Assembly: GCA_016786465.1 (NCBI GenBank)
Contig: JAEUWC010000026.1
Location: 1 to 64,000 of the forward strand
Direction: 5' to 3'
Length of the DNA stretch: 64,000 nt
DNA from: Bdellovibrionales bacterium
GTDB lineage: Bacteria > Bdellovibrionota > UBA1018
The notes below the pieces were generated by a model. The model saw only the letters and a list, made by a program, of their open reading frames with translations. It was not told the origin of the DNA and ran no database searches. This document shows positions 1 through 64,000 of this stretch, in pieces. Each line of letters starts with the position of its first letter. Position 1 is the first letter of the stretch. The position numbers and the translations under genes are program-made.

Positions 1-298
1 GAACTCCTTATGACCCTCGCTCAACTCGATTTATCGCTTAGCTTTTTATTATTAAGCAAATTTCATTGAATTGATTCGAGGTTTCGACAACACCCACTTT
101 TGTAATCTCGGGACGCCTTACGGCTTCCCTGGTCATCGATCTTTTCGTCACGACTACCGCGAGATTCTCAAGCAGGCTGCCTACTACCCACTTTCTCTTC
201 TAAAAAATTCATCTCGATTGTCAAAGAACACTTCTTTTCCGAAGGCCGATTCCCATCGACACTCGAAAAAAAATCCCTACATGTGCAGGAGGAAGAGA
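1..298 (-). other. Leader of an rRNA operon, 16S gene just beyond the left edge
   Basis: Read on the minus strand this gene-free stretch follows a promoter and carries a boxA-like antitermination motif (TGTTCTTTGACAATC, 216-230), the type found in rRNA leaders just ahead of 16S rRNA. The sequence stops at the window edge in AAGGAGTTC, which could be the start of 16S, but that gene itself is not visible. No protein signal was seen; the open frame across 71-700 lacks a ribosome site and overlaps a better gene. Confidence 0.65.
216..230 (-). promoter_or_regulatory. boxA-like antitermination site
   Basis: TGTTCTTTGACAATC on the minus strand is close to the classical boxA core TGCTCTTTAACA. NusB/NusE (S10) bind such RNA to keep polymerase processive through rRNA. 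Its place about 80 nt after a good promoter and before the presumed 16S gene supports the call. Confidence 0.65.
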
Positions 299-327
299 CT
301 AGTAACGCAACCCAGAAACAGCCGCAA
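299..327 (-). promoter_or_regulatory. Probable rRNA operon promoter
   Basis: TTGCGG (322-327), a 17-bp spacer and TACTAG (299-304) on the minus strand form a sigma-70-like promoter pointing into the boxA leader. Runs of T lie upstream of it, like an UP element. Confidence 0.5.
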
Positions 328-392
328 CACAAAAAACGAAAAAAACTTTGCGGCCGAAGAAGCTCTCTCAGACTGGGTTTTGACGCCCCGGT

Positions 393-1493
393 TTAAAGAT
401 AGCGCTCTAGGGCGACATCGCCATCTTGCGAAAATAGCTTCAGCTGTTCGCCGCCGTCGCCCACTCGGCCCCGAATATGATTCAGCGGCTCGGGGCCATA
501 GATGCCCTTTTCCTTGCTGCCACGGACCGAAAAAACGTTACTGGTTTTACCCGAAACGCTCCACAGATCGATTTCGCCAGAAAACTGGGCGGGCAGAGCT
601 AACTTCACGGTTCCTTTGGAAGATTCGATCAAAGCTTTGTCGAAAAAACGCCATTCGCGCATCCGAACCTGGATGTCACCCGATTCAGTTCGTCCGCTGA
701 CAAAGCCCGACGAATCCAGGAAGGAAACCCCACCCTTTTGACTTTGAAATTCGATCCGACCCTTCATGTTTCGACCCGCGATTTTTCCGGATTTTGAAAC
801 GTAAAGCTGTTCGCCAGAAACGTGCGATAACGTCTGATTTCCCGTCGAAGTTTCGATGTACACTTGGTCGCCTTCAAAAGTTTCGACTTCGACAGATTCC
901 GTACCGCCCATCATGCGTAGCGAACCGCCTCGGGCTTCACGAATCACAGCCTGACATTCAGGGCAAACCAAGCTAACCAGTTTCGCCTTCACGTCTTGAA
1001 TCAAAACGCTGCCTTTGGAAGTTCGAACGTCCACCGATTCATTCCAATTCTTTACGCTGACCACGCCGTCAACCGCCCAAACGGAAAGCTTCATGCGCGC
1101 AGGTGCTTGGACAACCATTTCCATACTGGTGTGCGGCTGTTCGCGCTCGCGCAAGCGGTCCTGAATTTCTAGCCCCTTGCCATATTCTGCGGACAATTCC
1201 ACGCCGCCGCCCAGATTTCTGTAGCGGAAATCCAGGGCAGTAAAAAGCTTGCGGGCTTCTTCCGCAGACGCCGCGACTGCGCGACGTTTCGCGGTCACGC
1301 GAATCCGGTCCAGCGCCCAACCTTGAACCACAATCCCACCGCGAAGGTTGGCAATCTGAAGCTGCCCCAGCGTCTTGACCGTATAGTCACGGACGATTTC
1401 GTCGTGAAATTCGGCTGTAAACGCATACGGAATCCAACCCAGGGTCAGAAAAACCAAAACGACGGCAAAATGAAGGTAGATCCGGTTGATCAA
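393..1493 (-). CDS. Exported DUF4097-like beta-strand repeat protein
   Basis: A 366-residue protein with an N-terminal signal peptide (about residues 1-27, ending YAFTA) followed by repeated short beta strands of the pattern seen in DUF4097 proteins (right-handed beta-helix-like, for example residues 150-300 with recurring G-S/T-V-x-V steps). Members of this family are surface or periplasmic proteins without a known reaction. The start codon overlaps the stop of the upstream methyltransferase gene by 4 bp, so the two are probably translated together. One internal CPEC motif (near residue 183) could form a disulfide or bind metal. Confidence 0.6.
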   Translation of the reverse strand: MINRIYLHFAVVLVFLTLGWIPYAFTAEFHDEIVRDYTVKTLGQLQIANLRGGIVVQGWALDRIRVTAKRRAVAASAEEARKLFTALDFRYRNLGGGVELSAEYGKGLEIQDRLREREQPHTSMEMVVQAPARMKLSVWAVDGVVSVKNWNESVDVRTSKGSVLIQDVKAKLVSLVCPECQAVIREARGGSLRMMGGTESVEVETFEGDQVYIETSTGNQTLSHVSGEQLYVSKSGKIAGRNMKGRIEFQSQKGGVSFLDSSGFVSGRTESGDIQVRMREWRFFDKALIESSKGTVKLALPAQFSGEIDLWSVSGKTSNVFSVRGSKEKGIYGPEPLNHIRGRVGDGGEQLKLFSQDGDVALERYL

Positions 1494-2188
1494 TCAGGAA
1501 TCCTTTTCAGTTCAAGATATTCAACCCACGTTTCATGTCGGACCACTTCCAGCTTTGGAATCGATTCCAGAAGCTTGATCAGCCGCTTTGACCCAGCAAG
1601 TTTCAGGTACGCTCGCCCATCGGGCTTCAGAACCCGCGCTAATTCTTTCAAACAGTTGGTCATAAAAAGGTCCGAGGCCTGAGTCGCGTAGCTGGAATCA
1701 AAAACACTGTCCCCGGAAATAACGTAATCAAAACTTTTCTCTTCAAATGGCAGCCGTTCGGCGGTCGCTTCTTTAAAGTAACTAAATTTCTTTTGTTTCG
1801 AATTCAGATAGACGTCGACTCCAACGGCTTCGGCCCCAAGATCGCGCAGGTCGGTGACGACTTGCCCACCCCCGGTTCCAATGTCCAACACCTTTTTTTG
1901 AGATATGGTTTCAGAACTTCGAAAAAAATCGGGCAAATAGGTGGCCAGTGAAAGACTGCGGTTCGTCCGCATGTAGGTTTGCGTTTCTTCACCGCGACCA
2001 GATGCAGGATCCGACGAACTGATATCAAAAAACTTCGTGGTGGACGCCGATTTGTGCAGGTAAACATCGCAGAATTCATCCAAAGCAAAACCAGTTCGGG
2101 GAATCGATCCCACCCAAATCAGAAGCAACGAAAGCAAGGACACACGATCCAGACAATGGTCACCCTTGAATTTTCGTGCATTCACCAT
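1490..2188 (-). CDS. Class I SAM-dependent methyltransferase with N-terminal hydrophobic segment
   Basis: A 232-residue protein with a Rossmann methyltransferase core: motif I VLDIGTGGG near residue 103, an acidic loop after strand 2 (VGVDVY), and a post-core ARVLKPDGRAYLKL segment typical of Methyltransf_11. The N terminus (LLSLLLIWVGSI...GFALDEF) is hydrophobic and may be a signal peptide or anchor, which is unusual for a SAM enzyme. I chose ATG at 2188 because a TTGACA-18-CACAAT promoter ends 5 nt upstream; a longer frame to 2302 would cover that promoter and run into the divergent gene. Substrate unknown. Confidence 0.6.
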   Translation of the reverse strand: MVNARKFKGDHCLDRVSLLSLLLIWVGSIPRTGFALDEFCDVYLHKSASTTKFFDISSSDPASGRGEETQTYMRTNRSLSLATYLPDFFRSSETISQKKVLDIGTGGGQVVTDLRDLGAEAVGVDVYLNSKQKKFSYFKEATAERLPFEEKSFDYVISGDSVFDSSYATQASDLFMTNCLKELARVLKPDGRAYLKLAGSKRLIKLLESIPKLEVVRHETWVEYLELKRIPD

Positions 2189-2193
2189 AAACC

Positions 2194-2223
2194 ATTGTGA
2201 GAATAGACCCCATGGGCTGTCAA
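2194..2223 (-). promoter_or_regulatory. Promoter of the methyltransferase gene, leaderless layout
   Basis: TTGACA (2218-2223), 18-bp spacer, CACAAT (2194-2199) on the minus strand. The -10 box ends 5 nt before ATG at 2188, leaving no room for a Shine-Dalgarno site. The box lies inside or beside the start of the divergent gene. Confidence 0.5.
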
Positions 2224-3210
2224 CCTGCGAAGCACTGCAAGCTTTGGATATTCCAAATCTGTGCCGTATTGTGCCTGGTGTCCGACGCCTTCGCCCATTC
2301 ATCCCGAACCGATTTTGATTTTCAGGCCGGAAACGGCGGCATGGTTGAATTTGGCTTCCTGAGTCGGATCGGCTTCACGCCTTATTCGCCCTGGTACTGG
2401 AATTGGGAACTGAAACGGACCAGTTCAGGGAATTACGTCATCGGCAACGGCGCCATGAAGATCGGAAGCGAAATCGGGCGCGAAGACCGCCGAATCAGCT
2501 GGGGAATTCGTGGGCAAGGGATGGGGCATAGCTTTGGCCCAGCACAAGAATTTTCAACAGGTGGAAGTTTTCGCGTGCGGTTCATTCCCAGCGATGTCCT
2601 GAGCTTCGGTGAAAAGCGCGACTTGGACCGCGAAGAACGTGAAGTACGAGCCTGGCAAAGGGACATTGTCGCTCAAAGCGCAGTTCCTACTGCACCCATT
2701 TTTAGTTTTGATTTTGATTCACGCGAAGTGCGCTCGAACTATTCAGGCGGAACGGCATTTGGAAACAGCATCGGCCAAATCGCCATGCTTTATCAAGTCA
2801 TGCCATTTTGGATCATCGTTCCCAGTTGGCAGTTTTTTACGTTTTCGGGCGACTACAGCACGAACGCTCAGACCTTGATGCAGATTCCAACAAACCGCCT
2901 GATCCGCTGGGGGCCCCAAGGTTTACTTTCGGGAATTGCCGGCAATCCCACCCGGTCGATTCAGCTGATGAACTATTTCAATTATTCAGACCGACTGGGA
3001 CTTCAGCTAGGTTTTCAGTGGGTGACCTTGGACCTTCCTAGAACCGAAGTCGGTTCTTTATGGTTAGGAGCAGAAAGAAAGTTCGGAAACGACCAAAGTT
3101 GGTCGGCCTTGGCAGGCTTAGAATGGACCGGAATCGGAGCCCCCGCAGACGGCCTTATTACCGTTCGTCTGCGCTATCAGGGCCAGGATCGGTTCATTCC
3201 TCGACGTTGA
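2212..3210 (+). CDS. Exported protein of unknown function, probably outer-membrane associated
   Basis: A 332-residue protein that begins with a signal peptide (hydrophobic WIFQICAVLCLVSDAFA, cleavage after AFA). The mature part is rich in Gly, Trp, Phe and Arg with alternating hydrophobic strands (for example LGLQLGFQWVTLDL) that suggest a beta-barrel or beta-sandwich. I do not recognise the family. GTG at 2197 is an in-frame alternative start. It is transcribed divergently from the methyltransferase gene with only a few bases between the start codons. Confidence 0.55.
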   Translation: MGCQPAKHCKLWIFQICAVLCLVSDAFAHSSRTDFDFQAGNGGMVEFGFLSRIGFTPYSPWYWNWELKRTSSGNYVIGNGAMKIGSEIGREDRRISWGIRGQGMGHSFGPAQEFSTGGSFRVRFIPSDVLSFGEKRDLDREEREVRAWQRDIVAQSAVPTAPIFSFDFDSREVRSNYSGGTAFGNSIGQIAMLYQVMPFWIIVPSWQFFTFSGDYSTNAQTLMQIPTNRLIRWGPQGLLSGIAGNPTRSIQLMNYFNYSDRLGLQLGFQWVTLDLPRTEVGSLWLGAERKFGNDQSWSALAGLEWTGIGAPADGLITVRLRYQGQDRFIPRR

Positions 3211-3244
3211 TATAATTTAATAATTTCAAACACTTGACACCCAC

Positions 3245-3273
3245 TTGCAAAACATAACGCGTAGCGCTAGGCT
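3245..3273 (+). promoter_or_regulatory. Candidate promoter of the GEMM RNA
   Basis: TTGCAA (3245-3250), 17-bp spacer, TAGGCT (3268-3273). A perfect TTGACA at 3234-3239 lies just upstream and could be an alternative -35, but no good -10 lies 17 bp from it. The predicted start near 3281 fits the first hairpin of the RNA at 3314. Confidence 0.35.
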
Positions 3274-3280
3274 TTAATAG

Positions 3281-3572
3281 TGAAGGGTAGTTAACAGTTT
3301 GCATAAAAGTTTAGGCCCACGGACATGGGCCGTTTGAAGAGGTGGTTGACCATCAACCCCCCTTTGAAAAAGGCAAACCGACCGAAAGGTCGTGTACGCA
3401 AAGCCACGGGGCTTCCCGACTAACTACCCCGATAGTCGGATGCCAGCCGAGCTGCCAAAGGTAGAGCAAACGGTCGAGCGATTGACCGACTCAATCTCAA
3501 AGGGGGTCCCCTAGTGGGACCTCCTCTTCATCTCCCCGAGGCCCGCGTCGCTTGAATGTGACGCGGGCCTTA
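3281..3572 (+). ncRNA. Stand-alone c-di-GMP-I (GEMM) riboswitch RNA, merRNA-like
   Basis: The aptamer core spans about 3366-3460: GGCAAACC (3372-3379), a GACC-GAAA-GGTC hairpin with the GAAA tetraloop, ACGCAAAGCC, and a GCCGAGCTGCC 3' strand, the hallmarks of the GEMM-I aptamer. By eye the positions equivalent to Vc2 G20 (3373), A47 (in CAAAG) and C92 (3455), which contact the ligand, are all kept. Two hairpins precede the core (3314-3331 and 3344-3358) and two follow it (3501-3525 and 3540-3569), so the RNA appears to end before the next gene. In Bdellovibrio bacteriovorus an abundant transcript built on such an aptamer (merRNA) has been described. Here it might also govern queE, whose GTG lies 25 nt after the last hairpin. 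The 3211-3594 interval holds no protein gene. Confidence 0.8.
3501..3525 (+). terminator. Hairpin downstream of the GEMM aptamer
   Basis: A 10-bp stem (AGGGGGTCCC with GGGACCTCCT, one G-U pair) and a 5-nt loop, followed by CTTCATCT rather than a clean T run. It may act as the expression platform or a pausing hairpin of the riboswitch. Confidence 0.45.
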
Positions 3573-3576
3573 CCAT
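3540..3576 (+). terminator. Terminator-like hairpin before queE
   Basis: A perfect 10-bp GC-rich stem (GGCCCGCGTC / GACGCGGGCC, 3540-3549 with 3560-3569) followed by a weak T-containing tail (TTACCATTT). It probably ends the GEMM RNA. A short TACCA/TGGTA hairpin follows at 3571-3584. Confidence 0.55.
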
Positions 3577-3594
3577 TTGTGGTAGGCCCTGTTT

Positions 3595-4272
3595 GTGGCT
3601 TTTCAGGATTTGCTGATCACCGAAATCTTTCACAGCCTTCAAGGCGAAACGTCGCTATCAGGCGTACGCTTTGCGTTCATTCGGCTAACGGGTTGCAATC
3701 TGCGCTGTAGCTATTGTGATTCGACCTATGCGTTCAAAGGCGGCCGCAAAATGTCGATCGATCAGATTTTAGAAACCATCCGCCCCTACCAAGTTCGCCA
3801 CGTTTTGTTGACCGGAGGAGAACCCCTGCTTCAACGAAACACAGAAGCACTGGCCAAGCGCCTGATCGAAGCGGGATATGTCGTCAGCATCGAGACTCAT
3901 GGTGAAGTATCAGTTGAAAAGTTTGCGCGTGATTGCCGAATTGTGATGGACATCAAGACGCCTTCAAGCCGGATGAATCGCGGCGGATACGCAAAGAATC
4001 TTCCTTTTCTAAAAGCGTCCGATGAAATCAAGTTCGTGATCGCATCTGAAGAAGACTACGCGTTTGCGCGCGGGCTAATTTCAAAAGAGCGTCTGAACGA
4101 ACACTGCGAAGTTTTGCTTTCACCCGCCGTAGTTGCAAAGGCGCAACCCGGTTCATTTCCCGGAATCACAGAACGATGGCTTGCTGAAAAGATTTTGGAA
4201 GATCGACTTCCCGTTCGAATGCAGATTCAGCTGCATAAGACGATCTGGGGCGCCGATCAAAAGGGGGTTTAG
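3595..4272 (+). CDS. queE: 7-carboxy-7-deazaguanine synthase QueE
   Basis: QueE is a radical SAM enzyme that contracts the ring of 6-carboxytetrahydropterin to 7-carboxy-7-deazaguanine, on the way to queuosine in tRNA. The 225-residue protein has the N-terminal TEIFHSLQGETSLSG signature, the iron-sulfur motif C34-x3-C38-x2-C41 (CNLRCSYCD), the LTGGEPLLQ motif and ETHG, all typical of the family. Start is GTG at 3595 with no strong ribosome site; the GEMM RNA and its hairpins lie directly upstream. Its stop overlaps the GTG of the next gene by one base. No other queuosine gene is in the window. Confidence 0.9.
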   Translation: MAFQDLLITEIFHSLQGETSLSGVRFAFIRLTGCNLRCSYCDSTYAFKGGRKMSIDQILETIRPYQVRHVLLTGGEPLLQRNTEALAKRLIEAGYVVSIETHGEVSVEKFARDCRIVMDIKTPSSRMNRGGYAKNLPFLKASDEIKFVIASEEDYAFARGLISKERLNEHCEVLLSPAVVAKAQPGSFPGITERWLAEKILEDRLPVRMQIQLHKTIWGADQKGV

Positions 4273-5003
4273 TGGAATCCGGCTTTTCCGGCGAAGGTGT
4301 CGCCCTTTACGACGAAATCTATACACGAATGAAGAATTACCGGGAAGAAGCGGAAAAGGTTCAAACCTGGATTCAAAAATTTAAGCCAGACGCAAAAACG
4401 CTTTTGGATGTCGCCTGCGGAACCGCAGAACACGCCCGCTTTTTAAAAGCCCAATACAAGATTGATGGGTTGGATATCAGCAAGAATTTTGTTGAAGCCG
4501 CAATCAAGAAGAATCCCGAATGCCGCTACTTTCACGGCGATATGATCGATTTTAAACTGGATGACCGATACGATGTAATCATCTGTCTTTTCAGTTCAAT
4601 CGGATATGTCGTGACGGAAGCAAGGCTTAGGCAGACAATCCGTAATTTTGCTTCCCACCTAAACCCAGGCGGCATCCTTCTGGTTGAACCTTGGTTTAGT
4701 CCTGACCGCTGGAAGCCAGGAGCCCCATTCATGGTCAACGTGAACGAGCCCCTTCTGAAAGTCGCGCGAATGAATATCACGACAACAACCGATGACGGCG
4801 CGTCTTACATGAAAATGCATTACTTGGTGGGTACCCCTAAGGGCGTTCAGCATTTTACGGAAGAACACACGCTGGGTCTATTTACAGTGGATCAAATGAA
4901 ATCCGCATTCGAAGCTGCTGGGCTTCAGGTTCAATTCGACGAAGCCGGAATCTTTGGCCGCGGCCTTTATATCGCTCAAACGGATCTGCAAAACGATTCG
5001 TGA
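4272..5003 (+). CDS. Class I SAM-dependent methyltransferase
   Basis: A 243-residue soluble protein with motif I LLDVACGTAEH (residues 44-54), the acidic end of strand 2 (IDGLDIS), GDMIDF, and a post-core LNPGGILLVEPWF block. The order and the C-terminal half recall sugar N,N-dimethyltransferases of the DesVI/TylM1 kind, but the substrate cannot be told from sequence. It starts at GTG 4272, overlapping the queE stop by one base (TAGTG), so it is translationally coupled to queE although no deazapurine role is implied. Confidence 0.75.
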   Translation: MESGFSGEGVALYDEIYTRMKNYREEAEKVQTWIQKFKPDAKTLLDVACGTAEHARFLKAQYKIDGLDISKNFVEAAIKKNPECRYFHGDMIDFKLDDRYDVIICLFSSIGYVVTEARLRQTIRNFASHLNPGGILLVEPWFSPDRWKPGAPFMVNVNEPLLKVARMNITTTTDDGASYMKMHYLVGTPKGVQHFTEEHTLGLFTVDQMKSAFEAAGLQVQFDEAGIFGRGLYIAQTDLQNDS

Positions 5004-5104
5004 TGCGGCGCGCACAATCCTTCAACTGGGGCTCAATACCCCACCCTGCACGCAAGAACCCAAGGTTGAACTGCCCTACGTAAGGGGTTACCCTGAAAGA
5101 ACAA

Positions 5105-5935
5105 ATGGTCATTCTTGCGCTCATGCTTTCGATCACCGCGTCTTGGATCGGCTGGGAAAATCCAAGCCAGGCTGCCCCTAAGGGCATTAGCCTGATTCCG
5201 TCGCGGGAAATTGATACTCCGTACACGATCCCGGAAGGAACCTGGGCGTGGCACGGTGCTTTGGTGGGTGACCGAATTGATCATCGCCCTGAACTGCAAT
5301 CCACCGCGAATGATGGTTTTCGCGTCATTCCGTTTCCACTGGTTTGGGAAGTTGCCGCAAACGACACAATTACATGGACGTTTGGATTTATCGGCGTGGG
5401 CGTGCGCGCACAGCTAGCGAAAAACAAAAACTTGCGGGCCGGGATTCGCACTTTCATTCAAAACAATTCGCCAGCGGATATCGATCTGGCCAAGTACTTT
5501 CACGAATCCGCTTTCGATGGCCGATTCTTTTTCACGCGCGACTTGGGTTTGGAATTTTCTTTTTCAGTGAACGGAGCACTTTCATTCGATGACATTCGTT
5601 CGTCATCGGGAACCTACTTAGGGCAAATGGGGGGTTCCGTCGGACCGATGTTTCAATTCACTGACAATTGGGCGCTAAGCGTTTGGGCGGGTTACCACCG
5701 CACTTCTGGATTTTTGGCCACGCAGTACATCACGGGATCGATTTTTGTTCCCACCGACTTTGGATTGACCCCATCGCAAAGAATTTGGGAATGGGTCGGA
5801 AGTTATGGGCTAAATTCTTGGTTCTACCTGAACCCAAACTGGGGATGGAAAACTTCTTACCAAATTGCTGGCATCGGAACTTCGCGCCTGGTGCGCGTGC
5901 AAACACTGACGTTGGACCTGACTTACCACTGGTAG
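5105..5935 (+). CDS. Exported outer-membrane beta-barrel-like protein
   Basis: A 276-residue protein with a short signal peptide (about residues 1-24, ending SQAA) and a mature part of alternating strands rich in aromatic residues, ending in TLDLTYHW. A terminal aromatic residue after an alternating strand is the usual BAM recognition signal of outer-membrane barrels. Family not recognised. ATG at 5105 is preceded by CTGAAAGAACAA, a weak ribosome site. Confidence 0.6.
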   Translation: MVILALMLSITASWIGWENPSQAAPKGISLIPSREIDTPYTIPEGTWAWHGALVGDRIDHRPELQSTANDGFRVIPFPLVWEVAANDTITWTFGFIGVGVRAQLAKNKNLRAGIRTFIQNNSPADIDLAKYFHESAFDGRFFFTRDLGLEFSFSVNGALSFDDIRSSSGTYLGQMGGSVGPMFQFTDNWALSVWAGYHRTSGFLATQYITGSIFVPTDFGLTPSQRIWEWVGSYGLNSWFYLNPNWGWKTSYQIAGIGTSRLVRVQTLTLDLTYHW

Positions 5936-5953
5936 CGTTTTGGCCTAAAAAGC

Positions 5954-5969
5954 TGGCATAGACCTTGTA
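5954..5969 (+). promoter_or_regulatory. Possible sigma-54 (-24/-12) promoter
   Basis: TGGCATAGACCTTGTA matches the sigma-54 pattern TGGCAY-R-N4-TTGCW except for T instead of C in the -12 GC. The predicted start near 5980 gives a 23-nt leader with a GGGGG ribosome site for the gene at 6003. The mismatch is at an important position, so this is a tentative call. Confidence 0.3.
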
Positions 5970-6002
5970 CAGTTCCCCGCAACACTTCACTTGGGGGACA
6001 AA

Positions 6003-6566
6003 ATGAAACTAGTAAAAATCTTTTTCGCGTTGGGAATTCTTTCGGGCCTGGCTTTTTCGAACGCAACATTTGCACAGAACTGTCAGACGCAGTGCAGCCC
6101 GGCATGTGACTTTCAGAATCAGCAGCTTTTAAACGTGATTAGTCAATACAACACGCGTTGCGGAACGGCGATTTATCCGCCCTATCAGCCTAGGCTTTCG
6201 TGTTTGGTGGGTCCGGATGGCTATTTCTGGGTCACCAATGTGGACACAGGTGCGCGAATCGACAAGCGAGGTGCCTACAAGCAAGATTGCGCAGTCGGAC
6301 TGAAAACATTTAAGGATGGTTTGGGTTGTGCGCTGGGAACGGACGGATACTATTCAGCTTACAGCACGACGCTTGGGCGGGTGATTTCCGAACGAAATGC
6401 CTATCTGAAGGACTGCCAAGCTTCTTTAGCAACAGCATCCAAAGGATTCGTCTGCGTCCTGGATCGAAATGCATATTACATCGTCGTCAACATGAACACG
6501 GGATTTAAGCTGACGACTCGGGGTGTTTTTCTTCAAGACTGCATCGCGCAGATTAAGGGGCTGTAG
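6003..6566 (+). CDS. Exported cysteine-containing protein with three 42-residue repeats
   Basis: A 187-residue protein with a clear signal peptide (cleavage after TFA, near residue 24). The mature protein starts with a Cys-rich knot (C27, C31, C35, C53) and continues with three tandem repeats of about 42 residues, each with a Cys pair 29 residues apart (C67-C96, C109-C138, C151-C180), a D/N-x-Y turn and a closing L/Q-D-C. The regular Cys spacing implies one disulfide per repeat in the periplasm or outside the cell. No family recognised. ATG at 6003 has a GGGGG ribosome site; the gene ends in a 14-bp tail-to-tail overlap with the next gene. Confidence 0.65.
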   Translation: MKLVKIFFALGILSGLAFSNATFAQNCQTQCSPACDFQNQQLLNVISQYNTRCGTAIYPPYQPRLSCLVGPDGYFWVTNVDTGARIDKRGAYKQDCAVGLKTFKDGLGCALGTDGYYSAYSTTLGRVISERNAYLKDCQASLATASKGFVCVLDRNAYYIVVNMNTGFKLTTRGVFLQDCIAQIKGL

Positions 6567-7059
6567 GTTTTCGGACTAGAGTCCGGCCTAGGACGTCCAA
6601 CCGTGTTGCCGCCGAATCTCCAATGGTTTGCGAACCTTTTGGATCACCCAGGATCAGCCGGTCTGCGTCGATTCGAAAAATCGTGAACTGAGTCGAGGAC
6701 GGATACTTCAGATCTAATTCAGTCACGGTGCCGTCGCGGGTCGCGATTTCAGTTCCAACGGTGTAGGTTCCGCCGTCGGAAATATCGAATGACTGCGCAC
6801 CCCAGCCTGATGTTGTGCAAACCCCGCCGATGTAAAGTGTTCCGGATCGGTGAAAAGTTCCTGACGAGGTGAAGGTGATTTCATAGGTCATGCTTCGGGT
6901 GGACATCGTCGTACCGGGCGGATTAGGAACTCTCAGGCAACGAGTCGTCACCCAGGTTCCAACAATTTCGGCGGCAGGTGTCTGCGCGCTAACGTCCGAA
7001 ATGCCCAAAATAAAAAGCCCAATGGCTACCAGGACCGTCGCAGTTGAAGTCACTTTCAT
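6553..7059 (-). CDS. Exported lipocalin-like protein of unknown function
   Basis: A 168-residue protein with a signal peptide (cleavage after VSA, near residue 25) and a mature part that begins EIVGTWVTTRC, the GxW opening typical of lipocalin-like beta-barrels, followed by predicted strands ending in DADRLILGD. This suggests a small periplasmic barrel; ligand unknown. Its 3' end overlaps the convergent Cys-repeat gene by 14 bp. Confidence 0.55.
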   Translation of the reverse strand: MKVTSTATVLVAIGLFILGISDVSAQTPAAEIVGTWVTTRCLRVPNPPGTTMSTRSMTYEITFTSSGTFHRSGTLYIGGVCTTSGWGAQSFDISDGGTYTVGTEIATRDGTVTELDLKYPSSTQFTIFRIDADRLILGDPKGSQTIGDSAATRLDVLGRTLVRKPTAP

Positions 7060-7118
7060 GCCGGCACCCTATCGAAAGGATCTCGGACGGGCCAGCCTAG
7101 ATTTGTGATCTGGAAGTT

Positions 7119-7194
7119 TGGAGGTGACGGTGAGAATCGAACTCACAAAATACGGTTTTGCAAACCGTCCCGTTAGCCATTCCGGCACGTCACC
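7119..7194 (-). tRNA. tRNA-Cys (GCA)
   Basis: On the minus strand the sequence folds as a cloverleaf: acceptor GGTGACG/CGTCACC, anticodon stem ACGGT/ACCGT with loop TTGCAAA (anticodon GCA), T-arm GTGAGTTCGATTCTCAC, discriminator U73 (a Cys identity base) and an encoded CCA. Confidence 0.95.
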
Positions 7195-7287
7195 CCGGGG
7201 AACTCAGCGAAAAAGCTGAAGATCTATTCCTACCTGTCGGTGTGGACGGATTCAAGGGCGCAGTTCATAATTTGGGCAAGGACCCAA

Positions 7288-7896
7288 ATGAACACACACC
7301 CTTGGCAGCTTTTGCTTGAACGCCTTCAACTGAATCTGGAAGCGTTGTCCCAAAAATCCAAACAACACTGGGATTTGGTCGCAATTCTTCCCGAGCCCAG
7401 TGATCTTGAAACTGCTCCGTTCCAAAACGCGCTTTCCGAGCCCTTCTTCGAAGCTTTGTCGCACACCTTCGTCCACAGCATTTCCAACAGTGTTTCGCAC
7501 GGCTACATGCGTGCCGCCGAGCGCGAATCACGCGGCTGGGACGCGCGAACCAGCTTTCTTTTTCAAGTCAGCTTGGATCCGGTCACACCTGGAATTCAGA
7601 TTCTAATCGGCGACGACGGACCGGGGCCGGACTGGCAAAAAGTTCGGAAAAAAGCCCACGACCTAGGTGTGGATCTAGCGACGATTTCGGGCGCAAAAAA
7701 GTGGGACGTGTTTTTCATGCCCCAGTTTTCGACCATGCTTTCTCCGAACGAACTTTCAGGACGCGGAATCGGCCTGGATGCCGTTCGCGAAGAATGGAAG
7801 AAACTGGGTGCAGCAGTTACGGCCGAAAATCACCCAGGCGAACCCGGCGATGTCGATCGCCACGGCTTTGTCCTAAAAATCTTTTTTCCGATTTAG
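7288..7896 (+). CDS. Stand-alone CheA/histidine-kinase-type ATPase domain protein
   Basis: A 202-residue protein whose core is a GHKL ATPase of the CheA type: N box HSISNSVSHG (compare CheA IRNSCDHG), G1 box GDDGPG and G2 box LSGRGIGLDAV. There is no phosphotransfer, dimerisation or CheW-like domain, so it is either a partner module for another kinase or an anti-sigma/serine-kinase-like regulator. The N-terminal 60 residues are helical and unassigned. I chose ATG at 7288, which has AAGGA seven bases upstream, over the GTG at 7240. Confidence 0.6.
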   Translation: MNTHPWQLLLERLQLNLEALSQKSKQHWDLVAILPEPSDLETAPFQNALSEPFFEALSHTFVHSISNSVSHGYMRAAERESRGWDARTSFLFQVSLDPVTPGIQILIGDDGPGPDWQKVRKKAHDLGVDLATISGAKKWDVFFMPQFSTMLSPNELSGRGIGLDAVREEWKKLGAAVTAENHPGEPGDVDRHGFVLKIFFPI

Positions 7897-7907
7897 GAAA
7901 ACGGGGT

Positions 7908-7936
7908 TTTTCAAAACCGCCAAGCCCCCGTACAAT
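7908..7936 (+). promoter_or_regulatory. Promoter, leaderless layout
   Basis: TTTTCA (7908-7913), 17-bp spacer, TACAAT (7931-7936). The -10 box ends 6 nt before ATG 7943, so transcription should start at or next to the start codon. Confidence 0.55.
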
Positions 7937-7942
7937 CTGGTG

Positions 7943-8593
7943 ATGGTCAGAAACTTTTTGGTAGGCGCTTTTGTCTTTTTTCTTTTTTTCAACGCAAGCG
8001 CCCTAGCCAAAACTGCGATTCTGGTCCCTGGCCTTTTTGCTCACCCCAATAGCGTGGGATATGACGATCTGACGCTGGTTTTGAACCAAAAAGGATACGA
8101 CGTTCTCATCTTGAATTTGCGCTGGGCGGATGCGCGCTTTCGGTTTTACGAACAGCAGATCCATGAACAGCTTTCCAATATCCCCATGGACGATCAAACC
8201 GTGGTGATCGCGACATCAATCGGTGGCTTTCTGACTTTGGCTAACCTTCATGAATTTCAGATGGGTCGTTTGATTTTGGTTTCTCCGGCGCCTTTTTTTG
8301 ACGACATCGTCGACGGCGCGCCTTACTTGGCTTGGAATCGGGCCGCGCGCTGGTACTTTAAACTGAAAGATGAAAAGCGGCTTTTCAGCGAAGCCGTTGC
8401 CGCACTTGATGGCCTAGGGATTCCCACCACCGTCATCTATGCCAAACACGATCATTTTCGAAACCGAGATTTTGCCCACCAGCTGGGTGTACAACTAAAA
8501 AATGCAATGATTTTAAGGTCTTCAGGGGGGCATGGTGTCCGCAACACCCAAACCCGAAACCTTCTGATTTCACATCTAAACGCTGTTCTTTAG
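7943..8593 (+). CDS. Exported alpha/beta hydrolase
   Basis: A 216-residue protein with a signal peptide (cleavage after ALA, near residue 22) and a short alpha/beta hydrolase fold: ILVPGLFAH near the oxyanion loop, IATSIGGFL as the nucleophile elbow (Ser in S-x-G, the first Gly replaced), Asp in YAKHDHF and His in SSGGHGVR. It resembles RBBP9/YdeN-like or lipase-like small hydrolases acting in the periplasm; substrate unknown. GTG at 7940 is an in-frame alternative. It precedes a second exported hydrolase but each has its own promoter. Confidence 0.65.
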   Translation: MVRNFLVGAFVFFLFFNASALAKTAILVPGLFAHPNSVGYDDLTLVLNQKGYDVLILNLRWADARFRFYEQQIHEQLSNIPMDDQTVVIATSIGGFLTLANLHEFQMGRLILVSPAPFFDDIVDGAPYLAWNRAARWYFKLKDEKRLFSEAVAALDGLGIPTTVIYAKHDHFRNRDFAHQLGVQLKNAMILRSSGGHGVRNTQTRNLLISHLNAVL

Positions 8594-8606
8594 TTCGGTA
8601 CAAGCA

Positions 8607-8636
8607 TTGACGAAAATCGCACAAAAATGACATAGT
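8607..8636 (+). promoter_or_regulatory. Promoter, leaderless layout
   Basis: TTGACG (8607-8612), 18-bp spacer, CATAGT (8631-8636); ATG follows 9 nt after the -10 box at 8646. There is no room for a normal ribosome site. Confidence 0.55.
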
Positions 8637-8645
8637 GCGCTACAC

Positions 8646-9830
8646 ATGCGATCGCCCTATTCCGTTTTGATCTTCTGCACCCTGCTTTGGGGACAAGTCG
8701 CGCCTGCGCAGACTTCCCAACAGCAGCGCTTTCAGAATTTCATCAAGGAATACCAAAAGCTTGAACCCGGATCGCTGACATTTTTGGGAAGAACCTGGGC
8801 AGGAAGCGCGATTGGATATTCGACCCACTCCGCGAAGAAGAAAAAAGGCGAACTGCGCTACCAAGAATCCATCGGTTTTGTCAGGCGATCCGCAATCGTC
8901 GACTTTTTTGGAATCCGGCTGAAAGTTCAATACGCAAAAAAGATTCGTGACCCGTCCCTGCCCCTGGTTGCTTTTCACCCGGGATTTTCAGGGACTCTGG
9001 ACAGCGCTTTAGGTGGTGACCTTTTAAGCGAAGCCCGAGAAACTTTTCCCGACGCCAACTTGGTCGTTTTCGAGGGACTATCGAACAAAGACTTCGCGTA
9101 TCGAAATTGCTTTTTTTCTTTAGGCGGACTGCACGAACCCTATTTGATTGCGAAGGTTTTAGAAGAAATCCAAAAGGGCGAGAAAATTCAGAACCCCGAC
9201 GTGTTTCTTTTTGGGTCTTCATCTTCAAGTTTTTCAGTGATCGCGACGCCGCTTCTGTTGCCGATGAAGGGAAGTTTTCTGACATCGGGATACAATGATC
9301 TTTCCAGCGTATACCGCTGGGTGTTGGGCGAAGGACATTCGGAAGACACATTCGTGCCCGATCCCCTTTTCAAAAAGGGATTCCGATCGATGATGAAGAA
9401 ACGTTCGGTCAGTGCCGCAAGAAAACGCCTGGGAAAAAATTCGTCCTGTGATTCAAAATTGGGCGATCGCGATACTTTCAAAGACCTATTGGATTGGACC
9501 TTTGAAACGCATAAACGAAGCCTAGAAAAAGCTTGGGTGGTCGTTTCGTCCGGCAAACCAGTCCCGCCTTGGAAGAACCTGGGTGATTACTTGGAATCGC
9601 TTGCCTTGAATCGTTGGATCGACGCGGTGACAACCCCGTTCTTCTGGCTTCAAGCCAAGAACGATCCAATGCCCACGCAGGGTCAGTTTCAGTATTTCTT
9701 TAGCCAAGCCGGTGGCAATCCTTGGATCGCCGGCGATCTAGTCGAATCCGGTGGTCATGCCCACTTCGGGGCCGCTTACGGCGCTGAATGGTTACGCCTG
9801 CGAAGGCGGCTTTTTTTGAATTCGCTGTAA
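8646..9830 (+). CDS. Exported alpha/beta-hydrolase-like protein
   Basis: A 394-residue protein with signal peptide (cleavage after APA, near residue 21). The region LPLVAFHPGFSGTLDSALGGDLL looks like the oxyanion loop, VFLFGSSSSSFSVIAT a serine-rich nucleophile elbow, AKNDPMP an acid loop and ESGGHAHFGA the histidine. The arrangement suggests a secreted hydrolase, but the family is not recognised and the unusual run of five serines makes the nucleophile uncertain. Start fixed by a promoter ending 9 nt upstream. Confidence 0.5.
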   Translation: MRSPYSVLIFCTLLWGQVAPAQTSQQQRFQNFIKEYQKLEPGSLTFLGRTWAGSAIGYSTHSAKKKKGELRYQESIGFVRRSAIVDFFGIRLKVQYAKKIRDPSLPLVAFHPGFSGTLDSALGGDLLSEARETFPDANLVVFEGLSNKDFAYRNCFFSLGGLHEPYLIAKVLEEIQKGEKIQNPDVFLFGSSSSSFSVIATPLLLPMKGSFLTSGYNDLSSVYRWVLGEGHSEDTFVPDPLFKKGFRSMMKKRSVSAARKRLGKNSSCDSKLGDRDTFKDLLDWTFETHKRSLEKAWVVVSSGKPVPPWKNLGDYLESLALNRWIDAVTTPFFWLQAKNDPMPTQGQFQYFFSQAGGNPWIAGDLVESGGHAHFGAAYGAEWLRLRRRLFLNSL

Positions 9831-9875
9831 AGAACGATTCGACTTCCCTGACTGCCTGCCGCGCCCGTAAAGCAC

Positions 9876-9903
9876 TTGATCTGCTCAGGAAAATCGCTAA
9901 GCT
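9876..9903 (+). promoter_or_regulatory. Promoter, nearly leaderless layout
   Basis: TTGATC (9876-9881), 16-bp spacer, TAAGCT (9898-9903), then 10 nt to ATG 9914. Predicted leader 0-4 nt. Confidence 0.4.
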
Positions 9904-9913
9904 GTCGTAGCTC

Positions 9914-10735
9914 ATGCCACTTTTTGAAACATTAGTTTACAGCTTGGTTGTCGCTCTTGGCGAAATATTTCCCGTCAGCGCAAATGCTCACGTGGAACTG
10001 GTTTCAAAAATCTTGGGTTGGAACACCCCCAGCACGGCGTTTCTTGGGGTTTCCACTTTGGGTACCGCCCTAGGAATCCTGATCGCACTTCGGCATGACT
10101 GGGCCAGTATTTTTTCGGCCCTGATTCAGGTCATCTTGTTTCGCAAAAAACCGATGACCTTTGATGAAAGACTTCCCTTCTTCCTTTTGATCACGACCGG
10201 CCCCGTGATCCTGGGGCACGTCTACCTTCAAGAAATGGCTTCGGGGTTCTTCAAAGATCCGCTTTGGCTTTTCGCGGGTTTGGTCTTGGGTGCCGTCTTG
10301 ATGGGGCTAACGGAAATCTACAACCGAAAGCTTCGGGGAATGTTTGATTGGAACGCAGGCGATTCTTTCCTGATTGGAATCAGTCAACTAGCTGAATTGA
10401 TCCCTGGCCTAGGGCGCACTACCGGAGTCCTTTTTGCCGGCATGGCTAGAAACTACCACCGCAACGTGGTCGTGAAGTTTCAATTTTATGCAGCAACCCC
10501 GGTTCTGATTTACTTTGGCATTACGCAACTTCGAGGACAGCACGCGATTCGTGAATTAGGCCGAGTGTCGTTTTATTTTTCGCTATTCTTCACCACTGCG
10601 ATTGCGGCGCTTGCGACTTCGTCTTTTGTGAAAAATTCGGAATATAAAAAGTTGAATTCGGCGGTCATTTACCGAATTTGTTTCGTTGTGGTTCTGGGAA
10701 CTGTGATCGGTCTAAAGGCTAAAGGCGTTCTTTAA
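9914..10735 (+). CDS. Diverged UppP/BacA-family membrane protein
   Basis: A 273-residue polytopic membrane protein of the undecaprenyl-diphosphatase family, which recycles the lipid carrier of cell-wall synthesis. It aligns end to end with the canonical UppP at 23599-24420 but its motifs are altered: motif 1 reads VALGEIFPVSANAH, keeping the second Glu but having Val where the first acidic/Gln residue of (E/Q)xxxE belongs, and motif 2 reads IPGLGRTTG instead of PGxSRSG. It may work on another lipid phosphate or be a transporter; DedA-like or regulatory roles cannot be excluded. Stop overlaps the convergent HU-family gene by 4 bp. Confidence 0.7.
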   Translation: MPLFETLVYSLVVALGEIFPVSANAHVELVSKILGWNTPSTAFLGVSTLGTALGILIALRHDWASIFSALIQVILFRKKPMTFDERLPFFLLITTGPVILGHVYLQEMASGFFKDPLWLFAGLVLGAVLMGLTEIYNRKLRGMFDWNAGDSFLIGISQLAELIPGLGRTTGVLFAGMARNYHRNVVVKFQFYAATPVLIYFGITQLRGQHAIRELGRVSFYFSLFFTTAIAALATSSFVKNSEYKKLNSAVIYRICFVVVLGTVIGLKAKGVL

Positions 10736-11013
10736 GCCTTCGAGTCGACCATTTCCTTCAGTTCTTTTCCGACCTTGAAGAACGGAACGCGCTTCGGAGG
10801 AACCTGAACGACTTGTCCCGTCTTGGGGTTGCGTCCTTGGTAGCTTCCGTAACTGCGGTTCACAAAAGAACCAAAGCCACGAATTTCGATTCGATCATCG
10901 CGCTTGAGCGCATCCGACATCATATCGAAAACCATGTTCACAACCGTTTCCGCTTGCTTATGTTGAAGTTTCGCTTTTTCAGCGACGATATTGATCAGAT
11001 CAGCTTTGGTCAT
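10732..11013 (-). CDS. HU/IHF-family DNA-bending protein (IHF-like)
   Basis: A 93-residue member of the bacterial DNA-binding protein family: helical N terminus MTKADLINIVAEKA, the GFGSF turn (47-51), the GRNPKTG beta-arm with its intercalating proline, and FKVGKELK near the end. The MTKxxL opening and FGSF...RNPKTG pattern lean towards the IHF beta subunit, but HU cannot be excluded. It is transcribed divergently from a second HU gene 194 bp away. Its own promoter is leaderless and carries a 12-bp palindrome. Confidence 0.85.
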   Translation of the reverse strand: MTKADLINIVAEKAKLQHKQAETVVNMVFDMMSDALKRDDRIEIRGFGSFVNRSYGSYQGRNPKTGQVVQVPPKRVPFFKVGKELKEMVDSKA

Positions 11014-11019
11014 GTTTCT

Positions 11020-11047
11020 ATCCTAGGGCAAGCGCTTGCTTTTTCAA
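11020..11047 (-). promoter_or_regulatory. Leaderless promoter with palindromic operator in its spacer
   Basis: On the minus strand TTGAAA (11042-11047), 16-bp spacer and TAGGAT (11020-11025), then 6 nt to ATG 11013. The spacer contains the perfect palindrome GCAAGCGCTTGC (11028-11039). A dimeric regulator bound there would block polymerase. The GCGCTTGC half recalls LacI-type operators. Confidence 0.5.
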
Positions 11048-11140
11048 ACTTTTTTTGAACCCAAGGGGCGACTCACACATCATCGAAAATTCGAGAAATC
11101 TGCCGGAAAATCCGTTGACAAGAAATTGGCAGAAGGACCC

Positions 11141-11169
11141 TTGACGGAACGTGTTGATCGCAATAAACC
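11141..11169 (+). promoter_or_regulatory. Candidate promoter of the HU gene
   Basis: TTGACG (11141-11146), 17-bp spacer, TAAACC (11164-11169); a further TTGACA lies at 11115-11120. Predicted leader about 30 nt, with a strong GGAGGGAG ribosome site at 11193-11200, unlike the leaderless genes around it. Confidence 0.4.
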
Positions 11170-11207
11170 CGGCCACCTCGTTTCAATCTCTCGGAGGGAG
11201 CACAAAC

Positions 11208-11480
11208 ATGAATAAAGCACAGTTAGTCGAAGCCATCGCAGAAGCCACTCAACAAACCAAAACCAGCGTAGAAAACACCCTGAACGTTGCCTTTGATCTG
11301 ATCAAAGCATCGGTCAAAAAAGACGAAGACGTGACCCTAGTCGGCTTCGGTACCTTCACCAAGTCCAAGCGCCAAGCCCGCAGCGGCCGCAACCCACAAA
11401 CCGGAATGGAAATCAAAATTCCTGAAATGATCGTCCCCCGGTTCCGTCCTGGAAAAGAATTCAAAGACCTTTTGAAATAA
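11208..11480 (+). CDS. HU-family DNA-binding protein
   Basis: A 90-residue HU-type nucleoid protein: MNKAQLVEAIAEAT start, VGFGTF turn, SGRNPQTG DNA-binding arm and the closing PRFRPGKEFKDLL, all normal for HU. HU dimers bend DNA and compact the nucleoid. Start ATG at 11208 has GGAGGGAG eight bases upstream; an in-frame upstream start at 11151 would lack this. It is followed by a long hairpin and a terminator, so it is a single-gene transcript. Confidence 0.92.
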   Translation: MNKAQLVEAIAEATQQTKTSVENTLNVAFDLIKASVKKDEDVTLVGFGTFTKSKRQARSGRNPQTGMEIKIPEMIVPRFRPGKEFKDLLK

Positions 11481-11487
11481 ATGGATC

Positions 11488-11543
11488 GGCCGAGCAGAAC
11501 GGCGCGAGCAGAAATGCGCTCGTGCCACCTCATGTGCTCGGCC
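11488..11543 (+). other. Long inverted-repeat hairpin after the HU gene
   Basis: GGCCGAGCA (11488-11496) pairs perfectly with TGCTCGGCC (11535-11543), with an inner GCGAGC/GCTCGT stem around GAGCAGAAATGCGCTC. It has no T run, so it may protect the 3' end of the mRNA or be a small structured element. Confidence 0.5.
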
Positions 11544-11581
11544 CGACTCCAGCGACCCAATGAACTTCGAAAGAGGTTCGA

Positions 11582-11617
11582 AAAAGGGCGGTCCTACGAA
11601 AGTAGGCCGCCCTTTTC
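11582..11617. terminator. Bidirectional Rho-independent terminator
   Basis: AAAAGGGCGG-T-CCTAC, a GAAA loop, GTAGG-CCGCCCTTTT: about 15 bp of stem flanked by A and T runs. It lies between the HU gene (plus) and the acylphosphatase gene (minus) and can serve both. Confidence 0.85.
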
Positions 11618-11900
11618 ATTTCTGAATCTGAAACGAAGGAAGATCGCTTGTTGCGGCTTCCTCGCGGATTTCCAGGCGATCAACCCGCCCTAGGGCAGGC
11701 CCCTTTGCGCATTGTTTCACAAGCTCTTGGACCGCAGCTTCGACGCCTGAAATCAGAACTTCCACCCTGCCATCGTCCAGGTTCCTGACCCAGCCCTTAA
11801 GCCCGCCGATCCTTTGGGCCTCGCGGTCCACAAAGGCGCGAAAACCGACGCCTTGGACCCGCCCGGTGACCCATAGGTGACGCTGAATGGGCTCGCGCAC
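11616..11900 (-). CDS. acyP: Acylphosphatase
   Basis: A 94-residue acylphosphatase, hydrolysing acyl phosphates such as acetyl phosphate or carbamoyl phosphate. The two signature segments are present: GRVQGVGFRAFVDREA (phosphate loop with the catalytic Arg near residue 21) and GGLKGWVRNLDDGRVEV (catalytic Asn near residue 40). I chose GTG at 11900, which overlaps the stop codon of the upstream mgtC gene (TAGTG) and gives the usual family length; an ATG at 11939 would add 13 residues not typical of the family. Confidence 0.9.
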   Translation of the reverse strand: MREPIQRHLWVTGRVQGVGFRAFVDREAQRIGGLKGWVRNLDDGRVEVLISGVEAAVQELVKQCAKGPALGRVDRLEIREEAATSDLPSFQIQK

Positions 11901-12589
11901 TAGCGGCTTTTCACTTCGCGGATGCCGGGAGTGCTCCAAAGATCCAAAATGAACTTTTTGTGACTGGTGCGGTGGCCGTTGTACTTCAAAATAATGCGGC
12001 TGTGGACACCTTGATGCGCTAGATCAAAGTCATCCATCACCAGATCGTTTCGCGCCAGGGCATGGTTGATCGCTTCGCGAACCCGTCCGTCCGGATCATC
12101 CGCAAGGATTTCCAAAGAGAACTTAAGCGAGCGACCCAAAATACGGTCTTCAAACCAAGAGGTGGTGATCAGAACCACCACGACGGTGACGGAAATCAAA
12201 ACACCCACATCGGATCGCCCGATTCCAATGGCCAATCCTACGGCCGCCACGACCCACATCGTGGCTGCAGTCGTTAAACCAAAGATCGTTCCCCGGCTTT
12301 GAATAATGGTGCCCCCGCCTAGAAAACCAATTCCAGAAACGATCTGGGCGGCCACGCGGCCAGGGTCCCCGATTTGACCGGTTTCTAAGTTTAGGTTCGA
12401 AATCAGCCCCGAAATAGCGCTGTACAAGGTCGCGCCCAGGCAGATCAGGATGTTGGTTTTGATTCCAGCAGGCTTGCTTTTCAGTTCACGTTCCAGCCCG
12501 ATCAGGCCGCCGCAAAGCACCGAAAAGAAGATTTTAGGTAAGAAGAACTGCGCCAACTGCAGGAAACTACCGTGGCCAAATTCGCTCAT
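11900..12589 (-). CDS. MgtC/SapB-family inner-membrane protein
   Basis: A 229-residue membrane protein of the MgtC family, linked in other bacteria to growth in low magnesium and to survival inside hosts, often through control of the ATP synthase. Visible landmarks are GGLIGLERELKSKPAGIKTNILICLGATL, GRVAAQIVSGIGFLGGGTII and GLTTAATMWVVAAVGLAIGIG, followed by a cytoplasmic ACT-like C-terminal domain (from about residue 145). I chose ATG at 12589; a longer frame would run through tRNA-Arg. Translationally coupled to acyP. Confidence 0.88.
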   Translation of the reverse strand: MSEFGHGSFLQLAQFFLPKIFFSVLCGGLIGLERELKSKPAGIKTNILICLGATLYSAISGLISNLNLETGQIGDPGRVAAQIVSGIGFLGGGTIIQSRGTIFGLTTAATMWVVAAVGLAIGIGRSDVGVLISVTVVVVLITTSWFEDRILGRSLKFSLEILADDPDGRVREAINHALARNDLVMDDFDLAHQGVHSRIILKYNGHRTSHKKFILDLWSTPGIREVKSR

Positions 12590-12625
12590 GTCTTTCAGTG
12601 TAAGTTCGGTTAAGAAATGAAGCAA

Positions 12626-12700
12626 GGTCCCATAGTTAAATGGATATAACAGCCCTTTCCTAAAGGGCCGTTCCAAGTTCGATTCTTGGTGGGACCACCA
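12626..12700 (+). tRNA. tRNA-Arg (CCT)
   Basis: Acceptor GGTCCCA/TGGGACC, anticodon stem GCCCT/AGGGC with loop TTCCTAA (anticodon CCT, reading AGG), T-arm CCAAGTTCGATTCTTGG, discriminator A and an encoded CCA. It is divergent from the mgtC gene. Confidence 0.95.
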
Positions 12701-12754
12701 TCTTTCGGTTGCAACTTGGCTCGAGCAAGTGCTCACACGGCAAATTGCAAAAAC

Positions 12755-13522
12755 TTATCCGGCTTCGAAGCGTTCTGGGGTCTGGGTAACAATCAGTTCA
12801 TTCTTTTCAGCGTCCCAATCAAACAGAAAACGCGCCGAATATTCATGGCGATTCGTTTCGTATTCAACCGACATTTCTCCGCCCACAATCGTTCCGTTGG
12901 GAAGGGTCACCACGCGAATTGCGTAGCTGATTCCAGTGCGCCGAGGCAGGGGTGAGCGCCGAATCGCGCGAGCCAAAGCGGGAAAGAGCTTGGCGTAAGG
13001 AGTTGGGATTCCGTCTTTCAGGGATGTGTGGCGGTCAAATTCCAATTTTAGCCCCATGTATTCTGCAATATCTTCGTCGTGACCTTCCGAAATGAAAGAT
13101 CGGGTCAAATCATGAAGCGAAGCCCAGTCTTTAAAGCTTTGAACCTTGGGAATTTCCGCCAATGGAGCCAAGATTTCAAACTGATCAACTTTCCCCGGAG
13201 ACCGCGCGAGTTCCAAGTTTTCGTAGATTTTGCCACGCTGGAGATCGGGAGCTGTGCCTGCCGGGTAATTCACGCCAACGATCCAAAGTATGTCACCTTT
13301 TTCAAAAGGAACTTTCTTCGTTTTTCCGGGATCAAGAATCTGAACTTGGGTTCCCTTCAACTGATACCGCGGCGAAGATGCGAATTCTTCAAGCACTTGG
13401 AACGAAACGCCCGTGTACCGTTTGGCGTTTAGGAAGTAGTTGCAAAAAATTTCAGGGGATTTCCCAGCGATTGCCGCCGACGATAGAAGAACCAAAATCA
13501 AAGAAGACCCCAGAAACCGCAT
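12755..13522 (-). CDS. Exported protein of unknown function
   Basis: A 255-residue protein with a signal peptide (cleavage after AIA, near residue 19). The mature part is soluble-looking, with a proline-rich middle and a final beta-rich region (EYSARFLFDWDAEKNELIVTQT). Family not recognised. The start lies 6 nt after a GCCGATAA box, the -10 element of flagellar sigma factor FliA, suggesting expression with motility genes. Confidence 0.5.
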   Translation of the reverse strand: MRFLGSSLILVLLSSAAIAGKSPEIFCNYFLNAKRYTGVSFQVLEEFASSPRYQLKGTQVQILDPGKTKKVPFEKGDILWIVGVNYPAGTAPDLQRGKIYENLELARSPGKVDQFEILAPLAEIPKVQSFKDWASLHDLTRSFISEGHDEDIAEYMGLKLEFDRHTSLKDGIPTPYAKLFPALARAIRRSPLPRRTGISYAIRVVTLPNGTIVGGEMSVEYETNRHEYSARFLFDWDAEKNELIVTQTPERFEAG

Positions 13523-13528
13523 ATTTGC

Positions 13529-13556
13529 TTATCGGCCCCAAGACTTTAAGAATTGA
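13529..13556 (-). promoter_or_regulatory. Possible FliA (sigma-28) promoter
   Basis: On the minus strand a perfect GCCGATAA (13529-13536) lies 6 nt before ATG 13522. The -35 partner is imperfect (TCAA about 16 bp upstream instead of TAAA at 15 bp). It overlaps the stop region of the fluoride channel gene. Confidence 0.35.
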
Positions 13557-13557
13557 G

Positions 13558-13920
13558 TCACGAAAGAAATCGCCCCCCGGCGACTGCCGCAAGGCCCAGA
13601 ACTAGACTGAGCGCCAAGTTCATGGCGGCCCACCCGGTTTGCTGCGTCTGAATCAACGACCAGGTTTCCAGCCCAAAAGCTGAAAAGGTTGTAAAGCCGC
13701 CCAAAATTCCTGTGATTGCGAAAACCTGAATCTGATTTCCGCCTGACCTTTCGACGACCCCCGAAAGAAACCCAATCCCAAAACACCCCACCACATTCAC
13801 AATCAACGTAGCGACGGGAAAACCCGATGAAATCCCAAAGGACCGAATCCAAACCGATACCCCATAGCGAGCCATGGATCCCAGCATTCCCCCTAGTCCA
13901 ACCCAGATGAAGTCTGTCAT
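13558..13920 (-). CDS. crcB: Fluoride channel FluC/CrcB
   Basis: A 120-residue membrane protein with four predicted transmembrane helices, the length usual for Fluc channels, which export fluoride as antiparallel dimers. Signatures are GGMLGSMARYGV in helix 1, TLIVNVVGCFGIGF in helix 2 (the pore Asn) and GGFTTFSAF (the phenylalanine box and sodium site). I chose ATG at 13920; the frame remains open upstream but that part lacks family similarity and overlaps the divergent gene. No fluoride riboswitch was seen in the short upstream space. Confidence 0.92.
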   Translation of the reverse strand: MTDFIWVGLGGMLGSMARYGVSVWIRSFGISSGFPVATLIVNVVGCFGIGFLSGVVERSGGNQIQVFAITGILGGFTTFSAFGLETWSLIQTQQTGWAAMNLALSLVLGLAAVAGGRFLS

Positions 13921-13940
13921 ACCTTCATCATCGCTGATGG

Positions 13941-14729
13941 ATGACCGATAAGCCAAGGATGACCTTGGGTTTACGCAAACTGATATTGGGTCTTGCATTC
14001 TTGTCTTCTGCAACCGGGCTATCCGGATCCCCTTCTTTTGCGGGGCCAGCCCCCAAACCCATCGACTTTGTTTTCGATTTAGACTGGACCCTTTTTTACG
14101 TCTTGCCCAAGGACACCTTAGTCGACGACCGTTTCACTTTCCGCTTCGACGACGAAGTTTACCGCCTGGCTGACTTTGTTCCTGAAGTTCTGGCAGACAT
14201 TGAAAGCTGGCCAGGTGCCAGGGTCAGTTTTTTCAGCGGAGGCACGACCGAACGAAACGAAGCCCTTTTGAAAATGCTTCGGCTTCCAGATGGAAGAAGC
14301 GCATGGGACATCGCCTACAAGGTTTTAAATCGACCCGACCTAACGAAAGTCAGCGACAATCCGGCTTTGAAATTTTCAAAACAAAACAAGAAGGATCTAT
14401 CGAAGATTAACCCGAACTTGGGACATGTCGTAATCGCTGACGATACCGAAGAATTTGTCATGCCCAACCAAATTTCCAATCAGCTTTGGCTAGGAGCAAC
14501 CTATACCTTTTATTCGAACGAAAACGATCTTCCGCGTATCGCCACCCAGTATGATCCCCCAAGCCGGGCCGAATGGAAAAAAGAACGCCTAAAGATTCTT
14601 TCCGTCTGGGAAGCTTTTCGACAGGTTTACCGTAACCGCGATGCCGCAAGACCCGCAGACTTCCTTCCAGCAAAACTTCCCGAGGTCAGTTCGCCTTGCC
14701 CGATTTGGCTTCGATCGGTAACGCCCTGA
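13941..14729 (+). CDS. Exported HAD-superfamily phosphatase-like protein
   Basis: A 262-residue protein with a signal peptide (residues 1 to about 34, ending SFA) and a HAD fold: motif I FDLDWTLFY, a motif II-like SFFSGG, and motif IV VVIADDTEEF. The pattern around DLDWTL and the overall length recall NIF/FCP1-like phosphatases, here moved to the periplasm. Target unknown. Met at 13959 is a second possible start. Confidence 0.6.
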   Translation: MTDKPRMTLGLRKLILGLAFLSSATGLSGSPSFAGPAPKPIDFVFDLDWTLFYVLPKDTLVDDRFTFRFDDEVYRLADFVPEVLADIESWPGARVSFFSGGTTERNEALLKMLRLPDGRSAWDIAYKVLNRPDLTKVSDNPALKFSKQNKKDLSKINPNLGHVVIADDTEEFVMPNQISNQLWLGATYTFYSNENDLPRIATQYDPPSRAEWKKERLKILSVWEAFRQVYRNRDAARPADFLPAKLPEVSSPCPIWLRSVTP

Positions 14730-15521
14730 CTATTGCTGAACGTCGCGCTGGATACCGGATGACGAAACGATCAGCTGATCAGCAAATCCCAAGAACGCGT
14801 CTTTAGAATCGTAGTCAGCAAAATGGATTCTTGGCGCCTGGATCTTGCCGTCGAGCGCATCGCGAACCATCGCCATTTCCGTGATCCCCGGCTTAGCGAC
14901 TTGTTCTCGAATTCCGGAAATCATTTGGCGAGCCCAGCCCTTTTGAAAAGTGTTCACCAACCAAGAAGGGATTTCACCTGCCGGATCGGCTTCAACTTCG
15001 ACTGATATCAAAGTCCTTTTCCCACCGTCGACTTCGCGTAGCAGGTAATTGGACTGATGAATCAAGCCACGCACGATTCCCGAGCGTTTGGGCATCAGTG
15101 GATCTTCTACCGATTTCATCAAAATACGAATTTCCTTCGCTTCGGGATTCACCGCCACGGAAGCATGGAAAACAAAATCGCGATCCTGAAACGGCCAAGG
15201 TACCGCTGCATGGTTGTATTCAATTCGTTCGTAATCATTGATTCGCTTCAGCGTGCGGCAGTCGCGGGAATTCGCAACCCATTCCATGCGGCGCGTTGTA
15301 TCATCCAAAACTGCGGAAACTTTTGCAATCGGAGCATCGACGACCCCGATCCCCTTCAGGCCCTTGAAAGGACTTCCTTCCATTTCGCGCCGAAAAACTC
15401 GAATTCCGTCTTCGTTCGAAATTTCTTCCCAAGGAGTTCGTAGTCCTGCGCTTGATGTTTGGCCAAACACGGCCGGTGAAATCGAAAGCCCTAACACAAA
15501 CAAAATAAATGGGGTCTTCAT
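14730..15521 (-). CDS. Exported START-domain lipid-binding protein
   Basis: A 263-residue protein with signal peptide (cleavage after FGQ, near residue 21) and a START domain: PWEEISNEDGIRVFRRE opening, VDAPIAKVSAVLDD, and the conserved PWPFQDRDFVFHAS block before a C-terminal helix. Such proteins bind lipids or sterols in a hydrophobic cavity; here it would act in the periplasm. A ribosome site AAGGAA precedes the start. Its end meets the convergent gene with no gap. Confidence 0.75.
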   Translation of the reverse strand: MKTPFILFVLGLSISPAVFGQTSSAGLRTPWEEISNEDGIRVFRREMEGSPFKGLKGIGVVDAPIAKVSAVLDDTTRRMEWVANSRDCRTLKRINDYERIEYNHAAVPWPFQDRDFVFHASVAVNPEAKEIRILMKSVEDPLMPKRSGIVRGLIHQSNYLLREVDGGKRTLISVEVEADPAGEIPSWLVNTFQKGWARQMISGIREQVAKPGITEMAMVRDALDGKIQAPRIHFADYDSKDAFLGFADQLIVSSSGIQRDVQQ

Positions 15522-15602
15522 CCTGAAGTTCCTTTTCCCCTACTATTTTTGATTTCGTTTCTTTCGTTGGCAAGACCCGCCGCGTTACGATACCCTGAAA
15601 CA

Positions 15603-15947
15603 ATGGATCGAAAACTCAAGCTCGAATTGGTGCAGCGCTCGCTGGGGCTCCGTCACAAACTGAAAGTTCATGACAGCATGAAGCAACCGGAAACCCACGA
15701 AGAAATGGCTGTAATGTTTCTATCGAAGTGGGAATTCGAAGATGAACTGAAAGCGATTGAAGAAATTCTCGCAGATTCTCGCAACAAAAACGTCGCCGAG
15801 AAAAAAGTCAGTCTTCTGAAAAACGGGGTCATCAAGGAATCCGCAAAAGAAAAAGGCCCCAAAAGCGCCGGCGGATACGAAGGACTTCCCGCTGACGACG
15901 CTGAAGAAGAAGATTCAGGCCCTAGCCGCCCTAAGAAAAAGCGTTAG
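15603..15947 (+). CDS. Small hydrophilic protein of unknown function
   Basis: A 114-residue charged protein without signal peptide or membrane segment. The first 60 residues are predicted helical (KLKLELVQRSLGLRHKL), followed by a lysine-rich linker and an acidic C-terminal DDAEEEDSG stretch ending PKKKR. ATG at 15603 has no Shine-Dalgarno site. It overlaps the convergent gene by 4 bp. Function unknown. Confidence 0.5.
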   Translation: MDRKLKLELVQRSLGLRHKLKVHDSMKQPETHEEMAVMFLSKWEFEDELKAIEEILADSRNKNVAEKKVSLLKNGVIKESAKEKGPKSAGGYEGLPADDAEEEDSGPSRPKKKR

Positions 15948-17695
15948 CGGTGATTTGCCTTAAATCCTACGGATAGTCCCGTTCCTGGAACCCAACCCAT
16001 GCTGACCAGTTCCAGTTCTGACTTTTCAACTCCTGGGCCTGTGAAAATTTCAAAGGATTTTGGGAAAAGCTGAACCGGTTCCGGGCTTGAAGTTAGGTAA
16101 CGATTCACTTCTTTTTTGATCGTCGGTTTCAACAGAAGTTTTGCCAATGTTCCCTTGAATCCTTTTGGGAACTTCATCGATTCAACTTTCGCATTCTTGA
16201 TCTTCAAGAAAAGGTGCGCCTGACCTTTGACCGTGTCGATCAACGGTTCAAAGTTCACTCGCAAAGTCATCTGAACACCATTCAATTGAATCCACTTCTT
16301 TTCTTTCTTATTCAACAACGCAAAGTCGGATTCCATCGTCAGACGAATTCCAACCCCGTCTTGGAAAGTCCAGGATGGGAAACCCACGGGACGGTACTTG
16401 ATTTCGCCGCGAACTGGGCCGAATTTAAACGAATTCGAGCCACAAAGAATTCCGGTTTGGGTGGCAGATTCTAGCCCCTGCTGCAAAAGCTTACGCCCTA
16501 AAATAAAGTCCGCGATTCGGTTGGGATCCGAAACATCGCCCACCCAGCTTTGCTTGGTTTCGCCCGCTTCTTGAAAGCCGTCCTTTAGGTCCTGAGAAGG
16601 AAGCTTTCCTAGCTTCTGCACGTCCACACACTGAGTCGGATTCAACGCCGTCCAGTTCAAGTCCGAACCGAAGCGACCAAAGTAGTCCATCAGCTTCTGA
16701 GACGTCTGCTTAGTTTCGAAGTGCAACGAAGAAATTTTTCCGGCCAATCCCAACTGACTGAAGTCCAGAAATTTTTCAATCATCGGCGCAAGTTTGCCAG
16801 CCGAAGACTGCTTGATGACCTGTGAAAATGAATCGGACTGAATCCATTCAGCCAAGCGCTTTTCCAACATCCCCTGAACCCAAACTTCAGCTTCAGGGCA
16901 ACGAGCTGTGCCGCAAAGCTTTCCACGAAGAATCAGGTTATAGATCGTGCGCAAAAGTCCTAGATCATTGATCTGGACGCGGTCAATTTTACTGACTGGA
17001 ACTTGTGTTTGAACCGATTCCAAACCGGTTCCGTTCGTCGACCATTGCACTTCGGTGTGAAGTTTGGCGCCGAAAACGTTGACTTCAAATTCGTTTTCAT
17101 AGGTGGGCAGGTACCACTTGTCGCTATGGGCACGAAGTTTCATCTTGGACTTTACGGTCAAAGACGGCAGCGTCACGCCCAACAAAACCCAATTGTCTTT
17201 CTTCCATTGGGTTTCGACCCGATTCGGACAAAGCGAAGGCAGATCGATTTCCCCAGCCGAAAGCGAACAATCCGGAAGCTGTGCGGAAACAGAACCCGAT
17301 TGAACCTGAATTTCGACTTTGTAGTCGCCTGCATTCATCGGATCAAAAACCTGAAGCGGAATCGGCTGCGAAAGAATACCGGACTGGCGCAAAAAGCGCG
17401 GAAGCAGAATCCTTTCCAAATCCCGGTCATCCAAAAGGTGAATCTGCATCAAGTGACCGGATTCAGCCGGCCAGGGAACGACAGACTTTACGGTTTTTGG
17501 GCCTGTTGCTGTCGCAGTCTGAATCTGAAGATCATTTCCCATCTTTTCAAGAAGTGTGGATGGGGCCGCTTCAAAGCTGTAAACCGGGTTTGAAACTGGC
17601 GAAGCATCCGTCGGGATGGCTTGCACAATCAGGAATCCAGAAATCAGGCCAAAACTACGAAGAATTCGATGAATTTTCCTAAATAGAGTGGTCAC
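15944..17695 (-). CDS. Large exported protein of unknown function
   Basis: A 583-residue protein with a signal peptide (ending near TDA, residue 31) and no visible membrane segment afterwards. The mature part is rich in beta strands and amphipathic helices, with paired Cys (LCPNR, CGTARCPEAE). The C-terminal third holds repeated long strands (for example GVQMTLRVNFEPLID) as in lipid-binding tubular folds such as BPI/LEA-like domains, but this is only a resemblance. GTG at 17695 has a GGGGGA ribosome site. Confidence 0.5.
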   Translation of the reverse strand: MTTLFRKIHRILRSFGLISGFLIVQAIPTDASPVSNPVYSFEAAPSTLLEKMGNDLQIQTATATGPKTVKSVVPWPAESGHLMQIHLLDDRDLERILLPRFLRQSGILSQPIPLQVFDPMNAGDYKVEIQVQSGSVSAQLPDCSLSAGEIDLPSLCPNRVETQWKKDNWVLLGVTLPSLTVKSKMKLRAHSDKWYLPTYENEFEVNVFGAKLHTEVQWSTNGTGLESVQTQVPVSKIDRVQINDLGLLRTIYNLILRGKLCGTARCPEAEVWVQGMLEKRLAEWIQSDSFSQVIKQSSAGKLAPMIEKFLDFSQLGLAGKISSLHFETKQTSQKLMDYFGRFGSDLNWTALNPTQCVDVQKLGKLPSQDLKDGFQEAGETKQSWVGDVSDPNRIADFILGRKLLQQGLESATQTGILCGSNSFKFGPVRGEIKYRPVGFPSWTFQDGVGIRLTMESDFALLNKKEKKWIQLNGVQMTLRVNFEPLIDTVKGQAHLFLKIKNAKVESMKFPKGFKGTLAKLLLKPTIKKEVNRYLTSSPEPVQLFPKSFEIFTGPGVEKSELELVSMGWVPGTGLSVGFKANHR

Positions 17696-17766
17696 GATAG
17701 GATTCCCCCAATATGTTTGCTGTAACTTTATTCACGAGCCTAGCGAACACACAAGGGACAAAAAAG

Positions 17767-18507
17767 ATGACGCAATTCAGCACCTGCGTTTTTGGAACGA
17801 TTCTTTTCACATTTCTGTCATCCAACACTGAAGCCGCCCAGACCGCGAAAACCATCACATTGAAGGGCAACGTCTATGAATGGACATCCAAGGGACGCGG
17901 CGACCTTCTTTTCCGCCAAACGAGAATCGATACTGAAAAAACCGACGATACTGGAACGACTTCGCAAACCGAATCCTTATACACCGACACAGTTGGACGA
18001 ACGGTGGTTCGCGAAAGCATGCAGGCCAAGAATGGAAAACCCACTTTCTTCTTTTTTGAGCGCTTGCAGACTGAAGAATCAGGAAAGATCGAAGTCAGGG
18101 ATGGCAAAGCCCAGTACAGCTATACGAAACAGGGAAAAACGAAAACGGACGTGTCAGACGCTGGTGAATCTTTTGTTTTCCCCCCTTCGTTTCTGATTTA
18201 CGTGCAAACCCGTTGGAAGGAATTCTTGGACGGACAAAGCATTTCTATGAGGCTGGCGGTTTTGGAAAGACTGGAAGACTTCGGGTTTAAGTTCTTTAAG
18301 GTCTCTGAATCCAAGGTCCAGGGAAAGACCCTGTATGAAGCCAAGCTGAAGCCCACTAGCCTTTTGATTGCTGCGATTGTCGATCCCATCGAATTCACTT
18401 TAGACGAAGAAAAAATCGTGAAACGCGTGAAAGGCCGGATGCCGATGAAGAAAAAGGTCGGCGAAGGTGAATTCGAAGATTTTGTCGGCGAAATTATTTA
18501 CGAATAG
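17767..18507 (+). CDS. Exported protein of unknown function
   Basis: A 246-residue protein with signal peptide (ending NTEA, near residue 23) and a mature part rich in Lys, Glu and Thr that alternates strands and turns, reminiscent of a LolA-like open barrel. ATG at 17767 has AAGGGA at a good distance. It overlaps the 3' end of the LspA-like gene by 14 bp. Family not recognised. Confidence 0.5.
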   Translation: MTQFSTCVFGTILFTFLSSNTEAAQTAKTITLKGNVYEWTSKGRGDLLFRQTRIDTEKTDDTGTTSQTESLYTDTVGRTVVRESMQAKNGKPTFFFFERLQTEESGKIEVRDGKAQYSYTKQGKTKTDVSDAGESFVFPPSFLIYVQTRWKEFLDGQSISMRLAVLERLEDFGFKFFKVSESKVQGKTLYEAKLKPTSLLIAAIVDPIEFTLDEEKIVKRVKGRMPMKKKVGEGEFEDFVGEIIYE

Positions 18508-19069
18508 GTCGACCCACAGGCCACATGACGTCTTTCAAGATCGTATAAAGCCAAATCGATCCGCCGCCCAAAATTCCTAGATCCGCCAGGTTGAATGGAA
18601 TGTGTTCAGTCGCGCTTCGATAGATTTGAAAAGTATCAATCGTGTACTGAATTCGGTAATGGTCAAAAAGGTTCGAAGCCCCACCGATCAAAAGCGCAAT
18701 CATGCCCTGCCGAGCTCGGCGGCCTGATAGTTTGAATTGAGAAATCGCAAGCCCCGTCAGTAAAAGCCAAATCGCCGTGGGCAGGTAGCGCGTGTAGGTT
18801 TCAATCATTCCTGACGGCATGTCGGATAGTTGATCGTTCATCAACCCCCGATTGTAAACCCGGGTCAATGCCAAGAAGTTTTGACCCAAAACCGGAACCC
18901 GCTTCAGAAGCGGAATTTCTGCAGTGACTACCAGCTTAAAAAACTGATCCCCGACGCCGATCGCGACGCCGGGGACCCAGATCGAAAAAAAAGAATTCAA
19001 CTTCTTCTTCAAACGACTACGGGTAATAAGTGTCGCCAGCGGCCACGCAAGTTCCGGACGCACAGACAC
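18494..19069 (-). CDS. Signal peptidase II-like membrane protein
   Basis: LspA removes lipoprotein signal peptides in the inner membrane. This 191-residue protein has four hydrophobic segments and both catalytic aspartates in context: GGASNLFDHYR (usual GGxxNxxDR, here His follows Asp) and PFNLADLGI (usual FNxAD). The altered DR pair makes it a diverged member or paralogue. The ATG at 19069 would overlap the upstream gene by 53 bp; a TTG at 19012, just after that gene's stop, is an alternative and fits the family length better. Confidence 0.7.
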   Translation of the reverse strand: MSVRPELAWPLATLITRSRLKKKLNSFFSIWVPGVAIGVGDQFFKLVVTAEIPLLKRVPVLGQNFLALTRVYNRGLMNDQLSDMPSGMIETYTRYLPTAIWLLLTGLAISQFKLSGRRARQGMIALLIGGASNLFDHYRIQYTIDTFQIYRSATEHIPFNLADLGILGGGSIWLYTILKDVMWPVGRPIRK

Positions 19070-20195
19070 CGAAAATATTTGAAGGATCCGTGATTCTTTG
19101 TACGTTCCAGCTAACCGTTCCCGACACGCCGGCCCCAGCCGTATAGCCGAAACCTAGGTTTGCCGGTGTTGCAGCCGAATCCGCCACGCAGCCGACTGTG
19201 ACGGTACCGGCAACGCTGGCCGGAAAGCCGTTCACCTGGTTGATTCCGTTTGATGTACAAGTACTGCCGCTTCCGCAATTGCCGGCAGCAAACTGAACCA
19301 AGGACGACCCGCTGTCATAGCTTTGTACCGCTGTTGGACCATAGGCATTCAAGTACGCACCGGCCGGAGCCGAAGTTGCCGTGACAAAGCCGTTACCGCT
19401 GCAGAACTTTGCGGTCGATGAAGTCGAAGTCCCCCACGCCGCAGAATAAAGAAGCTTTCGGTCTGAACTGAACAAAAGCGTCATGTTCGCAGTGTCCGTT
19501 GCACCCGCATACTTAAAGTGGAAAGCTGCACCGGGGTTTCCAATGGTGGGATACGGATAGACCGCGATGTGACTGTCCAATGAACCGTCTGAACAATCGA
19601 CGCCGACGGAATTGTACATGTCCAATAGCAAGTTCAAGTTCGGAACCGTAGTCCCCGTCAAGACCACCGAATCACCGCTTTCGCAGCTGGATGAATCACT
19701 GGTTACACATACAGGCCTTGCAAAGTAAGAAGCAGAACAGTTGTTCGTGCCGTTTCCAACCGTGAAGCCTGAAAGAGTATTCCCTGTGCCTGATCCAACC
19801 GAAACGGCAGCCGCAGCTACGGCCGATCCGGTTCCTGTCGTCTGAAGATTGTTCCCGTTGCTGCAAGTCGCGCCGTTTGTGCCGTGGTACTTGTCACCCG
19901 ACAACTTCACGGTGCGTTCGGTGTTGTAGCAGACCTGAACGCCCACAAATCGCCCGGCGGGTGCGATGATCGAAGAAAGCGACACGGAAGCAAAACCGGA
20001 ATCCGATTTCTTGAAAGTGTGCGGAAAAGTTCCCGAAAGCAAAGTCAATTGCTTGTTATCTGACTTGATCAAACGCAATTCGGTGAAAGTGATCGTCATT
20101 TCTGACGGCGTCACGTATCCGGTGGTCGCACCCACCGCCCACGCGTTTGTAGAAATTGCTAAACCGGCCAACAAAACCAAAGAATGGGATTTCAT
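19017..20195 (-). CDS. Large exported Gly/Ser/Thr-rich protein
   Basis: A 392-residue protein with signal peptide (cleavage after AWA, near residue 20). The mature part is low in charge, rich in Gly, Ser, Thr and Ala, and has about a dozen cysteines in pairs (for example CGSGSTCTSNG, CVTSDSSSCESG), suggesting an extracellular, disulfide-stabilised surface protein. A GGGGG ribosome site precedes ATG. It forms an apparent cluster with the mini-protein and barrel-like genes upstream. Family not recognised. Confidence 0.55.
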   Translation of the reverse strand: MKSHSLVLLAGLAISTNAWAVGATTGYVTPSEMTITFTELRLIKSDNKQLTLLSGTFPHTFKKSDSGFASVSLSSIIAPAGRFVGVQVCYNTERTVKLSGDKYHGTNGATCSNGNNLQTTGTGSAVAAAAVSVGSGTGNTLSGFTVGNGTNNCSASYFARPVCVTSDSSSCESGDSVVLTGTTVPNLNLLLDMYNSVGVDCSDGSLDSHIAVYPYPTIGNPGAAFHFKYAGATDTANMTLLFSSDRKLLYSAAWGTSTSSTAKFCSGNGFVTATSAPAGAYLNAYGPTAVQSYDSGSSLVQFAAGNCGSGSTCTSNGINQVNGFPASVAGTVTVGCVADSAATPANLGFGYTAGAGVSGTVSWNVQRITDPSNIFGVCASGTCVAAGDTYYP

Positions 20196-20205
20196 CGTCG
20201 CCCCC

Positions 20206-20331
20206 TTAGAACTTCACACCGTTTGCATTGGCTTCAAAGCCTTCGCCGACTCCGGAACCACACCTGGGCAACATCGCCATCGCTGCTAAAATCGTCATCA
20301 ACGTCAAAACCGTCATCATCTTCTTTTTCAT
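20206..20331 (-). CDS. Mini exported peptide or lipoprotein
   Basis: A 41-residue reading frame between two exported-protein genes, same strand. It starts MKKKMMTVLTLMTILAAMA and continues MLPRCGSGVGEGFEANANG, a classical short signal sequence followed by Cys-Gly-Ser, though PRC is not a standard lipobox. An AAAGGA site lies 9 nt before the ATG at 20331, which I prefer over the ATG at 20340. Ten bases separate it from the next gene. Product unknown. Confidence 0.5.
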   Translation of the reverse strand: MKKKMMTVLTLMTILAAMAMLPRCGSGVGEGFEANANGVKF

Positions 20332-20344
20332 CGTCGTCATTCCT

Positions 20345-20842
20345 TTAAATTGAAATACCGATACCCAAACGAAATTCATCCGTGGCGTTGGTCATAAAGA
20401 ATCGCGAATATCCGGCGAAAATCTTGTCGACCATTCCAAACCATTTGTTCGTCAGACCCCAATACAGGTTGCCCGACGCAATCGGGTGCGTTCCACCGTT
20501 GGTCAACCAAGTTTGAATTCCGCCGCCAACCTGAACACCCACACGACCCAGCAAGTCTTTTTGCAAAAAAACCTGCGCGTTGAAGCCCGGAAAAAGCTTA
20601 TCAAAGGCATTTTTCATCAAGCCCGCGCCGACGTTCCCCATCAACTTGAACGACCCCATTTCCATCGTCGGGTTCCAAGCGACTTGCCCTGTAAAGACGT
20701 TGCCGCCCGCTTCTTGAAAAACCCCGTAGCCATTGGCTTGAAAGTTCATCATCGAAATCGACGCTTGCGCCGACTTGCCAGCAAAACCAGAAACGGTGAG
20801 AGCAATTGCCGTCACCAGTCCCAAAGAAATCATTCGATTCAT
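20345..20842 (-). CDS. Exported small outer-membrane barrel-like protein
   Basis: A 165-residue protein with signal peptide (cleavage after AQA, near residue 27). The mature part shows alternating strands with glycine and aromatic residues (GGIQTWL, GNLYWGLTNKWFG) and ends in DEFRLGIGISI, consistent with an eight-stranded barrel. First gene of a three- or four-gene exported-protein cluster reading leftward. Confidence 0.5.
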   Translation of the reverse strand: MNRMISLGLVTAIALTVSGFAGKSAQASISMMNFQANGYGVFQEAGGNVFTGQVAWNPTMEMGSFKLMGNVGAGLMKNAFDKLFPGFNAQVFLQKDLLGRVGVQVGGGIQTWLTNGGTHPIASGNLYWGLTNKWFGMVDKIFAGYSRFFMTNATDEFRLGIGISI

Positions 20843-20890
20843 GACTCGGATCCTCTTCTTTTTAAGTGAAGAATTAAGTCTGAACGGATT

Positions 20891-22792
20891 TCAATGAATT
20901 GAAAACTGGTTTTCAGCTTTGGCGCGCGGAGTTTTCTTGCCCGGACGCGGCGTGAACCAATGACGCACATCTTGGTCTAAGCCAATACCATGCATGTAGT
21001 TGTACAAGGCACGCCGCAATCCCTGGCCCAACCATTCGTGATCGGCCCCGGAAGGATCTTCAAATTCCAAATCATTTCGCGCGAAAGTCACTTTGGGTTC
21101 TTCTAGAAGTCGAATCCCAAACGCATCCGGATTCTTCCCAATCGGACTGTGGACGGTTGCCGAAAAACGGTGCCAATAAGCTGACTGGATGCAACCTTGT
21201 TCGAAAAGTTGGCGAACGACTTCCAATGAATCGATCGTTTCGGCTTCGGTTTGCGTCGGAAAGCCATACATCAAATAGGCGTGAACCATGATCCCAGCCC
21301 GGGTCAGTGCCGTCGTCACTTGTGCGACCTGTTCAATGCTGACGCCTTTGTTCATCTTTTTTAAAAGTCGATCTGAAGCGACTTCCAGACCGCCGCTTAC
21401 AGCTACGCATCCCGCACGCGCCATCAAATGGGCCAGGTCCTGGGTAAAGGCTTTTTCAAAACGAACGTTGCCCCACCAGGTGACTGAAAGCTTTCTTTCA
21501 ATGATCTTTTCTGAAAGAGCGCGCAAAAGCGCAGGCGGCGCGGCTTCATCCACAAAATGAAATCCGCTTTGGCCCGTTTCACGGATCAAGGCTTCCATCC
21601 GGTCAACCAATTGATCTGCGGCAGCTGGATCGTAACGGCCGATGTAGTCCAAACTGACGTCGCAGAAAGAACATTTCTTCCAGTAACATCCATGCGCCAG
21701 CGTCAGCTTGTTCCAGCGGCCATCAGACCAAATCCGATGCATGGGATTCAACATTTCAAAAATCGAAAGGTAGCGATCCAACTTTAGACCATCGTAAGTC
21801 GGAGTCCCGGTGGCGCGATGGGGAATATCGTGAAGCTTCGGATCCGAAATCAAGCGAACTTGGCCGGCGGGTGTTCGAACGAAAGTCCGAAGCAGGTTTT
21901 CGCCGCTACGCTTGCCTTGAAGGTGTTCCAGCACACAAAGAAAAGGTCTTTCACCATCGTCTAAAGTGATGAAATCAAAATAATCAAAGACCTTAGGTTC
22001 GGAAAGCGAACGAAGCTCGGTGTTCACGTACCCGCCGCCTAAAAGCAGCTTTACCGCTGGCAGAACTTCGCGTGCGACTTTCGCCATTCGAAAAGCACCC
22101 AAGACGTTTCCCGGAAACGGTGCCGTCATGCCCACGACGTCGGGTCGATGAGCGCGATAAAGGTCGGCAGCAATCTGATCCAATTTCAGATCCACCCAAG
22201 TCGGTTCGCCCTTCAAAGCTTTTTCCAAAGGATCAAAGGTCGGCTGGCTTGCGGCTAATTTTTCTCCGTACCGAGTGAATTCAAAACGCGGATCAACATC
22301 ATTGCGAATCACATCGGCAAGATCATCAAAGTATAAACTGGCCAAGTACTTGGCCTGGTCCTGGACGCCCAGGTGCCCAAACGCCCAAGCCATCGGATCG
22401 TCAGTGACCTTGGCGGTTTCATCAATTGCGGCAAAGCGATCGCCTTCAGGCAGAAAATTTCGCCCCACGATCCGAAGCGCTAGGCTGGGATCACGCCCTT
22501 GAAGAAAACGAACCGTCGCATCGATGGTTCGAATGTAATCGTTGAAATGAAATAGAAAACGGCGGGAAGGTTTAGAAAGTTGGTCAGCGGGAATCTTTGC
22601 TAACTGATCCCGAAGTTCGCTTAGACCTTGGGACGAAAAAATCGCAAGCACCAGGTCCAGCGCGGGATCGGACTGAATCACTTGCAACCCCTGCACTTCG
22701 GTCTGCGAACGCAGAAATCCCGTCAGGTACGCCGTCGCTGGGTACGGGGTATTCAGCTGGGTCATAGGGGGTGTTAAGAGCAGAACCTTCAC
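20891..22792 (-). CDS. B12-binding-domain radical SAM protein
   Basis: A 633-residue protein of the cobalamin-binding radical SAM class. The N terminus (MKVLLLTPPMTQLNTPYPATAYLTGFL) and the later VGMTAPFPGNVLGAF and LLLGGGYVN segments form the Rossmann B12 domain. The radical SAM core starts near residue 365 with the cluster motif CYWKKCSFC, that is C-x4-C-x2-C rather than C-x3-C-x2-C, and continues with HFVDEAAPP, WWGNVRFEKAF and VSGGLEVASDRLL. Such enzymes methylate or rearrange unactivated carbons; substrate unknown. A single gene, followed by a basic C-terminal tail. Confidence 0.8.
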   Translation of the reverse strand: MKVLLLTPPMTQLNTPYPATAYLTGFLRSQTEVQGLQVIQSDPALDLVLAIFSSQGLSELRDQLAKIPADQLSKPSRRFLFHFNDYIRTIDATVRFLQGRDPSLALRIVGRNFLPEGDRFAAIDETAKVTDDPMAWAFGHLGVQDQAKYLASLYFDDLADVIRNDVDPRFEFTRYGEKLAASQPTFDPLEKALKGEPTWVDLKLDQIAADLYRAHRPDVVGMTAPFPGNVLGAFRMAKVAREVLPAVKLLLGGGYVNTELRSLSEPKVFDYFDFITLDDGERPFLCVLEHLQGKRSGENLLRTFVRTPAGQVRLISDPKLHDIPHRATGTPTYDGLKLDRYLSIFEMLNPMHRIWSDGRWNKLTLAHGCYWKKCSFCDVSLDYIGRYDPAAADQLVDRMEALIRETGQSGFHFVDEAAPPALLRALSEKIIERKLSVTWWGNVRFEKAFTQDLAHLMARAGCVAVSGGLEVASDRLLKKMNKGVSIEQVAQVTTALTRAGIMVHAYLMYGFPTQTEAETIDSLEVVRQLFEQGCIQSAYWHRFSATVHSPIGKNPDAFGIRLLEEPKVTFARNDLEFEDPSGADHEWLGQGLRRALYNYMHGIGLDQDVRHWFTPRPGKKTPRAKAENQFSIH

Positions 22793-22845
22793 AGCCGGGT
22801 TTTATACGCATTGCGTCAATTCGGCAATCAACAAAAGATCTTATC

Positions 22846-22874
22846 TTTTCATGAAGTTACAGGTACTGTAGACC
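22846..22874 (+). promoter_or_regulatory. Candidate leaderless promoter of the LOG-family gene
   Basis: TTTTCA (22846-22851), 17-bp spacer, TAGACC (22869-22874), then 6 nt to ATG 22881. The -35 is identical to the one at 7908. TACTGT at 22864 is a rival -10. Confidence 0.35.
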
Positions 22875-22880
22875 CTATCC

Positions 22881-23618
22881 ATGTTCGAATTCTTTCACCC
22901 AGACGCCCGCGTTCGGCGACTTTCGCAGATCCAGGGCGAAGCCAATTTTCTAGCCGGCCGGCATTCACGAACCTATGAATTCTTTCGGGTCGTTCGGATC
23001 GCCCTGGAATTCATCCGTGGCTTTCGCGTGATGCACTTCACGCCACCGGGGATCACGGTTTTTGGATCTGCCCGTTTCAAAGAAACCCACCCTGTTTACG
23101 CGCAGGGCGTGACCATCGGACGCCGCCTGGCAGAACAGGGCTTTTGCGTGATCACGGGTGGTGGCCCCGGCGTCATGGAAGCCGCCAATCGCGGAGCACA
23201 CGAAGCCGGTGGCCGATCCATTGGGCTGAACATCGTGCTTCCCCACGAACAATCGGCCAACCGCTTCTGCGACACGGTCGTCACTTTTTATTATTTTTTC
23301 ATCCGCAAGGTCATGCTGATCAAATATTCGTATGCGTACATTATTCTTCCAGGTGGATTTGGAACCTTGGACGAAATGAGTGAAGCGCTGACGTTGATCC
23401 AAACCGGAAAATTGTATGATTTTCCCGTGATCTTGGTGGGTAGCGATTATTGGAAAGGTTTTTTAGACTGGCTAAAAGAAACCCTTCTAAAAGAAGGAAC
23501 GATCAAGGAATCTGACTTAGATTATCTGACGATCGTCGATGACCCCGAAGAAGCCATCCAAAAAGTTTGCGAAGTCGCAAAGGCGCTGGCCCTTCCGCTT
23601 AAACGCCCAAAACCTTAA
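22881..23618 (+). CDS. LOG-family (TIGR00730) nucleotide phosphoribohydrolase
   Basis: A 245-residue protein with the LOG signature: ITVFGSARFKETHP, VITGGGPGVMEAANRGA (phosphate-binding), and LPGGFGTLDEMSEALTLIQTGK (PGGxGTxxE with catalytic Glu). Members cleave nucleoside 5'-monophosphates into base and ribose 5-phosphate; in plants and some bacteria this yields cytokinins. The N-terminal 50 residues are an extra helical region found in the longer bacterial branch. It is convergent with uppP and overlaps it by 20 bp. Confidence 0.88.
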   Translation: MFEFFHPDARVRRLSQIQGEANFLAGRHSRTYEFFRVVRIALEFIRGFRVMHFTPPGITVFGSARFKETHPVYAQGVTIGRRLAEQGFCVITGGGPGVMEAANRGAHEAGGRSIGLNIVLPHEQSANRFCDTVVTFYYFFIRKVMLIKYSYAYIILPGGFGTLDEMSEALTLIQTGKLYDFPVILVGSDYWKGFLDWLKETLLKEGTIKESDLDYLTIVDDPEEAIQKVCEVAKALALPLKRPKP

Positions 23619-24420
23619 AGATCGCAAAAGCCAAAGCGATTCGATAAATCGCGAAACCTAAAAAACCCATTCGCGACACAAACTTTAAAAGAAACCCGAT
23701 CGCTGCCCAGCCCGCCAGAAACGAACTTGCAAAACCCGCGATCAAGACCGCAGCCCCGACTTGGCTTTGAAGTAGTTCATCAAAATGCCGCATTTCAAAA
23801 ACCAAGGCAGCAGCCGTGATGGGTGCAGAAAGCCAGAACGAAAAGCGTGCCGCTTCTTGACGTGAAAGTCCCAAAGTTCTTCCACCGATCAATGTGCTTC
23901 CTGAACGAGACATCCCAGGGACCAGCGCCAAACATTGAAAGAAACCTATGGCAATTGCGCCACGAACGCCCAGATCCGCCGTCTTTTTCTGGGATGAAGA
24001 CTTCAGAAATCTTTCCCGGTAAAGGTCCACCGCCCATAGAAGAAGCCCGCCCAGCGCCAAGGTCACCACCAAGATCGAATTCGCCCGAAGTTCCGAAGCA
24101 ATAACCTTTCGAAAGACCGCACCAAAGGCCAAAGCCGGAACCGTTGCGGCTGCAACCCAACCCAGCTTGGTTGCAAAGAAATTGCCGGGTTTTTTCGCTA
24201 AAACCGACATTCCTTCAGAAAAAAGAGCGACCCAGTCTTTCTTGAAAAACCAAAGCGTCGAAGCCAACGTCCCCGCATGAAGAAAGACGTCAAAGGCCAG
24301 TCCCGGATCCTGAGTTCCTAAAAACCGGGGCAGCAAAATCAGGTGCGCCGATGATGATACAGGCAGGTATTCCGTGATCCCCTGGACCACACCAAAGAGA
24401 ATTGATTCCCAAATATTCAT
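23599..24420 (-). CDS. uppP: Undecaprenyl-diphosphatase UppP (BacA)
   Basis: A 273-residue inner-membrane protein with eight or so hydrophobic segments that dephosphorylates undecaprenyl diphosphate for reuse in peptidoglycan and surface polysaccharide synthesis. Both catalytic motifs are intact: QGITEYLPVSSSAH ((E/Q)xxxE and the SSSxH loop) and LVPGMSRSGSTLIGG (PGxSRSxxT). I chose ATG at 24420, where family similarity starts (MNIWESILFGVVQGITE). It is divergent from the FKBP gene 70 bp away. A second, diverged copy lies at 9914-10735. Confidence 0.95.
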   Translation of the reverse strand: MNIWESILFGVVQGITEYLPVSSSAHLILLPRFLGTQDPGLAFDVFLHAGTLASTLWFFKKDWVALFSEGMSVLAKKPGNFFATKLGWVAAATVPALAFGAVFRKVIASELRANSILVVTLALGGLLLWAVDLYRERFLKSSSQKKTADLGVRGAIAIGFFQCLALVPGMSRSGSTLIGGRTLGLSRQEAARFSFWLSAPITAAALVFEMRHFDELLQSQVGAAVLIAGFASSFLAGWAAIGFLLKFVSRMGFLGFAIYRIALAFAIFKVLGV

Positions 24421-24489
24421 TATTTTATTGACTGTAGCCGGATCCGATAGATGATTTCCAGTATCGAATTTCATCATCAAGGAGACACC

Positions 24490-24963
24490 ATGTTCGCGAA
24501 CATGTTTATGAAATCTAAGTTTACGGCTGCTACCTTCACCGCGGTCTGCGCGCTTGCTTTTGCGTCGTGCACCAAAGGCTGCGGAAACTCGGGCAGCGGC
24601 ACCGCTGACACGGCATCGAATCCTGCCGCAGCTGCAATGGCGGACCTAAAGATCGACGACGTGAAGACCGGTGACGGCGCAGAAGCCGTGGCTGGAAAAG
24701 TTGTGGTCGTTCATTACACAGGCACCCTGACCGATGGAAAGAAGTTCGATTCTTCTGTCGACCGCGGTTCTCCTTTCAAATTTACACTGGGCGCTGGACA
24801 AGTCATCCAGGGCTGGGACAAAGGCGTTGCAGGAATGAAAGTCGGCGGCAAGCGCAAGCTGACGATTCCTCCTGCCTTGGGTTATGGCGAGCGCGGCGCT
24901 GGCGGAGTCATTCCTCCAAACGCAACGCTGGTCTTCGATGTTGAATTGCTTGGCGTGGAATAA
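24490..24963 (+). CDS. FKBP-type peptidyl-prolyl isomerase lipoprotein
   Basis: A 157-residue protein with a signal peptide and lipobox (FAS-C27), then an Ala/Ser linker and a complete FKBP domain: [70 protein letters not shown], with the active-site Tyr, Phe, Asp, Trp and Ile positions conserved. It catalyses prolyl isomerisation during folding of periplasmic proteins. AAGGAG lies six bases before ATG 24490. The histone gene follows after 25 nt and probably shares its transcript. Confidence 0.93.
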
Positions 24964-24988
24964 CGAAAGAACGAAAGGACCAAACAAG

Positions 24989-25195
24989 ATGGACAATCAG
25001 GATCAAGGCGCTGGCGGTGAAATTCTAGTCGTTGCATCAAAGTTGAAAGGCTACATCCGCGACAAAAGCGGCATGAACACTTCAGCTGCGGTGATGCCTG
25101 CTCTTTCTGGCAAGATTCGCGCACTTTGCGACCAAGCCATTGAGAACGCGAAAAAAGACGGACGCAAAACCGTCATGGATCGCGACTTCGGCTAA
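24989..25195 (+). CDS. Bacterial histone (HBb-type, single histone fold)
   Basis: A 68-residue protein that forms almost only a histone fold: helix 1 ILVVASKLKGYIRDK (12-26), helix 2 SAAVMPALSGKIRALCDQAIENAKKD (32-57), and the diagnostic R59-K60-T61 loop before the short third helix (VMDRDFG). GRKT-V-x-x-x-D is the same closing motif as archaeal histones and Bdellovibrio HBb, a major chromatin protein reported to bind DNA end-on. The N terminus is a flexible acidic stretch (MDNQDQGAGG). AAAGGA precedes the ATG. Same strand as the FKBP gene, followed by a strong terminator. Confidence 0.85.
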   Translation: MDNQDQGAGGEILVVASKLKGYIRDKSGMNTSAAVMPALSGKIRALCDQAIENAKKDGRKTVMDRDFG

Positions 25196-25208
25196 AAGTC
25201 TGAACTTC

Positions 25209-25245
25209 AAGGGGCGTCCCGTTCAATCGGGGCGCCCCTTTTTTT
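25209..25245 (+). terminator. Strong Rho-independent terminator after the histone gene
   Basis: AAGGGGCG-T-CCCG (25209-25221), loop TTCAAT, CGGG-G-CGCCCCTT (25228-25240) and a run of seven T ending at 25245. The start codon of the globin gene follows with no gap. Confidence 0.9.
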
Positions 25246-25659
25246 ATGCACTTCGAAACTCCGAACCAAAAAAAACTTCGCACGATTTGGGCTTCACTGG
25301 GAAATACTCCCACCGAAGCCGAAGTACGCCTTCAAGAAATCCTAGTCGACTTTTACGAAACCCAGGCACGCGATGTTTTGATTGGATTCTTTTTCACGGG
25401 TCGGGATTTAGTCACGATTGCAACCCACCAAAAGTCTTTTTTGATGAAGGCCATGGGGGTGACCCCCACATTCCAAGGAAAGGTCCCCGCAAAAGCCCAC
25501 ACCGATCTGCCCCCGATCCTGTCAGGACACTTTGATCGGCGTCTGGTCCTGCTGGCCGAAGTTCTAAAGCGCCATGGAATGGCGGATAAGGATATCCGAA
25601 TTTGGGTGGGTTTCGAGGCTTCTTTTCGCGAAGTGATCGTATCCCAGCCCCCTGCCTAA
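25246..25659 (+). CDS. Truncated hemoglobin (group III-like)
   Basis: A 137-residue 2/2 globin. The B-E region FYETQARDVLIGFFFTGRDLVTIATHQKSFLMKAMG has the usual aromatic cluster; KAHTDLPPILSGHFDRRLVLLAEVL holds the likely proximal His (in KAHTDLP) and the HFDR pattern of group III; IRIWVGFEASFREVIV closes helix H. These proteins bind oxygen or nitric oxide, or handle redox chemistry. The ATG abuts the T run of the histone terminator, so its transcription is unclear: read-through or an unseen leaderless promoter inside the hairpin. Confidence 0.75.
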   Translation: MHFETPNQKKLRTIWASLGNTPTEAEVRLQEILVDFYETQARDVLIGFFFTGRDLVTIATHQKSFLMKAMGVTPTFQGKVPAKAHTDLPPILSGHFDRRLVLLAEVLKRHGMADKDIRIWVGFEASFREVIVSQPPA

Positions 25660-25739
25660 AACCTAGGCATGGCGGGCCTTCTAGACCCCCTTAAGACCCC
25701 TTTAAAGACGATCTAAGGATACGAAAAGACGCGGTTTTC

Positions 25740-25755
25740 TGGCACATCCCCTGCT
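25740..25755 (+). promoter_or_regulatory. Probable sigma-54 (-24/-12) promoter
   Basis: TGGCACATCCCCTGCT matches TGGCAC-R-N4-TTGCW with one mismatch (C for the first T of TTGC) and keeps the invariant GG and GC ten bases apart. The predicted start, about 12 nt after GC, is near 25766, two bases before ATG 25768. A weak sigma-70 alternative is TTTTCT-16-TAGGTC. Confidence 0.5.
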
Positions 25756-25767
25756 TTAGGTCTAAGC

Positions 25768-27009
25768 ATGAAGACCTTGTTTGCATTGTCGATGTTGGCC
25801 TGGGTCGCCCCTGCCCTGACCCCATCCGCCCAGGCTGTGACCCACACGGGTGAAATCTTTGCCACCGATCTTCATGGCCAAGTTTTGACACGTTTTTACA
25901 AAGCCCCAAGCGACGATGCCGATCGTACGGTGGTTTATTACTTTCCAAAATCCGTTCGCAACGTCCGCGCGGGCGCAAAGCCGCGCAAGACTTTATTCTT
26001 TTTACACGGCGGCGGATTCGACACCGCCGATGATGCTTCCGCCACCGCACAAGGCATAAGCCGAATTGAAAGCTTCATTCCGTATGCCGAAGAAAACAAA
26101 GTCATCCTGATCTTTCCCACCAGCGCTTACGGATGGAACGCTCACACGTCTTATTTTCTTCGTCACCTGGTTCGTGACTGCCAAGCCCAGTTGGCGATTG
26201 ACGATGACCACATGGTCTTGGCCGGACAATCCATGGGGGGAATGGGAATTTCTCGCGAGTACCCTTGGCTGACCGACCTGTTTTCAGGATTTCTAGGAAT
26301 GTCTTCTGGAACGCAGCCGTCGATGGTGAAGGAAAACCTGCTTTTGCCTTACTTAAACGGAACTCCTTACATTCAAATGAATCCCAAGGACGACGAACAC
26401 TTCGCGGACTTTGACGATCTGATGCGAAAATTCAAAACCGAACTGGAAGCCGTCGAAACCAAGTACGGGCGTACAGCAACTTTTGAATTGGTTTTTCGTG
26501 AAGGCGGACATAATTTTGCGCCCCATATGGAAAAGGTCGAAACCCAACTGGACCGGCTTTTTCAAGTTCCTAAGAATCGTTTCCCCAAGTTTTTTCTTTC
26601 CCGCTTGGATCGCGTGAATCGGGTGGCAACGACCGCACAGCTTTCAAAAACGGAAACCGACGCAGCTGGCGTGAAGACCACAGTGACCAAGACCGCAATC
26701 GTCCCCAAGGTTGAAGCTCAGGTGGATGAAACCTTTTGGATTCAGGTCAAAAATTTTAAGAACGAAACACCACCCGCGCCCCCAAGCAGTGAAAGGCTTC
26801 TTCTTTTAGTCGAAGTGCAAGGCCAGGAAATTCGCCTAACCCGACGGGAAGACACCTTGAAGCCCGCAGTGGCGCTTTTGGATCTGAATTCCCGGCTGAT
26901 TCGAATGAACCAACCCGTCACCGTCACGGTGGACGGCAAGGTCGTTTTTCATGGAAAAGTCAGTCGACGCACAAAGCTTTCAGTGCCGCTTGACGCGTCG
27001 TCGCCTTAG
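25768..27009 (+). CDS. Exported esterase/hydrolase with C-terminal extension
   Basis: A 413-residue protein with a signal peptide (cleavage after AQA, near residue 23). The alpha/beta hydrolase domain shows the oxyanion segment LFFLHGGGFD, nucleophile LAGQSMGGMG, an acid loop near NPKDDEHFADFDD and His in REGGHNFAPH, as in PHB-depolymerase or feruloyl-esterase-like (D-/esterase D) enzymes. Residues from about 275 form a separate beta-rich domain, perhaps for binding. It would attack esters in the periplasm or prey. Its promoter looks sigma-54 dependent. It overlaps the top6A gene tail-to-tail by 4 bp. Confidence 0.65.
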   Translation: MKTLFALSMLAWVAPALTPSAQAVTHTGEIFATDLHGQVLTRFYKAPSDDADRTVVYYFPKSVRNVRAGAKPRKTLFFLHGGGFDTADDASATAQGISRIESFIPYAEENKVILIFPTSAYGWNAHTSYFLRHLVRDCQAQLAIDDDHMVLAGQSMGGMGISREYPWLTDLFSGFLGMSSGTQPSMVKENLLLPYLNGTPYIQMNPKDDEHFADFDDLMRKFKTELEAVETKYGRTATFELVFREGGHNFAPHMEKVETQLDRLFQVPKNRFPKFFLSRLDRVNRVATTAQLSKTETDAAGVKTTVTKTAIVPKVEAQVDETFWIQVKNFKNETPPAPPSSERLLLLVEVQGQEIRLTRREDTLKPAVALLDLNSRLIRMNQPVTVTVDGKVVFHGKVSRRTKLSVPLDASSP

Positions 27010-28163
27010 ACGTAATCGCCGCGCTTGATTTTTTCGACGATGATCTTTTCCGGCATCGTTGGATCACGTGGATCGACAGTGAAATACGCCTGCTGTTCGC
27101 AACGACGCTTGTGTTCCAAAAGCCATTTTAGAATCTGGGTCAGACCCTTGTTCTTCTTGTCCAAGAAAAACGGATCGTTCTTCATCGCATCAGAAGCTTT
27201 TTTAAGGGCACGAACTTCTTGGGCGTCATTTTCCTTAACCGGGTAATCGTTCAGGTCGTATTTTTTGATGTCTTCAGGCAAAACCCCCAAAAATCGAACT
27301 TCCGGGGCGGAAAAATCTTCGTTTCGAATCAAAGACGAAGCCGAACCGGCCTTCAGCGTACGAAAAATGTTTTGCATCGTGTACGCGTCCAGATCGCCGT
27401 AAAAATACAGGGGCACGCGCAGCTGATCCTGGATCAACTTGCACCATCCGCGAACGGCGTTGGACGGAACACCGCCGGCGCCCATCAAAATCGAATTGTG
27501 TCGCTTGGTAAAACCGTTGGCGACCAGGGTATTTGCGGTACCTTCGGATTCCACGATCAGGCAAAAGTCGATTTTCTTTTTCGCCGACAGCTTTAAATTT
27601 TGCGGCCGGTTCTTGGGCTGAAACGGCGAAGTCCCAAGTTTAGACAAATCGACAACGGCTTTATCCCCATCGGGAAGTGTTTCAGTAACGACCAACTGCT
27701 GCGAATAGGTCTGCCCGCCGCGATCGTTCGCATAGCAATTCAGTTCTTCGCGGTAGCATTCCAAAAGTTCACAGATAAAATCGATGATTTCATCGGATTC
27801 ATCTTGGTCGGCAAAGTCCAATGGCTTCAAGTCGGGGTTGTGCTTAATTTCACCTTTGGAAATATAGTACAATTCCCTTTTCGTGTTCACTGCACCGGTG
27901 TCCAGGTTTCGAAGCAAGATTTCCAACATGAAAATCGCTCGAGACATTTTCTTCACCGAACTGACGTTCAATTCAGTTGCGACTTTCTTGGATCCAGGCG
28001 TGAAAAACCCCACCTTGTGGTTATAGATGGCGTTATCCAAAGAACACTTGGTTGCGTACAAAACGGGGCGCTTGGCGCGTTCCAGATCCTGAAGCAAGCG
28101 ATTGCAAAGGTCTTTGCTTAATTTTGGGATTTCATCACTGCTGGACATCAGATTTTTTGACAT
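27006..28163 (-). CDS. top6A: DNA topoisomerase VI subunit A (Spo11-like)
   Basis: A 385-residue type IIB topoisomerase cleavage subunit. The winged-helix/5Y-CAP part has TKRELYYISKG (residues 94-104) with the catalytic tyrosine at Y99 or Y100. The Toprim domain has the metal-binding Glu in LIVESEGTANTL (E205/E207) and D257-x-D259 in YFYGDLDAYT. Together with subunit B it makes a transient double-strand break with 2-nt overhangs, passes another duplex and reseals, relaxing and decatenating DNA. The gene sits 1 nt after the top6B stop, a clear operon. Topo VI is standard in archaea and plants and scattered in bacteria. Confidence 0.9.
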   Translation of the reverse strand: MSKNLMSSSDEIPKLSKDLCNRLLQDLERAKRPVLYATKCSLDNAIYNHKVGFFTPGSKKVATELNVSSVKKMSRAIFMLEILLRNLDTGAVNTKRELYYISKGEIKHNPDLKPLDFADQDESDEIIDFICELLECYREELNCYANDRGGQTYSQQLVVTETLPDGDKAVVDLSKLGTSPFQPKNRPQNLKLSAKKKIDFCLIVESEGTANTLVANGFTKRHNSILMGAGGVPSNAVRGWCKLIQDQLRVPLYFYGDLDAYTMQNIFRTLKAGSASSLIRNEDFSAPEVRFLGVLPEDIKKYDLNDYPVKENDAQEVRALKKASDAMKNDPFFLDKKNKGLTQILKWLLEHKRRCEQQAYFTVDPRDPTMPEKIIVEKIKRGDYV

Positions 28164-28164
28164 A

Positions 28165-29982
28165 TTACGCCTCGACCTCGGCTTCTGCGGCCTTCTTTGA
28201 ATTCTTCTGGGATGCTTTTGCGGTCTGTTCTTCTAGAACATCATGCGCAGCTTTCAATTCTTTTTCCGTGTCACGAGCATCGCGTCCCAAAAGCTTGGCA
28301 ATGCCGTCTTCGGCTTTCTTGCGACGTGAATCGCTGGCCTTGGTGATTCGCGCCAAACCTGCGACCAAAATGGGGCAGAATTGCTCAATATGGCGAAGCT
28401 TTTCTTCCAGTTCGTTCGCCTTCACTTCTTTGCGAATATGCTTGGAAAGACGCTGACCCGACTGAATCAATGCGCGGCGAATTTCTTCAACCAATTCGTC
28501 TGATCCATCGATGGTTTCTTTGGACGCGTTTTTGAACCGAATAAACGGCGAAACCACCGAAACGGCGATGATGTAAGGACCTTGCGGAAGCGATTCTTTC
28601 GGTTGTCCAAGCCCGTACGCGCGCCAGTTCACCGACTGAATGGCGTGAACAATGGCGCAAGCGGATTTATCAAACTGCAACGGCACTCGGTTCGCAAAAC
28701 GAAGGACTTGAACCGGAGCATCGGCTTCAATGCTTCGGTCTTCTAAGCGCGCTACTGCGACTTCAATTTGAACGGGCTTGAAATCACAGATCGTGGGCTT
28801 TCTTGAAACGACTGAAAAAAAGTCGATTGCTCCCAAGCGCTTGATGCTTTTTGCCATCGCATCTTCACCAATCGACAAAACCGACTTGGTCGATGGCGCC
28901 ATCAAAGGAATGTTTTGAATGGCCATGAAAAGTTCTTTGAATTCACTTTCATGAAGGGAATCCACCAGCTTTTCAAAAATGCCGTTTTTGATCCCGGCTG
29001 CGTTCAGTTCCTTAAGCGTGCCTTCATGGACCCGCGAAAACCCTTTTTTTAGCCAGGCTCCGACTTTGACGCGTCCGAAAAGATGGGAATGCGCAATGAA
29101 TTCTCCAAGCTTCATCGTGTGCGGATGGGGTTCGACTGCAGATGGAATTTCAGGAACGGTGTTGGAAACCCTTTCAACCGTGTGAAGTTCCATTTCGGGA
29201 AGCTTATAATGCAAAGTTAAATGCGGGTTCACCAGGGTCGTGCCGTTCAAATAACTGATCAAGCCTGCTTCGCCGTTCAATTGAATGCGGCCGTCGATCA
29301 GAAATTCGACTGAAGTCCCGTGCGGTTTTTCCCAATCGACGGAATCTTTTTCTTTCAAGACCCCTGTGTTGTTCTTGATGTCGACTTCAACGATGCAACG
29401 CACAGCCTTGCGCATCTTTTCAGTCTTGGTGACCACGCGGGCGCCCACGGCCGAAGTCAATTGTGCCCATGTGGTTGCGGCCGAAATCCCAATCCCCTGC
29501 TGACCGCGAGAACATCGGCCGCGACCGAACTTGGAAGACGCCAGGTATTCTCCGAAAACTTTCGGTACGTCTTCAGGGTCAATTCCCGGACCGTTGTCTT
29601 CGACACGAATGCGGACCTGATCTGAATTCTTCAATGAACCCGGGCCCACTTTTTCGACCGTTACAGTGACTTCAGGCAAAATTCCGTTTTCTTCGCAGGC
29701 GTCTAGGCTGTTATCGACGGCTTCTTTCAAAGTCGTCAGGACTGCTTTGACTTGGGACGAAAAGCCGACTTGCTGCAGGTTTTTGGAAAAATATTCGGCG
29801 GTGCTGGATGTCGTGATTCCCTTTTTCGAGGAACTGGACGACTTTGCCTGCTGAATCGCGGCTGATTCTTCGGCCGATTCCTTGGTTTTTGTGGCCTTTG
29901 GAGCAGCCGCCTTCTTGTCCGACGCTTTTGCTTTGGTGGCTGGAGCGGATTTCTTGGGTTGGGATTTCTTCGCCATATCCAT
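28165..29982 (-). CDS. top6B: DNA topoisomerase VI subunit B with H1-like N-terminal tail
   Basis: A 605-residue ATPase subunit of topoisomerase VI. The GHKL ATPase reads LTTLKEAVDNSLDACEENGILPE (N box), VEDNGPGIDPEDVPKVFGEYLASSKF (G1) and SRGQQGIGISAATTWAQLT (G2); the H2TH region and the transducer with switch lysine follow to about residue 540. The first 55 residues are a Lys/Ala/Ser/Pro-rich disordered tail resembling histone H1 tails, and the C terminus is again charged and Ala/Glu/Lys-rich; neither is part of the archaeal core. ATG at 29976 (third residue) is an alternative start. Divergent from the DEAD-box gene. Confidence 0.93.
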   Translation of the reverse strand: MDMAKKSQPKKSAPATKAKASDKKAAAPKATKTKESAEESAAIQQAKSSSSSKKGITTSSTAEYFSKNLQQVGFSSQVKAVLTTLKEAVDNSLDACEENGILPEVTVTVEKVGPGSLKNSDQVRIRVEDNGPGIDPEDVPKVFGEYLASSKFGRGRCSRGQQGIGISAATTWAQLTSAVGARVVTKTEKMRKAVRCIVEVDIKNNTGVLKEKDSVDWEKPHGTSVEFLIDGRIQLNGEAGLISYLNGTTLVNPHLTLHYKLPEMELHTVERVSNTVPEIPSAVEPHPHTMKLGEFIAHSHLFGRVKVGAWLKKGFSRVHEGTLKELNAAGIKNGIFEKLVDSLHESEFKELFMAIQNIPLMAPSTKSVLSIGEDAMAKSIKRLGAIDFFSVVSRKPTICDFKPVQIEVAVARLEDRSIEADAPVQVLRFANRVPLQFDKSACAIVHAIQSVNWRAYGLGQPKESLPQGPYIIAVSVVSPFIRFKNASKETIDGSDELVEEIRRALIQSGQRLSKHIRKEVKANELEEKLRHIEQFCPILVAGLARITKASDSRRKKAEDGIAKLLGRDARDTEKELKAAHDVLEEQTAKASQKNSKKAAEAEVEA

Positions 29983-30087
29983 GGATTGAAACAGATGAAA
30001 GAAGTCCGGTCAACGAATGTCAGAATTGGATTTGCCGACGCAAAGGCGTGCATTCCGATCAGATTTAGTTTACCGTGGTCACAAATC

Positions 30088-31542
30088 ATGTCGCAGAACA
30101 CCGAACCCACAGCCGCTCCGGCTACGCCCCCTGGTCCTGAAGCGCCTCAAGCTCCTGCTACTTGGGAAGATTTAGGCCTGAGCAAAGATGTTTTAGAAAT
30201 CGTATCTAAGGCCGGCTACACCGCGCCTACGCCGATTCAGGCAAAATCGATTCCTCTGGCGCTGGATCGTTATGACTTGATCGCGTCAGCGCAGACTGGA
30301 ACTGGCAAGACCGCAAGTTTCGTCCTTCCGATGATCGATCGCTTTGCCGGCAAAGAAGGAACCTACGGGCTGATCTTGGCGCCCACGCGCGAAATCGCGC
30401 TTCAGATTCAAGACACGATCAAAATATTCGGGGGCCCGTTGGGGATCCGATCCTGTGTCTTGATCGGCGGCGTGGACTACAAGATTGATGCAGCCGCACT
30501 GAACGCTTATCCGCAAATCATTGTCGCAACCCCAGGACGTCTTTGCGATCACCTGGACCGAGGCAATGTTTGGCTGGAATTCATCCAGATGGTCGTCTTG
30601 GACGAAGCGGACCGAATGCTGGACATGGGGTTTTCAGATCAGCTGAACCGAATCATGAGCGAAGTCCCGGATCGCCGGCAGACGCTTCTTTTTTCGGCAA
30701 CTTTTAGCGCGCCAGTGGAAAAGTTGGCTCGGAAAATCATGTATGAACCCGAACGGATCGCCATTGGACGCCCGACCGCGACGGCGTCGACTGTGGAACA
30801 GTCCGTTCTTTGGGTCATGGAAGAAGATAAGAACCGCGAACTTCGTCGACTGATTCGAAATGAAACAGGAAGCATCATCGTATTTGCTAGGTCCAAGGAC
30901 AAGGCCACCCGGATCTGGCGTTCGCTTCATAGCAATGGTTATTACGACGCGACCTATATTCATTCCGACCGATTGCAATCGCACCGGGAACAGGCGCTGA
31001 ATGAATTTCGCGAAGGAAAGTACCGAATTCTGATTGCAACGGACGTTGCCGGTCGCGGAATTCATGTCGATGGCGTGGCTCATGTCATCAATTTTGATTT
31101 ACCGATGGAACCCGAAGACTACGTTCACCGAATTGGACGCACGGGTCGCGCTGAAATGTCGGGCAAAGCCACAAGTTTTGTAACCCCGATGGATCGCGGA
31201 AAACTGAAAGAAATTCTGGCGCTGGTCAAAAGGGAAATCCCCGAAAAGCTGACCGACGGCTACCCAAAGTCGAAAACTTTGGCCGGAGGATCCGGTGATT
31301 CCGATCGCGGCTCGAGCTATGGCGGCCGCGGTGGTGGTGGCAGCGGCGGAGGCGGTCGTTCACATCGATCGCACGGCGGACGTCCTAGTGGTGGCAGCAG
31401 CAGCGGCGGCCCTGGCGGCGGCGGTGGTGGTGGTGGTGGTGGACGCAGGCCTCGTCGCGGTGGGCGTGGTGGCAGCGGCGGAGGCGGCCCTTCAGGTGGG
31501 GGTCGTTCAACCGGAAACACCGGCGGTCCGGCTTCGACCTAA
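30088..31542 (+). CDS. DEAD-box RNA helicase with Gly/Arg-rich tail (RhlE-like)
   Basis: A 484-residue ATP-dependent RNA helicase with all motifs in order: Q motif PTPIQ, I AQTGTGKT, Ia PTREIALQ, Ib TPGR, II DEAD, III SAT, V ATDVAGRGIH, VI HRIGRTGRAE, ending near residue 385. The remaining about 85 residues are a low-complexity tail of Gly, Ser and Arg with RGG and RRPRRGG clusters and a run of ten Gly, a type that binds RNA and often drives condensation or cold-adapted RNA remodelling. ATG at 30088 has no ribosome site; the open frame extends upstream without similarity. Confidence 0.9.
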   Translation: MSQNTEPTAAPATPPGPEAPQAPATWEDLGLSKDVLEIVSKAGYTAPTPIQAKSIPLALDRYDLIASAQTGTGKTASFVLPMIDRFAGKEGTYGLILAPTREIALQIQDTIKIFGGPLGIRSCVLIGGVDYKIDAAALNAYPQIIVATPGRLCDHLDRGNVWLEFIQMVVLDEADRMLDMGFSDQLNRIMSEVPDRRQTLLFSATFSAPVEKLARKIMYEPERIAIGRPTATASTVEQSVLWVMEEDKNRELRRLIRNETGSIIVFARSKDKATRIWRSLHSNGYYDATYIHSDRLQSHREQALNEFREGKYRILIATDVAGRGIHVDGVAHVINFDLPMEPEDYVHRIGRTGRAEMSGKATSFVTPMDRGKLKEILALVKREIPEKLTDGYPKSKTLAGGSGDSDRGSSYGGRGGGGSGGGGRSHRSHGGRPSGGSSSGGPGGGGGGGGGGRRPRRGGRGGSGGGGPSGGGRSTGNTGGPAST

Positions 31543-31552
31543 TTTTTGGTCG

Positions 31553-31704
31553 CTGTGCAGCTGTCGGAACTGTGTCGGAACTGTGTCGGAACTGTGTCGA
31601 AAGTGACCCTGGGATCCAAACCCGACAGACTTCCGACAACTGCACAGAGGCGTTCGCGTGGCCTACGTAAAACGGTTTCCGACAGACTTCCGACAACTGA
31701 GCTG
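31553..31704. repeat. Cluster of TGTCGGAA tandem and inverted repeats
   Basis: Three perfect copies plus one decayed copy of the 11-bp unit TGTCGGAACTG (31562-31605) are followed by two inverted copies of a related 25-bp block (31622-31647 and 31679-31704, containing GACAGACTTCCGACAACTG). The left array with CTGTGCAG and the first right copy can form a long imperfect hairpin. The stretch between the helicase stop and the promoter at 31726 holds no protein gene. Confidence 0.75.
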
Positions 31705-31725
31705 AGGCCGAGGCCCACTGGCCCA

Positions 31726-31754
31726 CTGGCATTTTTCAAAAATCGGCCTAGAAT
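31726..31754 (+). promoter_or_regulatory. Promoter, leaderless layout
   Basis: CTGGCA (31726-31731), 17-bp spacer, TAGAAT (31749-31754), then 7 nt to ATG 31762. Confidence 0.5.
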
Positions 31755-31761
31755 TATAGGT

Positions 31762-32181
31762 ATGAAAACCTTTTGCGGATTGATCGCCCTTTCGCTAGTG
31801 ACCCTTGGACCGACCGCCCCAACTGCCCACGCCGAAGGCGAAGCCTGCTGGAAAAAAGTCAGCAAGAACTTTGGCGAAAGAAATGCCGTCATGAAAAAGG
31901 GATTCAAATGCGCATCCGGAACCGTTCAAACCCTGGTCGCGCAACAGGGCCTACCGTCCCAAGCGATGAACAAAGACATCGTCAACACCAACGCGCCAAA
32001 GGCCACCGCGACTTATTGCGTGATCTTGGGCAACAAACTGACCCAGCCGTGGTTCAAAGACGAAAAAGAATGTTCAAAATCGCCGGATCCACAACCCGGC
32101 GCAGCGCCCGGAATGCACGGCGCGCCTGGACCAAAAAAGAAAAAGGGCTTCCTTAAAAAGATCTTTAAGAAAAACAGCTGA
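31762..32181 (+). CDS. Small exported basic protein
   Basis: A 139-residue protein with signal peptide (cleavage after AHA, near residue 23). The mature part has four cysteines and ends in a strongly basic, proline-containing tail (PGPKKKKGFLKKIFKKNS). The tail could bind membranes or nucleic acid. A leaderless promoter fixes the start; the frame is open further upstream through the repeat cluster but that part is not coding. Family not recognised. Confidence 0.55.
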   Translation: MKTFCGLIALSLVTLGPTAPTAHAEGEACWKKVSKNFGERNAVMKKGFKCASGTVQTLVAQQGLPSQAMNKDIVNTNAPKATATYCVILGNKLTQPWFKDEKECSKSPDPQPGAAPGMHGAPGPKKKKGFLKKIFKKNS

Positions 32182-32292
32182 AACGGCTGAAGCAGCTGAA
32201 GCGCCTGATCACCACCCGGCGAAAGTCGATACCCAGCACGCTCCGCAGCCCTGCAGTCCCGTAGCAGTTCTACGCAGGTCGTTTAGCCACCC

Positions 32293-33225
32293 TTAGGTCG
32301 AAGGATCCGCAAGCGCCGGACGATCTGGGTTCACCCCTAGATTCAAGGCCGTCGCCAAAGCAAGCCATTGCATTTCAACCAGCGCCGGAACCCAAGCCAA
32401 CGGCGACGATCCATAAACGCCAATCGAATGGGCAGCGCGAATCATCGATTCACGTGGATCTTTTGGCAAAGACACATGCCAGATCACATCTTTTTCACGC
32501 GAATATTCAAAGCGCGGTCCGTGGAAGAATTCTTCGCTGGAATACGCCCTAGCCGGCAAGCCCGCCATTTCAAGAAGCTTCAGCGCTCCTTCGCGTGCAA
32601 TCCATTCTCCTTCCCATTCGCCCAAAAGAATATTCGCACCCTTGCCTGCGCGTTTTTTCATCAAATCCAAATCCGGATCCCCCAAGCTGCGAAGGGCTTC
32701 CCATTCTTCAGCCAGTTTGATTCCAGAAAGCAAAGTCGTCACCGCGCAAATTGAACCGGTCACCGCCATCGTGTGCGGTTCGGCCTTTTCAACGGGTGTC
32801 GTTTCCAAAAGAAACTTCGCCCCTGGGGCTTGAATCACGTCTTGAGCCGAAACCTGGATCGTAAAACAACCCAGCTGGCTTGCCATATCCAATGCCTTCA
32901 AAGTGGATTCCGTTCGTCCACGATGCGTGAAACCAATCACCCAGTCCCCGCGGCTTGGAAGAACTTCGACCCCAAAGCCGGTGCTTTTGCAGACCAGAAC
33001 CGGGATGCGAATTCGCGAGCGATCGCGAATCAAAGTGTAGGCCGTCAACTTGGCCGCGAAATAGGAACTTCCGACCCCAAGCAAAATGACCCGTCTAGGT
33101 CCTTCGTGCGGAAATTCCTGGCCGGGGATGGCCAACACCTTTTCTGGAATGGATTTCCAGTATTCGCGCTGGCTGCGAAGTGCGGTTTCTACAATGGTTT
33201 GAGACGTAGTTTCAGAATCGCTCAT
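32293..33225 (-). CDS. SIS-domain sugar-phosphate isomerase-like protein
   Basis: A 310-residue protein with two SIS domains, similar to the isomerase half of GlmS or to AgaS/FrlB-type sugar isomerases and deaminases, without a glutaminase domain. Landmarks: VILLGVGSSYFAAKL, GFTHRGRTESTLKAL (phosphosugar loop), REGALKLLEMAGLPARAYSSEEFFHGP (catalytic His/Glu region) and ALNLGVNPDRP at the end. Substrate probably an amino-sugar phosphate. It starts 8 nt after the M20 peptidase gene with an AGGTGA site, so the two form an operon, perhaps for using peptidoglycan or amino-sugar fragments. Confidence 0.8.
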   Translation of the reverse strand: MSDSETTSQTIVETALRSQREYWKSIPEKVLAIPGQEFPHEGPRRVILLGVGSSYFAAKLTAYTLIRDRSRIRIPVLVCKSTGFGVEVLPSRGDWVIGFTHRGRTESTLKALDMASQLGCFTIQVSAQDVIQAPGAKFLLETTPVEKAEPHTMAVTGSICAVTTLLSGIKLAEEWEALRSLGDPDLDLMKKRAGKGANILLGEWEGEWIAREGALKLLEMAGLPARAYSSEEFFHGPRFEYSREKDVIWHVSLPKDPRESMIRAAHSIGVYGSSPLAWVPALVEMQWLALATALNLGVNPDRPALADPST

Positions 33226-33232
33226 GGATCAC

Positions 33233-34639
33233 CTATTTTTTGAATTTTTCAGCCAAGCCCGCAAACAAATGAATTTGGGCGGCACAGGATTTTTTTAGAT
33301 CAGAAATCAAAAGGCTTTCGTTTTCACCATGCGCATTGGTGTACGGATCTTCAACGCCGATCAAAAGTGCCGGGGCTCCACCCAGCGCTTCCGCAAACGG
33401 AGTCACAAACGGAATCGATCCGCCACAGCCAATGAAGTACGGATCACGCCCGTAACCTTTGGAAAGCGCTTCGCGAGCAATTTCAAAAGCAGGGCCACTG
33501 GAATCCGCTGCCCATGCACCACTGCAACCATCTTCTTTGAAGCGAACTTCAAGACCCCAAGGGCAAGCGTCTTTAAGCGCCTTTTGCAAAGCGGCCATCG
33601 TCGCAACAGGATCCATCCCTTGAACAACCCGGATTGTGACCTTGGCCCATGCGGCGTCGCAGATGATGTTTCCCGCTTGCGCGCGTGAAGAAGCTTGAAT
33701 CGCGTTTACTGTCAGACTGGGGTAGCGCCAAATCTGCGCAACCGGGTTTGGACCTTCCTTTAAAATTTTCGCCGACCCCAGAAGCCCGGATTGTTTTCGA
33801 AATTCCGATTCCTCGTAAGGAAGCTTTCGCATTTCGGCTTCTTCTGCTGCTGTCACCGGCTTCACCGCTTCACGCAGCCCGGGAATCGCAATCTTGCCTT
33901 CGGTGTCCACCAAGGTAGCCAGCATTTTTGAAAGGGCCATGGCGGGATCAGGAAGTGGCCCTCCCCACATTCCCGAATGCACGGTTTTTGAAAGCGCGCG
34001 GACTTCGACTTCAACACCCACCAGACCGCGCAGTGCCACCGTCAACGCGGGAATTCCGCAGTCGTAATTTGAAGTATCGGTCAGAACCAAAACGTCCGCG
34101 TCCAAAAGCTTACGGTAGGTTTTTAGAAAAAGCGGAAGGTGATCACTGCCACATTCTTCTTCGCCTTCGACAACGATTTTCAAATTCACGGGGCACTGGC
34201 CACCGCCGTTTAGAAATGCTGAAAGGGCCGCGGTGTGAACAATCACCCCGGCTTTGTCGTCAGCGGCGCCACGGCCATACAATCGCAATCCACCTGGACC
34301 ATCGATTTCAACCGGTTCAAAGGGCTGGGTCTTCCAAACATCTTCGCGCCCTGGCGGCTGCACATCGTGGTGCGCATACAAAAGCACGGTCGGTGCATTC
34401 GGGCCTGCATGCAGCCATTGGCCAAAGACATAGGGGTGCGCGCCCGGGACCTCTAAAAGTTTTACGTCTTCAAACCCGCGTTTTTTTAAAAGCGCGGCGA
34501 CGGCTTCGGCGCTGGCGCGAACGTGTTTAGGATCAAAGCCATCGAAGCTAACGCTTGGAATTCGAACCAGTTTCTTCAAATCTTCCAAGTGTTCGGGGAA
34601 AGTCTTTTCAAGATGGGAAAGCGCTGCAGCAATAGACAT
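33233..34639 (-). CDS. M20-family metallopeptidase (dipeptidase)
   Basis: A 468-residue zinc exopeptidase of the M20 family (ArgE/DapE/carnosinase-like). Metal ligands and catalytic residues are visible: LLYAHHDVQPPG (His and catalytic Asp), GRGAADDKAG (bridging Asp), VVEGEEECGSDH (catalytic and ligand Glu), and a C-terminal ligand His in PYTNAHGENES. The insert lid domain spans about residues 200-330. No signal peptide, so it works on peptides in the cytoplasm. I chose ATG at 34639 over an upstream one at 34696 that falls in the divergent promoter. Operon with the SIS gene. Confidence 0.92.
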   Translation of the reverse strand: MSIAAALSHLEKTFPEHLEDLKKLVRIPSVSFDGFDPKHVRASAEAVAALLKKRGFEDVKLLEVPGAHPYVFGQWLHAGPNAPTVLLYAHHDVQPPGREDVWKTQPFEPVEIDGPGGLRLYGRGAADDKAGVIVHTAALSAFLNGGGQCPVNLKIVVEGEEECGSDHLPLFLKTYRKLLDADVLVLTDTSNYDCGIPALTVALRGLVGVEVEVRALSKTVHSGMWGGPLPDPAMALSKMLATLVDTEGKIAIPGLREAVKPVTAAEEAEMRKLPYEESEFRKQSGLLGSAKILKEGPNPVAQIWRYPSLTVNAIQASSRAQAGNIICDAAWAKVTIRVVQGMDPVATMAALQKALKDACPWGLEVRFKEDGCSGAWAADSSGPAFEIAREALSKGYGRDPYFIGCGGSIPFVTPFAEALGGAPALLIGVEDPYTNAHGENESLLISDLKKSCAAQIHLFAGLAEKFKK

Positions 34640-34668
34640 CCCACTTATGTAGGGCCGACCCGTCTGAC

Positions 34669-34696
34669 TTGACAACGAAAATCCCTGGGCTATCAT
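34669..34696 (+). promoter_or_regulatory. Promoter, leaderless layout
   Basis: A perfect TTGACA (34669-34674), 16-bp spacer, TATCAT (34691-34696), then 9 nt to ATG 34706. Confidence 0.65.
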
Positions 34697-34705
34697 GAAA
34701 TCTGA

Positions 34706-35365
34706 ATGGCCGAAGTCGAAACCAGAACTGCCGGATCATCGGTCCGGATTAAGCTAAACGCGTCATTTTGGCGCCACGGATTCTGCGTTCCCTTTTCTGA
34801 AGACGTCACCCCTTCTAGCCTTTTTTTGAAACACCGACACTTCTTGGTCATCGACGTCGAAACCCAGAAACTGGTGCAAGACGTCGGCGGCTGGGATCAC
34901 ATCGACAAGCTGGGAATTTCGGTGGCCTGTGCTTATGACAGCAAAACGGATCAGTTCCTGTCGTACAAAGAAAACGAACTTTCAAAGCTGATCGACCTTT
35001 GCGAAGAGCGCTTGGTCGTCGGCTACAACATTCGCGGCTTCGACTTGCCCGTCATGGTTCCTTACGGCCTGAATCCTTCAAAATTAGACGTATTTGATCT
35101 GATGTACGATTTAGAAGCACTGACCCGCCAACGCTTTTTGAAACTGGAAGCCGTGGCGCGTGGAACGCTTGGGGCTGGGAAATCGGCAGACGGCCTGATG
35201 GCTGTTGAATGGTACAAGCGCGGCGAAATTCAGAAGATCATCGATTACTGTCTACAAGACGTGAAGGTCACCCGCGACGTCTTCCAATTTGGACGTCAGA
35301 ATGGCTTTGTGAAAATTCAGCGAAGCGAAGAAAACGTCACCCAAGTTCCCGTTCAGTGGAACTGA
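34706..35365 (+). CDS. RNase H-like 3'-5' exonuclease-type protein (YprB-like)
   Basis: A 219-residue protein with a DEDD-type ribonuclease H-like fold: FLVIDVETQKL (Exo I, Asp-x-Glu), LVVGYNIRGFDLPVM (Exo II, Asn/Asp), and YCLQDVKVTRDVF (Exo III, Tyr-x3-Asp). The pattern matches the predicted RNase H-like exonucleases of the YprB group. The first 40 residues are unassigned and might be non-conserved, but the leaderless promoter supports ATG 34706. Acts in the cytoplasm on RNA or DNA ends; substrate unknown. Confidence 0.8.
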   Translation: MAEVETRTAGSSVRIKLNASFWRHGFCVPFSEDVTPSSLFLKHRHFLVIDVETQKLVQDVGGWDHIDKLGISVACAYDSKTDQFLSYKENELSKLIDLCEERLVVGYNIRGFDLPVMVPYGLNPSKLDVFDLMYDLEALTRQRFLKLEAVARGTLGAGKSADGLMAVEWYKRGEIQKIIDYCLQDVKVTRDVFQFGRQNGFVKIQRSEENVTQVPVQWN

Positions 35366-35404
35366 TTGCGCGTAGCGCATTTCTTATATTCCCTTATAAA
35401 ACTT

Positions 35405-35482
35405 TTGACAGATGAAGGGGTTCGCCTCAGACTCGTTGTTACCACGGACGGAGGCTGGGAACCCAAGGATGGGTTTTTTTTC
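35405..35482 (+). ncRNA. Possible small RNA or 3' UTR
   Basis: A perfect TTGACA (35405-35410) with a poor -10 (CAGACT at 35428) lies upstream of a clean terminator at 35459-35481. A transcript of about 45 nt could arise here, or the stretch may only be the 3' UTR of the exonuclease gene. Nothing else is visible in 35366-35541 except short GC-rich hairpins. Confidence 0.25.
35459..35482 (+). terminator. Rho-independent terminator
   Basis: AACCCA, tetraloop AGGA, TGGGTT followed by a run of T (35474-35481). It would end the exonuclease transcript or a small RNA. Confidence 0.75.
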
Positions 35483-35541
35483 CCGGGCCGTCGGCCCTCA
35501 AGTCTCGGGCCGGCTTCGCCTGCCCTGGTCATCCAGACGCC

Positions 35542-36102
35542 CTATCGCGCGGCATAGATCGCAAGCAGATCCGCCGCAAATTCCGAAACACCTTTGGACG
35601 AACCTTTTCCGCCACGGCATCCCTGCCAGTCTTTGACCCCACCGTCGGTGCGGACCATTCGAACCTTCACCGGATAAAGGCAGCCCGAAAAATTCCCGGA
35701 CCCTTCGTCGATGATTTCAGAAAGCCCCGCCAATCGATCGCGCATTTGCGCAAGATTCAGCGGCTTCAGTTCAGCGACATTTGCTGGAACCGAAGCCAAT
35801 CCTCGATTCTTGATTTCAGGTGCGGAAATTTTCTTTTTAAAGATCCCTTTGGGCAGAATCTGAACCCGAAGCGCCTTTTCGTCTTTTGCGTAAACTTGAA
35901 TTGCGAAAGTCGTTGGACCACCCCAGCGTTCGCCAGGACCCGTAAATTCAACGTACGCTTCCGTAAAAGGCTGTTCCGTGACCAATCCCGCAGCAACCCC
36001 CTGGCGTTGATTACCCATGCATCCTGAAAAACCGATTGCTGTCAGGGCGGCTAGTGCGGCGAATGCGGAAAGCATCAGCGGTTTCATCGTTTGCCGTTTC
36101 AT
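35542..36102 (-). CDS. Lipoprotein of unknown function
   Basis: A 186-residue protein with a lipoprotein signal (hydrophobic stretch followed by GFSGC near residue 28). The mature part carries PANVAELKPLNLAQMRDRLAGL and a Cys pair near the C terminus (SGCLYPV, WQGC). The start ATG overlaps the stop of the upstream gene (ATGA), so the two are coupled. Family not recognised. Confidence 0.6.
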   Translation of the reverse strand: MKRQTMKPLMLSAFAALAALTAIGFSGCMGNQRQGVAAGLVTEQPFTEAYVEFTGPGERWGGPTTFAIQVYAKDEKALRVQILPKGIFKKKISAPEIKNRGLASVPANVAELKPLNLAQMRDRLAGLSEIIDEGSGNFSGCLYPVKVRMVRTDGGVKDWQGCRGGKGSSKGVSEFAADLLAIYAAR

Positions 36103-37385
36103 GGATTGTCTCCGTCAGTGCCGTAATTGGAATCATAGGCCGGGGCGCGACCGCCACCACTTCCCCCGGTTTCGCCGGTTTCCGACATCGGGTAACTGGG
36201 CGGAGGGCCTTCTGCTGCTTCAAAATAAGGGGATGGACCTTCAGTCGTGCCTTCATCCGTATTGCCAGCGGATTCTGAATCCACGGAAGCGGACGAAGAC
36301 GACGAAACAGAATCAACGGTTCCAAAAATTTCCGGCTGAATCCCGCTGGCCATCTGGGCATCGGACGTCCACTGGAACTTGGCGATGCACTCTTTTGCCT
36401 TGGGCGCAGCCAATGCGCGAATTGCACATCCGGGATCAGCGATCTTCTGAGCAAAAACGCTGCTAATAGCCCAACCGGCTTCAGAATACTGTCCAGCGCC
36501 ACAGCTTTCCTGGACTGGGATCTTTAAGCAGCTGAGAATCTGGTTCCAAGGCTGCGCGCTTCCCAAGCGCTTCAATTCGCAAGGATTCACGCTGTGAAGA
36601 ATCACGCGGGCCATTTCAAACTGAGCACGCTTTGGATTTTTCGCGATGATGTCTGAAAAACCACCCCCGACGCGAATAACGGAATCGCCGCCTGAATCCA
36701 GCGCGTAGGTCACAATTCCACGAAACCCCAAGTCAGGTTCATCTTTGGATGGGCGTTCAATCTTCAGCCCCCGGATCTGGCGCGAAATCACGTTAACGAT
36801 GGCTTCGTCCAATTTGCCTTCTGCCTTGATTCCTTCGCCTTTGAACCAATCCAAGATTTTACGCTGGGTTTCAGCAAACGCGGCCTGAACTTTCACCCAT
36901 TCGACATCCGACCAGCCTTCGGACGCGATTCCGCGCCCGGGCATTTCAACGGCCACGCAACGACCGGCGGCGTCTTTTCCGTAATTCAACAAAGCGGCCG
37001 AAGTGATTCCGCCGCTATTTAATTCAGACGAATTCATTTTTCGGGACCCGTTTTCGCGGTCACCCGAACTTTTCATCAAACCTTGGGCTTCGGCCAGGGC
37101 GCCGGCCTTGCCCGCATCGCCTCCCCAGCCTTTTAGATCGTCATCGTTCCCAGCGCCCTGCCGACCTGCCGCTGATCCTTCTTCCGCGGCGTAATTTTCG
37201 CCGTCATCGGTGGATGCTGCCTTCTTTTGGAAAACTTTCGATAAGGTGCTTTTGGTTTTCAAAAACCAAAGCTTTCCGGAATCGGTTCCGGTCACGACCA
37301 GCGTTCCGATGACGCCAACCGACACTAGGCCTAAAAAAAGTCGCCCTTCCCACCGATTCGGGTTCAAGAAATTGGATGAAGCCAT
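36099..37385 (-). CDS. Membrane-anchored protein with disordered tail, function unknown
   Basis: A 428-residue protein with one N-terminal membrane segment (LFLGLVSVGVIGTLVVTG, about residues 16-33), a Gly/Asp-rich linker (60-100), a globular middle (about 120-340, with paired Cys in NPCELKRL and LSCLKIP and an ARVILHSVNPC segment) and a low-complexity C terminus of Ser, Gly, Pro, Glu and Tyr. The bulk probably faces the periplasm. Coupled with the lipoprotein gene behind it, so the two products may act together. Confidence 0.55.
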   Translation of the reverse strand: MASSNFLNPNRWEGRLFLGLVSVGVIGTLVVTGTDSGKLWFLKTKSTLSKVFQKKAASTDDGENYAAEEGSAAGRQGAGNDDDLKGWGGDAGKAGALAEAQGLMKSSGDRENGSRKMNSSELNSGGITSAALLNYGKDAAGRCVAVEMPGRGIASEGWSDVEWVKVQAAFAETQRKILDWFKGEGIKAEGKLDEAIVNVISRQIRGLKIERPSKDEPDLGFRGIVTYALDSGGDSVIRVGGGFSDIIAKNPKRAQFEMARVILHSVNPCELKRLGSAQPWNQILSCLKIPVQESCGAGQYSEAGWAISSVFAQKIADPGCAIRALAAPKAKECIAKFQWTSDAQMASGIQPEIFGTVDSVSSSSSASVDSESAGNTDEGTTEGPSPYFEAAEGPPPSYPMSETGETGGSGGGRAPAYDSNYGTDGDNP

Positions 37386-37487
37386 TCGGTCCTGTTCCCC
37401 CTAAGAATCAGTCTAAGTGCTGGAAACGGAATGTAAAGCGTGAAGATCGGCGCGGGCAGCCAGCCGTCAAGAATCCGCCGCCAAGAA

Positions 37488-37516
37488 TAGACAGAATGAC
37501 TTGGGAACATTAGGAT
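37488..37516 (+). promoter_or_regulatory. Promoter, leaderless layout
   Basis: TAGACA (37488-37493), 17-bp spacer, TAGGAT (37511-37516), then 6 nt to ATG 37523. Confidence 0.55.
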
Positions 37517-37522
37517 CAGCCC

Positions 37523-39427
37523 ATGCAAAATTCCAAACGTGTGATTCGGGCCGCCGCCCTTTTGACGACGCTTTTTTTAGCTGCATGCGCTGGCCCGGGA
37601 ACCCAAGAAAACCCCATTCCAAAATCTGAATCGGCATCGCATCCCGGATCAACGGATCCGAATGTCGAAATGCTGGTCATCTTCGGCACCAACGATATTC
37701 ACGGGGCATTAGGACCGCAGAATCTGAAAACCAAAGAAGCCGACGGGTCGTCTGGAACTTCGTATAGCCGTGGCGGACTTTCCTATCTTTCTTCGCACAT
37801 CAAAATTTTGCGCCAGGAACACGGAAACCGTCTCTTGCTTTTGGATGGCGGCGATCAGTTTCAGGGATCGATTGAAAGCAATTCCAAAAAAGGTGCACCC
37901 ATTACCGCGTGGATGAATCTTTCGGGATACACGGCAGCATCCATTGGAAACCACGAATTTGATTTTGGCCAAGAAGCGCTTCAAGAAAGAATGAAAGAAG
38001 CGCAGTTTCCGTATTTAGCGGCCAATATTCGGGAAAAAAGCACGGGAAAACTTCCGAACTTTCCGAATCTAAAGCCCAGCACGATTGTTCAGGCCGGACG
38101 CCTGAAGGTGGGATTGATTGGGTTGACGACTCGGGATACTCCGGTTGCGACCGTCCCCACCAACGTGAAGAATTTGGAATTTTTAAGCCTAGCCGACACG
38201 ACCAAGCGTGAAGCCAAGAAACTTCGTGACCAAGGCGCGCAAGTGGTTTTGGTCGTTACCCACGCCGGCGTTCGCTGCGACACCGGACCATTTCCTAGAA
38301 ACTTGATTCGTAAACCCAGCGACCCACAGACGGAATGCGATCCACAAGACGAAGTCTATGAACTTTTAAAAACCGTTCCGAAAGGAACCGTGGACGGAGT
38401 CGTCGCAGGCCATAGCCACACGATCGTTCACCACTACCTGAACGGAACACCCGTGATTCAGTCAGGATCACGCGCAGGTCAGTTTCACTTGATGTACTTG
38501 TTTTACGACCTGAAGGCCGGAAAACTGCTTTCGGATCAAACGCAGATTGAAGGGCCGATTCCGGTCTGTCCTGAAATTTTTAAAAACCAACGCGATTGCC
38601 AGGGCGATCGTCCAGCACCCAAAGCGGGTCGCGGCGGGCTGGTGAAATCCGTATTCCGCGGCGTTTCGATCGAAGCCGATCTGGCCGCAGATCAGCTCTT
38701 GGCGCCCCATTTTGCGGATGCTGAAGCTTTGAAGAAAACGGTGGTGGGTCATGCCGATCGGGCCATTGAACATTCACGCACGACTGAAGCCGCACTTGGA
38801 AATCTAGTCACCGATGCAATGCTCAGTGCGACCCAGGCTGATGTGGCGCTGGTGAACCCAGGCGGTCTACGTGCACCGATTGGTTCGGGCGACATTACGT
38901 ACGGAGATGTCTTTCAAACCCTGCCTTTTGAAAATTCCGTAAGCTTACTGGATGTCAGCGGCAAAGAATTGAACCGGATTCTTCAAGTTGCCGAAAGCGG
39001 CGCGCGCGGGCTTTTTCCCATTGCGGGAATGCAGGTCGACTTAGTTGATTTAAAGCATGAAGTCGCCGGCAAGGACTTGGACAAAAACGGAAAGGTCGAA
39101 CCCTGGGAAGTCGATCGATTGATTCGAATCAAGGACCGATCCGGCAATCCGATCAAGGACCAAAAACGCTACAAACTAGCGACCATCGATTTCCTGGTTC
39201 AGGGCGGCGACAATATGGGCTGGGCTTTTAATCAGGTCCCAAAAGACAAGGTCACGATGAACCATTCGGGGTTCATTCGGGACGTGGTCATCGAATACTT
39301 AAAGAAGAACAACCCAATTAATTCAACCGGGAAGCCCCTGGTCAGTTCGGCAAGCCCAAGAATCCGTTTATTGCCACCTCAGGCCCCGGCAGCACGCGGT
39401 CGCGCCAAGGGAAAAAAACGAAAGTAA
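37523..39427 (+). CDS. 5'-nucleotidase/UDP-sugar hydrolase-family lipoprotein
   Basis: A 634-residue periplasmic enzyme with lipobox LAA-C22. The calcineurin-like metallophosphatase domain has FGTNDIHGAL, LLLDGGDQFQGS, SIGNHEFDFG, VVTHAG and VVAGHSHTIVHHY; the C-terminal 5'-nucleotidase domain has ALGNLVTDAMLSAT, NPGGLRAPI and FENSVSLLDVSG. Like UshA or CpdB it would hydrolyse nucleotides outside the inner membrane, useful for salvage of nucleotides from a host or prey cell. It ends with a basic tail (RGRAKGKKRK). Confidence 0.9.
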   Translation: MQNSKRVIRAAALLTTLFLAACAGPGTQENPIPKSESASHPGSTDPNVEMLVIFGTNDIHGALGPQNLKTKEADGSSGTSYSRGGLSYLSSHIKILRQEHGNRLLLLDGGDQFQGSIESNSKKGAPITAWMNLSGYTAASIGNHEFDFGQEALQERMKEAQFPYLAANIREKSTGKLPNFPNLKPSTIVQAGRLKVGLIGLTTRDTPVATVPTNVKNLEFLSLADTTKREAKKLRDQGAQVVLVVTHAGVRCDTGPFPRNLIRKPSDPQTECDPQDEVYELLKTVPKGTVDGVVAGHSHTIVHHYLNGTPVIQSGSRAGQFHLMYLFYDLKAGKLLSDQTQIEGPIPVCPEIFKNQRDCQGDRPAPKAGRGGLVKSVFRGVSIEADLAADQLLAPHFADAEALKKTVVGHADRAIEHSRTTEAALGNLVTDAMLSATQADVALVNPGGLRAPIGSGDITYGDVFQTLPFENSVSLLDVSGKELNRILQVAESGARGLFPIAGMQVDLVDLKHEVAGKDLDKNGKVEPWEVDRLIRIKDRSGNPIKDQKRYKLATIDFLVQGGDNMGWAFNQVPKDKVTMNHSGFIRDVVIEYLKKNNPINSTGKPLVSSASPRIRLLPPQAPAARGRAKGKKRK

Positions 39428-39478
39428 GGTCTGTCTTTCCTGAAAAACCCCATGGATAATGGCGATGGGGGAAAGCAA

Positions 39479-41746
39479 ATGGACTCCAAAAGCGCTAAGG
39501 CAGTGGTTGGCCAGTTGGATCAATGGAGCAAGAAGGACTTCGAATCCAATCGAAGGGTCTTGTCGTTTGAAGAATACCTCAGCCTAGTTGCCGAAAGCCC
39601 CACCCTTCACCTTCGCGGGTCGTCTCGATACGCGGTCGAAATGATGGATTTCTATGGCAAGACTGCGGTCAAGGATCCATCCCTTTACGCGGGCAGCGGC
39701 GGACAAATCTATCGATTCAAGATCTTCGACGCCTGGTCCGACGGACTGAATCGAAAAGTCGTTGGGCAAGAATCGGTTCAAACCCAAATCTACAATTCGC
39801 TGAAGTCTTTTGCCCGCCAAGGCGTGAACAATAAAATGCTTCTTCTTCATGGCCCAAACGGTTCAGCGAAAAGTTCGCTGATTCAATCATTAATGGCGGG
39901 CCTTGAACGCTACAGCCATGAAAACACCGGCGCGCTTTATTCGTTTAGCTGGGTGTTTCCCGTTGAAAAGGCCGTCAAAGGCGGAATTGGCTTGGGCGGA
40001 TATTCTGGGGGTTCAACCAAAGAATCGACGCTAACGACTTATGCAAAACTTCCTGACGAAGAAGTGCTGGCGCGAATTCCCTGCGAACTTCGCGATCACC
40101 CATTTCTTCTGATCCCGGCTAGCCAAAGAAAATCGGCACTGGCGAAGTTCATCGGCGACGCCAAGGTCGAAGAACTTTGGGCACAAATGCCGCATTACCT
40201 GACCCGGGGTGACCTAAGCCATCGCAACAAGCTGATCTTTGATGCGCTGATGACGGCCAATAATGGCGATTTGAAAAAAGTGCTGATGCACATTCAGGTG
40301 GAACGTTTCTACCTGTCTAGGCGCTATCGCGAAGGTTTGGTCACAATCGAACCGCAAATGCATGTTGATGCCCAGTACCAGATGCTGACCATGAATCGAA
40401 GCCTGGGAAGCCTTCCGCCTTCGCTTCAAAGCCTGAACCTTTTTTCGCTATCGGGTGATTTGATCGACGGAAATCGGGGCTTGGTCGAATACAGCGATCT
40501 ACTGAAACGCCCGATCGATTCTTTCAAATACCTGCTGATTGCCTGCGAAACGGGATCGGTCAACGTCGGAAATTCAATCGCGCACCTGGACACACTTTTG
40601 ATGGGTTCGACCAACGAACTTCAGTTGGATGCGTTCAAAGAATTTCCAGATTTCATGTCGTTCAAGGCCCGGATCGAATTGATCAAGGTGCCCTACCTGC
40701 TTTCGGTCACTGAAGAAAAAGAAATCTACCAGCCTGATCTTGAACAGGTGAATCAGGAAAAACACGTCGCGCCCCATACCGATTGGGCACTGGCGCTTTG
40801 GGCGGTTCTGACCCGCCTGAAAAAACCCAATAGCATCAACTATCCTCCGAACATCAGTTCGATTGTTTCCAGCATGACACCGCTTCAAAAGTCGTCTTTG
40901 TACAGCGACGGCGAAGTTCCAGAAAACCTGAACGCCGAAGACCGCAAAGTCTTGCGCGCAGCGATTCGAAAACTGAAAGAAGAATACGGTGCGATCCCCT
41001 ATTACGAAGGCCGTATGGGAGCATCCCCGCGTGAAATGAAGTCCATTCTTCATGCGGCTGCGCAGAATTCTGAATTTTCGTGCTTAACTCCTTTGGCGGT
41101 GATGCGAGAACTGGAAGAATTCGTTAAGCGCGTGACTGAATACGAATTTTTGAAACAAGACGTGAAGGATGGTTACCACGACGCTGCAGAATTCATTTCC
41201 GTGGTTCGAAACGAATACTTGAACGTGATTGATCGCGAAGTTCGCGACTGCATGGGCCTTTACGATCGCAACCAATGGGAAGATTTCATCAAAAAATACG
41301 TTCAGCACGTGGCGCTTGCGATCAAAAAAGAAAAGATCAAAAACCCGATTACCGGAAAGATGGAAGACCCGGATTACGCGTTAATTGATGAATTTGAAAA
41401 GATCGTTCAGGCCCCTAAAGAAGGTGCCGAACGCGACAGCTTTCGCCAGAACATGATTACCCAGGTGGGCGCCTGGTCGCTGGACCACCCGGGCCAAACC
41501 GTGATTTATGCACGGGTTTTCCCAGAATACTGGCACCGACTGGAATCGCATTATTACGAATCCCAGAAGGAAACGCTGACGAAAATGCACAACGCACTGC
41601 TTCTTTATGGTAAGGAAGACGCCATGGACGAGGGTAAAACCTTGGCCCTAAAAACCATCGAAAACATGAAGAAGCGTCTGGGATACAACGATGAATCCGC
41701 CAAGGAAGTCATCATGTTCCTGATGAAAAGCCGGTATCGGGAGTAG
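39479..41746 (+). CDS. prkA: PrkA-family serine protein kinase
   Basis: A 755-residue AAA+/kinase protein of the PrkA (YeaG) family, tied to stationary-phase and stress control in other bacteria. The AAA part has Walker A LLHGPNGSAKSSL, a central FSLSGDLIDGNRGLVEYSDLLKRPID segment typical of PrkA, and the C-terminal kinase-like region ends in a helical domain. It is longer than the usual about 640 residues, mainly in the middle. I chose ATG 39479 with GGGGAAAG upstream over ATG 39452. The usual partners yeaH and spoVR are not next to it. Confidence 0.9.
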   Translation: MDSKSAKAVVGQLDQWSKKDFESNRRVLSFEEYLSLVAESPTLHLRGSSRYAVEMMDFYGKTAVKDPSLYAGSGGQIYRFKIFDAWSDGLNRKVVGQESVQTQIYNSLKSFARQGVNNKMLLLHGPNGSAKSSLIQSLMAGLERYSHENTGALYSFSWVFPVEKAVKGGIGLGGYSGGSTKESTLTTYAKLPDEEVLARIPCELRDHPFLLIPASQRKSALAKFIGDAKVEELWAQMPHYLTRGDLSHRNKLIFDALMTANNGDLKKVLMHIQVERFYLSRRYREGLVTIEPQMHVDAQYQMLTMNRSLGSLPPSLQSLNLFSLSGDLIDGNRGLVEYSDLLKRPIDSFKYLLIACETGSVNVGNSIAHLDTLLMGSTNELQLDAFKEFPDFMSFKARIELIKVPYLLSVTEEKEIYQPDLEQVNQEKHVAPHTDWALALWAVLTRLKKPNSINYPPNISSIVSSMTPLQKSSLYSDGEVPENLNAEDRKVLRAAIRKLKEEYGAIPYYEGRMGASPREMKSILHAAAQNSEFSCLTPLAVMRELEEFVKRVTEYEFLKQDVKDGYHDAAEFISVVRNEYLNVIDREVRDCMGLYDRNQWEDFIKKYVQHVALAIKKEKIKNPITGKMEDPDYALIDEFEKIVQAPKEGAERDSFRQNMITQVGAWSLDHPGQTVIYARVFPEYWHRLESHYYESQKETLTKMHNALLLYGKEDAMDEGKTLALKTIENMKKRLGYNDESAKEVIMFLMKSRYRE

Positions 41747-41830
41747 ATTTTTCTGAACATCACGCATGACCTGCAAGCGGATTCGTACCTGGTCACCCAC
41801 CAGGTCGGGCCTAACCAAGAAGGAATCCGC

Positions 41831-42850
41831 TTGGATCATTTTTTAAAGGAACGCTATCGCAAGCGTTCGCGCGAAGCGCTGAAACGAGCCATTGAAAGTG
41901 GATCGATCACCGTTGAAAGGGACCTGGCGACGGGATTGGTCGTGGGGCGACTGAAACCCAGCACGCAGCTGATCCCAGGTGATTCGGTTTTGGTGCTTTC
42001 GGAAAGAAAACCTGAACCGCCGGTGAACTTTAATTACAAAGTTTTACACGAAGACGATGATCTTTTTGTGATTGAAAAGCCAGCGAACCTTCCCGTTCAT
42101 CCGGCTGGCCGGTATTTTTTCAACACGCTTTTGGTTCATCTGAAGACGGAAGGTCACAAGAACCCGATGAAGGCCGAACGGGAATTTTTCTTGGTTCACC
42201 GGATCGATAAGGAAACCAGTGGCATCTTGGTTTTAGCCAAAGAACGCACGGTAGCTGCGGATTTGGTGAAGCAATTTGCGGATCGAAAAACTGAAAAAAC
42301 TTATCTGGCCATCGCCCGCGGAAAAACACCGGATGAATTCGAAGTCGACGCGCCCATGAACCGGGATCCCCATTCGGCGATTGGTCTAAAGATGGCGATT
42401 CTGCCTGAAGATTCCGGAGGACTTTCGGCCAAGACCCGGTTTAAGCGCTTGGAAATGATCGAATGCGCGCCGTCGACCCCGGGCGCAGAACCGAATTACT
42501 TGTCGATTGTAGAATGCTATCCCAAGACCGGGCGTCAACATCAGATTCGCTTGCATCTGGAACACGCGGGCCACCCGATTCTGGGCGATAAGCTTTACGG
42601 GCTACCTGAAAAAGAAGCGCTGAAATTTTATGATCGCGCGCGCCTAACCCCCGAAGACGAAGCTAGGCTTTTGCACCCACGTCATGCGCTTCATTCGGCG
42701 GGAATTCGCTTTACGAACCCCACCACAAAACGCCCGATGGAATTTAAATCCGGCTTGCCAGAAGACCTGATGGAATTCATTCGCGACGCCAAGGCGGGCC
42801 GCGTGGACTTTCGGTTTGCTCACCCCTTAAAAGCACAAAGCCCCCACTGA
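41831..42850 (+). CDS. RluA-family pseudouridine synthase with S4 domain
   Basis: A 339-residue enzyme that isomerises uridine in rRNA or tRNA. An N-terminal S4 RNA-binding domain (LDHFLKERYRKRSREALKRAI...) is followed by the catalytic domain with VIEKPANLPVHP, FLVHRIDKETSGILVLAK (catalytic Asp), YLSIVECYPKTGRQHQIRLHLEHAGHPILGDKLYG. The start is TTG at 41831 with AAGGA six bases upstream; the frame is open back to the prkA stop without an ATG or GTG, so a non-standard start further upstream (CTG 41753 after GGGAG) is possible. Same strand as prkA. Confidence 0.88.
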   Translation: MDHFLKERYRKRSREALKRAIESGSITVERDLATGLVVGRLKPSTQLIPGDSVLVLSERKPEPPVNFNYKVLHEDDDLFVIEKPANLPVHPAGRYFFNTLLVHLKTEGHKNPMKAEREFFLVHRIDKETSGILVLAKERTVAADLVKQFADRKTEKTYLAIARGKTPDEFEVDAPMNRDPHSAIGLKMAILPEDSGGLSAKTRFKRLEMIECAPSTPGAEPNYLSIVECYPKTGRQHQIRLHLEHAGHPILGDKLYGLPEKEALKFYDRARLTPEDEARLLHPRHALHSAGIRFTNPTTKRPMEFKSGLPEDLMEFIRDAKAGRVDFRFAHPLKAQSPH

Positions 42851-42873
42851 CTTTCGTCAGCGAGGGCTTTTGT
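42837..42873 (+). terminator. Rho-independent terminator
   Basis: AAAGCCCCC, inner stem CTGAC/GTCAG, then GAGGGCTTTT. It begins inside the last codons of the pseudouridine synthase gene and ends its transcript. Confidence 0.8.
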
Positions 42874-42891
42874 CGTGACTGGGTCTAGCGC

Positions 42892-43182
42892 TTACTTCGC
42901 TTTTTTACGAAATAGGCCGCCTCTTTGTTTCTTTTGCGCATGGATGTCGCCGCCCTTTACGTTTTTCTGAGCATGAACATCGCCGCCTTTTAGCTGGCCT
43001 TTGGCCTTCCGTCCTTTGAATAGGCGCGCCAAAAGTCCGCGTCGTTCACCTTTTCTTTTTCGGAAAGACTGTTCAATTTGCTGCCCCAATTCAGCCTTAG
43101 ATGGTTTCTTTGCCATCGCAACATTCTCGAGGGATGCTGCTCCTACAATCAACGCTAACGTCAAAACGAATGTCTTCATCAT
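42892..43182 (-). CDS. Small exported basic protein with GGDxHAQK repeats
   Basis: A 96-residue protein with signal peptide (cleavage after AMA, near residue 24). The mature part is very basic (RKRKGERRGLLARLFKGRK) and holds two direct repeats of KGGD-V/I-HAQK, each 12 residues, plus a third partial GGL. It could bind nucleic acid or anionic polymers in the periplasm. First of three small exported-protein genes on this strand. Family not recognised. Confidence 0.5.
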   Translation of the reverse strand: MMKTFVLTLALIVGAASLENVAMAKKPSKAELGQQIEQSFRKRKGERRGLLARLFKGRKAKGQLKGGDVHAQKNVKGGDIHAQKKQRGGLFRKKAK

Positions 43183-43227
43183 AACTTTTTTCCTCGTTCC
43201 AAATTCAATCGATTCTTGTCTTCGAAA

Positions 43228-43626
43228 TTATTTACAAACAGCGGCCATCTTTTGGTTCCAGGCGTCGTTGAAGCCCTTGTCGCCTAGTTTTTCAATGTCG
43301 ATAGCAGGGTCATTCAACACTGAATTAGCGATTTCCTTGCAGTGTTTTTCCGAAGCTTCAAGCACAGGATCAAACTTTTGACTGATGCACTGATCGTCTT
43401 TCGCAGCATCGCCCGTATTGCATCCCAATTGCGCGATCGTTGCGTCGTACAGTTTCGTATTCAGCGGAGTCATACAACCCATCGCATGACAGGGAAGATA
43501 AAAGGCACTGATACAATTCGACCGAGATTGCCAGTTGAATTGGTTTTTGTTCAACACGCATCCCACATCAGCACTGGCCTGCTGAATCCCCATCAATGAC
43601 ACAATCGCGACTAAGAACACTTTCAT
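43228..43626 (-). CDS. Small exported cysteine-rich protein
   Basis: A 132-residue protein with signal peptide (cleavage after ASA, near residue 19) and eight cysteines in the mature part, several close together (CHAMGCM, GCNTG, DDQC, KHC). This implies a disulfide-bonded periplasmic protein. A GGAGAG site precedes the start. Family not recognised. Confidence 0.5.
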   Translation of the reverse strand: MKVFLVAIVSLMGIQQASADVGCVLNKNQFNWQSRSNCISAFYLPCHAMGCMTPLNTKLYDATIAQLGCNTGDAAKDDQCISQKFDPVLEASEKHCKEIANSVLNDPAIDIEKLGDKGFNDAWNQKMAAVCK

Positions 43627-43667
43627 GAGACTCTCCTTTTGATTCGACTACGTTCCACAAATTTCAA

Positions 43668-44390
43668 CTACTTGATTTCAACAGCGTTAGCTGGGATCTG
43701 ATCTTTAGACACACGCTTCACCTGACCATTGACGATCAGTTCGTAGTATTCGGTATGAGTTCCACCGCTGGCACCCTTACCACCCCCGCTTGGCTTATGC
43801 GCGCTGGCACCAGGCTTTTTGGATGAACCACCTGAAGCCGGCTTGCGATAAACGCCGCCGCCCTTGGCTTTTTCGTCGATGACTACCTTACGGAACTGAA
43901 CGATATCTTGCTGCTTGGGTTGTTCAATTTCACCCACCAAGACATGCGCTTCTGCTGACCAATGATCGGTCGTTTTCTTGACTTTTTCGTAAATCGGTAC
44001 GCGGTGCCTTTTCACGCCCTGAAGTCTAGCGGCCAAAGGAAACTGCCATTTGTTGCCGCGGCACTTGTCGATGATCACCACTGGACGCGCAAAAAGCTTC
44101 AGCTTGCGGTTTCCGCCGACCTTCTTTTCGCCAATCTGTTTTCCATTCACTGTCGTGGTGGTGGGATCGTTTGCAGCGTCTTGATACGAAACGCTGATTG
44201 AATACTTGGGATCTTTATATTGACCCACGAACTGATCGACTTGGTTCTTCAAAGAAGCAACCACTTCTTCTTCGGTCTTACCTTCCGCGCGAAAGGTTTG
44301 ATCAGCGACCTTCTTTTCGACCTGCGCAAGTGCTAGCTGCGATACGGCAAGCGATACCCCGACAAAAAGACTAACGACTGGCTTCTTCAT
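43668..44390 (-). CDS. Exported protein with Gly/Ser/Lys-rich linker
   Basis: A 240-residue protein with signal peptide (cleavage after ALA, near residue 22), a globular part with predicted helix then strands (ISVSYQDAAND, KLKLFARPVVII), a low-complexity linker (GGSSKKPGASAHKPSGGGKG) and a short C-terminal strand-turn-strand (YYELIVNGQVKRVSKDQIP) that resembles small GYF/SH3-like or Tudor-like caps. GGGGGAA precedes the ATG. Family not recognised. The 212-bp space upstream to 44602 holds only short hairpins. Confidence 0.5.
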   Translation of the reverse strand: MKKPVVSLFVGVSLAVSQLALAQVEKKVADQTFRAEGKTEEEVVASLKNQVDQFVGQYKDPKYSISVSYQDAANDPTTTTVNGKQIGEKKVGGNRKLKLFARPVVIIDKCRGNKWQFPLAARLQGVKRHRVPIYEKVKKTTDHWSAEAHVLVGEIEQPKQQDIVQFRKVVIDEKAKGGGVYRKPASGGSSKKPGASAHKPSGGGKGASGGTHTEYYELIVNGQVKRVSKDQIPANAVEIK

Positions 44391-44602
44391 TTCTTCCCCC
44401 TGGAAACGTTCAACTGTACAGCTACTATTAACGCAGTATTTCTAAGTGAAGTTAAGATGGGTCATTTTCGACACACCCAAAATCATTCAGACGGTGAAGT
44501 TCTTCACTGACTTGTCGGTCAAATCTTTTGAAAACTTTAGATTTTAAGGGAAATTAGGCGGGTTTCTGCAACAGCTCTGCCGCATAACGCGACACGGCAT
44601 CC

Positions 44603-45439
44603 TTACTTCAGTTTGCCCGTCACCTCGACAAAGCCGGCACCGCTTTTCTTGGTAGCTAAATACGTCGGATAGTTTTTTAGGCGCGAAAGCCAAGGCTTTA
44701 GATTCGCCATCGCAGCGGATGTCTTGAACTTTGCAAACATGGGTTCGTCATTTGGGCTATCGCCCAAGAAAATCCAGTGATCTAGGTTTCCAATCCATTT
44801 CAAGGTCTTTGCGGGTGCCCATGCCTGGGTGTGATTCAAAAGGTTCGTAAAGCCCGCCCACTTATCGTAATCGCCAAACCAGGTGTTCACGTGGATGCTG
44901 GACAGTTTTGCGTGGGCTCCCTGCTTGTGACAAAGTTCCAGTAACGCATTCACATCTGCTTCGGGCCAAGCCGGGACGTCTTCGCAGAAATCGATCGCCA
45001 GATCGTGGTCACGGTAATTCTGATCGCTTGCGAATTTCGCATCCGGAAAACGAAAGATGATCTGGTCAGCCAGTTCGCGAAGTTTCTTTTTACGAAGCGC
45101 TTCGTCGGTGATCGCGCCTGGCGTTTCTATGCGCCGAAGTTTTCCGATTTCGCCTTTCTTTTTCGTCGGCGTCTGAAAAAGACAGAATGCTCCGTTTTCG
45201 CCCACCACTGCGTGAACGGGCCAAAAGCGCGCGATGTGATCGCACCAGCCGGCCGGACGCCCGGTGACTGGTACTAAGATGTAGCCCTTTTTGTGAAGCT
45301 TCCAAAGGGCCTGAAACGCTTCGGATGTGATCTTGCCTTCGCTTGAAAAAGTGTCGTCGATATCAAAAGCGACCGCGCGAATCTGGGAAAGATCTTTGGG
45401 TTTAGCTTTTGAAATGGATAGCGGCCCCTTAGGGGACAT
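44603..45439 (-). CDS. HAD-IIB (Cof-type) hydrolase
   Basis: A 278-residue HAD hydrolase: motif I VAFDIDDTFSSEG, motif II PVTGRPAG, a GENGA loop, and motif IV LDHWIFLGDSPNDEPMF. The C2-type cap between residues 90 and 190 fits sugar or mannosyl-3-phosphoglycerate phosphatase-like enzymes. Cytoplasmic; substrate unknown. Its first codons overlap the stop of the upstream barrel gene by 11 bp. Confidence 0.82.
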   Translation of the reverse strand: MSPKGPLSISKAKPKDLSQIRAVAFDIDDTFSSEGKITSEAFQALWKLHKKGYILVPVTGRPAGWCDHIARFWPVHAVVGENGAFCLFQTPTKKKGEIGKLRRIETPGAITDEALRKKKLRELADQIIFRFPDAKFASDQNYRDHDLAIDFCEDVPAWPEADVNALLELCHKQGAHAKLSSIHVNTWFGDYDKWAGFTNLLNHTQAWAPAKTLKWIGNLDHWIFLGDSPNDEPMFAKFKTSAAMANLKPWLSRLKNYPTYLATKKSGAGFVEVTGKLK

Positions 45440-46070
45440 AGATCAAAGCTGCCGAAAAGTAAGACTGCGTATTGGAAGAAACGCCAATTCCCAGTTCCAT
45501 CGAATAGCGGAATTTCGGGTGGTTGGTGAACAAGGTTCCGAAAACCAAGGACCCCTGCCCCGTGTAACGGCCATCGGAAAGTTGCAGGCCCAATGGCACG
45601 GCAAAGAAAGGTTCGATTTCATCCGATCCCGACATTTTGAACGTTTTGTGGATGTAAGGAATTCCGACCAGATCCAAAAGTCCGATCGTGGCAGATGCGT
45701 CGGCTTGGGTGGGTGCCGGTGTTCGGTAATAGATCCCCTGCACGGCCATTCCGATTCCGGGCTGGCCCTGAATGTCGGGGAAGAAATCAAAGGTCAGGTT
45801 TCCGCCGAATCGAAAGTTCTTGGAACCGCCGCCGCTTCCAATCAAAAGATTCAGGTTTGAAAGATCCGATAACCCGTAATTGAAGCGAAGGTTTCCCGAC
45901 AATCCCGCGCCTTTATTGAAAGTGATGACGGGTTCTAGCCCGATGCTCATTTTAGTGGGTTGAGTGTAATGAACGGTGTTGGAAACCCCGACGCCTGCAA
46001 CGGCGGTCTGGGGCAACGTCACCCATGAAAGGGCCAGTGCCCCTACGACGGAAATTGCCTTTGTTTTCAT
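45429..46070 (-). CDS. Exported outer-membrane barrel-like protein
   Basis: A 213-residue protein with signal peptide (cleavage after AVA, near residue 25). The mature part is a series of alternating strands (LSGNLRFNYGLSDL, NFRFGGNLTFDFFPD, YSMELGIGVS) ending SYFSAALIYVP, consistent with a small outer-membrane barrel. I chose ATG at 46070, where the signal peptide begins. Family not recognised. Confidence 0.55.
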   Translation of the reverse strand: MKTKAISVVGALALSWVTLPQTAVAGVGVSNTVHYTQPTKMSIGLEPVITFNKGAGLSGNLRFNYGLSDLSNLNLLIGSGGGSKNFRFGGNLTFDFFPDIQGQPGIGMAVQGIYYRTPAPTQADASATIGLLDLVGIPYIHKTFKMSGSDEIEPFFAVPLGLQLSDGRYTGQGSLVFGTLFTNHPKFRYSMELGIGVSSNTQSYFSAALIYVP

Positions 46071-46200
46071 GGACCCGAGCTTACAGGCTGAACGCCGCAA
46101 CGTGCAAGCGCCCTTCAAAAAAACCTTTCGCTCGGCCATTGACAGGCGGTGGTTCCCCGCATAAAAACCAGGGCTTACGTCATTCTTCAGGGCGTGTTGT

Positions 46201-46278
46201 GGTGGCCGTAGCTCAGTTGGTTAGAGCATCGGATTGTGATTCCGAGGGTCGGGGGTTCAAGTCCCCTCGGTCACCCCA
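46201..46278 (+). tRNA. tRNA-His (GTG)
   Basis: Acceptor GTGGCCG/CGGTCAC, D-arm GCTCAGTTGGTTAGAGC, anticodon loop with GTG, T-arm GGGGGTTCAAGTCCCC, G-1 paired to discriminator C73 as required for His, and an encoded CCA. Its 3' end is duplicated at 46468-46486. Confidence 0.96.
46258..46276 (+). repeat. Direct repeat, left copy (att-like, inside tRNA-His)
   Basis: The 19-bp sequence CAAGTCCCCTCGGTCACCC within the T-arm and acceptor of tRNA-His recurs exactly at 46468-46486. Such duplication of a tRNA 3' end is the usual trace of integration by a tyrosine recombinase. Confidence 0.7.
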
Positions 46279-46280
46279 TA

Positions 46281-46327
46281 AATAAAAAAGTCGGCGTGCC
46301 CGTCAGGGTGCGGCGGCTTTTTTATTT
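46281..46327 (+). terminator. Long A/T-flanked hairpin after tRNA-His
   Basis: AAATAAAAAAG ... CTTTTTTATTT enclose an imperfect GC-rich stem (GCGTGCCC/GGGTGCG). It would end the tRNA transcript and could work in both directions. Confidence 0.75.
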
Positions 46328-46467
46328 ATGGGGTTATGCAGTGAAAAAACGCGCGAGCGTTTTGTACCTTTCGAGGGGTTGAAAGGCGGACTGAGCGGGG
46401 TTCCTGCTTGCGGATCGCGAAGGAGCCCAGCCTGTAGGTCGAGCGCGAAAGCGCGAGAACCGGAAGG
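46328..46467 (+). other. Hairpin-rich stretch between the direct repeats
   Basis: No convincing gene. Three hairpins are visible: AAAACGC-GCGA-GCGTTTT (46346-46363), CCTTTC...GAAAGG (about 46366-46385) and GCGC-GAAA-GCGC (about 46443-46454). It may be part of a longer RNA following tRNA-His or a remnant of an excised element. Confidence 0.4.
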
Positions 46468-46486
46468 CAAGTCCCCTCGGTCACCC
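46468..46486 (+). repeat. Direct repeat, right copy (att-like)
   Basis: Exact second copy of the 19-bp tRNA-His 3' end, 210 bp from the first, followed by a terminator and then genes of unlike composition. Confidence 0.7.
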
Positions 46487-46496
46487 TATCAATTTG

Positions 46497-46538
46497 AAGG
46501 CCTGTTGGAGCGAAAGCCCAAGCAGGCCTTTATTTTTT
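46497..46538 (+). terminator. Rho-independent terminator after the right repeat
   Basis: AAGGCCTG-TTGG, loop AGCGAAAGC, CCAA-G-CAGGCCTT and a T-rich tail (TATTTTTT). Confidence 0.85.
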
Positions 46539-46586
46539 ATACGCAATCCGAAACACTGACCCCATCGGCAAAAGAGGACCTTTATA

Positions 46587-47663
46587 ATGAAGAATAAACC
46601 TATACCTATTCTGACACCAGTGGCCATAGCAGTGGCTTCCATCACGGACGCCGCATACGCTGCAAAGCCACACGGAATCTCACTGGGTGGCTTCATTGAC
46701 GCGTACATTGCGTATGACGTGAATAATCCATCCAATTTAGATCGTTCTTTTACAACCCAACCCGCACGCCATAACGAATTTAACATTAACCTCGCCTATC
46801 TAGAGGCAAAACTTGAGCGAGAGAAAGTTCATGGCAGGCTGGCTCTTCAAGCCGGAACATCAGTGCAAAGTAATTACGCCTCGGAACCAACAGTTGGTTC
46901 TGTCAGTGGCCCAAACCTTTCACGTCATCTTCAAGAAGCGTTCGTGGGTTATCGCTTAGGAGATGCTACTTGGATCGACGCAGGGATCATGCTTTCCCAT
47001 ATCGGCGTTGAAAGTTTCATTTCAAAAGATAACCTGCTTTACACACGATCATTGGTTGCGGACTTTTCGCCCTACTACGAAACTGGGGTCAGACTAAGCC
47101 ACTCATTCAACGACCAGCTTTCGGCACAGCTTTTAGTTTTGAACGGCTGGCAAATCATTTCAGAGAATAACCAAAACAAAGCATTGGGCACTCAACTCTC
47201 GTATTCGTTCAATCCAAAGCTCACGTTGATCTACAATACTTTTTTCGGCAGAGAATCTTCTTTTCGTCATTTTCACGATTTGATTTTGAAATTCACACCT
47301 GACGAGGCTTGGAGTTTTGCTGCTCAGGCCGACATTGGTTTTCAAGATGAAGCCCCCGGAGGTCAGAACGCCAGCTGGAATGGCTTTTCGGTAATGGCAA
47401 AGCGTTCAATTTCTCAGATGTTCGCCATTACTTCACGCGTTGAAAGATACACTGATCCTAAACAGGTTTTGATCGCCTCCAGTTACGGGCATGCATTTCA
47501 ATCCTGGGGCGCGTCCTTAGGTTTAGATGCAAATCTTGACTCTAATATTTGGTGGAGGAATGAAGTCCGTGGGTATTTCTCGGACCAGGCGATTTTTCCT
47601 TCAGACAACGGATTTAAAACTACAGACGGCGTGATCGTATCGTCGATCTCGGCTGCGTTTTAA
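46587..47663 (+). CDS. Outer-membrane porin (BBP2/OmpL-like)
   Basis: A 358-residue protein with signal peptide (cleavage after AYA, near residue 25) followed by GISLGGFIDAYIAYDVNNP, a common opening of BBP2 (OmpL-like) porins, and about sixteen alternating strands ending SSISAAF. AGAGGA precedes the ATG. Codon choice is more A+T-rich and less biased to GAA/TTC runs of the neighbouring genes, and it stands next to a duplicated tRNA end, so it may have been acquired by transfer. Confidence 0.7.
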   Translation: MKNKPIPILTPVAIAVASITDAAYAAKPHGISLGGFIDAYIAYDVNNPSNLDRSFTTQPARHNEFNINLAYLEAKLEREKVHGRLALQAGTSVQSNYASEPTVGSVSGPNLSRHLQEAFVGYRLGDATWIDAGIMLSHIGVESFISKDNLLYTRSLVADFSPYYETGVRLSHSFNDQLSAQLLVLNGWQIISENNQNKALGTQLSYSFNPKLTLIYNTFFGRESSFRHFHDLILKFTPDEAWSFAAQADIGFQDEAPGGQNASWNGFSVMAKRSISQMFAITSRVERYTDPKQVLIASSYGHAFQSWGASLGLDANLDSNIWWRNEVRGYFSDQAIFPSDNGFKTTDGVIVSSISAAF

Positions 47664-47812
47664 GGAGGTACTCCGTTAGAAAGTGTCGCGGCTGCATATC
47701 ACGGGACTCCTGCAAAAGGAAGAAACCATGGCAGGGCCGCCCGGGAACTCAATTTCTTCAGTGTTGACACCACGGGTAACCTAAATGATTCACATAAGCT
47801 TTTAAGGTACTC

Positions 47813-48562
47813 ATGCGCGCAATTTTGCTTCCAAGTTTGTTCATGCTTCTAGCTTGCAGTCACCTGCCGGCTCAGGCTCGGTCTAGTCAAACTTTGCAGA
47901 GCGTTTCAATTTCTAAAGTTGATGCTGATCTAAGAGCTTACGACAGCACAGTTGCGAATATGGAGGCCACAGTTGCGGCGCCAAAAGCCAACCCAAAAGA
48001 CATGGGTTGGGTTAAGAAAAAACTGAAGCACATGTTTGATGTTGATCAGTACATGCGCAAGCAAATGAACTTGCCGTTTGAACATTCTTACAACGAAGCT
48101 GAAAAGGAATATTTCTCGAAGGAATACAGCAAGCGGTTCAAACAAGTGGACAACAAGAACACCGAGGACCTCAAGGGACTTCTAAAAATTTACCGTTGGT
48201 TCGTGACGAGCAAGTTTGGTGCAGAGGCTGACAACCATGCATGGACACTTGTCCAGCATGCTGACGAGCAGCCAGAGTTTCAAAAACAGGTATTGGCTAT
48301 TTTAACTGGTTTGTACAAAACAAAAGAAACCAGTCCAAAAAACTACGCCTATCTATTTGATCGAGTGGCGGCTTCATTTTCTGATATTGGCAACCGAAAG
48401 TTACAACGCTACGGCACTCAAGGCCAATGCACGGGCCCTGGCAAATGGGCGCCAATTCCTATGGAAGAACCCTCAAAAGTTGACCAGCGCCGTGCCGATG
48501 TGGGCTTAGGCTCGATGGCAGAGTACATCGCAATGTTTAAGAATATCTGCCACTCGAATTGA
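47813..48562 (+). CDS. DUF6624-like lipoprotein
   Basis: A 249-residue protein with a lipoprotein-type signal (FMLLAC at about residue 15, or signal peptidase I cleavage after QARS). The middle and C terminus show the marks of DUF6624 as I know it: VDQYMRKQM, NTEDLKGLLKIYRWFVTSKFG, WTLVQHADEQPEFQKQVL, YAYLFDRV and LQRYGTQGQC. Function unknown. Like the porin upstream it has a more A+T-rich codon use than the rest of the window. The 149-bp gap before it holds a TTGACA at about 47764 but no clear -10. Confidence 0.65.
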   Translation: MRAILLPSLFMLLACSHLPAQARSSQTLQSVSISKVDADLRAYDSTVANMEATVAAPKANPKDMGWVKKKLKHMFDVDQYMRKQMNLPFEHSYNEAEKEYFSKEYSKRFKQVDNKNTEDLKGLLKIYRWFVTSKFGAEADNHAWTLVQHADEQPEFQKQVLAILTGLYKTKETSPKNYAYLFDRVAASFSDIGNRKLQRYGTQGQCTGPGKWAPIPMEEPSKVDQRRADVGLGSMAEYIAMFKNICHSN

Positions 48563-48608
48563 TAAAAAGACGGTTCGTTGCAAGGATCCATTTACCCAGA
48601 AAAGCTCT

Positions 48609-49025
48609 ATGAAAACCAAGAAACCGCCGAAAAAGAAAAGCAAGGCCCAGGAACGAATCGGCCGTGAAGGATACCACCTTCCAAAACGTTCTGAACACGA
48701 ACAGCTTGAAGGACTTAACGAAGACCTTCAAGACGCGTGGCGAACCCTTAGAAGGTTTTTGATGTCCTTGGGCAACCAAGAAGTCCGTACCTCGCACCGT
48801 TCGATCATGTTCGCCCGAAAGACCTGTTACGTTTTTGTGCGCCCAAAGAAAGCATTCATCGAATTGAACTTCTTCTTGCCGAGATCGCTTCAGTCCGAGT
48901 TCATAAAAAAGGTAACGCCGGTTTCAAAAACGAAATGGGTTCACGTCCTGCAGTTGAAGCATTCGGATCAAGTCGAAGAACCGCTTACGGATTGGATTCG
49001 CGAAGCGTTTGAGGTTTCGGGATGA
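48609..49025 (+). CDS. DUF5655-like small cytoplasmic protein
   Basis: A 138-residue protein without signal peptide. After a basic start (KTKKPPKKKSKAQERIG) it shows the DUF5655 pattern: LQDAWRTLRRFLMSLG, RTSHRSIMFARKTCYVFVRPKKAFIELNFFLP and WVHVLQLKHSDQVEEPLTDWIREAF. Such domains are found alone or fused to DNA-related enzymes; their reaction is not known. No close partner gene. Confidence 0.6.
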   Translation: MKTKKPPKKKSKAQERIGREGYHLPKRSEHEQLEGLNEDLQDAWRTLRRFLMSLGNQEVRTSHRSIMFARKTCYVFVRPKKAFIELNFFLPRSLQSEFIKKVTPVSKTKWVHVLQLKHSDQVEEPLTDWIREAFEVSG

Positions 49026-49047
49026 GGCGGCTCGTGACCTTGATGAA

Positions 49048-50067
49048 TCACTTCAGCAACGTCGAACAACCCGCGCCCGGAAGCTGCCACCCGAAGATTC
49101 GAAGCTTCCAGTAAAACGGAGCAATTCGACTGTTGTACATGCTGCGAACAAAATCGCGCCAGTCTTGGTTCTGGCGAATTCTTTCGTAAGTGTACGCCGA
49201 ATAGGTCCACATCAACCGATCCCCTAAAAAGTGGTTCAGCATCGGGTAACCTTCGGTTGCGATCACTAAGCTTTTGGCCTGGGCCATGTAATCCAAAGTT
49301 TTTAGGGTTCTCGCCAATCGCTGTTCCGGGATGTATCGCCCCCACCAAGCATTACTGATATCGACCACACTGATCTTCACGCCGGCATCTTTTAGCGCAA
49401 CGACGATTTCTTCCATTCGCGAATCGTCACCCCAATCGCCCTGAGCAGCGACAATTTTTCCTTCATCCGCCATTTTCTTTAGGCGCATGAAAAGAGCATC
49501 CTCGAAAAGATAATTCACGCCGTTGAAACCCCGGTTCTTCACGGGGTTGGCGACTTCAATTCCAGGTTCGTGCGATTCGGTCGAACTATTTTGGTACGAC
49601 AAGCTTTTCCACCGCTGATGAAAGGATCCCAATCGAGCCGTTTCATCTTCCGAAAGCCCCACCTGCCTAGCACGTTGCAACCAAACTTCCGGATCCCGTT
49701 CTTGTCGAAGACGAAGGTAGTCTTCACGGTCACTGGCCATTTTCAATAGGCTGATATTGACGCGATTGTAGATCGTGACGTTTGGGTTGATGTCGACCAA
49801 AAGAAGGTGTGAAACTCGCCCGCCATTTGCGGCCCCGATAAAACCGCGTTCGGTCCCCACTGAAATGTAAACGCCTTCGGGCGCAGCCTGATAAGCCTTT
49901 AGCGCGTCTTCTGGAAAGCGTTCGTTTGCGACCAAATATTCATCCAGCTGAACCAGTTCCCGAGTCGGCGTCAGATCAACTTCCTTCAGCCGAATGAACG
50001 GATCGACTGCCCAGACCGAATGCAGCGAAACAAACGCCAAAAGTGGTGCAAAAAATGAAAGAACCAC
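49048..50067 (-). CDS. Exported protein of unknown function
   Basis: A 339-residue protein with signal peptide (cleavage after VWA, near residue 20). The segment GVYISVGTERGFIGAANGGRVSHLLLVDINPNVTIYN looks like a Rossmann-type nucleotide or SAM fold with an acidic residue after strand 2, and VVALKDAGVKISVVDISNAWW like a second Rossmann half. This hints at a methyltransferase-like scaffold, though export argues against SAM chemistry. Start is GTG at 50067. Family not recognised. Confidence 0.5.
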   Translation of the reverse strand: MVLSFFAPLLAFVSLHSVWAVDPFIRLKEVDLTPTRELVQLDEYLVANERFPEDALKAYQAAPEGVYISVGTERGFIGAANGGRVSHLLLVDINPNVTIYNRVNISLLKMASDREDYLRLRQERDPEVWLQRARQVGLSEDETARLGSFHQRWKSLSYQNSSTESHEPGIEVANPVKNRGFNGVNYLFEDALFMRLKKMADEGKIVAAQGDWGDDSRMEEIVVALKDAGVKISVVDISNAWWGRYIPEQRLARTLKTLDYMAQAKSLVIATEGYPMLNHFLGDRLMWTYSAYTYERIRQNQDWRDFVRSMYNSRIAPFYWKLRIFGWQLPGAGCSTLLK

Positions 50068-50218
50068 CCTACTTTTTCGACTAAAAGCCGCCGAAACCTA
50101 AGCGTCAAGAAATCAACCATTTTGGGGCCGAACTGACCGAATTCTTCTAAATCTACCGAAGCCTTTGGCCGAAAAGTCGAAGTGGGAAATCGAGCCGCCC
50201 TGTCCCCATGAAGCAGGA

Positions 50219-51076
50219 ATGCCATTGAAAAAATTCGTTAGAAACAGCGTCAATCTGTTGGTAGCCCTGATCACCGCCGGGGTTGGCGTGGGCTTCACGG
50301 CCTTTCCAGGAGCCATTTATGGAACCGGATCAGTTCCAGACCCCGTAACGGATTGGGAAATCATTCGCCTGAAAACACCCAACTTCATTCCAGACGTTCA
50401 AGCTCTTTTGCAGAAAAAGATCCAGACATTCTTCGAACTGCAAATGGACGACGGAAAACCTTTTTCTGATGACGATCGATTTAACGGTTCAAAAGGTCAG
50501 ACGATTGCGCTGAAAAAGTTTCTGGATTTCGATCTAAATGGCACTTGGGCGAAGCGCGGTTCCGACGAATACTACGTGGGAATGGGAAAGTCCGCCTATG
50601 TGGTTGAAAAGGACATCAGCTACTTCACTTTGAAACAAGCCTGCAGCCTTAAGTTCATCAAAATGCTGGCGCCGACTTTGGATATTTCAGAAGTTTCTAC
50701 GTGTCGTTTTCTTTTAAAGCCAGATGGGCTTGCACCCGGGGTCGAATTTACGGTTCAGCGCTTTGACAATCATTCAAAGAAACCTGCAGATCAGAAATTT
50801 CTAAGCCTGGATCCGTCGTTGGGCATGCCGGATAAAACGGAAATCCAGTACAATGAAAAGTTCACGCGCGTTCTGGGAATCCGAACCGTGAAAGATGGCG
50901 CCGTCATCAAGAACTATTACGCTCAACCCGACGGTCGCACCTTAGTGATCGCGTACAGCCTAAGCTTCATCCATAACGTGCCGCCGGGATTCGCAGGTGG
51001 CCCAGATCGACTGCGAAAAGAATTAGACCTTCAGCTTCCGCCGACGATTGATCGACTTAATGCTGCGGTTGAATAA
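50219..51076 (+). CDS. Exported protein of unknown function
   Basis: A 285-residue protein with an N-terminal hydrophobic segment (NLLVALITAGVGVGFTAF) acting as signal or anchor. The rest is soluble, with four cysteines and many helices and strands and no motif I recognise. ATG 50219 is close to AGCAGGA; a TTG at 50225 would have a better-spaced ribosome site (AGGA plus 6). Confidence 0.45.
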   Translation: MPLKKFVRNSVNLLVALITAGVGVGFTAFPGAIYGTGSVPDPVTDWEIIRLKTPNFIPDVQALLQKKIQTFFELQMDDGKPFSDDDRFNGSKGQTIALKKFLDFDLNGTWAKRGSDEYYVGMGKSAYVVEKDISYFTLKQACSLKFIKMLAPTLDISEVSTCRFLLKPDGLAPGVEFTVQRFDNHSKKPADQKFLSLDPSLGMPDKTEIQYNEKFTRVLGIRTVKDGAVIKNYYAQPDGRTLVIAYSLSFIHNVPPGFAGGPDRLRKELDLQLPPTIDRLNAAVE

Positions 51077-51099
51077 GGTCGATACGCTAACGCAAAAAT

Positions 51100-51714
51100 T
51101 TACCGAACGCGCATGTAAGGGGTCGCGTGAATTCCAAGTGGGCGCTGTTCGCAAAAAGGAAGCGTCGTCCAAGTCAACGGACTGACGTAAAATGCGACCA
51201 CACTGTTGGTCTGCTGCAAGACTTCGAAAATCTTGGGTTCAAACGACATTTCAGTCGTCATTCGGCCAGTTGCATCTTTCGCCGTCACCGACTTCATTTT
51301 CGTTCCGGGATAGTAAGTGTTGTCTGTCAGCACGTACGAGCTGCGCGCCTTGATGGGCCCCAAAATCCAAGCGCATTCGCCGGGATTCAAGTTTGCCCCA
51401 TCGACGCCACCGGCCTTGGTTGAAGGATTGAAATACAAGCTAATGACTGGCCAGATTACTTGGCTAGGTTGCATCGGAAAAGTGATTTCTCGTTCAATGC
51501 GCAAAGAACTTCCGCCCTTACAAACCAGCGGATGAAAATCCGAAGTAATGCCGTACATGTCAGTCGACTTAAAGACGGTGGTTGGTACATACCGGGTATC
51601 CGTCGGCATCTTGGGGTACATCGTGCCACAGCGATTTTCGTCGAAAATTTCTGCCCTAGCTGCGTTTAAGCCGAATAGAGCCAAAACAGTGCCCAATAGA
51701 ATTCTAGTCGTCAT
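51100..51714 (-). CDS. Exported protein of unknown function
   Basis: A 204-residue protein with signal peptide (cleavage after ARA, near residue 21) and five cysteines in the mature part (RCGTMYP, LVCKGG, GECAW, PFCEQ). It looks like a compact disulfide-stabilised beta protein. Family not recognised. Confidence 0.5.
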   Translation of the reverse strand: MTTRILLGTVLALFGLNAARAEIFDENRCGTMYPKMPTDTRYVPTTVFKSTDMYGITSDFHPLVCKGGSSLRIEREITFPMQPSQVIWPVISLYFNPSTKAGGVDGANLNPGECAWILGPIKARSSYVLTDNTYYPGTKMKSVTAKDATGRMTTEMSFEPKIFEVLQQTNSVVAFYVSPLTWTTLPFCEQRPLGIHATPYMRVR

Positions 51715-51792
51715 AAGAACCTCGGTATGCGACCTAGTTATAGATGATGCGGCGCACTGTCAAGCTAGCCTTCGCAGGCCATTTGCGGATGC

Positions 51793-53046
51793 TTAAGGTA
51801 CAACCCCGTTTTGATCGACAACCGTTTGTAAAGCTTTGAAAAAATCGTTCACAAGGTTTTCGACGTTGGGCAAAAGCGGAACCGGAAGCGCTTTCAGTTC
51901 TTTGTGAAAGTCGTCTTTTTTCGGCAGTAGTTCTTTGGAATACCGAACGACTTCGGAAGCCCAGATGCCCTTGTTCTTTTCCGTGATCAAGCGATCCATG
52001 TCGGGTTGGTAACCTGCAAGCCCAGACAGAACTTTCTTTAGATTCTGTAAATGGCTACGCCCTTGGTTTGCGTGAACTGAATCGATTCCGTAATCGGGGT
52101 AACTGAGCACGTGGCGGTCAATATAGGCCATGTCATAGGGCAGAAACCCTTGGTAGATTCCCAGGGTTTCGAATTTTTTTTCATCATCTTTTGCTAACGG
52201 CTTCAGCAACACGAAAGTGTTCTTGTTAAAAATGGGACGATAATCGTGATTCAACATCAGCGCTTGAATCAACATGGAAGGAATTGCTTTGGTTAGATCG
52301 GCTTCCGGGTGCTTTCGAAGATCATAGGGCATATCGAAATGATTGCGTTCGGCAGGTAGTATCGTGACGCCGTAACGTTCTTCGATGTCTTTCTTCGGTT
52401 CCATAAAAAAGCCGTAGCCTTCGGAAAGAAGTTTGCCTGAATCTTTGTCGATGTACTTCACCTTGGCCAGACGAACACGAATGTGCGGAAATCCACTGAC
52501 GACCACCCAACGCTGCGAAAGGTATTCCAACATCAGACGTTCGGTGTTTCCCGAAGTTTCGCATTCAGAAACCCACTTCAGTGAACTTCCCTTGAGCGGA
52601 TCGAAAAGCGTGTTCTTCACGCTTGGATCGTCTTTCTTCCAATCCATTTTCAAAAGCGGAACTGCGCAAGTACCCCTACCATACCCGCGTCGCTGAACGT
52701 CCATTGAAATCGTTTGTTGGACCGGACCCAGAATCTTTAACGTCGCTTTGGAACGGGTCTTTTCTTGTTCAAGATCGTCTCGGGTTGGGTTGGCCAGTTT
52801 TCCCATGAAATCGCTGGTCAGTTCGACTGTAAGAAGATCAGTCTTGTCAAAAAGTCCTTCGACCAGATCATTGCTTTTCTTTTTGCCCTTTGGATCGCCT
52901 TCACAGGGTTTCTCAACGGGCTTTAGAAGCTCGAAACTGGATTTCAGGGTTGCCGGATCAAAAGGGTTCTTAGCCCAGGCAGATAACCCACCTAAGAAAG
53001 CAAACGAAAACGCGGACATGATCAGTAGCAGCGCACGCGGGTTCAC
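51793..53046 (-). CDS. Exported CotH-like protein of unknown function
   Basis: A 417-residue protein with signal peptide (cleavage after AWA, near residue 25). The central part, with MDVQRRGYGRGTCAVPLLKMDW, KWVSECETSGNTERLMLEYLSQR and RVRLAKVKYIDKDSGK, resembles the arrangement of CotH-like kinase-fold proteins seen in several bacterial groups (RG-x-R, a hydrophobic PLL block, a conserved Cys, then LLEY). This is resemblance only. Start is GTG at 53046. Confidence 0.5.
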   Translation of the reverse strand: MNPRALLLIMSAFSFAFLGGLSAWAKNPFDPATLKSSFELLKPVEKPCEGDPKGKKKSNDLVEGLFDKTDLLTVELTSDFMGKLANPTRDDLEQEKTRSKATLKILGPVQQTISMDVQRRGYGRGTCAVPLLKMDWKKDDPSVKNTLFDPLKGSSLKWVSECETSGNTERLMLEYLSQRWVVVSGFPHIRVRLAKVKYIDKDSGKLLSEGYGFFMEPKKDIEERYGVTILPAERNHFDMPYDLRKHPEADLTKAIPSMLIQALMLNHDYRPIFNKNTFVLLKPLAKDDEKKFETLGIYQGFLPYDMAYIDRHVLSYPDYGIDSVHANQGRSHLQNLKKVLSGLAGYQPDMDRLITEKNKGIWASEVVRYSKELLPKKDDFHKELKALPVPLLPNVENLVNDFFKALQTVVDQNGVVP

Positions 53047-53171
53047 AATCGCTTTTCGGAAAGATCGAGGCCAAAAATAAAAGCTTCTTTTGAAACTTTG
53101 GAAACATCAGGAAACCATGGCGTCAAATCGGTGACAAACGGAAACCTAATGATTCGGTCCTAGGTCTTCTT

Positions 53172-54245
53172 ATGAAACTAGTCCAAGCTATTGGGATGAC
53201 CATTTTGGACCGTGTGCTTGACCTACCCAGTTACGGCTTTGAAAAAAACGGACAGTTTTACAAGCCCACGACTTCAGAAATCTTTCGTGAATTCGGCATA
53301 CGGATGAACGTATTCAAGGATCGAAAAAACTGGCTACCTTGCTTTGGCTGGATGATGACAGCCAGTCTTTCGATTCCCTTTTTTACTTTCTTCATCAAAT
53401 ACTTTAGCTGGCCACTTTTTATAGCCGGATTCTTTTACAGCATGGTCTTTATGGGTAGCCACGGTACCTTTTGGCTGCATCGTTTTGGAACGCACCGCGC
53501 TTTTCGAATCAAGAATTCATGGTTCAAATTGCTTTGTCGAAATCTGACTTTTCGAATCATTGCGGAAGAAACGTATGTGATTTCACATCACGTGCATCAC
53601 CAGTTTCCAGAAAAAGCAGGAGACCCGTACAACGTTAAAGGCGGTTTCTTTTACTGCTTCTTTGCCGACGCCATCCACCAGAACATCGCTCGCAATCTGA
53701 ACGAAAAGGATTACGAAGTTCTTTGCAAACTGGTTCGTCACACCGGCATTCGAATCAACAGCTACGCGCAGTACCAAAAATGGGGAACCCTGGTTCACCC
53801 TGTGACGACTGTGCTTCATTATTTTGCGAATTGGGGCTTTTGGTACGCAGCCTTTTACTTTTTAGGTGGGCACGGACTGGCCTGCGCACTCATGGGATCT
53901 GCCGGAGTCTGGGGATTTGGGGTTCGCACCTTCAATTTCGAAGGTCACGGCGCAGGGAAAGACAAACGCCAGGATGGGATTGATTTCGGTCGTGATGACT
54001 TGTCCGTAAATCAGGTTTGGCCAGGTTACGTCGCAGGCGAATGGCACAACAACCATCATCTTTACGGCAATAGCGCCAGAACGGGTTTTTTACCTTATCA
54101 AATTGACTTGCCTTGGTACTGCATCCGTTTTCTTGAAAAGATCGGAGCCGTGAACGGCGTGAAAGACAACAAAGCCGATTTCCTTCGGGACTATTGGATG
54201 CCCTATCAGCAGGAAAAGTTACGGATTAAGGAATCAGCAGCCTAA
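53172..54245 (+). CDS. Acyl-CoA/fatty-acid delta-9-type desaturase
   Basis: A 357-residue membrane di-iron desaturase introducing a double bond into fatty acyl chains, tuning membrane fluidity. All three His boxes are present: HRFGTHR (H-x4-H), HHVHH and, near the C terminus, EWHNNHH; two hairpins of membrane helices lie at about 50-95 and 215-260. A TAGGTC box ends 5 nt before the ATG, but no -35 is visible. A single gene, convergent with the UPF0016 gene. Confidence 0.88.
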   Translation: MKLVQAIGMTILDRVLDLPSYGFEKNGQFYKPTTSEIFREFGIRMNVFKDRKNWLPCFGWMMTASLSIPFFTFFIKYFSWPLFIAGFFYSMVFMGSHGTFWLHRFGTHRAFRIKNSWFKLLCRNLTFRIIAEETYVISHHVHHQFPEKAGDPYNVKGGFFYCFFADAIHQNIARNLNEKDYEVLCKLVRHTGIRINSYAQYQKWGTLVHPVTTVLHYFANWGFWYAAFYFLGGHGLACALMGSAGVWGFGVRTFNFEGHGAGKDKRQDGIDFGRDDLSVNQVWPGYVAGEWHNNHHLYGNSARTGFLPYQIDLPWYCIRFLEKIGAVNGVKDNKADFLRDYWMPYQQEKLRIKESAA

Positions 54246-54248
54246 CAC

Positions 54249-54527
54249 TTAGTCAGCAACCAAGACCCAGACACCTACGGCGATAAACATCACGCCGGCG
54301 ACTTTCGTCAGAATCGATGGGTCAATGAAGTTTCCTAAGATTCGACCAAAAACTACGCCTAAAGTCCCAGCTAATCCCAAACCCAAAACAACCGCAGCCC
54401 AAACCACGGCCGTATTCTTGGTCTTGGCCGAAGCCGCAAGCGCAGCAAACTGAGTTTTGTCTCCCAGTTCAGCCAAGAAGATGGTGACAAAGGTGGTCCA
54501 AAAAAGGTGGAAGTCGTTGCTTTTCAT
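54249..54527 (-). CDS. Single-domain UPF0016/GDT1-family membrane protein
   Basis: A 92-residue inner-membrane protein with one copy of the UPF0016 module: FLAELGDKTQFAALAAS (the ExGDK(T/S) motif) plus two further hydrophobic segments. TMEM165/GDT1/MneA relatives move manganese or calcium and usually hold two such modules in about 190-230 residues, so this half-size protein should function as a dimer, or pair with another half-size protein elsewhere. Confidence 0.8.
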   Translation of the reverse strand: MKSNDFHLFWTTFVTIFLAELGDKTQFAALAASAKTKNTAVVWAAVVLGLGLAGTLGVVFGRILGNFIDPSILTKVAGVMFIAVGVWVLVAD

Positions 54528-54547
54528 CCACTATTTTTACCAAGCTT

Positions 54548-55468
54548 TTACGCCAGTTTCAAACCCGCAGTCACCACCGTCGGATCCGGCACGTCCGCAG
54601 GCACTTCAAAGGTCTTTAATTGACCGGCACCTGCTTCGCTTAAAGGTTCGACGTTAATCTGGATGTGGAAGTCTCCTAGTTCAGTGGAAAACGGAATAAT
54701 CATGGTCGCAGCAGACGACTTCTGCATCAATTCAAGTTGAAAACCACGGATCAAAGTCGGCAGGGCCTGCCCCAAAATGATCCCTTGATTGTTTTCCAAA
54801 TCCGCCTTCGCTTGCCCAAAAATGATATTCATCAGTTCTGAAGCAGCATCAAATTCTTCGTCCCCGATTGAATAGCGTTCTTCGCCCATCATTTTGGCGT
54901 AGATCTTTACGAACGTCATCGCAGGAAAACAAATGGCGATAGCCCCTCGAAACGCTTCCGAACTGATGTTCATGACTCCGGCTAGATCTACGGTTAGTTT
55001 TTCCGTCTTTTGCTTCACGCGGATCTTTCCGGTCGTCACCTGGACTTCGGCCTGAACCCCAAATGTCTTCAACGTTGCATCGATAAACGGACTTAAAAAA
55101 GTCGCTTTCACCTGAGAAGGCTTGGTTCGGACTCCGGCTAGCCGCAAAGCCTCGTCGACGTTTCGCTTTACCGCAAACGTTTCAACCAGGCCTTCTCGAA
55201 CCAATAACTTTTCTAGATCTTTAGAAATCCCGACGGAAAAAAAGTGACTGCCCTTTTTTCGCATGGCTCGAATCAAAAGAACAAACGGCTTGATTACACT
55301 GGTTCCCATATGAAGTGTTTTTGTGAATTCAAAAACATACCCCTTCGCCGGGGACTGAATCCAAAGATGAGAAAGGTAAAGAAGCTCGCGAGCCGCCGCC
55401 TGATTCAAATCTTCCGGACAGTAGACAGTAACAACGCCTTCGTGTTCACGATAATTAAAAAGTCCCAT
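54548..55468 (-). CDS. STAS-CheX fusion, putative CheY-P phosphatase
   Basis: A 306-residue cytoplasmic protein. Residues 1 to about 105 resemble a STAS domain (VVTVYCPEDLNQAAARELL, GYVFEFTKTLHMGTSVIKPFVLL). Residues from about 120 form a CheX domain with ASELMNIIFGQAK, where Glu and Asn (E-x-x-N) are the phosphatase residues of CheX/CheC/FliY, and a second CheX-like half after it. It probably removes phosphate from CheY-like receivers such as the one encoded at 56883. Divergent from the next gene. Confidence 0.75.
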   Translation of the reverse strand: MGLFNYREHEGVVTVYCPEDLNQAAARELLYLSHLWIQSPAKGYVFEFTKTLHMGTSVIKPFVLLIRAMRKKGSHFFSVGISKDLEKLLVREGLVETFAVKRNVDEALRLAGVRTKPSQVKATFLSPFIDATLKTFGVQAEVQVTTGKIRVKQKTEKLTVDLAGVMNISSEAFRGAIAICFPAMTFVKIYAKMMGEERYSIGDEEFDAASELMNIIFGQAKADLENNQGIILGQALPTLIRGFQLELMQKSSAATMIIPFSTELGDFHIQINVEPLSEAGAGQLKTFEVPADVPDPTVVTAGLKLA

Positions 55469-55492
55469 AAAAAGATTTTACGCTCTTCTTTC

Positions 55493-55521
55493 TCAACATT
55501 CTGCAAAACTAGGGTTAAACT
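55493..55521 (+). promoter_or_regulatory. Candidate leaderless promoter
   Basis: TCAACA (55493-55498), 17-bp spacer, TAAACT (55516-55521), then 7 nt to ATG 55529. Confidence 0.4.
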
Positions 55522-55528
55522 ACGTCGA

Positions 55529-56857
55529 ATGAAGTTGTTGTACGTTGGTGTAGAAAGCTCGTTTATAAATTGGATCCAGTCGATTCTTGAAGACTGCGTT
55601 GCGGAAGTCATTGCAGATTCGCAACAATTTCAGAACATACTGGACGACGAAACCAAGACCTTCGATTTGATCTTGGCCAGCCATCACACGCAGGCCATGA
55701 AGTCGATGCCTTCAAATGAACTGGCGCAAGGGCTTCGGATGCGTTTTCAAAAAACGCCGATTGTTTTCGTGACCCAAAGCAAGGAAAACTACAACCGCGC
55801 TGAATACGTGAAGCACGGCTTTTCGGATGCTTACTTGCTACCCTTCGAAAAATCCGAATTCCTAGAATATTTGAATGATTCCGTCCTACCCCCCGAGAAA
55901 GTCTATAAGTCGGTGGTGCTAACCGATTTCAGCGAAACGGAACCCCTTCCCTGCGACGTGCATCTGATGCTTCCACTGAATAGAAAATACGTCAAAATAG
56001 GCGTAAAAGGAGGCGAATTTGGGAACGTTGCGACCGACAAACTTCTTCGATCGGGGACTTCACGACTTTTCATCCGAAAGTCCGAGCTTCAGGAATTTAA
56101 TGCCGCGAAGGCCAGAAAGATCGCACAGCTTGCATCGGGTGAATTAAACAGCACCGAAAGACAAGCGCAACTTCAGTCGATGGTTCGCGGAATTTTTACT
56201 AATCTTTTTTCCACAGCTGATGAAACGCAACACTTTGCCGATGGAAAATCCCTGGTCAAAGAAGCTGCGACGATTGTCGACAATTACATCGCCGGATCAA
56301 AAGACGGTGACACCTTCAAAAAGGTCTGTCTGCAGATCGGTGCAGACACCAGCAATTATTCGCACGCTTCGAATGTGGCCATTTTTGTCAGCCTGTTCGC
56401 GCCGGCACTGGAAATCAAAAGCGTAGCCGACTTGGCGACTGCGGCGCTTTTACATGACTTAGGCGAAGAAAGCGTCCCTTCGGAAATTCTAGAAAAAGCA
56501 AAGTCGGAACTGACTTTCGAAGAAAATACCCTTTATGAAGGACACGTCGAAAGGTCTTTACAGATCATCAAAGAAAAACGAATCGTAGTGTCAGAACAGA
56601 TCCATACTTGGATTGCGCAACACCACGAACGTTTTAACGGTACTGGATTCCCTAAGAACCTTCCTGGATCGCGAATTGCAATCGAAGCGCAACTGATCGC
56701 AATTGCCGATGAATTCGACTACTTAACTCGCGCGATCCGCGGGCAACAAAAGCTTAACCCTCAGCAGGCTTTCAAGAAGATGTTTAATTCGGGATACTAT
56801 GATCCTGAGGTCATCAAAAAGATCACTTTCTATCTTGGGCTTCCAAGTGAAAGTTGA
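55529..56857 (+). CDS. Pseudo-receiver plus degenerate HD-GYP protein
   Basis: A 442-residue cytoplasmic protein. Residues 1-120 fold like a receiver but lack the phospho-acceptor (DLILASHH in place of DLxLxD) and the switch Lys (LLPFE in place of KPF). The C-terminal part is HD-GYP-like: ALLHDLGEESVP keeps HD, but the following Lys is Glu; HHERFNGTGFP has GFP for GYP and Asn for the usual Asp. It may be a weak c-di-GMP phosphodiesterase or only a binding or scaffold protein. It sits upstream of cheY (25 bp), probably in one operon. Confidence 0.75.
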   Translation: MKLLYVGVESSFINWIQSILEDCVAEVIADSQQFQNILDDETKTFDLILASHHTQAMKSMPSNELAQGLRMRFQKTPIVFVTQSKENYNRAEYVKHGFSDAYLLPFEKSEFLEYLNDSVLPPEKVYKSVVLTDFSETEPLPCDVHLMLPLNRKYVKIGVKGGEFGNVATDKLLRSGTSRLFIRKSELQEFNAAKARKIAQLASGELNSTERQAQLQSMVRGIFTNLFSTADETQHFADGKSLVKEAATIVDNYIAGSKDGDTFKKVCLQIGADTSNYSHASNVAIFVSLFAPALEIKSVADLATAALLHDLGEESVPSEILEKAKSELTFEENTLYEGHVERSLQIIKEKRIVVSEQIHTWIAQHHERFNGTGFPKNLPGSRIAIEAQLIAIADEFDYLTRAIRGQQKLNPQQAFKKMFNSGYYDPEVIKKITFYLGLPSES

Positions 56858-56882
56858 AAATGAATCCAAGGGAGAATGCATT

Positions 56883-57290
56883 ATGTTTAATTTCGATACA
56901 CCCATCCTGATTGTCGACGACATGCTGACCATGCGTAAGCTGGTCGCAAAAGCCCTAAGGGGAATTGGTTTCACAAACATCACCGATGCGAAAAACGGAA
57001 ACGAAGCCTGGGAAAAACTGACTTCTGCAGAAATCCCATTTGGCTTGGTGATTTCGGATTGGATGATGCCGGACCTTACTGGAATTGATTTTCTAAAGCG
57101 GGTTCGCCTAGACCCCAGAACCCGTGCTACGCCGTTTCTGCTTTTGACGGCTGAAAGTTCAAAAGACAACGTGGCAGAAGCCGTGACTGCGGGTGTCAGT
57201 TCTTATATCGTCAAGCCGTTCACTCCAGATACGCTCAAGAAGCAACTTCAAGCGGCCTATGCCAAGCACCAGGGCAAAACGGCTGCTTAG
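56883..57290 (+). CDS. CheY-like single-domain response regulator
   Basis: A 135-residue receiver with a complete acid pocket: VDDMLTM, phospho-acceptor Asp in VISDWMMPDLTG, Thr in LLTAES and Lys in YIVKPFTP. It has no output domain, so it acts as a diffusible signal, probably towards the flagellar motor or another target of this chemosensory system. GGGAGA precedes the ATG. Its last codons face a histidine kinase gene on the other strand 9 bp away. Confidence 0.93.
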   Translation: MFNFDTPILIVDDMLTMRKLVAKALRGIGFTNITDAKNGNEAWEKLTSAEIPFGLVISDWMMPDLTGIDFLKRVRLDPRTRATPFLLLTAESSKDNVAEAVTAGVSSYIVKPFTPDTLKKQLQAAYAKHQGKTAA

Positions 57291-57299
57291 TGTGCACGC

Positions 57300-58499
57300 T
57301 TAGTGTGTAAAAGACACTTCGAAAACGGTCCTGCCTGATCCAGAAGATTTCAGGCTAAGTACGCCGCCGTTGGCTTCAAAAAGATGCTGGGCGGCGGTCA
57401 ACCCTGAGCTTTCCGATCCGACGACGCCTTTGGGATGAAAAAAGGGTTCAAAGACCCGATCCTGAAAGTGCTTTGGAATTTCGGCGCCGATGAATTCAAA
57501 CTGAATCAGGGACAAAGGCCAGTTTTGTGAAGTCTTGATCGAAATCTTGGGAGACGTTGCCGAACCCAAAAGATCAGTCGCATAAAAGAAAAGGTGCAAG
57601 ATGCCGTGAATCACTTCACCCACACGGCAAAGAATTTTTGGATCGGCCTTGCCCATTTCAAGTGGCGGGACTTCAAACTGAATCTTAGCCTGCTTTAAGC
57701 GGTCTGAGAAAAGTTCGGACGCCAGTTTGACCATTTCGTTTAGACCCGTTTCACGCGGCGTTGACTGCTGATCCAAAACAATGAAGCTGCTTAGGCGTCG
57801 GACGACTTCCGAAATGCGACAACCTGCTTCTGAAATCGAATGAGCGATCTTTTCGACTTCAGGAAGAGTCACTTCTTGATCTTGGGCCAGCATTTCTAGG
57901 TGCTTTGAATTTCCGATCACCACAGCCAATGGGTTATTGATTTCGTGCGCGATATTTGCGGCGATTCCTCCTAGGACTTCCCGTTTTGACCGAATCTTGG
58001 CAGCTTTCGTTTCCTGCTCGATTCGCTTTTGAAGCACCCAGACCTGGGTCACGTCTCGATAGATTCCAACCGCAGAATCAGGCTTGCCGTCTAGTTCCAA
58101 GAATCGGGCCGAAGTGACAAAGACTCGCTGTTCATTGTTCTTTCCTGAACGGAAAAGAAACTGGCAGTGGTGTCGATTCGAAACTTTCGATGCCTGGCGC
58201 AATTCCTCGACCCAAGATTCCTGCGGGTTTTCTAAGAACCTATTTTTGATTTCCAAGTCGATATCGCCTTGAAAATCATCCAATTCGAAAAGATTTCGGG
58301 CATTTTCGTCCCAAAGTACTTTGCCGATTGAGAACTTGATTTGAAAAAAGCCTGATTTGGTTTCCCTTAAAGCCAGTCGTTGCAAGTCCATCAACTCGCT
58401 TTCGCGTCCGCGTCGGGATCGAATCAACTTCGCCGAGCAGATCCACCCGCCTGCAATCGCTCCGGCAACCGCACTACCTAAAAGAACGAGCCAATCCAT
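57300..58499 (-). CDS. Membrane histidine kinase with degenerate ATPase domain
   Basis: A 399-residue protein with one N-terminal membrane helix (WLVLLGSAVAGAIAGGWI), a PAS domain (about 55-165) and HisKA with the phospho-acceptor His in NIAHEINNPLAVV. The HATPase part is badly worn: the N box reads EVIHGILHLFFYATDLLG without the usual Asn, G1 (DxGxG) is replaced by EFIGAEIP, and G2 by VVGSESSGL, while the FEPFF F-box survives. Autophosphorylation is doubtful; it may be a substrate of another kinase or a phosphatase. I chose ATG 58499, 7 nt after a CATAAT box. Opposite in strand to the che genes. Confidence 0.78.
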   Translation of the reverse strand: MDWLVLLGSAVAGAIAGGWICSAKLIRSRRGRESELMDLQRLALRETKSGFFQIKFSIGKVLWDENARNLFELDDFQGDIDLEIKNRFLENPQESWVEELRQASKVSNRHHCQFLFRSGKNNEQRVFVTSARFLELDGKPDSAVGIYRDVTQVWVLQKRIEQETKAAKIRSKREVLGGIAANIAHEINNPLAVVIGNSKHLEMLAQDQEVTLPEVEKIAHSISEAGCRISEVVRRLSSFIVLDQQSTPRETGLNEMVKLASELFSDRLKQAKIQFEVPPLEMGKADPKILCRVGEVIHGILHLFFYATDLLGSATSPKISIKTSQNWPLSLIQFEFIGAEIPKHFQDRVFEPFFHPKGVVGSESSGLTAAQHLFEANGGVLSLKSSGSGRTVFEVSFTH

Positions 58500-58645
58500 G
58501 TGAAAGATTATGCATTTGTTGGCCCGGGAAGATCCACTCAAAGAATGTTGGGAAAATGTTCGTGAACCAAAGTTCTACCGTTCGACCTGTTAAGAACAGT
58601 CATTTTGGAAAGGCAAAGCGACGAAGCGATCTTATGCTTGCTGAT

Positions 58646-59623
58646 ATGGACACAGCAGAGTTCACTGCCGAAGAAATCAAGGAGTACCAAGCCGAATGCG
58701 GCGAGTTGCTCGATGAATCGGAAAAGGCCCTGCTGGCGCTGCGAAACGGCAATGACTTTCTCAAGAACTACGACCTCGCGTTTCGCAGCCTTCATAGCGT
58801 CAAGGGTGCCTCCGGAATGATGAATGAGACCGAAACCCAGGCCTGTTTACATGACCTGGAAACTCGGTTGGCGCGATTCAAGGGCGCAGCCTCGATTCCG
58901 GAGGCCGAATTAGACTATCTTCTTAAGGGCTGCGACCGAGCTAAGGTTCTTTTGGCATCGACGGGAAAAGCCCCGTCTGCAGCACCCACAGATTCCCCGG
59001 CTAAAGCCACGGAAGAAACCCAAACCGCCACTGCCCCGGTTTCCCAACCGGCTTCCGAATCTGTTTCCGAAGAAACGCATCAGATTCGAATTGCCATCGT
59101 CGATGACGAACCAGAAATCTTGGAAACCTATCGCACCGCCTTGGAAGACGCCGGATTCCTGGTTTCTACTTACTTGAACGCCAGTGACGCACTGAATGCA
59201 ATTCGCGAATGCGAACCTGATTTGGTCTTGTCCGACTACCGTATGCCAAGAATGAACGGGGCCGAACTTTTGACCGAAATCCGGAAATCTTGCCCTGACC
59301 TGCCTGTCATTTTTGTCAGTGCTTATTTTGATACGGCCATTTTACTGCGCGCCCTAAGGGATGGTCTTTTTTCCGCAATTGAAAAGCCCGTCAACTTTGA
59401 TGACTTGATCTACCTTTGTGGCGCGGCCCGACAACGTACCGTTTTGGTCCAAGGCTTTCGAAAATCACTGGGCCTGATTCTGCATCATTTTTCGGATCTT
59501 CAAACCCTTTTACAAAGCCAGGGGCATCCGGACCTTCAAGAATCCCTGCGAACCGATGTTCTTTCGTTAGTCGAGTCCAAAAAAGAACTTCGTCCTGAAT
59601 ACATGACAAGGAGTCGCAAATGA
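58646..59623 (+). CDS. Hpt-receiver phosphorelay protein
   Basis: A 325-residue protein with an Hpt domain (residues 5-110; phospho-His H50 in SLHSVKGASG), a Pro/Ala/Ser linker and a receiver domain (about 160-275: IVDDEPEI, Asp in VLSDYRMPRMNG, Ser in VSAYFD, EKPV) and a helical C-terminal tail. It can pass phosphate between CheA-type kinase and receivers. The start could also be ATG at 58634. Its stop overlaps the cheA start by 4 bp, so it belongs to the chemosensory operon. Confidence 0.85.
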   Translation: MDTAEFTAEEIKEYQAECGELLDESEKALLALRNGNDFLKNYDLAFRSLHSVKGASGMMNETETQACLHDLETRLARFKGAASIPEAELDYLLKGCDRAKVLLASTGKAPSAAPTDSPAKATEETQTATAPVSQPASESVSEETHQIRIAIVDDEPEILETYRTALEDAGFLVSTYLNASDALNAIRECEPDLVLSDYRMPRMNGAELLTEIRKSCPDLPVIFVSAYFDTAILLRALRDGLFSAIEKPVNFDDLIYLCGAARQRTVLVQGFRKSLGLILHHFSDLQTLLQSQGHPDLQESLRTDVLSLVESKKELRPEYMTRSRK

Positions 59624-61809
59624 TCACCAAAATCAGCGACGCTGCGATCAGCGAGTTCATTGCGGAATCCGAAGAAATCGTCGAACGCGTGGTTCTTTCC
59701 CTGACCGAAAGCCCTAGAAAGAAATCCGATTCTGAACTGATCCGAAATATCTATCGCGACATTCATACCCAAAAAGGCGCTGCACAGTTGGTCGGGGCCA
59801 GTCGCGTTGGTGAACGCGCCCATCAACTGGAAGAGCGCCTTGAATCTTTGAAGAAAACGACTGACCTAAAAATTCAACAAGCCCACATCGACGAAATTCT
59901 GTCGACTATGGACTTGATCGTTTTCGAACTTAAGGAATTTCAACAATCCAGAAACCCTTCACGTTCAAGCGGCGCGCCGGATCCCATCCCCCCCACTCCG
60001 GCCCCAAACCGCATGACTGCAGGAACGGCATCGCCCGCTCCTGCAGTACCTTCTTCGGACGAGCCAAGCAGCAGCCCAGAACAAGCCGGCGAGCCAAGCG
60101 GCACGATTCGGGTCGCTATTCCACTTTTGGACCGCTTGATGAGCCTGATGAGCGAAATGGTCTTGATCCGAAACCAAGTTCTTCAATATTCGCATAGCAG
60201 CGACGACATCAATTTCCTAAACTTAAGCCAACGCTTGGACGTCATCACCGCGTCATTGCAAAACGAAATGATGAAAACCCGCATGCAACCCATTGGAAGC
60301 ATCATCGGTAAATTTCATCGCGTGGTGCGCGATCTGGAACAAAGCCTGAAAAAGGAAATCCATTTGAACCTGATCGGAAGCGAAACCGAACTGGACCGAT
60401 CGCTTCTAGAGCTGATCAAAGACCCTTTGAATCACATCGTGCGCAATAGCTGCGATCATGGAATTGAAACCCCAGAAGAACGTGCTGCCGCCGGAAAACC
60501 CAGGAAAGGCACTTTGACGATCAAAGCCTTTCACGAAGGCGGTCAATTCTTCATCGAAGTTTTGGACGACGGACGCGGCTTAAACCGTGACCGATTGATT
60601 GAAAAAGCGATAGAAAAAGGAATCATTCGTTCTGAACAAGCGAAGTCCATGTCAGAAAAAGAAGTTTGCCGCCTGATTTTTCACCCAGGCTTTTCGACCG
60701 CCAAGGCTGTTTCCAATATTTCAGGACGCGGCGTTGGAATGGATGTGGTGAAAAGCAATATCGAGAAAATCGGCGGAAGCGTGGACCTGGATTCGGTTTC
60801 CGGAAAATACACCAAAGTTTCTTTGAAGATCCCACTGACTTTGGCCATTGTTCCGGCCTTAACTGTACGTGCCGGCAAAGACCGCTTCGCCATTCCTCAG
60901 GCGCGCCTAATTGAACTGGCGTTAGCTAGGACCGACGGTCAGGGCGAAATTCGTTTGGATTCAATTCAAGGCAAAGAAGTCCTGCGGATTCGCGACAAAC
61001 TTTTGTCTTTAGTTCGTCTAAACGAAATCATGAAAACTTCCGACTTAAGCGACCAGGCGACGGGCCACGAACTTGCGCTTTCGGGTGCCCAGTATGTTGC
61101 GATCGTCAATGCCGACTGTGCTGCCTACGCCATCGTGGTGGATGAAATCCTGGACACGACCGATATCGTGGTCAAACCCTTAGGCCGAATTCTGAAGTCC
61201 TTAAACCTTTATTCAGGGGCAACGATCCTGGGTGATGGTCAGGCTGCGCTGATTTTGGATACCAACGGGCTAGCCAATCACGCAAACTTGGCCGAATCCA
61301 ATCTGAACAAAGCGCGCGATCCATTGGCTGAAGCCGGACTTCAGACCGCGTCTCAAACGTCAAAAGACTATCTGGTCTTTACGACCGGACTGAAAGGGCG
61401 ATTTGCTCTTCCACTTTTGAACGTTCACCGCCTTGAAGAAATTCAAGACGGACAACTTGAATATTCAAGAAACACCCGAGTCTTGAACTATCGCGGAGAA
61501 ATTCTTCCCATTTTTCATGCGCACGAGATCTTCGGAGGCCAACGTCCTGAAATGAACGGCGATCAGGATCTGAACAAGCGCCTTCCCATGATTGTCTTGG
61601 AAGTTTCCAGTCGACGAATCGGCCTTGAAGTCCAGCGAATTGAAGATGTCATCAGTATCGACACAAGACTTCAATCCAACGTCATCGATCACCCGTCAAT
61701 TCGGGGCAATGTCATCACAGGTAACGGTGTGATTGTGATTTTAGACGAACAAAAGGTCATCAAGGTCCTTAACGAAAAATTCATTCGTTCCCAGGAGCTT
61801 GCATCATGA
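59620..61809 (+). CDS. cheA: CheA-type histidine kinase with two C-terminal CheW-like domains
   Basis: A 729-residue chemotaxis kinase. P1 Hpt with phospho-His H49 (DIHTQKGAAQLVG); Pro/Ala/Ser linker instead of a P2 domain; P3 dimerisation; P4 ATPase with N box HIVRNSCDHGIETPEER, G1 DDGRGLNR, F HPGFSTA, G2 ISGRGVGMDVV; P5 CheW-like domain; and a second CheW-like domain (about 590-725: DYLVFTTGLKGRFALPLLNVHRLEEI ... NVITGNGVIVILD). The double P5 is unusual and may add array contacts. Starts in the Hpt-receiver stop and ends in the cheW start (ATGA). Confidence 0.93.
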   Translation: MITKISDAAISEFIAESEEIVERVVLSLTESPRKKSDSELIRNIYRDIHTQKGAAQLVGASRVGERAHQLEERLESLKKTTDLKIQQAHIDEILSTMDLIVFELKEFQQSRNPSRSSGAPDPIPPTPAPNRMTAGTASPAPAVPSSDEPSSSPEQAGEPSGTIRVAIPLLDRLMSLMSEMVLIRNQVLQYSHSSDDINFLNLSQRLDVITASLQNEMMKTRMQPIGSIIGKFHRVVRDLEQSLKKEIHLNLIGSETELDRSLLELIKDPLNHIVRNSCDHGIETPEERAAAGKPRKGTLTIKAFHEGGQFFIEVLDDGRGLNRDRLIEKAIEKGIIRSEQAKSMSEKEVCRLIFHPGFSTAKAVSNISGRGVGMDVVKSNIEKIGGSVDLDSVSGKYTKVSLKIPLTLAIVPALTVRAGKDRFAIPQARLIELALARTDGQGEIRLDSIQGKEVLRIRDKLLSLVRLNEIMKTSDLSDQATGHELALSGAQYVAIVNADCAAYAIVVDEILDTTDIVVKPLGRILKSLNLYSGATILGDGQAALILDTNGLANHANLAESNLNKARDPLAEAGLQTASQTSKDYLVFTTGLKGRFALPLLNVHRLEEIQDGQLEYSRNTRVLNYRGEILPIFHAHEIFGGQRPEMNGDQDLNKRLPMIVLEVSSRRIGLEVQRIEDVISIDTRLQSNVIDHPSIRGNVITGNGVIVILDEQKVIKVLNEKFIRSQELAS

Positions 61810-62243
61810 GCAAAGCACTTCAATACACCACCTTTAGTATCGGCCATGACCAGTACGCTATTGAAGTCGGCCACGTTCAGGAAATCACTCGTTCATTCAA
61901 CGTTACCCCAGTTCGTCTTTCCCCACCCTACATCAAGGGGTTAGTCAATCTGCGCGGACAGCTTTCGGTGGCCGTCGACGTCAGAACCTTGGTTCAAGAC
62001 AAGTCCGAAGCAACGCCTGATTGGATGTCTATCGTTTGTCGCCGGGAAGAAAGTCTGGTCAGCCTGGTCGTGGACCGAATCGGTGATGTCATCGAGGTTC
62101 AACCCGAACAAATCGTCCCGCCGCCTGAATCGATTGGAAAATCCAAGAGCGCGCTGGTGACTGAAGTCATCAAAACCGAAGACCGTTTAATCAGTGTCTT
62201 AAACTTTAATCATGTCTGGAGGGAACTATGTCAGAAGCTTTAA
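61806..62243 (+). CDS. cheW: CheW coupling protein
   Basis: A 145-residue CheW that links chemoreceptors to Che[46 protein letters not shown] (the NLRG core) and [22 protein letters not shown]. Its ATG overlaps the cheA stop (ATGA), and the next gene starts within its last 16 bp. Confidence 0.94.
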
Positions 62244-64000
62244 AGATTCCAAGTGTATTGCCTACCACCGAAAGTGACAGCGAACAAAAGATCAAGGCGT
62301 TGAATCGATCCATGGCGGTCATTGAATTTGACCTAAATGGAACGATTCTTTCCGCAAACGAAAACTTTCTAAAGACCGTGGGCTATAGCCTTTCGGAAAT
62401 TCAGGGCCGCCACCACCGAATGTTTTGCGATCCCGAGTATGCCGAAAGCGCCGAATACAAAAGCTTTTGGGAGAAATTAAACCGGGGCGAGTTCGATTCG
62501 GGTGAATACAAGCGAGTCGGCAAAAACGGCAAGGAAGTTTGGATTGTCGCTTCATACAACCCTGTCACCGACGAAACCGGTCGCTTGGTTCGCGTGATCA
62601 AGTTCGCCACTGACGTCACGGCCGCAAAAGCGGAACTGAAAGTCAGAACCGACATCATGAACCTGACCAGTATCGTTTCAGAAGCCAACCTTCGAGGCGA
62701 CATCCTGAATGCGAACGACAAGTTCATCGAAGTTTCAAAGTACACCCGAGAAGAATTGATCGGAAAGGGTCACAACACGACCCGTCACCCGGACATGCCC
62801 AAGGAAGTCTTTAAAGAAATGTGGGCCACCATCGGTCGCGGCAAGATGTTCCGCGGGGTCGTCAAGAACCGCGCCAAGGATGGCACGCCGTACTATGTCG
62901 ACGCAGTCATTGCGCCGATATTGGGTGAAAACGGAAAGCCTAAAAAGTACTTGGGCGTTCGTTACGACATCACCGTTTATGAAACCGAAAGACAGAATAT
63001 GCGCGGAATTCTTCGCGCGATTGATTCGTCTTTCGCCTATATCGAATTCGATACCAACGGAAACGTTCAAACCTGCAATAAGAACTTTCAAGACACGATG
63101 GGCTTTTCCCAAGATGAAATCCGGGGGAAACACCACCGGATGTTCTGCGAGCCCGCCTATGTCGCAACAAACGAATACGCGCAGTTCTGGCCCGATTTAA
63201 AGAACGGCCAAAGCAAATCAGGGATCTTTAAGCGCATGACTCGAAGCGGAAAAGAAGTCTGGCTTCAAGCCGTCTATTCACCGGTTACTGACGAAACGGG
63301 CCGAGTGATCAAAATCATTAAATTGGCGACCGACGTCACTGATCAACAGAAGATGATTATTTCCGTCCAGGAAACGTCCACGACCCTGGCCGGAGCCGCA
63401 AGCGAACTGACAGCTACGGCCACCCAGCTCAGTTCGGCAGCACAAAAGACCAGCGAGCAAGCGAATTCCGCAGCGCAGTCTTCGGAAGAAGTCACCGCTG
63501 GCGTCCAAGCGGTTGCTGCAAACGCGGAAGAACTTTCGGCATCCATTCGAGAAATTGCGCGAAATTCTTCGGAATCAGCGCAAATGTCGAAAGTAACCTT
63601 GGCTAAAGCGAATGAAACCAATGCGGTGATTTCGCAACTTGGAAAAAGCAGCCAAGAAATCGGCGACGTGATCAAGGTCATCAGTTCGATTGCACAGCAA
63701 ACGAATCTTTTGGCCCTGAACGCTACGATCGAAGCTGCCCGTGCCGGCGAAGCCGGTAAAGGCTTCGCGGTCGTCGCCAACGAAGTCAAAGAACTGGCCA
63801 AGCAAACCGCAAAAGCGACCGAGGAAATCACCAACAAGATTGGGGCGATCCAAAAGGATACCCATACTGCGGTGGGCGCGATTTCCGGAATTTCGGAAAG
63901 CATGGACAAGTTGAATTCGATTGCCACATCGATCGCTTCAGCGGTTGAAGAACAAACGGCTTCAACCAACGAAGTGTCCCGAGTCGTTGCGGAATCGAAA
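62228..64000 (+). CDS. Soluble three-PAS methyl-accepting chemotaxis protein (partial)
   Basis: At least 591 residues, running off the right edge. No membrane segment. PAS1 (about 28-133) and PAS3 (about 265-372) are alike and carry HHRMFC-D/E-P and [18 protein letters not shown], the type found in BdlA; PAS2 (about 145-255) has [22 protein letters not shown] and [15 protein letters not shown], the type found in the redox receptor Aer. Then follows the MCP helical region with the hairpin tip ([20 protein letters not shown]). GGAGGG precedes the ATG, which lies inside the cheW end. Probably the input of this chemosensory system, sensing an internal redox or metabolic state. Confidence 0.93.

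Follow-up and report, generated by a model that had tools for sequence, protein, structure and literature searches.

Does the closeness of a histone gene to the genes of topoisomerase VI (topo VI) mark a joint chromatin function in a bacterium, or have these genes merely inherited a common neighbourhood? The question is raised by a 64,000-nucleotide stretch of DNA (hereafter the window; assembly GCA_016786465.1, contig JAEUWC010000026.1) from a Bdellovibrionales bacterium of the phylum Bdellovibrionota, in which a short histone gene lies a few kilobases from top6A and top6B, and which a preliminary description had read as an archaeal-style chromatin set. We examined the genes themselves, their linkage among relatives, and the distribution of histones and type II topoisomerases in a sample of 291 genomes of the phylum.

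Genes of the locus

The histone gene (24989..25195, plus strand) encodes a 68-aa protein of the HBb/Bd0055 type: a single histone fold with the RKTVMDRD motif and no extra domain. Its PF00808 score (16.4 bits) is under the cut-off of 21.4, so that Pfam alone would miss it, and the NCBIfam model NF043032 is likewise under its cut-off; the identity is therefore based on solved structures and on an orthologue profile. The best structure matches (phmmer, residues 10-67) are 8cmp (E = 4e-13) and 8fvx (E = 6e-13), a profile built from 18 orthologues reaches 8cmp at 9e-23, and residues R59-K60-T61-V62-M63-D64-R65-D66 are invariant across the 18-row orthologue alignment, all of which bears out the one-domain RKT histone of the preliminary description. 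The protein terminates with its fold at residue 68 and has no C-terminal dimerising tail. It resembles the HBb/Bd0055 histone of Bdellovibrio bacteriovorus, one of the 'bacterial dimer' histones (PMC10627809, PMC11317129, PMC11390915), in its single fold, length of about 68 aa, RKTVMDRD motif, conserved alpha-1 lysines and phylum; it differs in adjoining an FKBP gene near top6, whereas the histone gene of the other family lies hundreds of kb from top6. If the DNA-binding mode of Bd0055 (PMC10627809, PMC11317129) can be carried over, the protein would bend or coat DNA as an HBb-type dimer and be a major nucleoid protein.

The gene 25 bp upstream (24490..24963, plus strand; PF00254, 2e-40) encodes an FKBP-type prolyl isomerase with a lipobox-like signal, a predicted periplasmic lipoprotein. 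An FKBP gene stands directly 5' of the histone, on the same strand, at all 27 HBb-type loci (families f1, f3, f4 and f6), including five genomes in which the pair has left top6 (G003, G017, G020, G006 and G037): the constant partner of the histone is the FKBP gene. A role for the FKBP protein as a cytoplasmic histone chaperone is unlikely, since nearly all orthologues carry the lipobox-like signal. Starting 13 nt past the histone stop codon is a strong intrinsic-terminator-like hairpin (25209..25240, plus strand; 13 bp, -27 kcal/mol, plus a T-run). Of 27 relatives, 13 have a strong hairpin after the histone; the corresponding counts are 0 of 27 after the FKBP gene and 0 of 16 after the globin gene. 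Given the constant upstream FKBP gene and the hairpin after the histone, FKBP and histone most likely form one expression unit, apart from the opposing top6 unit, in which the histone would be expressed as the second gene and transcription would end at the histone's own terminator. A promoter scan of positions 24300-30300 returned 2 promoter-like sites where 3.5 were expected, no excess over chance.

The topo VI genes lie on the opposite strand, with 1.8 kb between the histone and the 3' end of top6A (the earlier estimate was about 2 kb), and profile searches support the claim that both are complete. Top6A (385 aa; 27006..28163, minus strand) matches PF21180 (2e-35), PF04406 (3e-14) and the structure 1d3y (1.5e-35); aligned to 1d3y and 2zbk, it shows winged-helix and Toprim domains, the catalytic tyrosine region and the acidic residues. 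Top6B (605 aa; 28165..29982, minus strand) has a GHKL ATPase domain (PF02518) and a Topo-VIb transducer (PF09239, 7e-44), scores 519 bits against the NCBIfam equivalog NF003218 (cut-off 274), and matches 2q2e at 4e-86. Both subunits align over most of their length to the solved archaeal topo VI, retaining the Y-Y pair, the Toprim acidic residues and the ATPase motifs, and the N-terminal tail of Top6B is rich in lysine and alanine. The two open reading frames are 1 bp apart, top6B first, and are thus read as one unit.

Between the histone and top6A lie genes for a truncated haemoglobin-like protein and a secreted esterase- or depolymerase-like protein. The former (25246..25659, plus strand) was assigned through its orthologues, of which 18 of 20 match PF01152 (best 4e-14) and whose profile reaches the group 1 truncated haemoglobin 3aq5 at 1e-14. 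The latter (25768..27009, plus strand) matches PF00756 and NF050058 weakly; it has no match in the top6 regions of relatives and was therefore discarded as a conserved element joining histone and top6. On the far side of the FKBP gene are a LOG-family (Lysine_decarbox) protein (22881..23618, plus strand; PF03641, 2e-34) and a UppP/BacA undecaprenyl-diphosphatase (23599..24480, minus strand; PF02673, 3e-70), both members of the conserved block described below. Two HU/IHF family genes reported nearby were also recovered (10732..11013, minus strand, PF00216 9e-31; 11208..11480, plus strand, PF00216 2e-30), about 13.5 kb from the histone.

Linkage among relatives

According to the preliminary description, the linkage would be refuted if the genes were unlinked in all related genomes. 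Searching 58 relatives with the histone and with Top6A placed the two genes no more than about 7 kb apart on a single contig in 19 genomes of the window's family (the window counted) and in one genome each of the sister families f3 and f6, counts that are phylogenetically non-independent; the linkage is thus kept in relatives. At every linked locus examined the genes converge, apart from G005, which has the FKBP-histone pair inverted, and their spacing varies from 0.2 to about 6 kb. Most of the window's family has retained the linkage although gene order elsewhere has been rearranged; families f5, f2 and f4 of the window's order have not, and neither have G003 and G017 within the window's own family. 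In 20 top6A regions drawn from 14 other Bdellovibrionota families, neither the histone nor any histone-side neighbour of the block stands beside top6A, and phylum-wide no top6 neighbour is generally conserved beyond the top6A-top6B pair itself. In other families, genes that we read from sequence as putative HNH, glutaredoxin or aconitase genes lie near top6 instead; in f22, f24 and f27 an FKBP lipoprotein gene is found on the opposite side of top6A.

In family f13 (14 near-complete or complete genomes) histone and top6A are 344-1318 kb apart; in line with this, Bd0055 and Bd2864 are widely separated locus tags in B. bacteriovorus (PMC11318664). Of 48 histone loci from all public genomes, the only ones with Top6 within 10 kb belong to members of the window's order, and on a tree of Top6A and Top6B linkage is limited to a single clade, in parts of which it was later lost (6 changes, versus 4 for FKBP-top6). 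The histone-topo VI linkage is therefore confirmed as real and as restricted to one order of Bdellovibrionota; it is new in detail, as far as a literature search shows, while the component proteins were already known in the phylum.

The linked genes belong to a larger block, whose order, compiled from 40 order and class loci, is radical-SAM, LOG, UppP/BacA, FKBP lipoprotein, histone, truncated globin, variable DNA, top6A and top6B. In the 28 genomes of the order that have at least 7 kb of sequence on the histone side of top6A, the genes found within 7 kb of top6A are FKBP (23), globin (19), histone (15), LOG (11) and UppP (11); the histone is thus neither top6A's specific partner nor its best-kept neighbour. 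All six f5 regions retain LOG-FKBP-globin-top6 (five of them UppP as well) with the histone absent from the block; the f5 histone is located elsewhere and in some members is fused to a ZZ zinc finger. No histone was found in G011 and G013, genomes 95% and 97% complete, in which FKBP-globin-top6 is kept and Top6A is normally conserved (86-90% identity).

A probable inherited gene order and its rivals

We consider it very likely that histone and topo VI are nucleoid components independent of each other that share an inherited neighbourhood, the ancestral gene order of one order of bacteria, and that they form no chromatin module; the arrangement LOG, UppP, FKBP, histone, globin, variable DNA, top6A, top6B would have been kept by descent. 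The phylum-wide counts, in which ZZ and other histone-fold types are included among the histones, point the same way. Both occur in 159 of the 291 genomes and neither in 24; topo VI is present with no detectable histone in 14, and a histone with no topo VI in 94. The 14 and the 94 make histone and topo VI separable traits.

An unlikely alternative is that the whole block is selected as a neighbourhood, for replication timing or position or for shared growth-phase expression, and that the histone is just one of several genes to benefit. LOG, UppP, FKBP and globin are indeed co-retained with top6 in f1, f3, f5 and f6, with gene order on the other flank scrambled: genes on the histone side of top6 are kept in 11-23 of 28 genomes, those on the other side in 1-3 of 28, a difference by which something may hold the block together through some selection on it. 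Against this, the members are of unrelated predicted function and lie on both strands, and the block has come apart in f2, in f4 and in part of the f1 genomes.

Quite improbable is the functional chromatin set, in which topo VI works on histone-bound DNA and co-regulation or co-inheritance keeps the genes close. The convergent linkage in the window's family, f3 and f6 and the better-kept histone flank would suit it, as would a parallel in other phyla: Schwab et al. (2024; Fig. 7, PMC11390915) drew topo VI-like genes beside 'IHF histone' operons in Omnitrophota and others, so that histone and topo VI-type genes lie close together in those bacteria too. IHF histones, however, have a structured C-terminal tail and an IHF-like gene in the same operon, whereas the window has a bare histone fold convergent to top6, distant HU/IHF genes and a terminator-like hairpin after the histone. 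That topo VI-like genes adjoin a different histone class implies that the proximity arose more than once, and neither this proximity nor the better-kept flank singles out the histone within the block. The closeness had been taken to suggest that supercoiling or decatenation is handled in a chromatin context, and here the preliminary description finds no support: the genes are convergent, separated by DNA of variable length and content and by the hairpin 3' of the histone, and unlinked in the rest of the phylum; top6A is accompanied by FKBP and globin at least as regularly as by the histone; topo VI and the rest of the block survive in genomes that lack a histone; and each protein occurs alone. 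We infer that a joint function is absent. It is very improbable, likewise, that in this uncultured order selection holds histone and topo VI within a few kb on the grounds that HBb-bound DNA would be the substrate of topo VI as sole decatenase, with lysine-rich Top6B tails helping on histone-coated DNA.

Topoisomerase VI as a probable decatenase

For topo VI the comparison of interest is with topoisomerase IV (topo IV). The preliminary description had set the locus against "gyrase plus HU alone", which is the wrong contrast, as topo VI stands in the place of topo IV. Its statement that histones and topo VI are each uncommon in bacteria stands for bacteria at large and fails for this phylum sample, where a histone is present in 253 of 291 genomes and top6A in 173 of 291.

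The window's genome has one PF00521 and one PF00204 match and no ParC/ParE pair besides; its GyrA carries the GyrA box, which identifies the enzyme as gyrase. Among the relatives, 56 of 58 have a single GyrA/ParC-type gene, and the GyrB/ParE-type gene is nearly always single (two in G034, none seen in six genomes). Phylum-wide, a second type IIA A-subunit was found in 2 of 168 topo VI-positive genomes versus 87 of 117 topo VI-negative ones, a contrast whose significance is inflated by relatedness and from which four topo VI genomes were taken out of the second-gene count as having pieces of one split gyrA. The true exceptions, with topo VI and a second type IIA gene, are G077 and G084 of family f14. 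In L212, a complete topo VI-negative genome, the second type IIA gene lacks the GyrA box, as expected of ParC.

This pattern fits the account of Allen and Maxwell (2024; PMC11302465), who reported gyrase and topo VI without topo IV in B. bacteriovorus and argued for a decatenase role. The window's genome resembles their bacterial topo VI in having Top6A and Top6B with gyrase and without topo IV; the differences here are the 291-genome phylum survey, the near mutual exclusion with a second type IIA enzyme and the lysine-rich Top6B tails. That an undetected topo IV makes topo VI redundant is scarcely credible, for although a review lists 'Top IV (Bd0005)' in B. bacteriovorus (PMC11318664) and some Pseudomonadota have both topo IV and topo VI (PMC11302465), the single GyrA/ParC-type and usually single GyrB/ParE-type genes, the GyrA box and the lack of topo IV in B. 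bacteriovorus according to Allen and Maxwell stand against it.

From gene content, the decatenase here is highly likely to be topo VI, replacing topo IV. The predicted activity is ATP-dependent decatenation and relaxation by double-strand passage: a Top6B-Top6A enzyme, beside gyrase, would carry out topo IV's decatenation and the relaxation of positive supercoils. Topo VI has probably replaced topo IV over much of the phylum, a point of more consequence than the linkage itself.

The reading of the locus as an "archaeal chromatin cassette" is tempting and should be avoided: the genes are truly linked, and inherited gene order explains their linkage best. Bdellovibrionota have a histone-based nucleoid together with an archaeal-type topoisomerase VI where topo IV would stand, and the phylum lends itself to studying how bacteria exchange one decatenase for another.

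Type II topoisomerases in other families

Two other families of the Bdellovibrionota, f12 and f16, encode a single GyrA and a Top6A that is matched at only about 1e-45, and their topoisomerase VI (topo VI) was probably acquired separately. Genomes of families f11 and f19 are small (1.2-2.0 Mb) and carry one GyrA-type gene each; no topo VI was found in them by the phylum-wide genome search, and gyrase is possibly their sole type II topoisomerase.

Variation in Top6B and histone proteins

Lysine-rich, histone-H1-like tails are present on the Top6B of the window (28165-29982, reverse strand) and on those of loci L173, L176, L177 and L168. Sequence comparison of Top6B placed the tail at the N-terminus in the window and some relatives of its own family (f1), and at the C-terminus in families f20, f23 and f25, with a net charge of up to +37; the other Top6B proteins compared have no lysine-rich tail. 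In family f5, some genomes encode the histone as a fusion with a ZZ-type zinc finger (L183, L187, L186) and others encode it free-standing (L184, L182). Family f15 is negative for topo VI and has two type IIA genes; in its genome G241, two histone-fold matches lie on the same strand about 200 bp apart (L232/L243; reported open frame, 145 aa), a possible histone doublet.

Other features of the window

A c-di-GMP-I riboswitch at 3363-3460 scores barely above the gathering threshold (61.1 versus 59), and the window's second UppP/BacA paralogue (9914-10735; PF02673) adjoins the HU/IHF genes.

FKBP genes beside histone and top6B genes

An FKBP-type prolyl isomerase gene, whose product is predicted to be a periplasmic lipoprotein, always lies immediately 5' of the HBb histone gene in families f1, f3, f4 and f6 (window 24490-25195 and 27 relatives); the pair sets the gene of a chaperone, of predicted export, next to that of a nucleoid protein. 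In three distant families (f22, f24 and f27; loci L163, L165 and L175), an FKBP lipoprotein gene adjoins top6B on its other side, hinting at an older FKBP-top6 neighbourhood.
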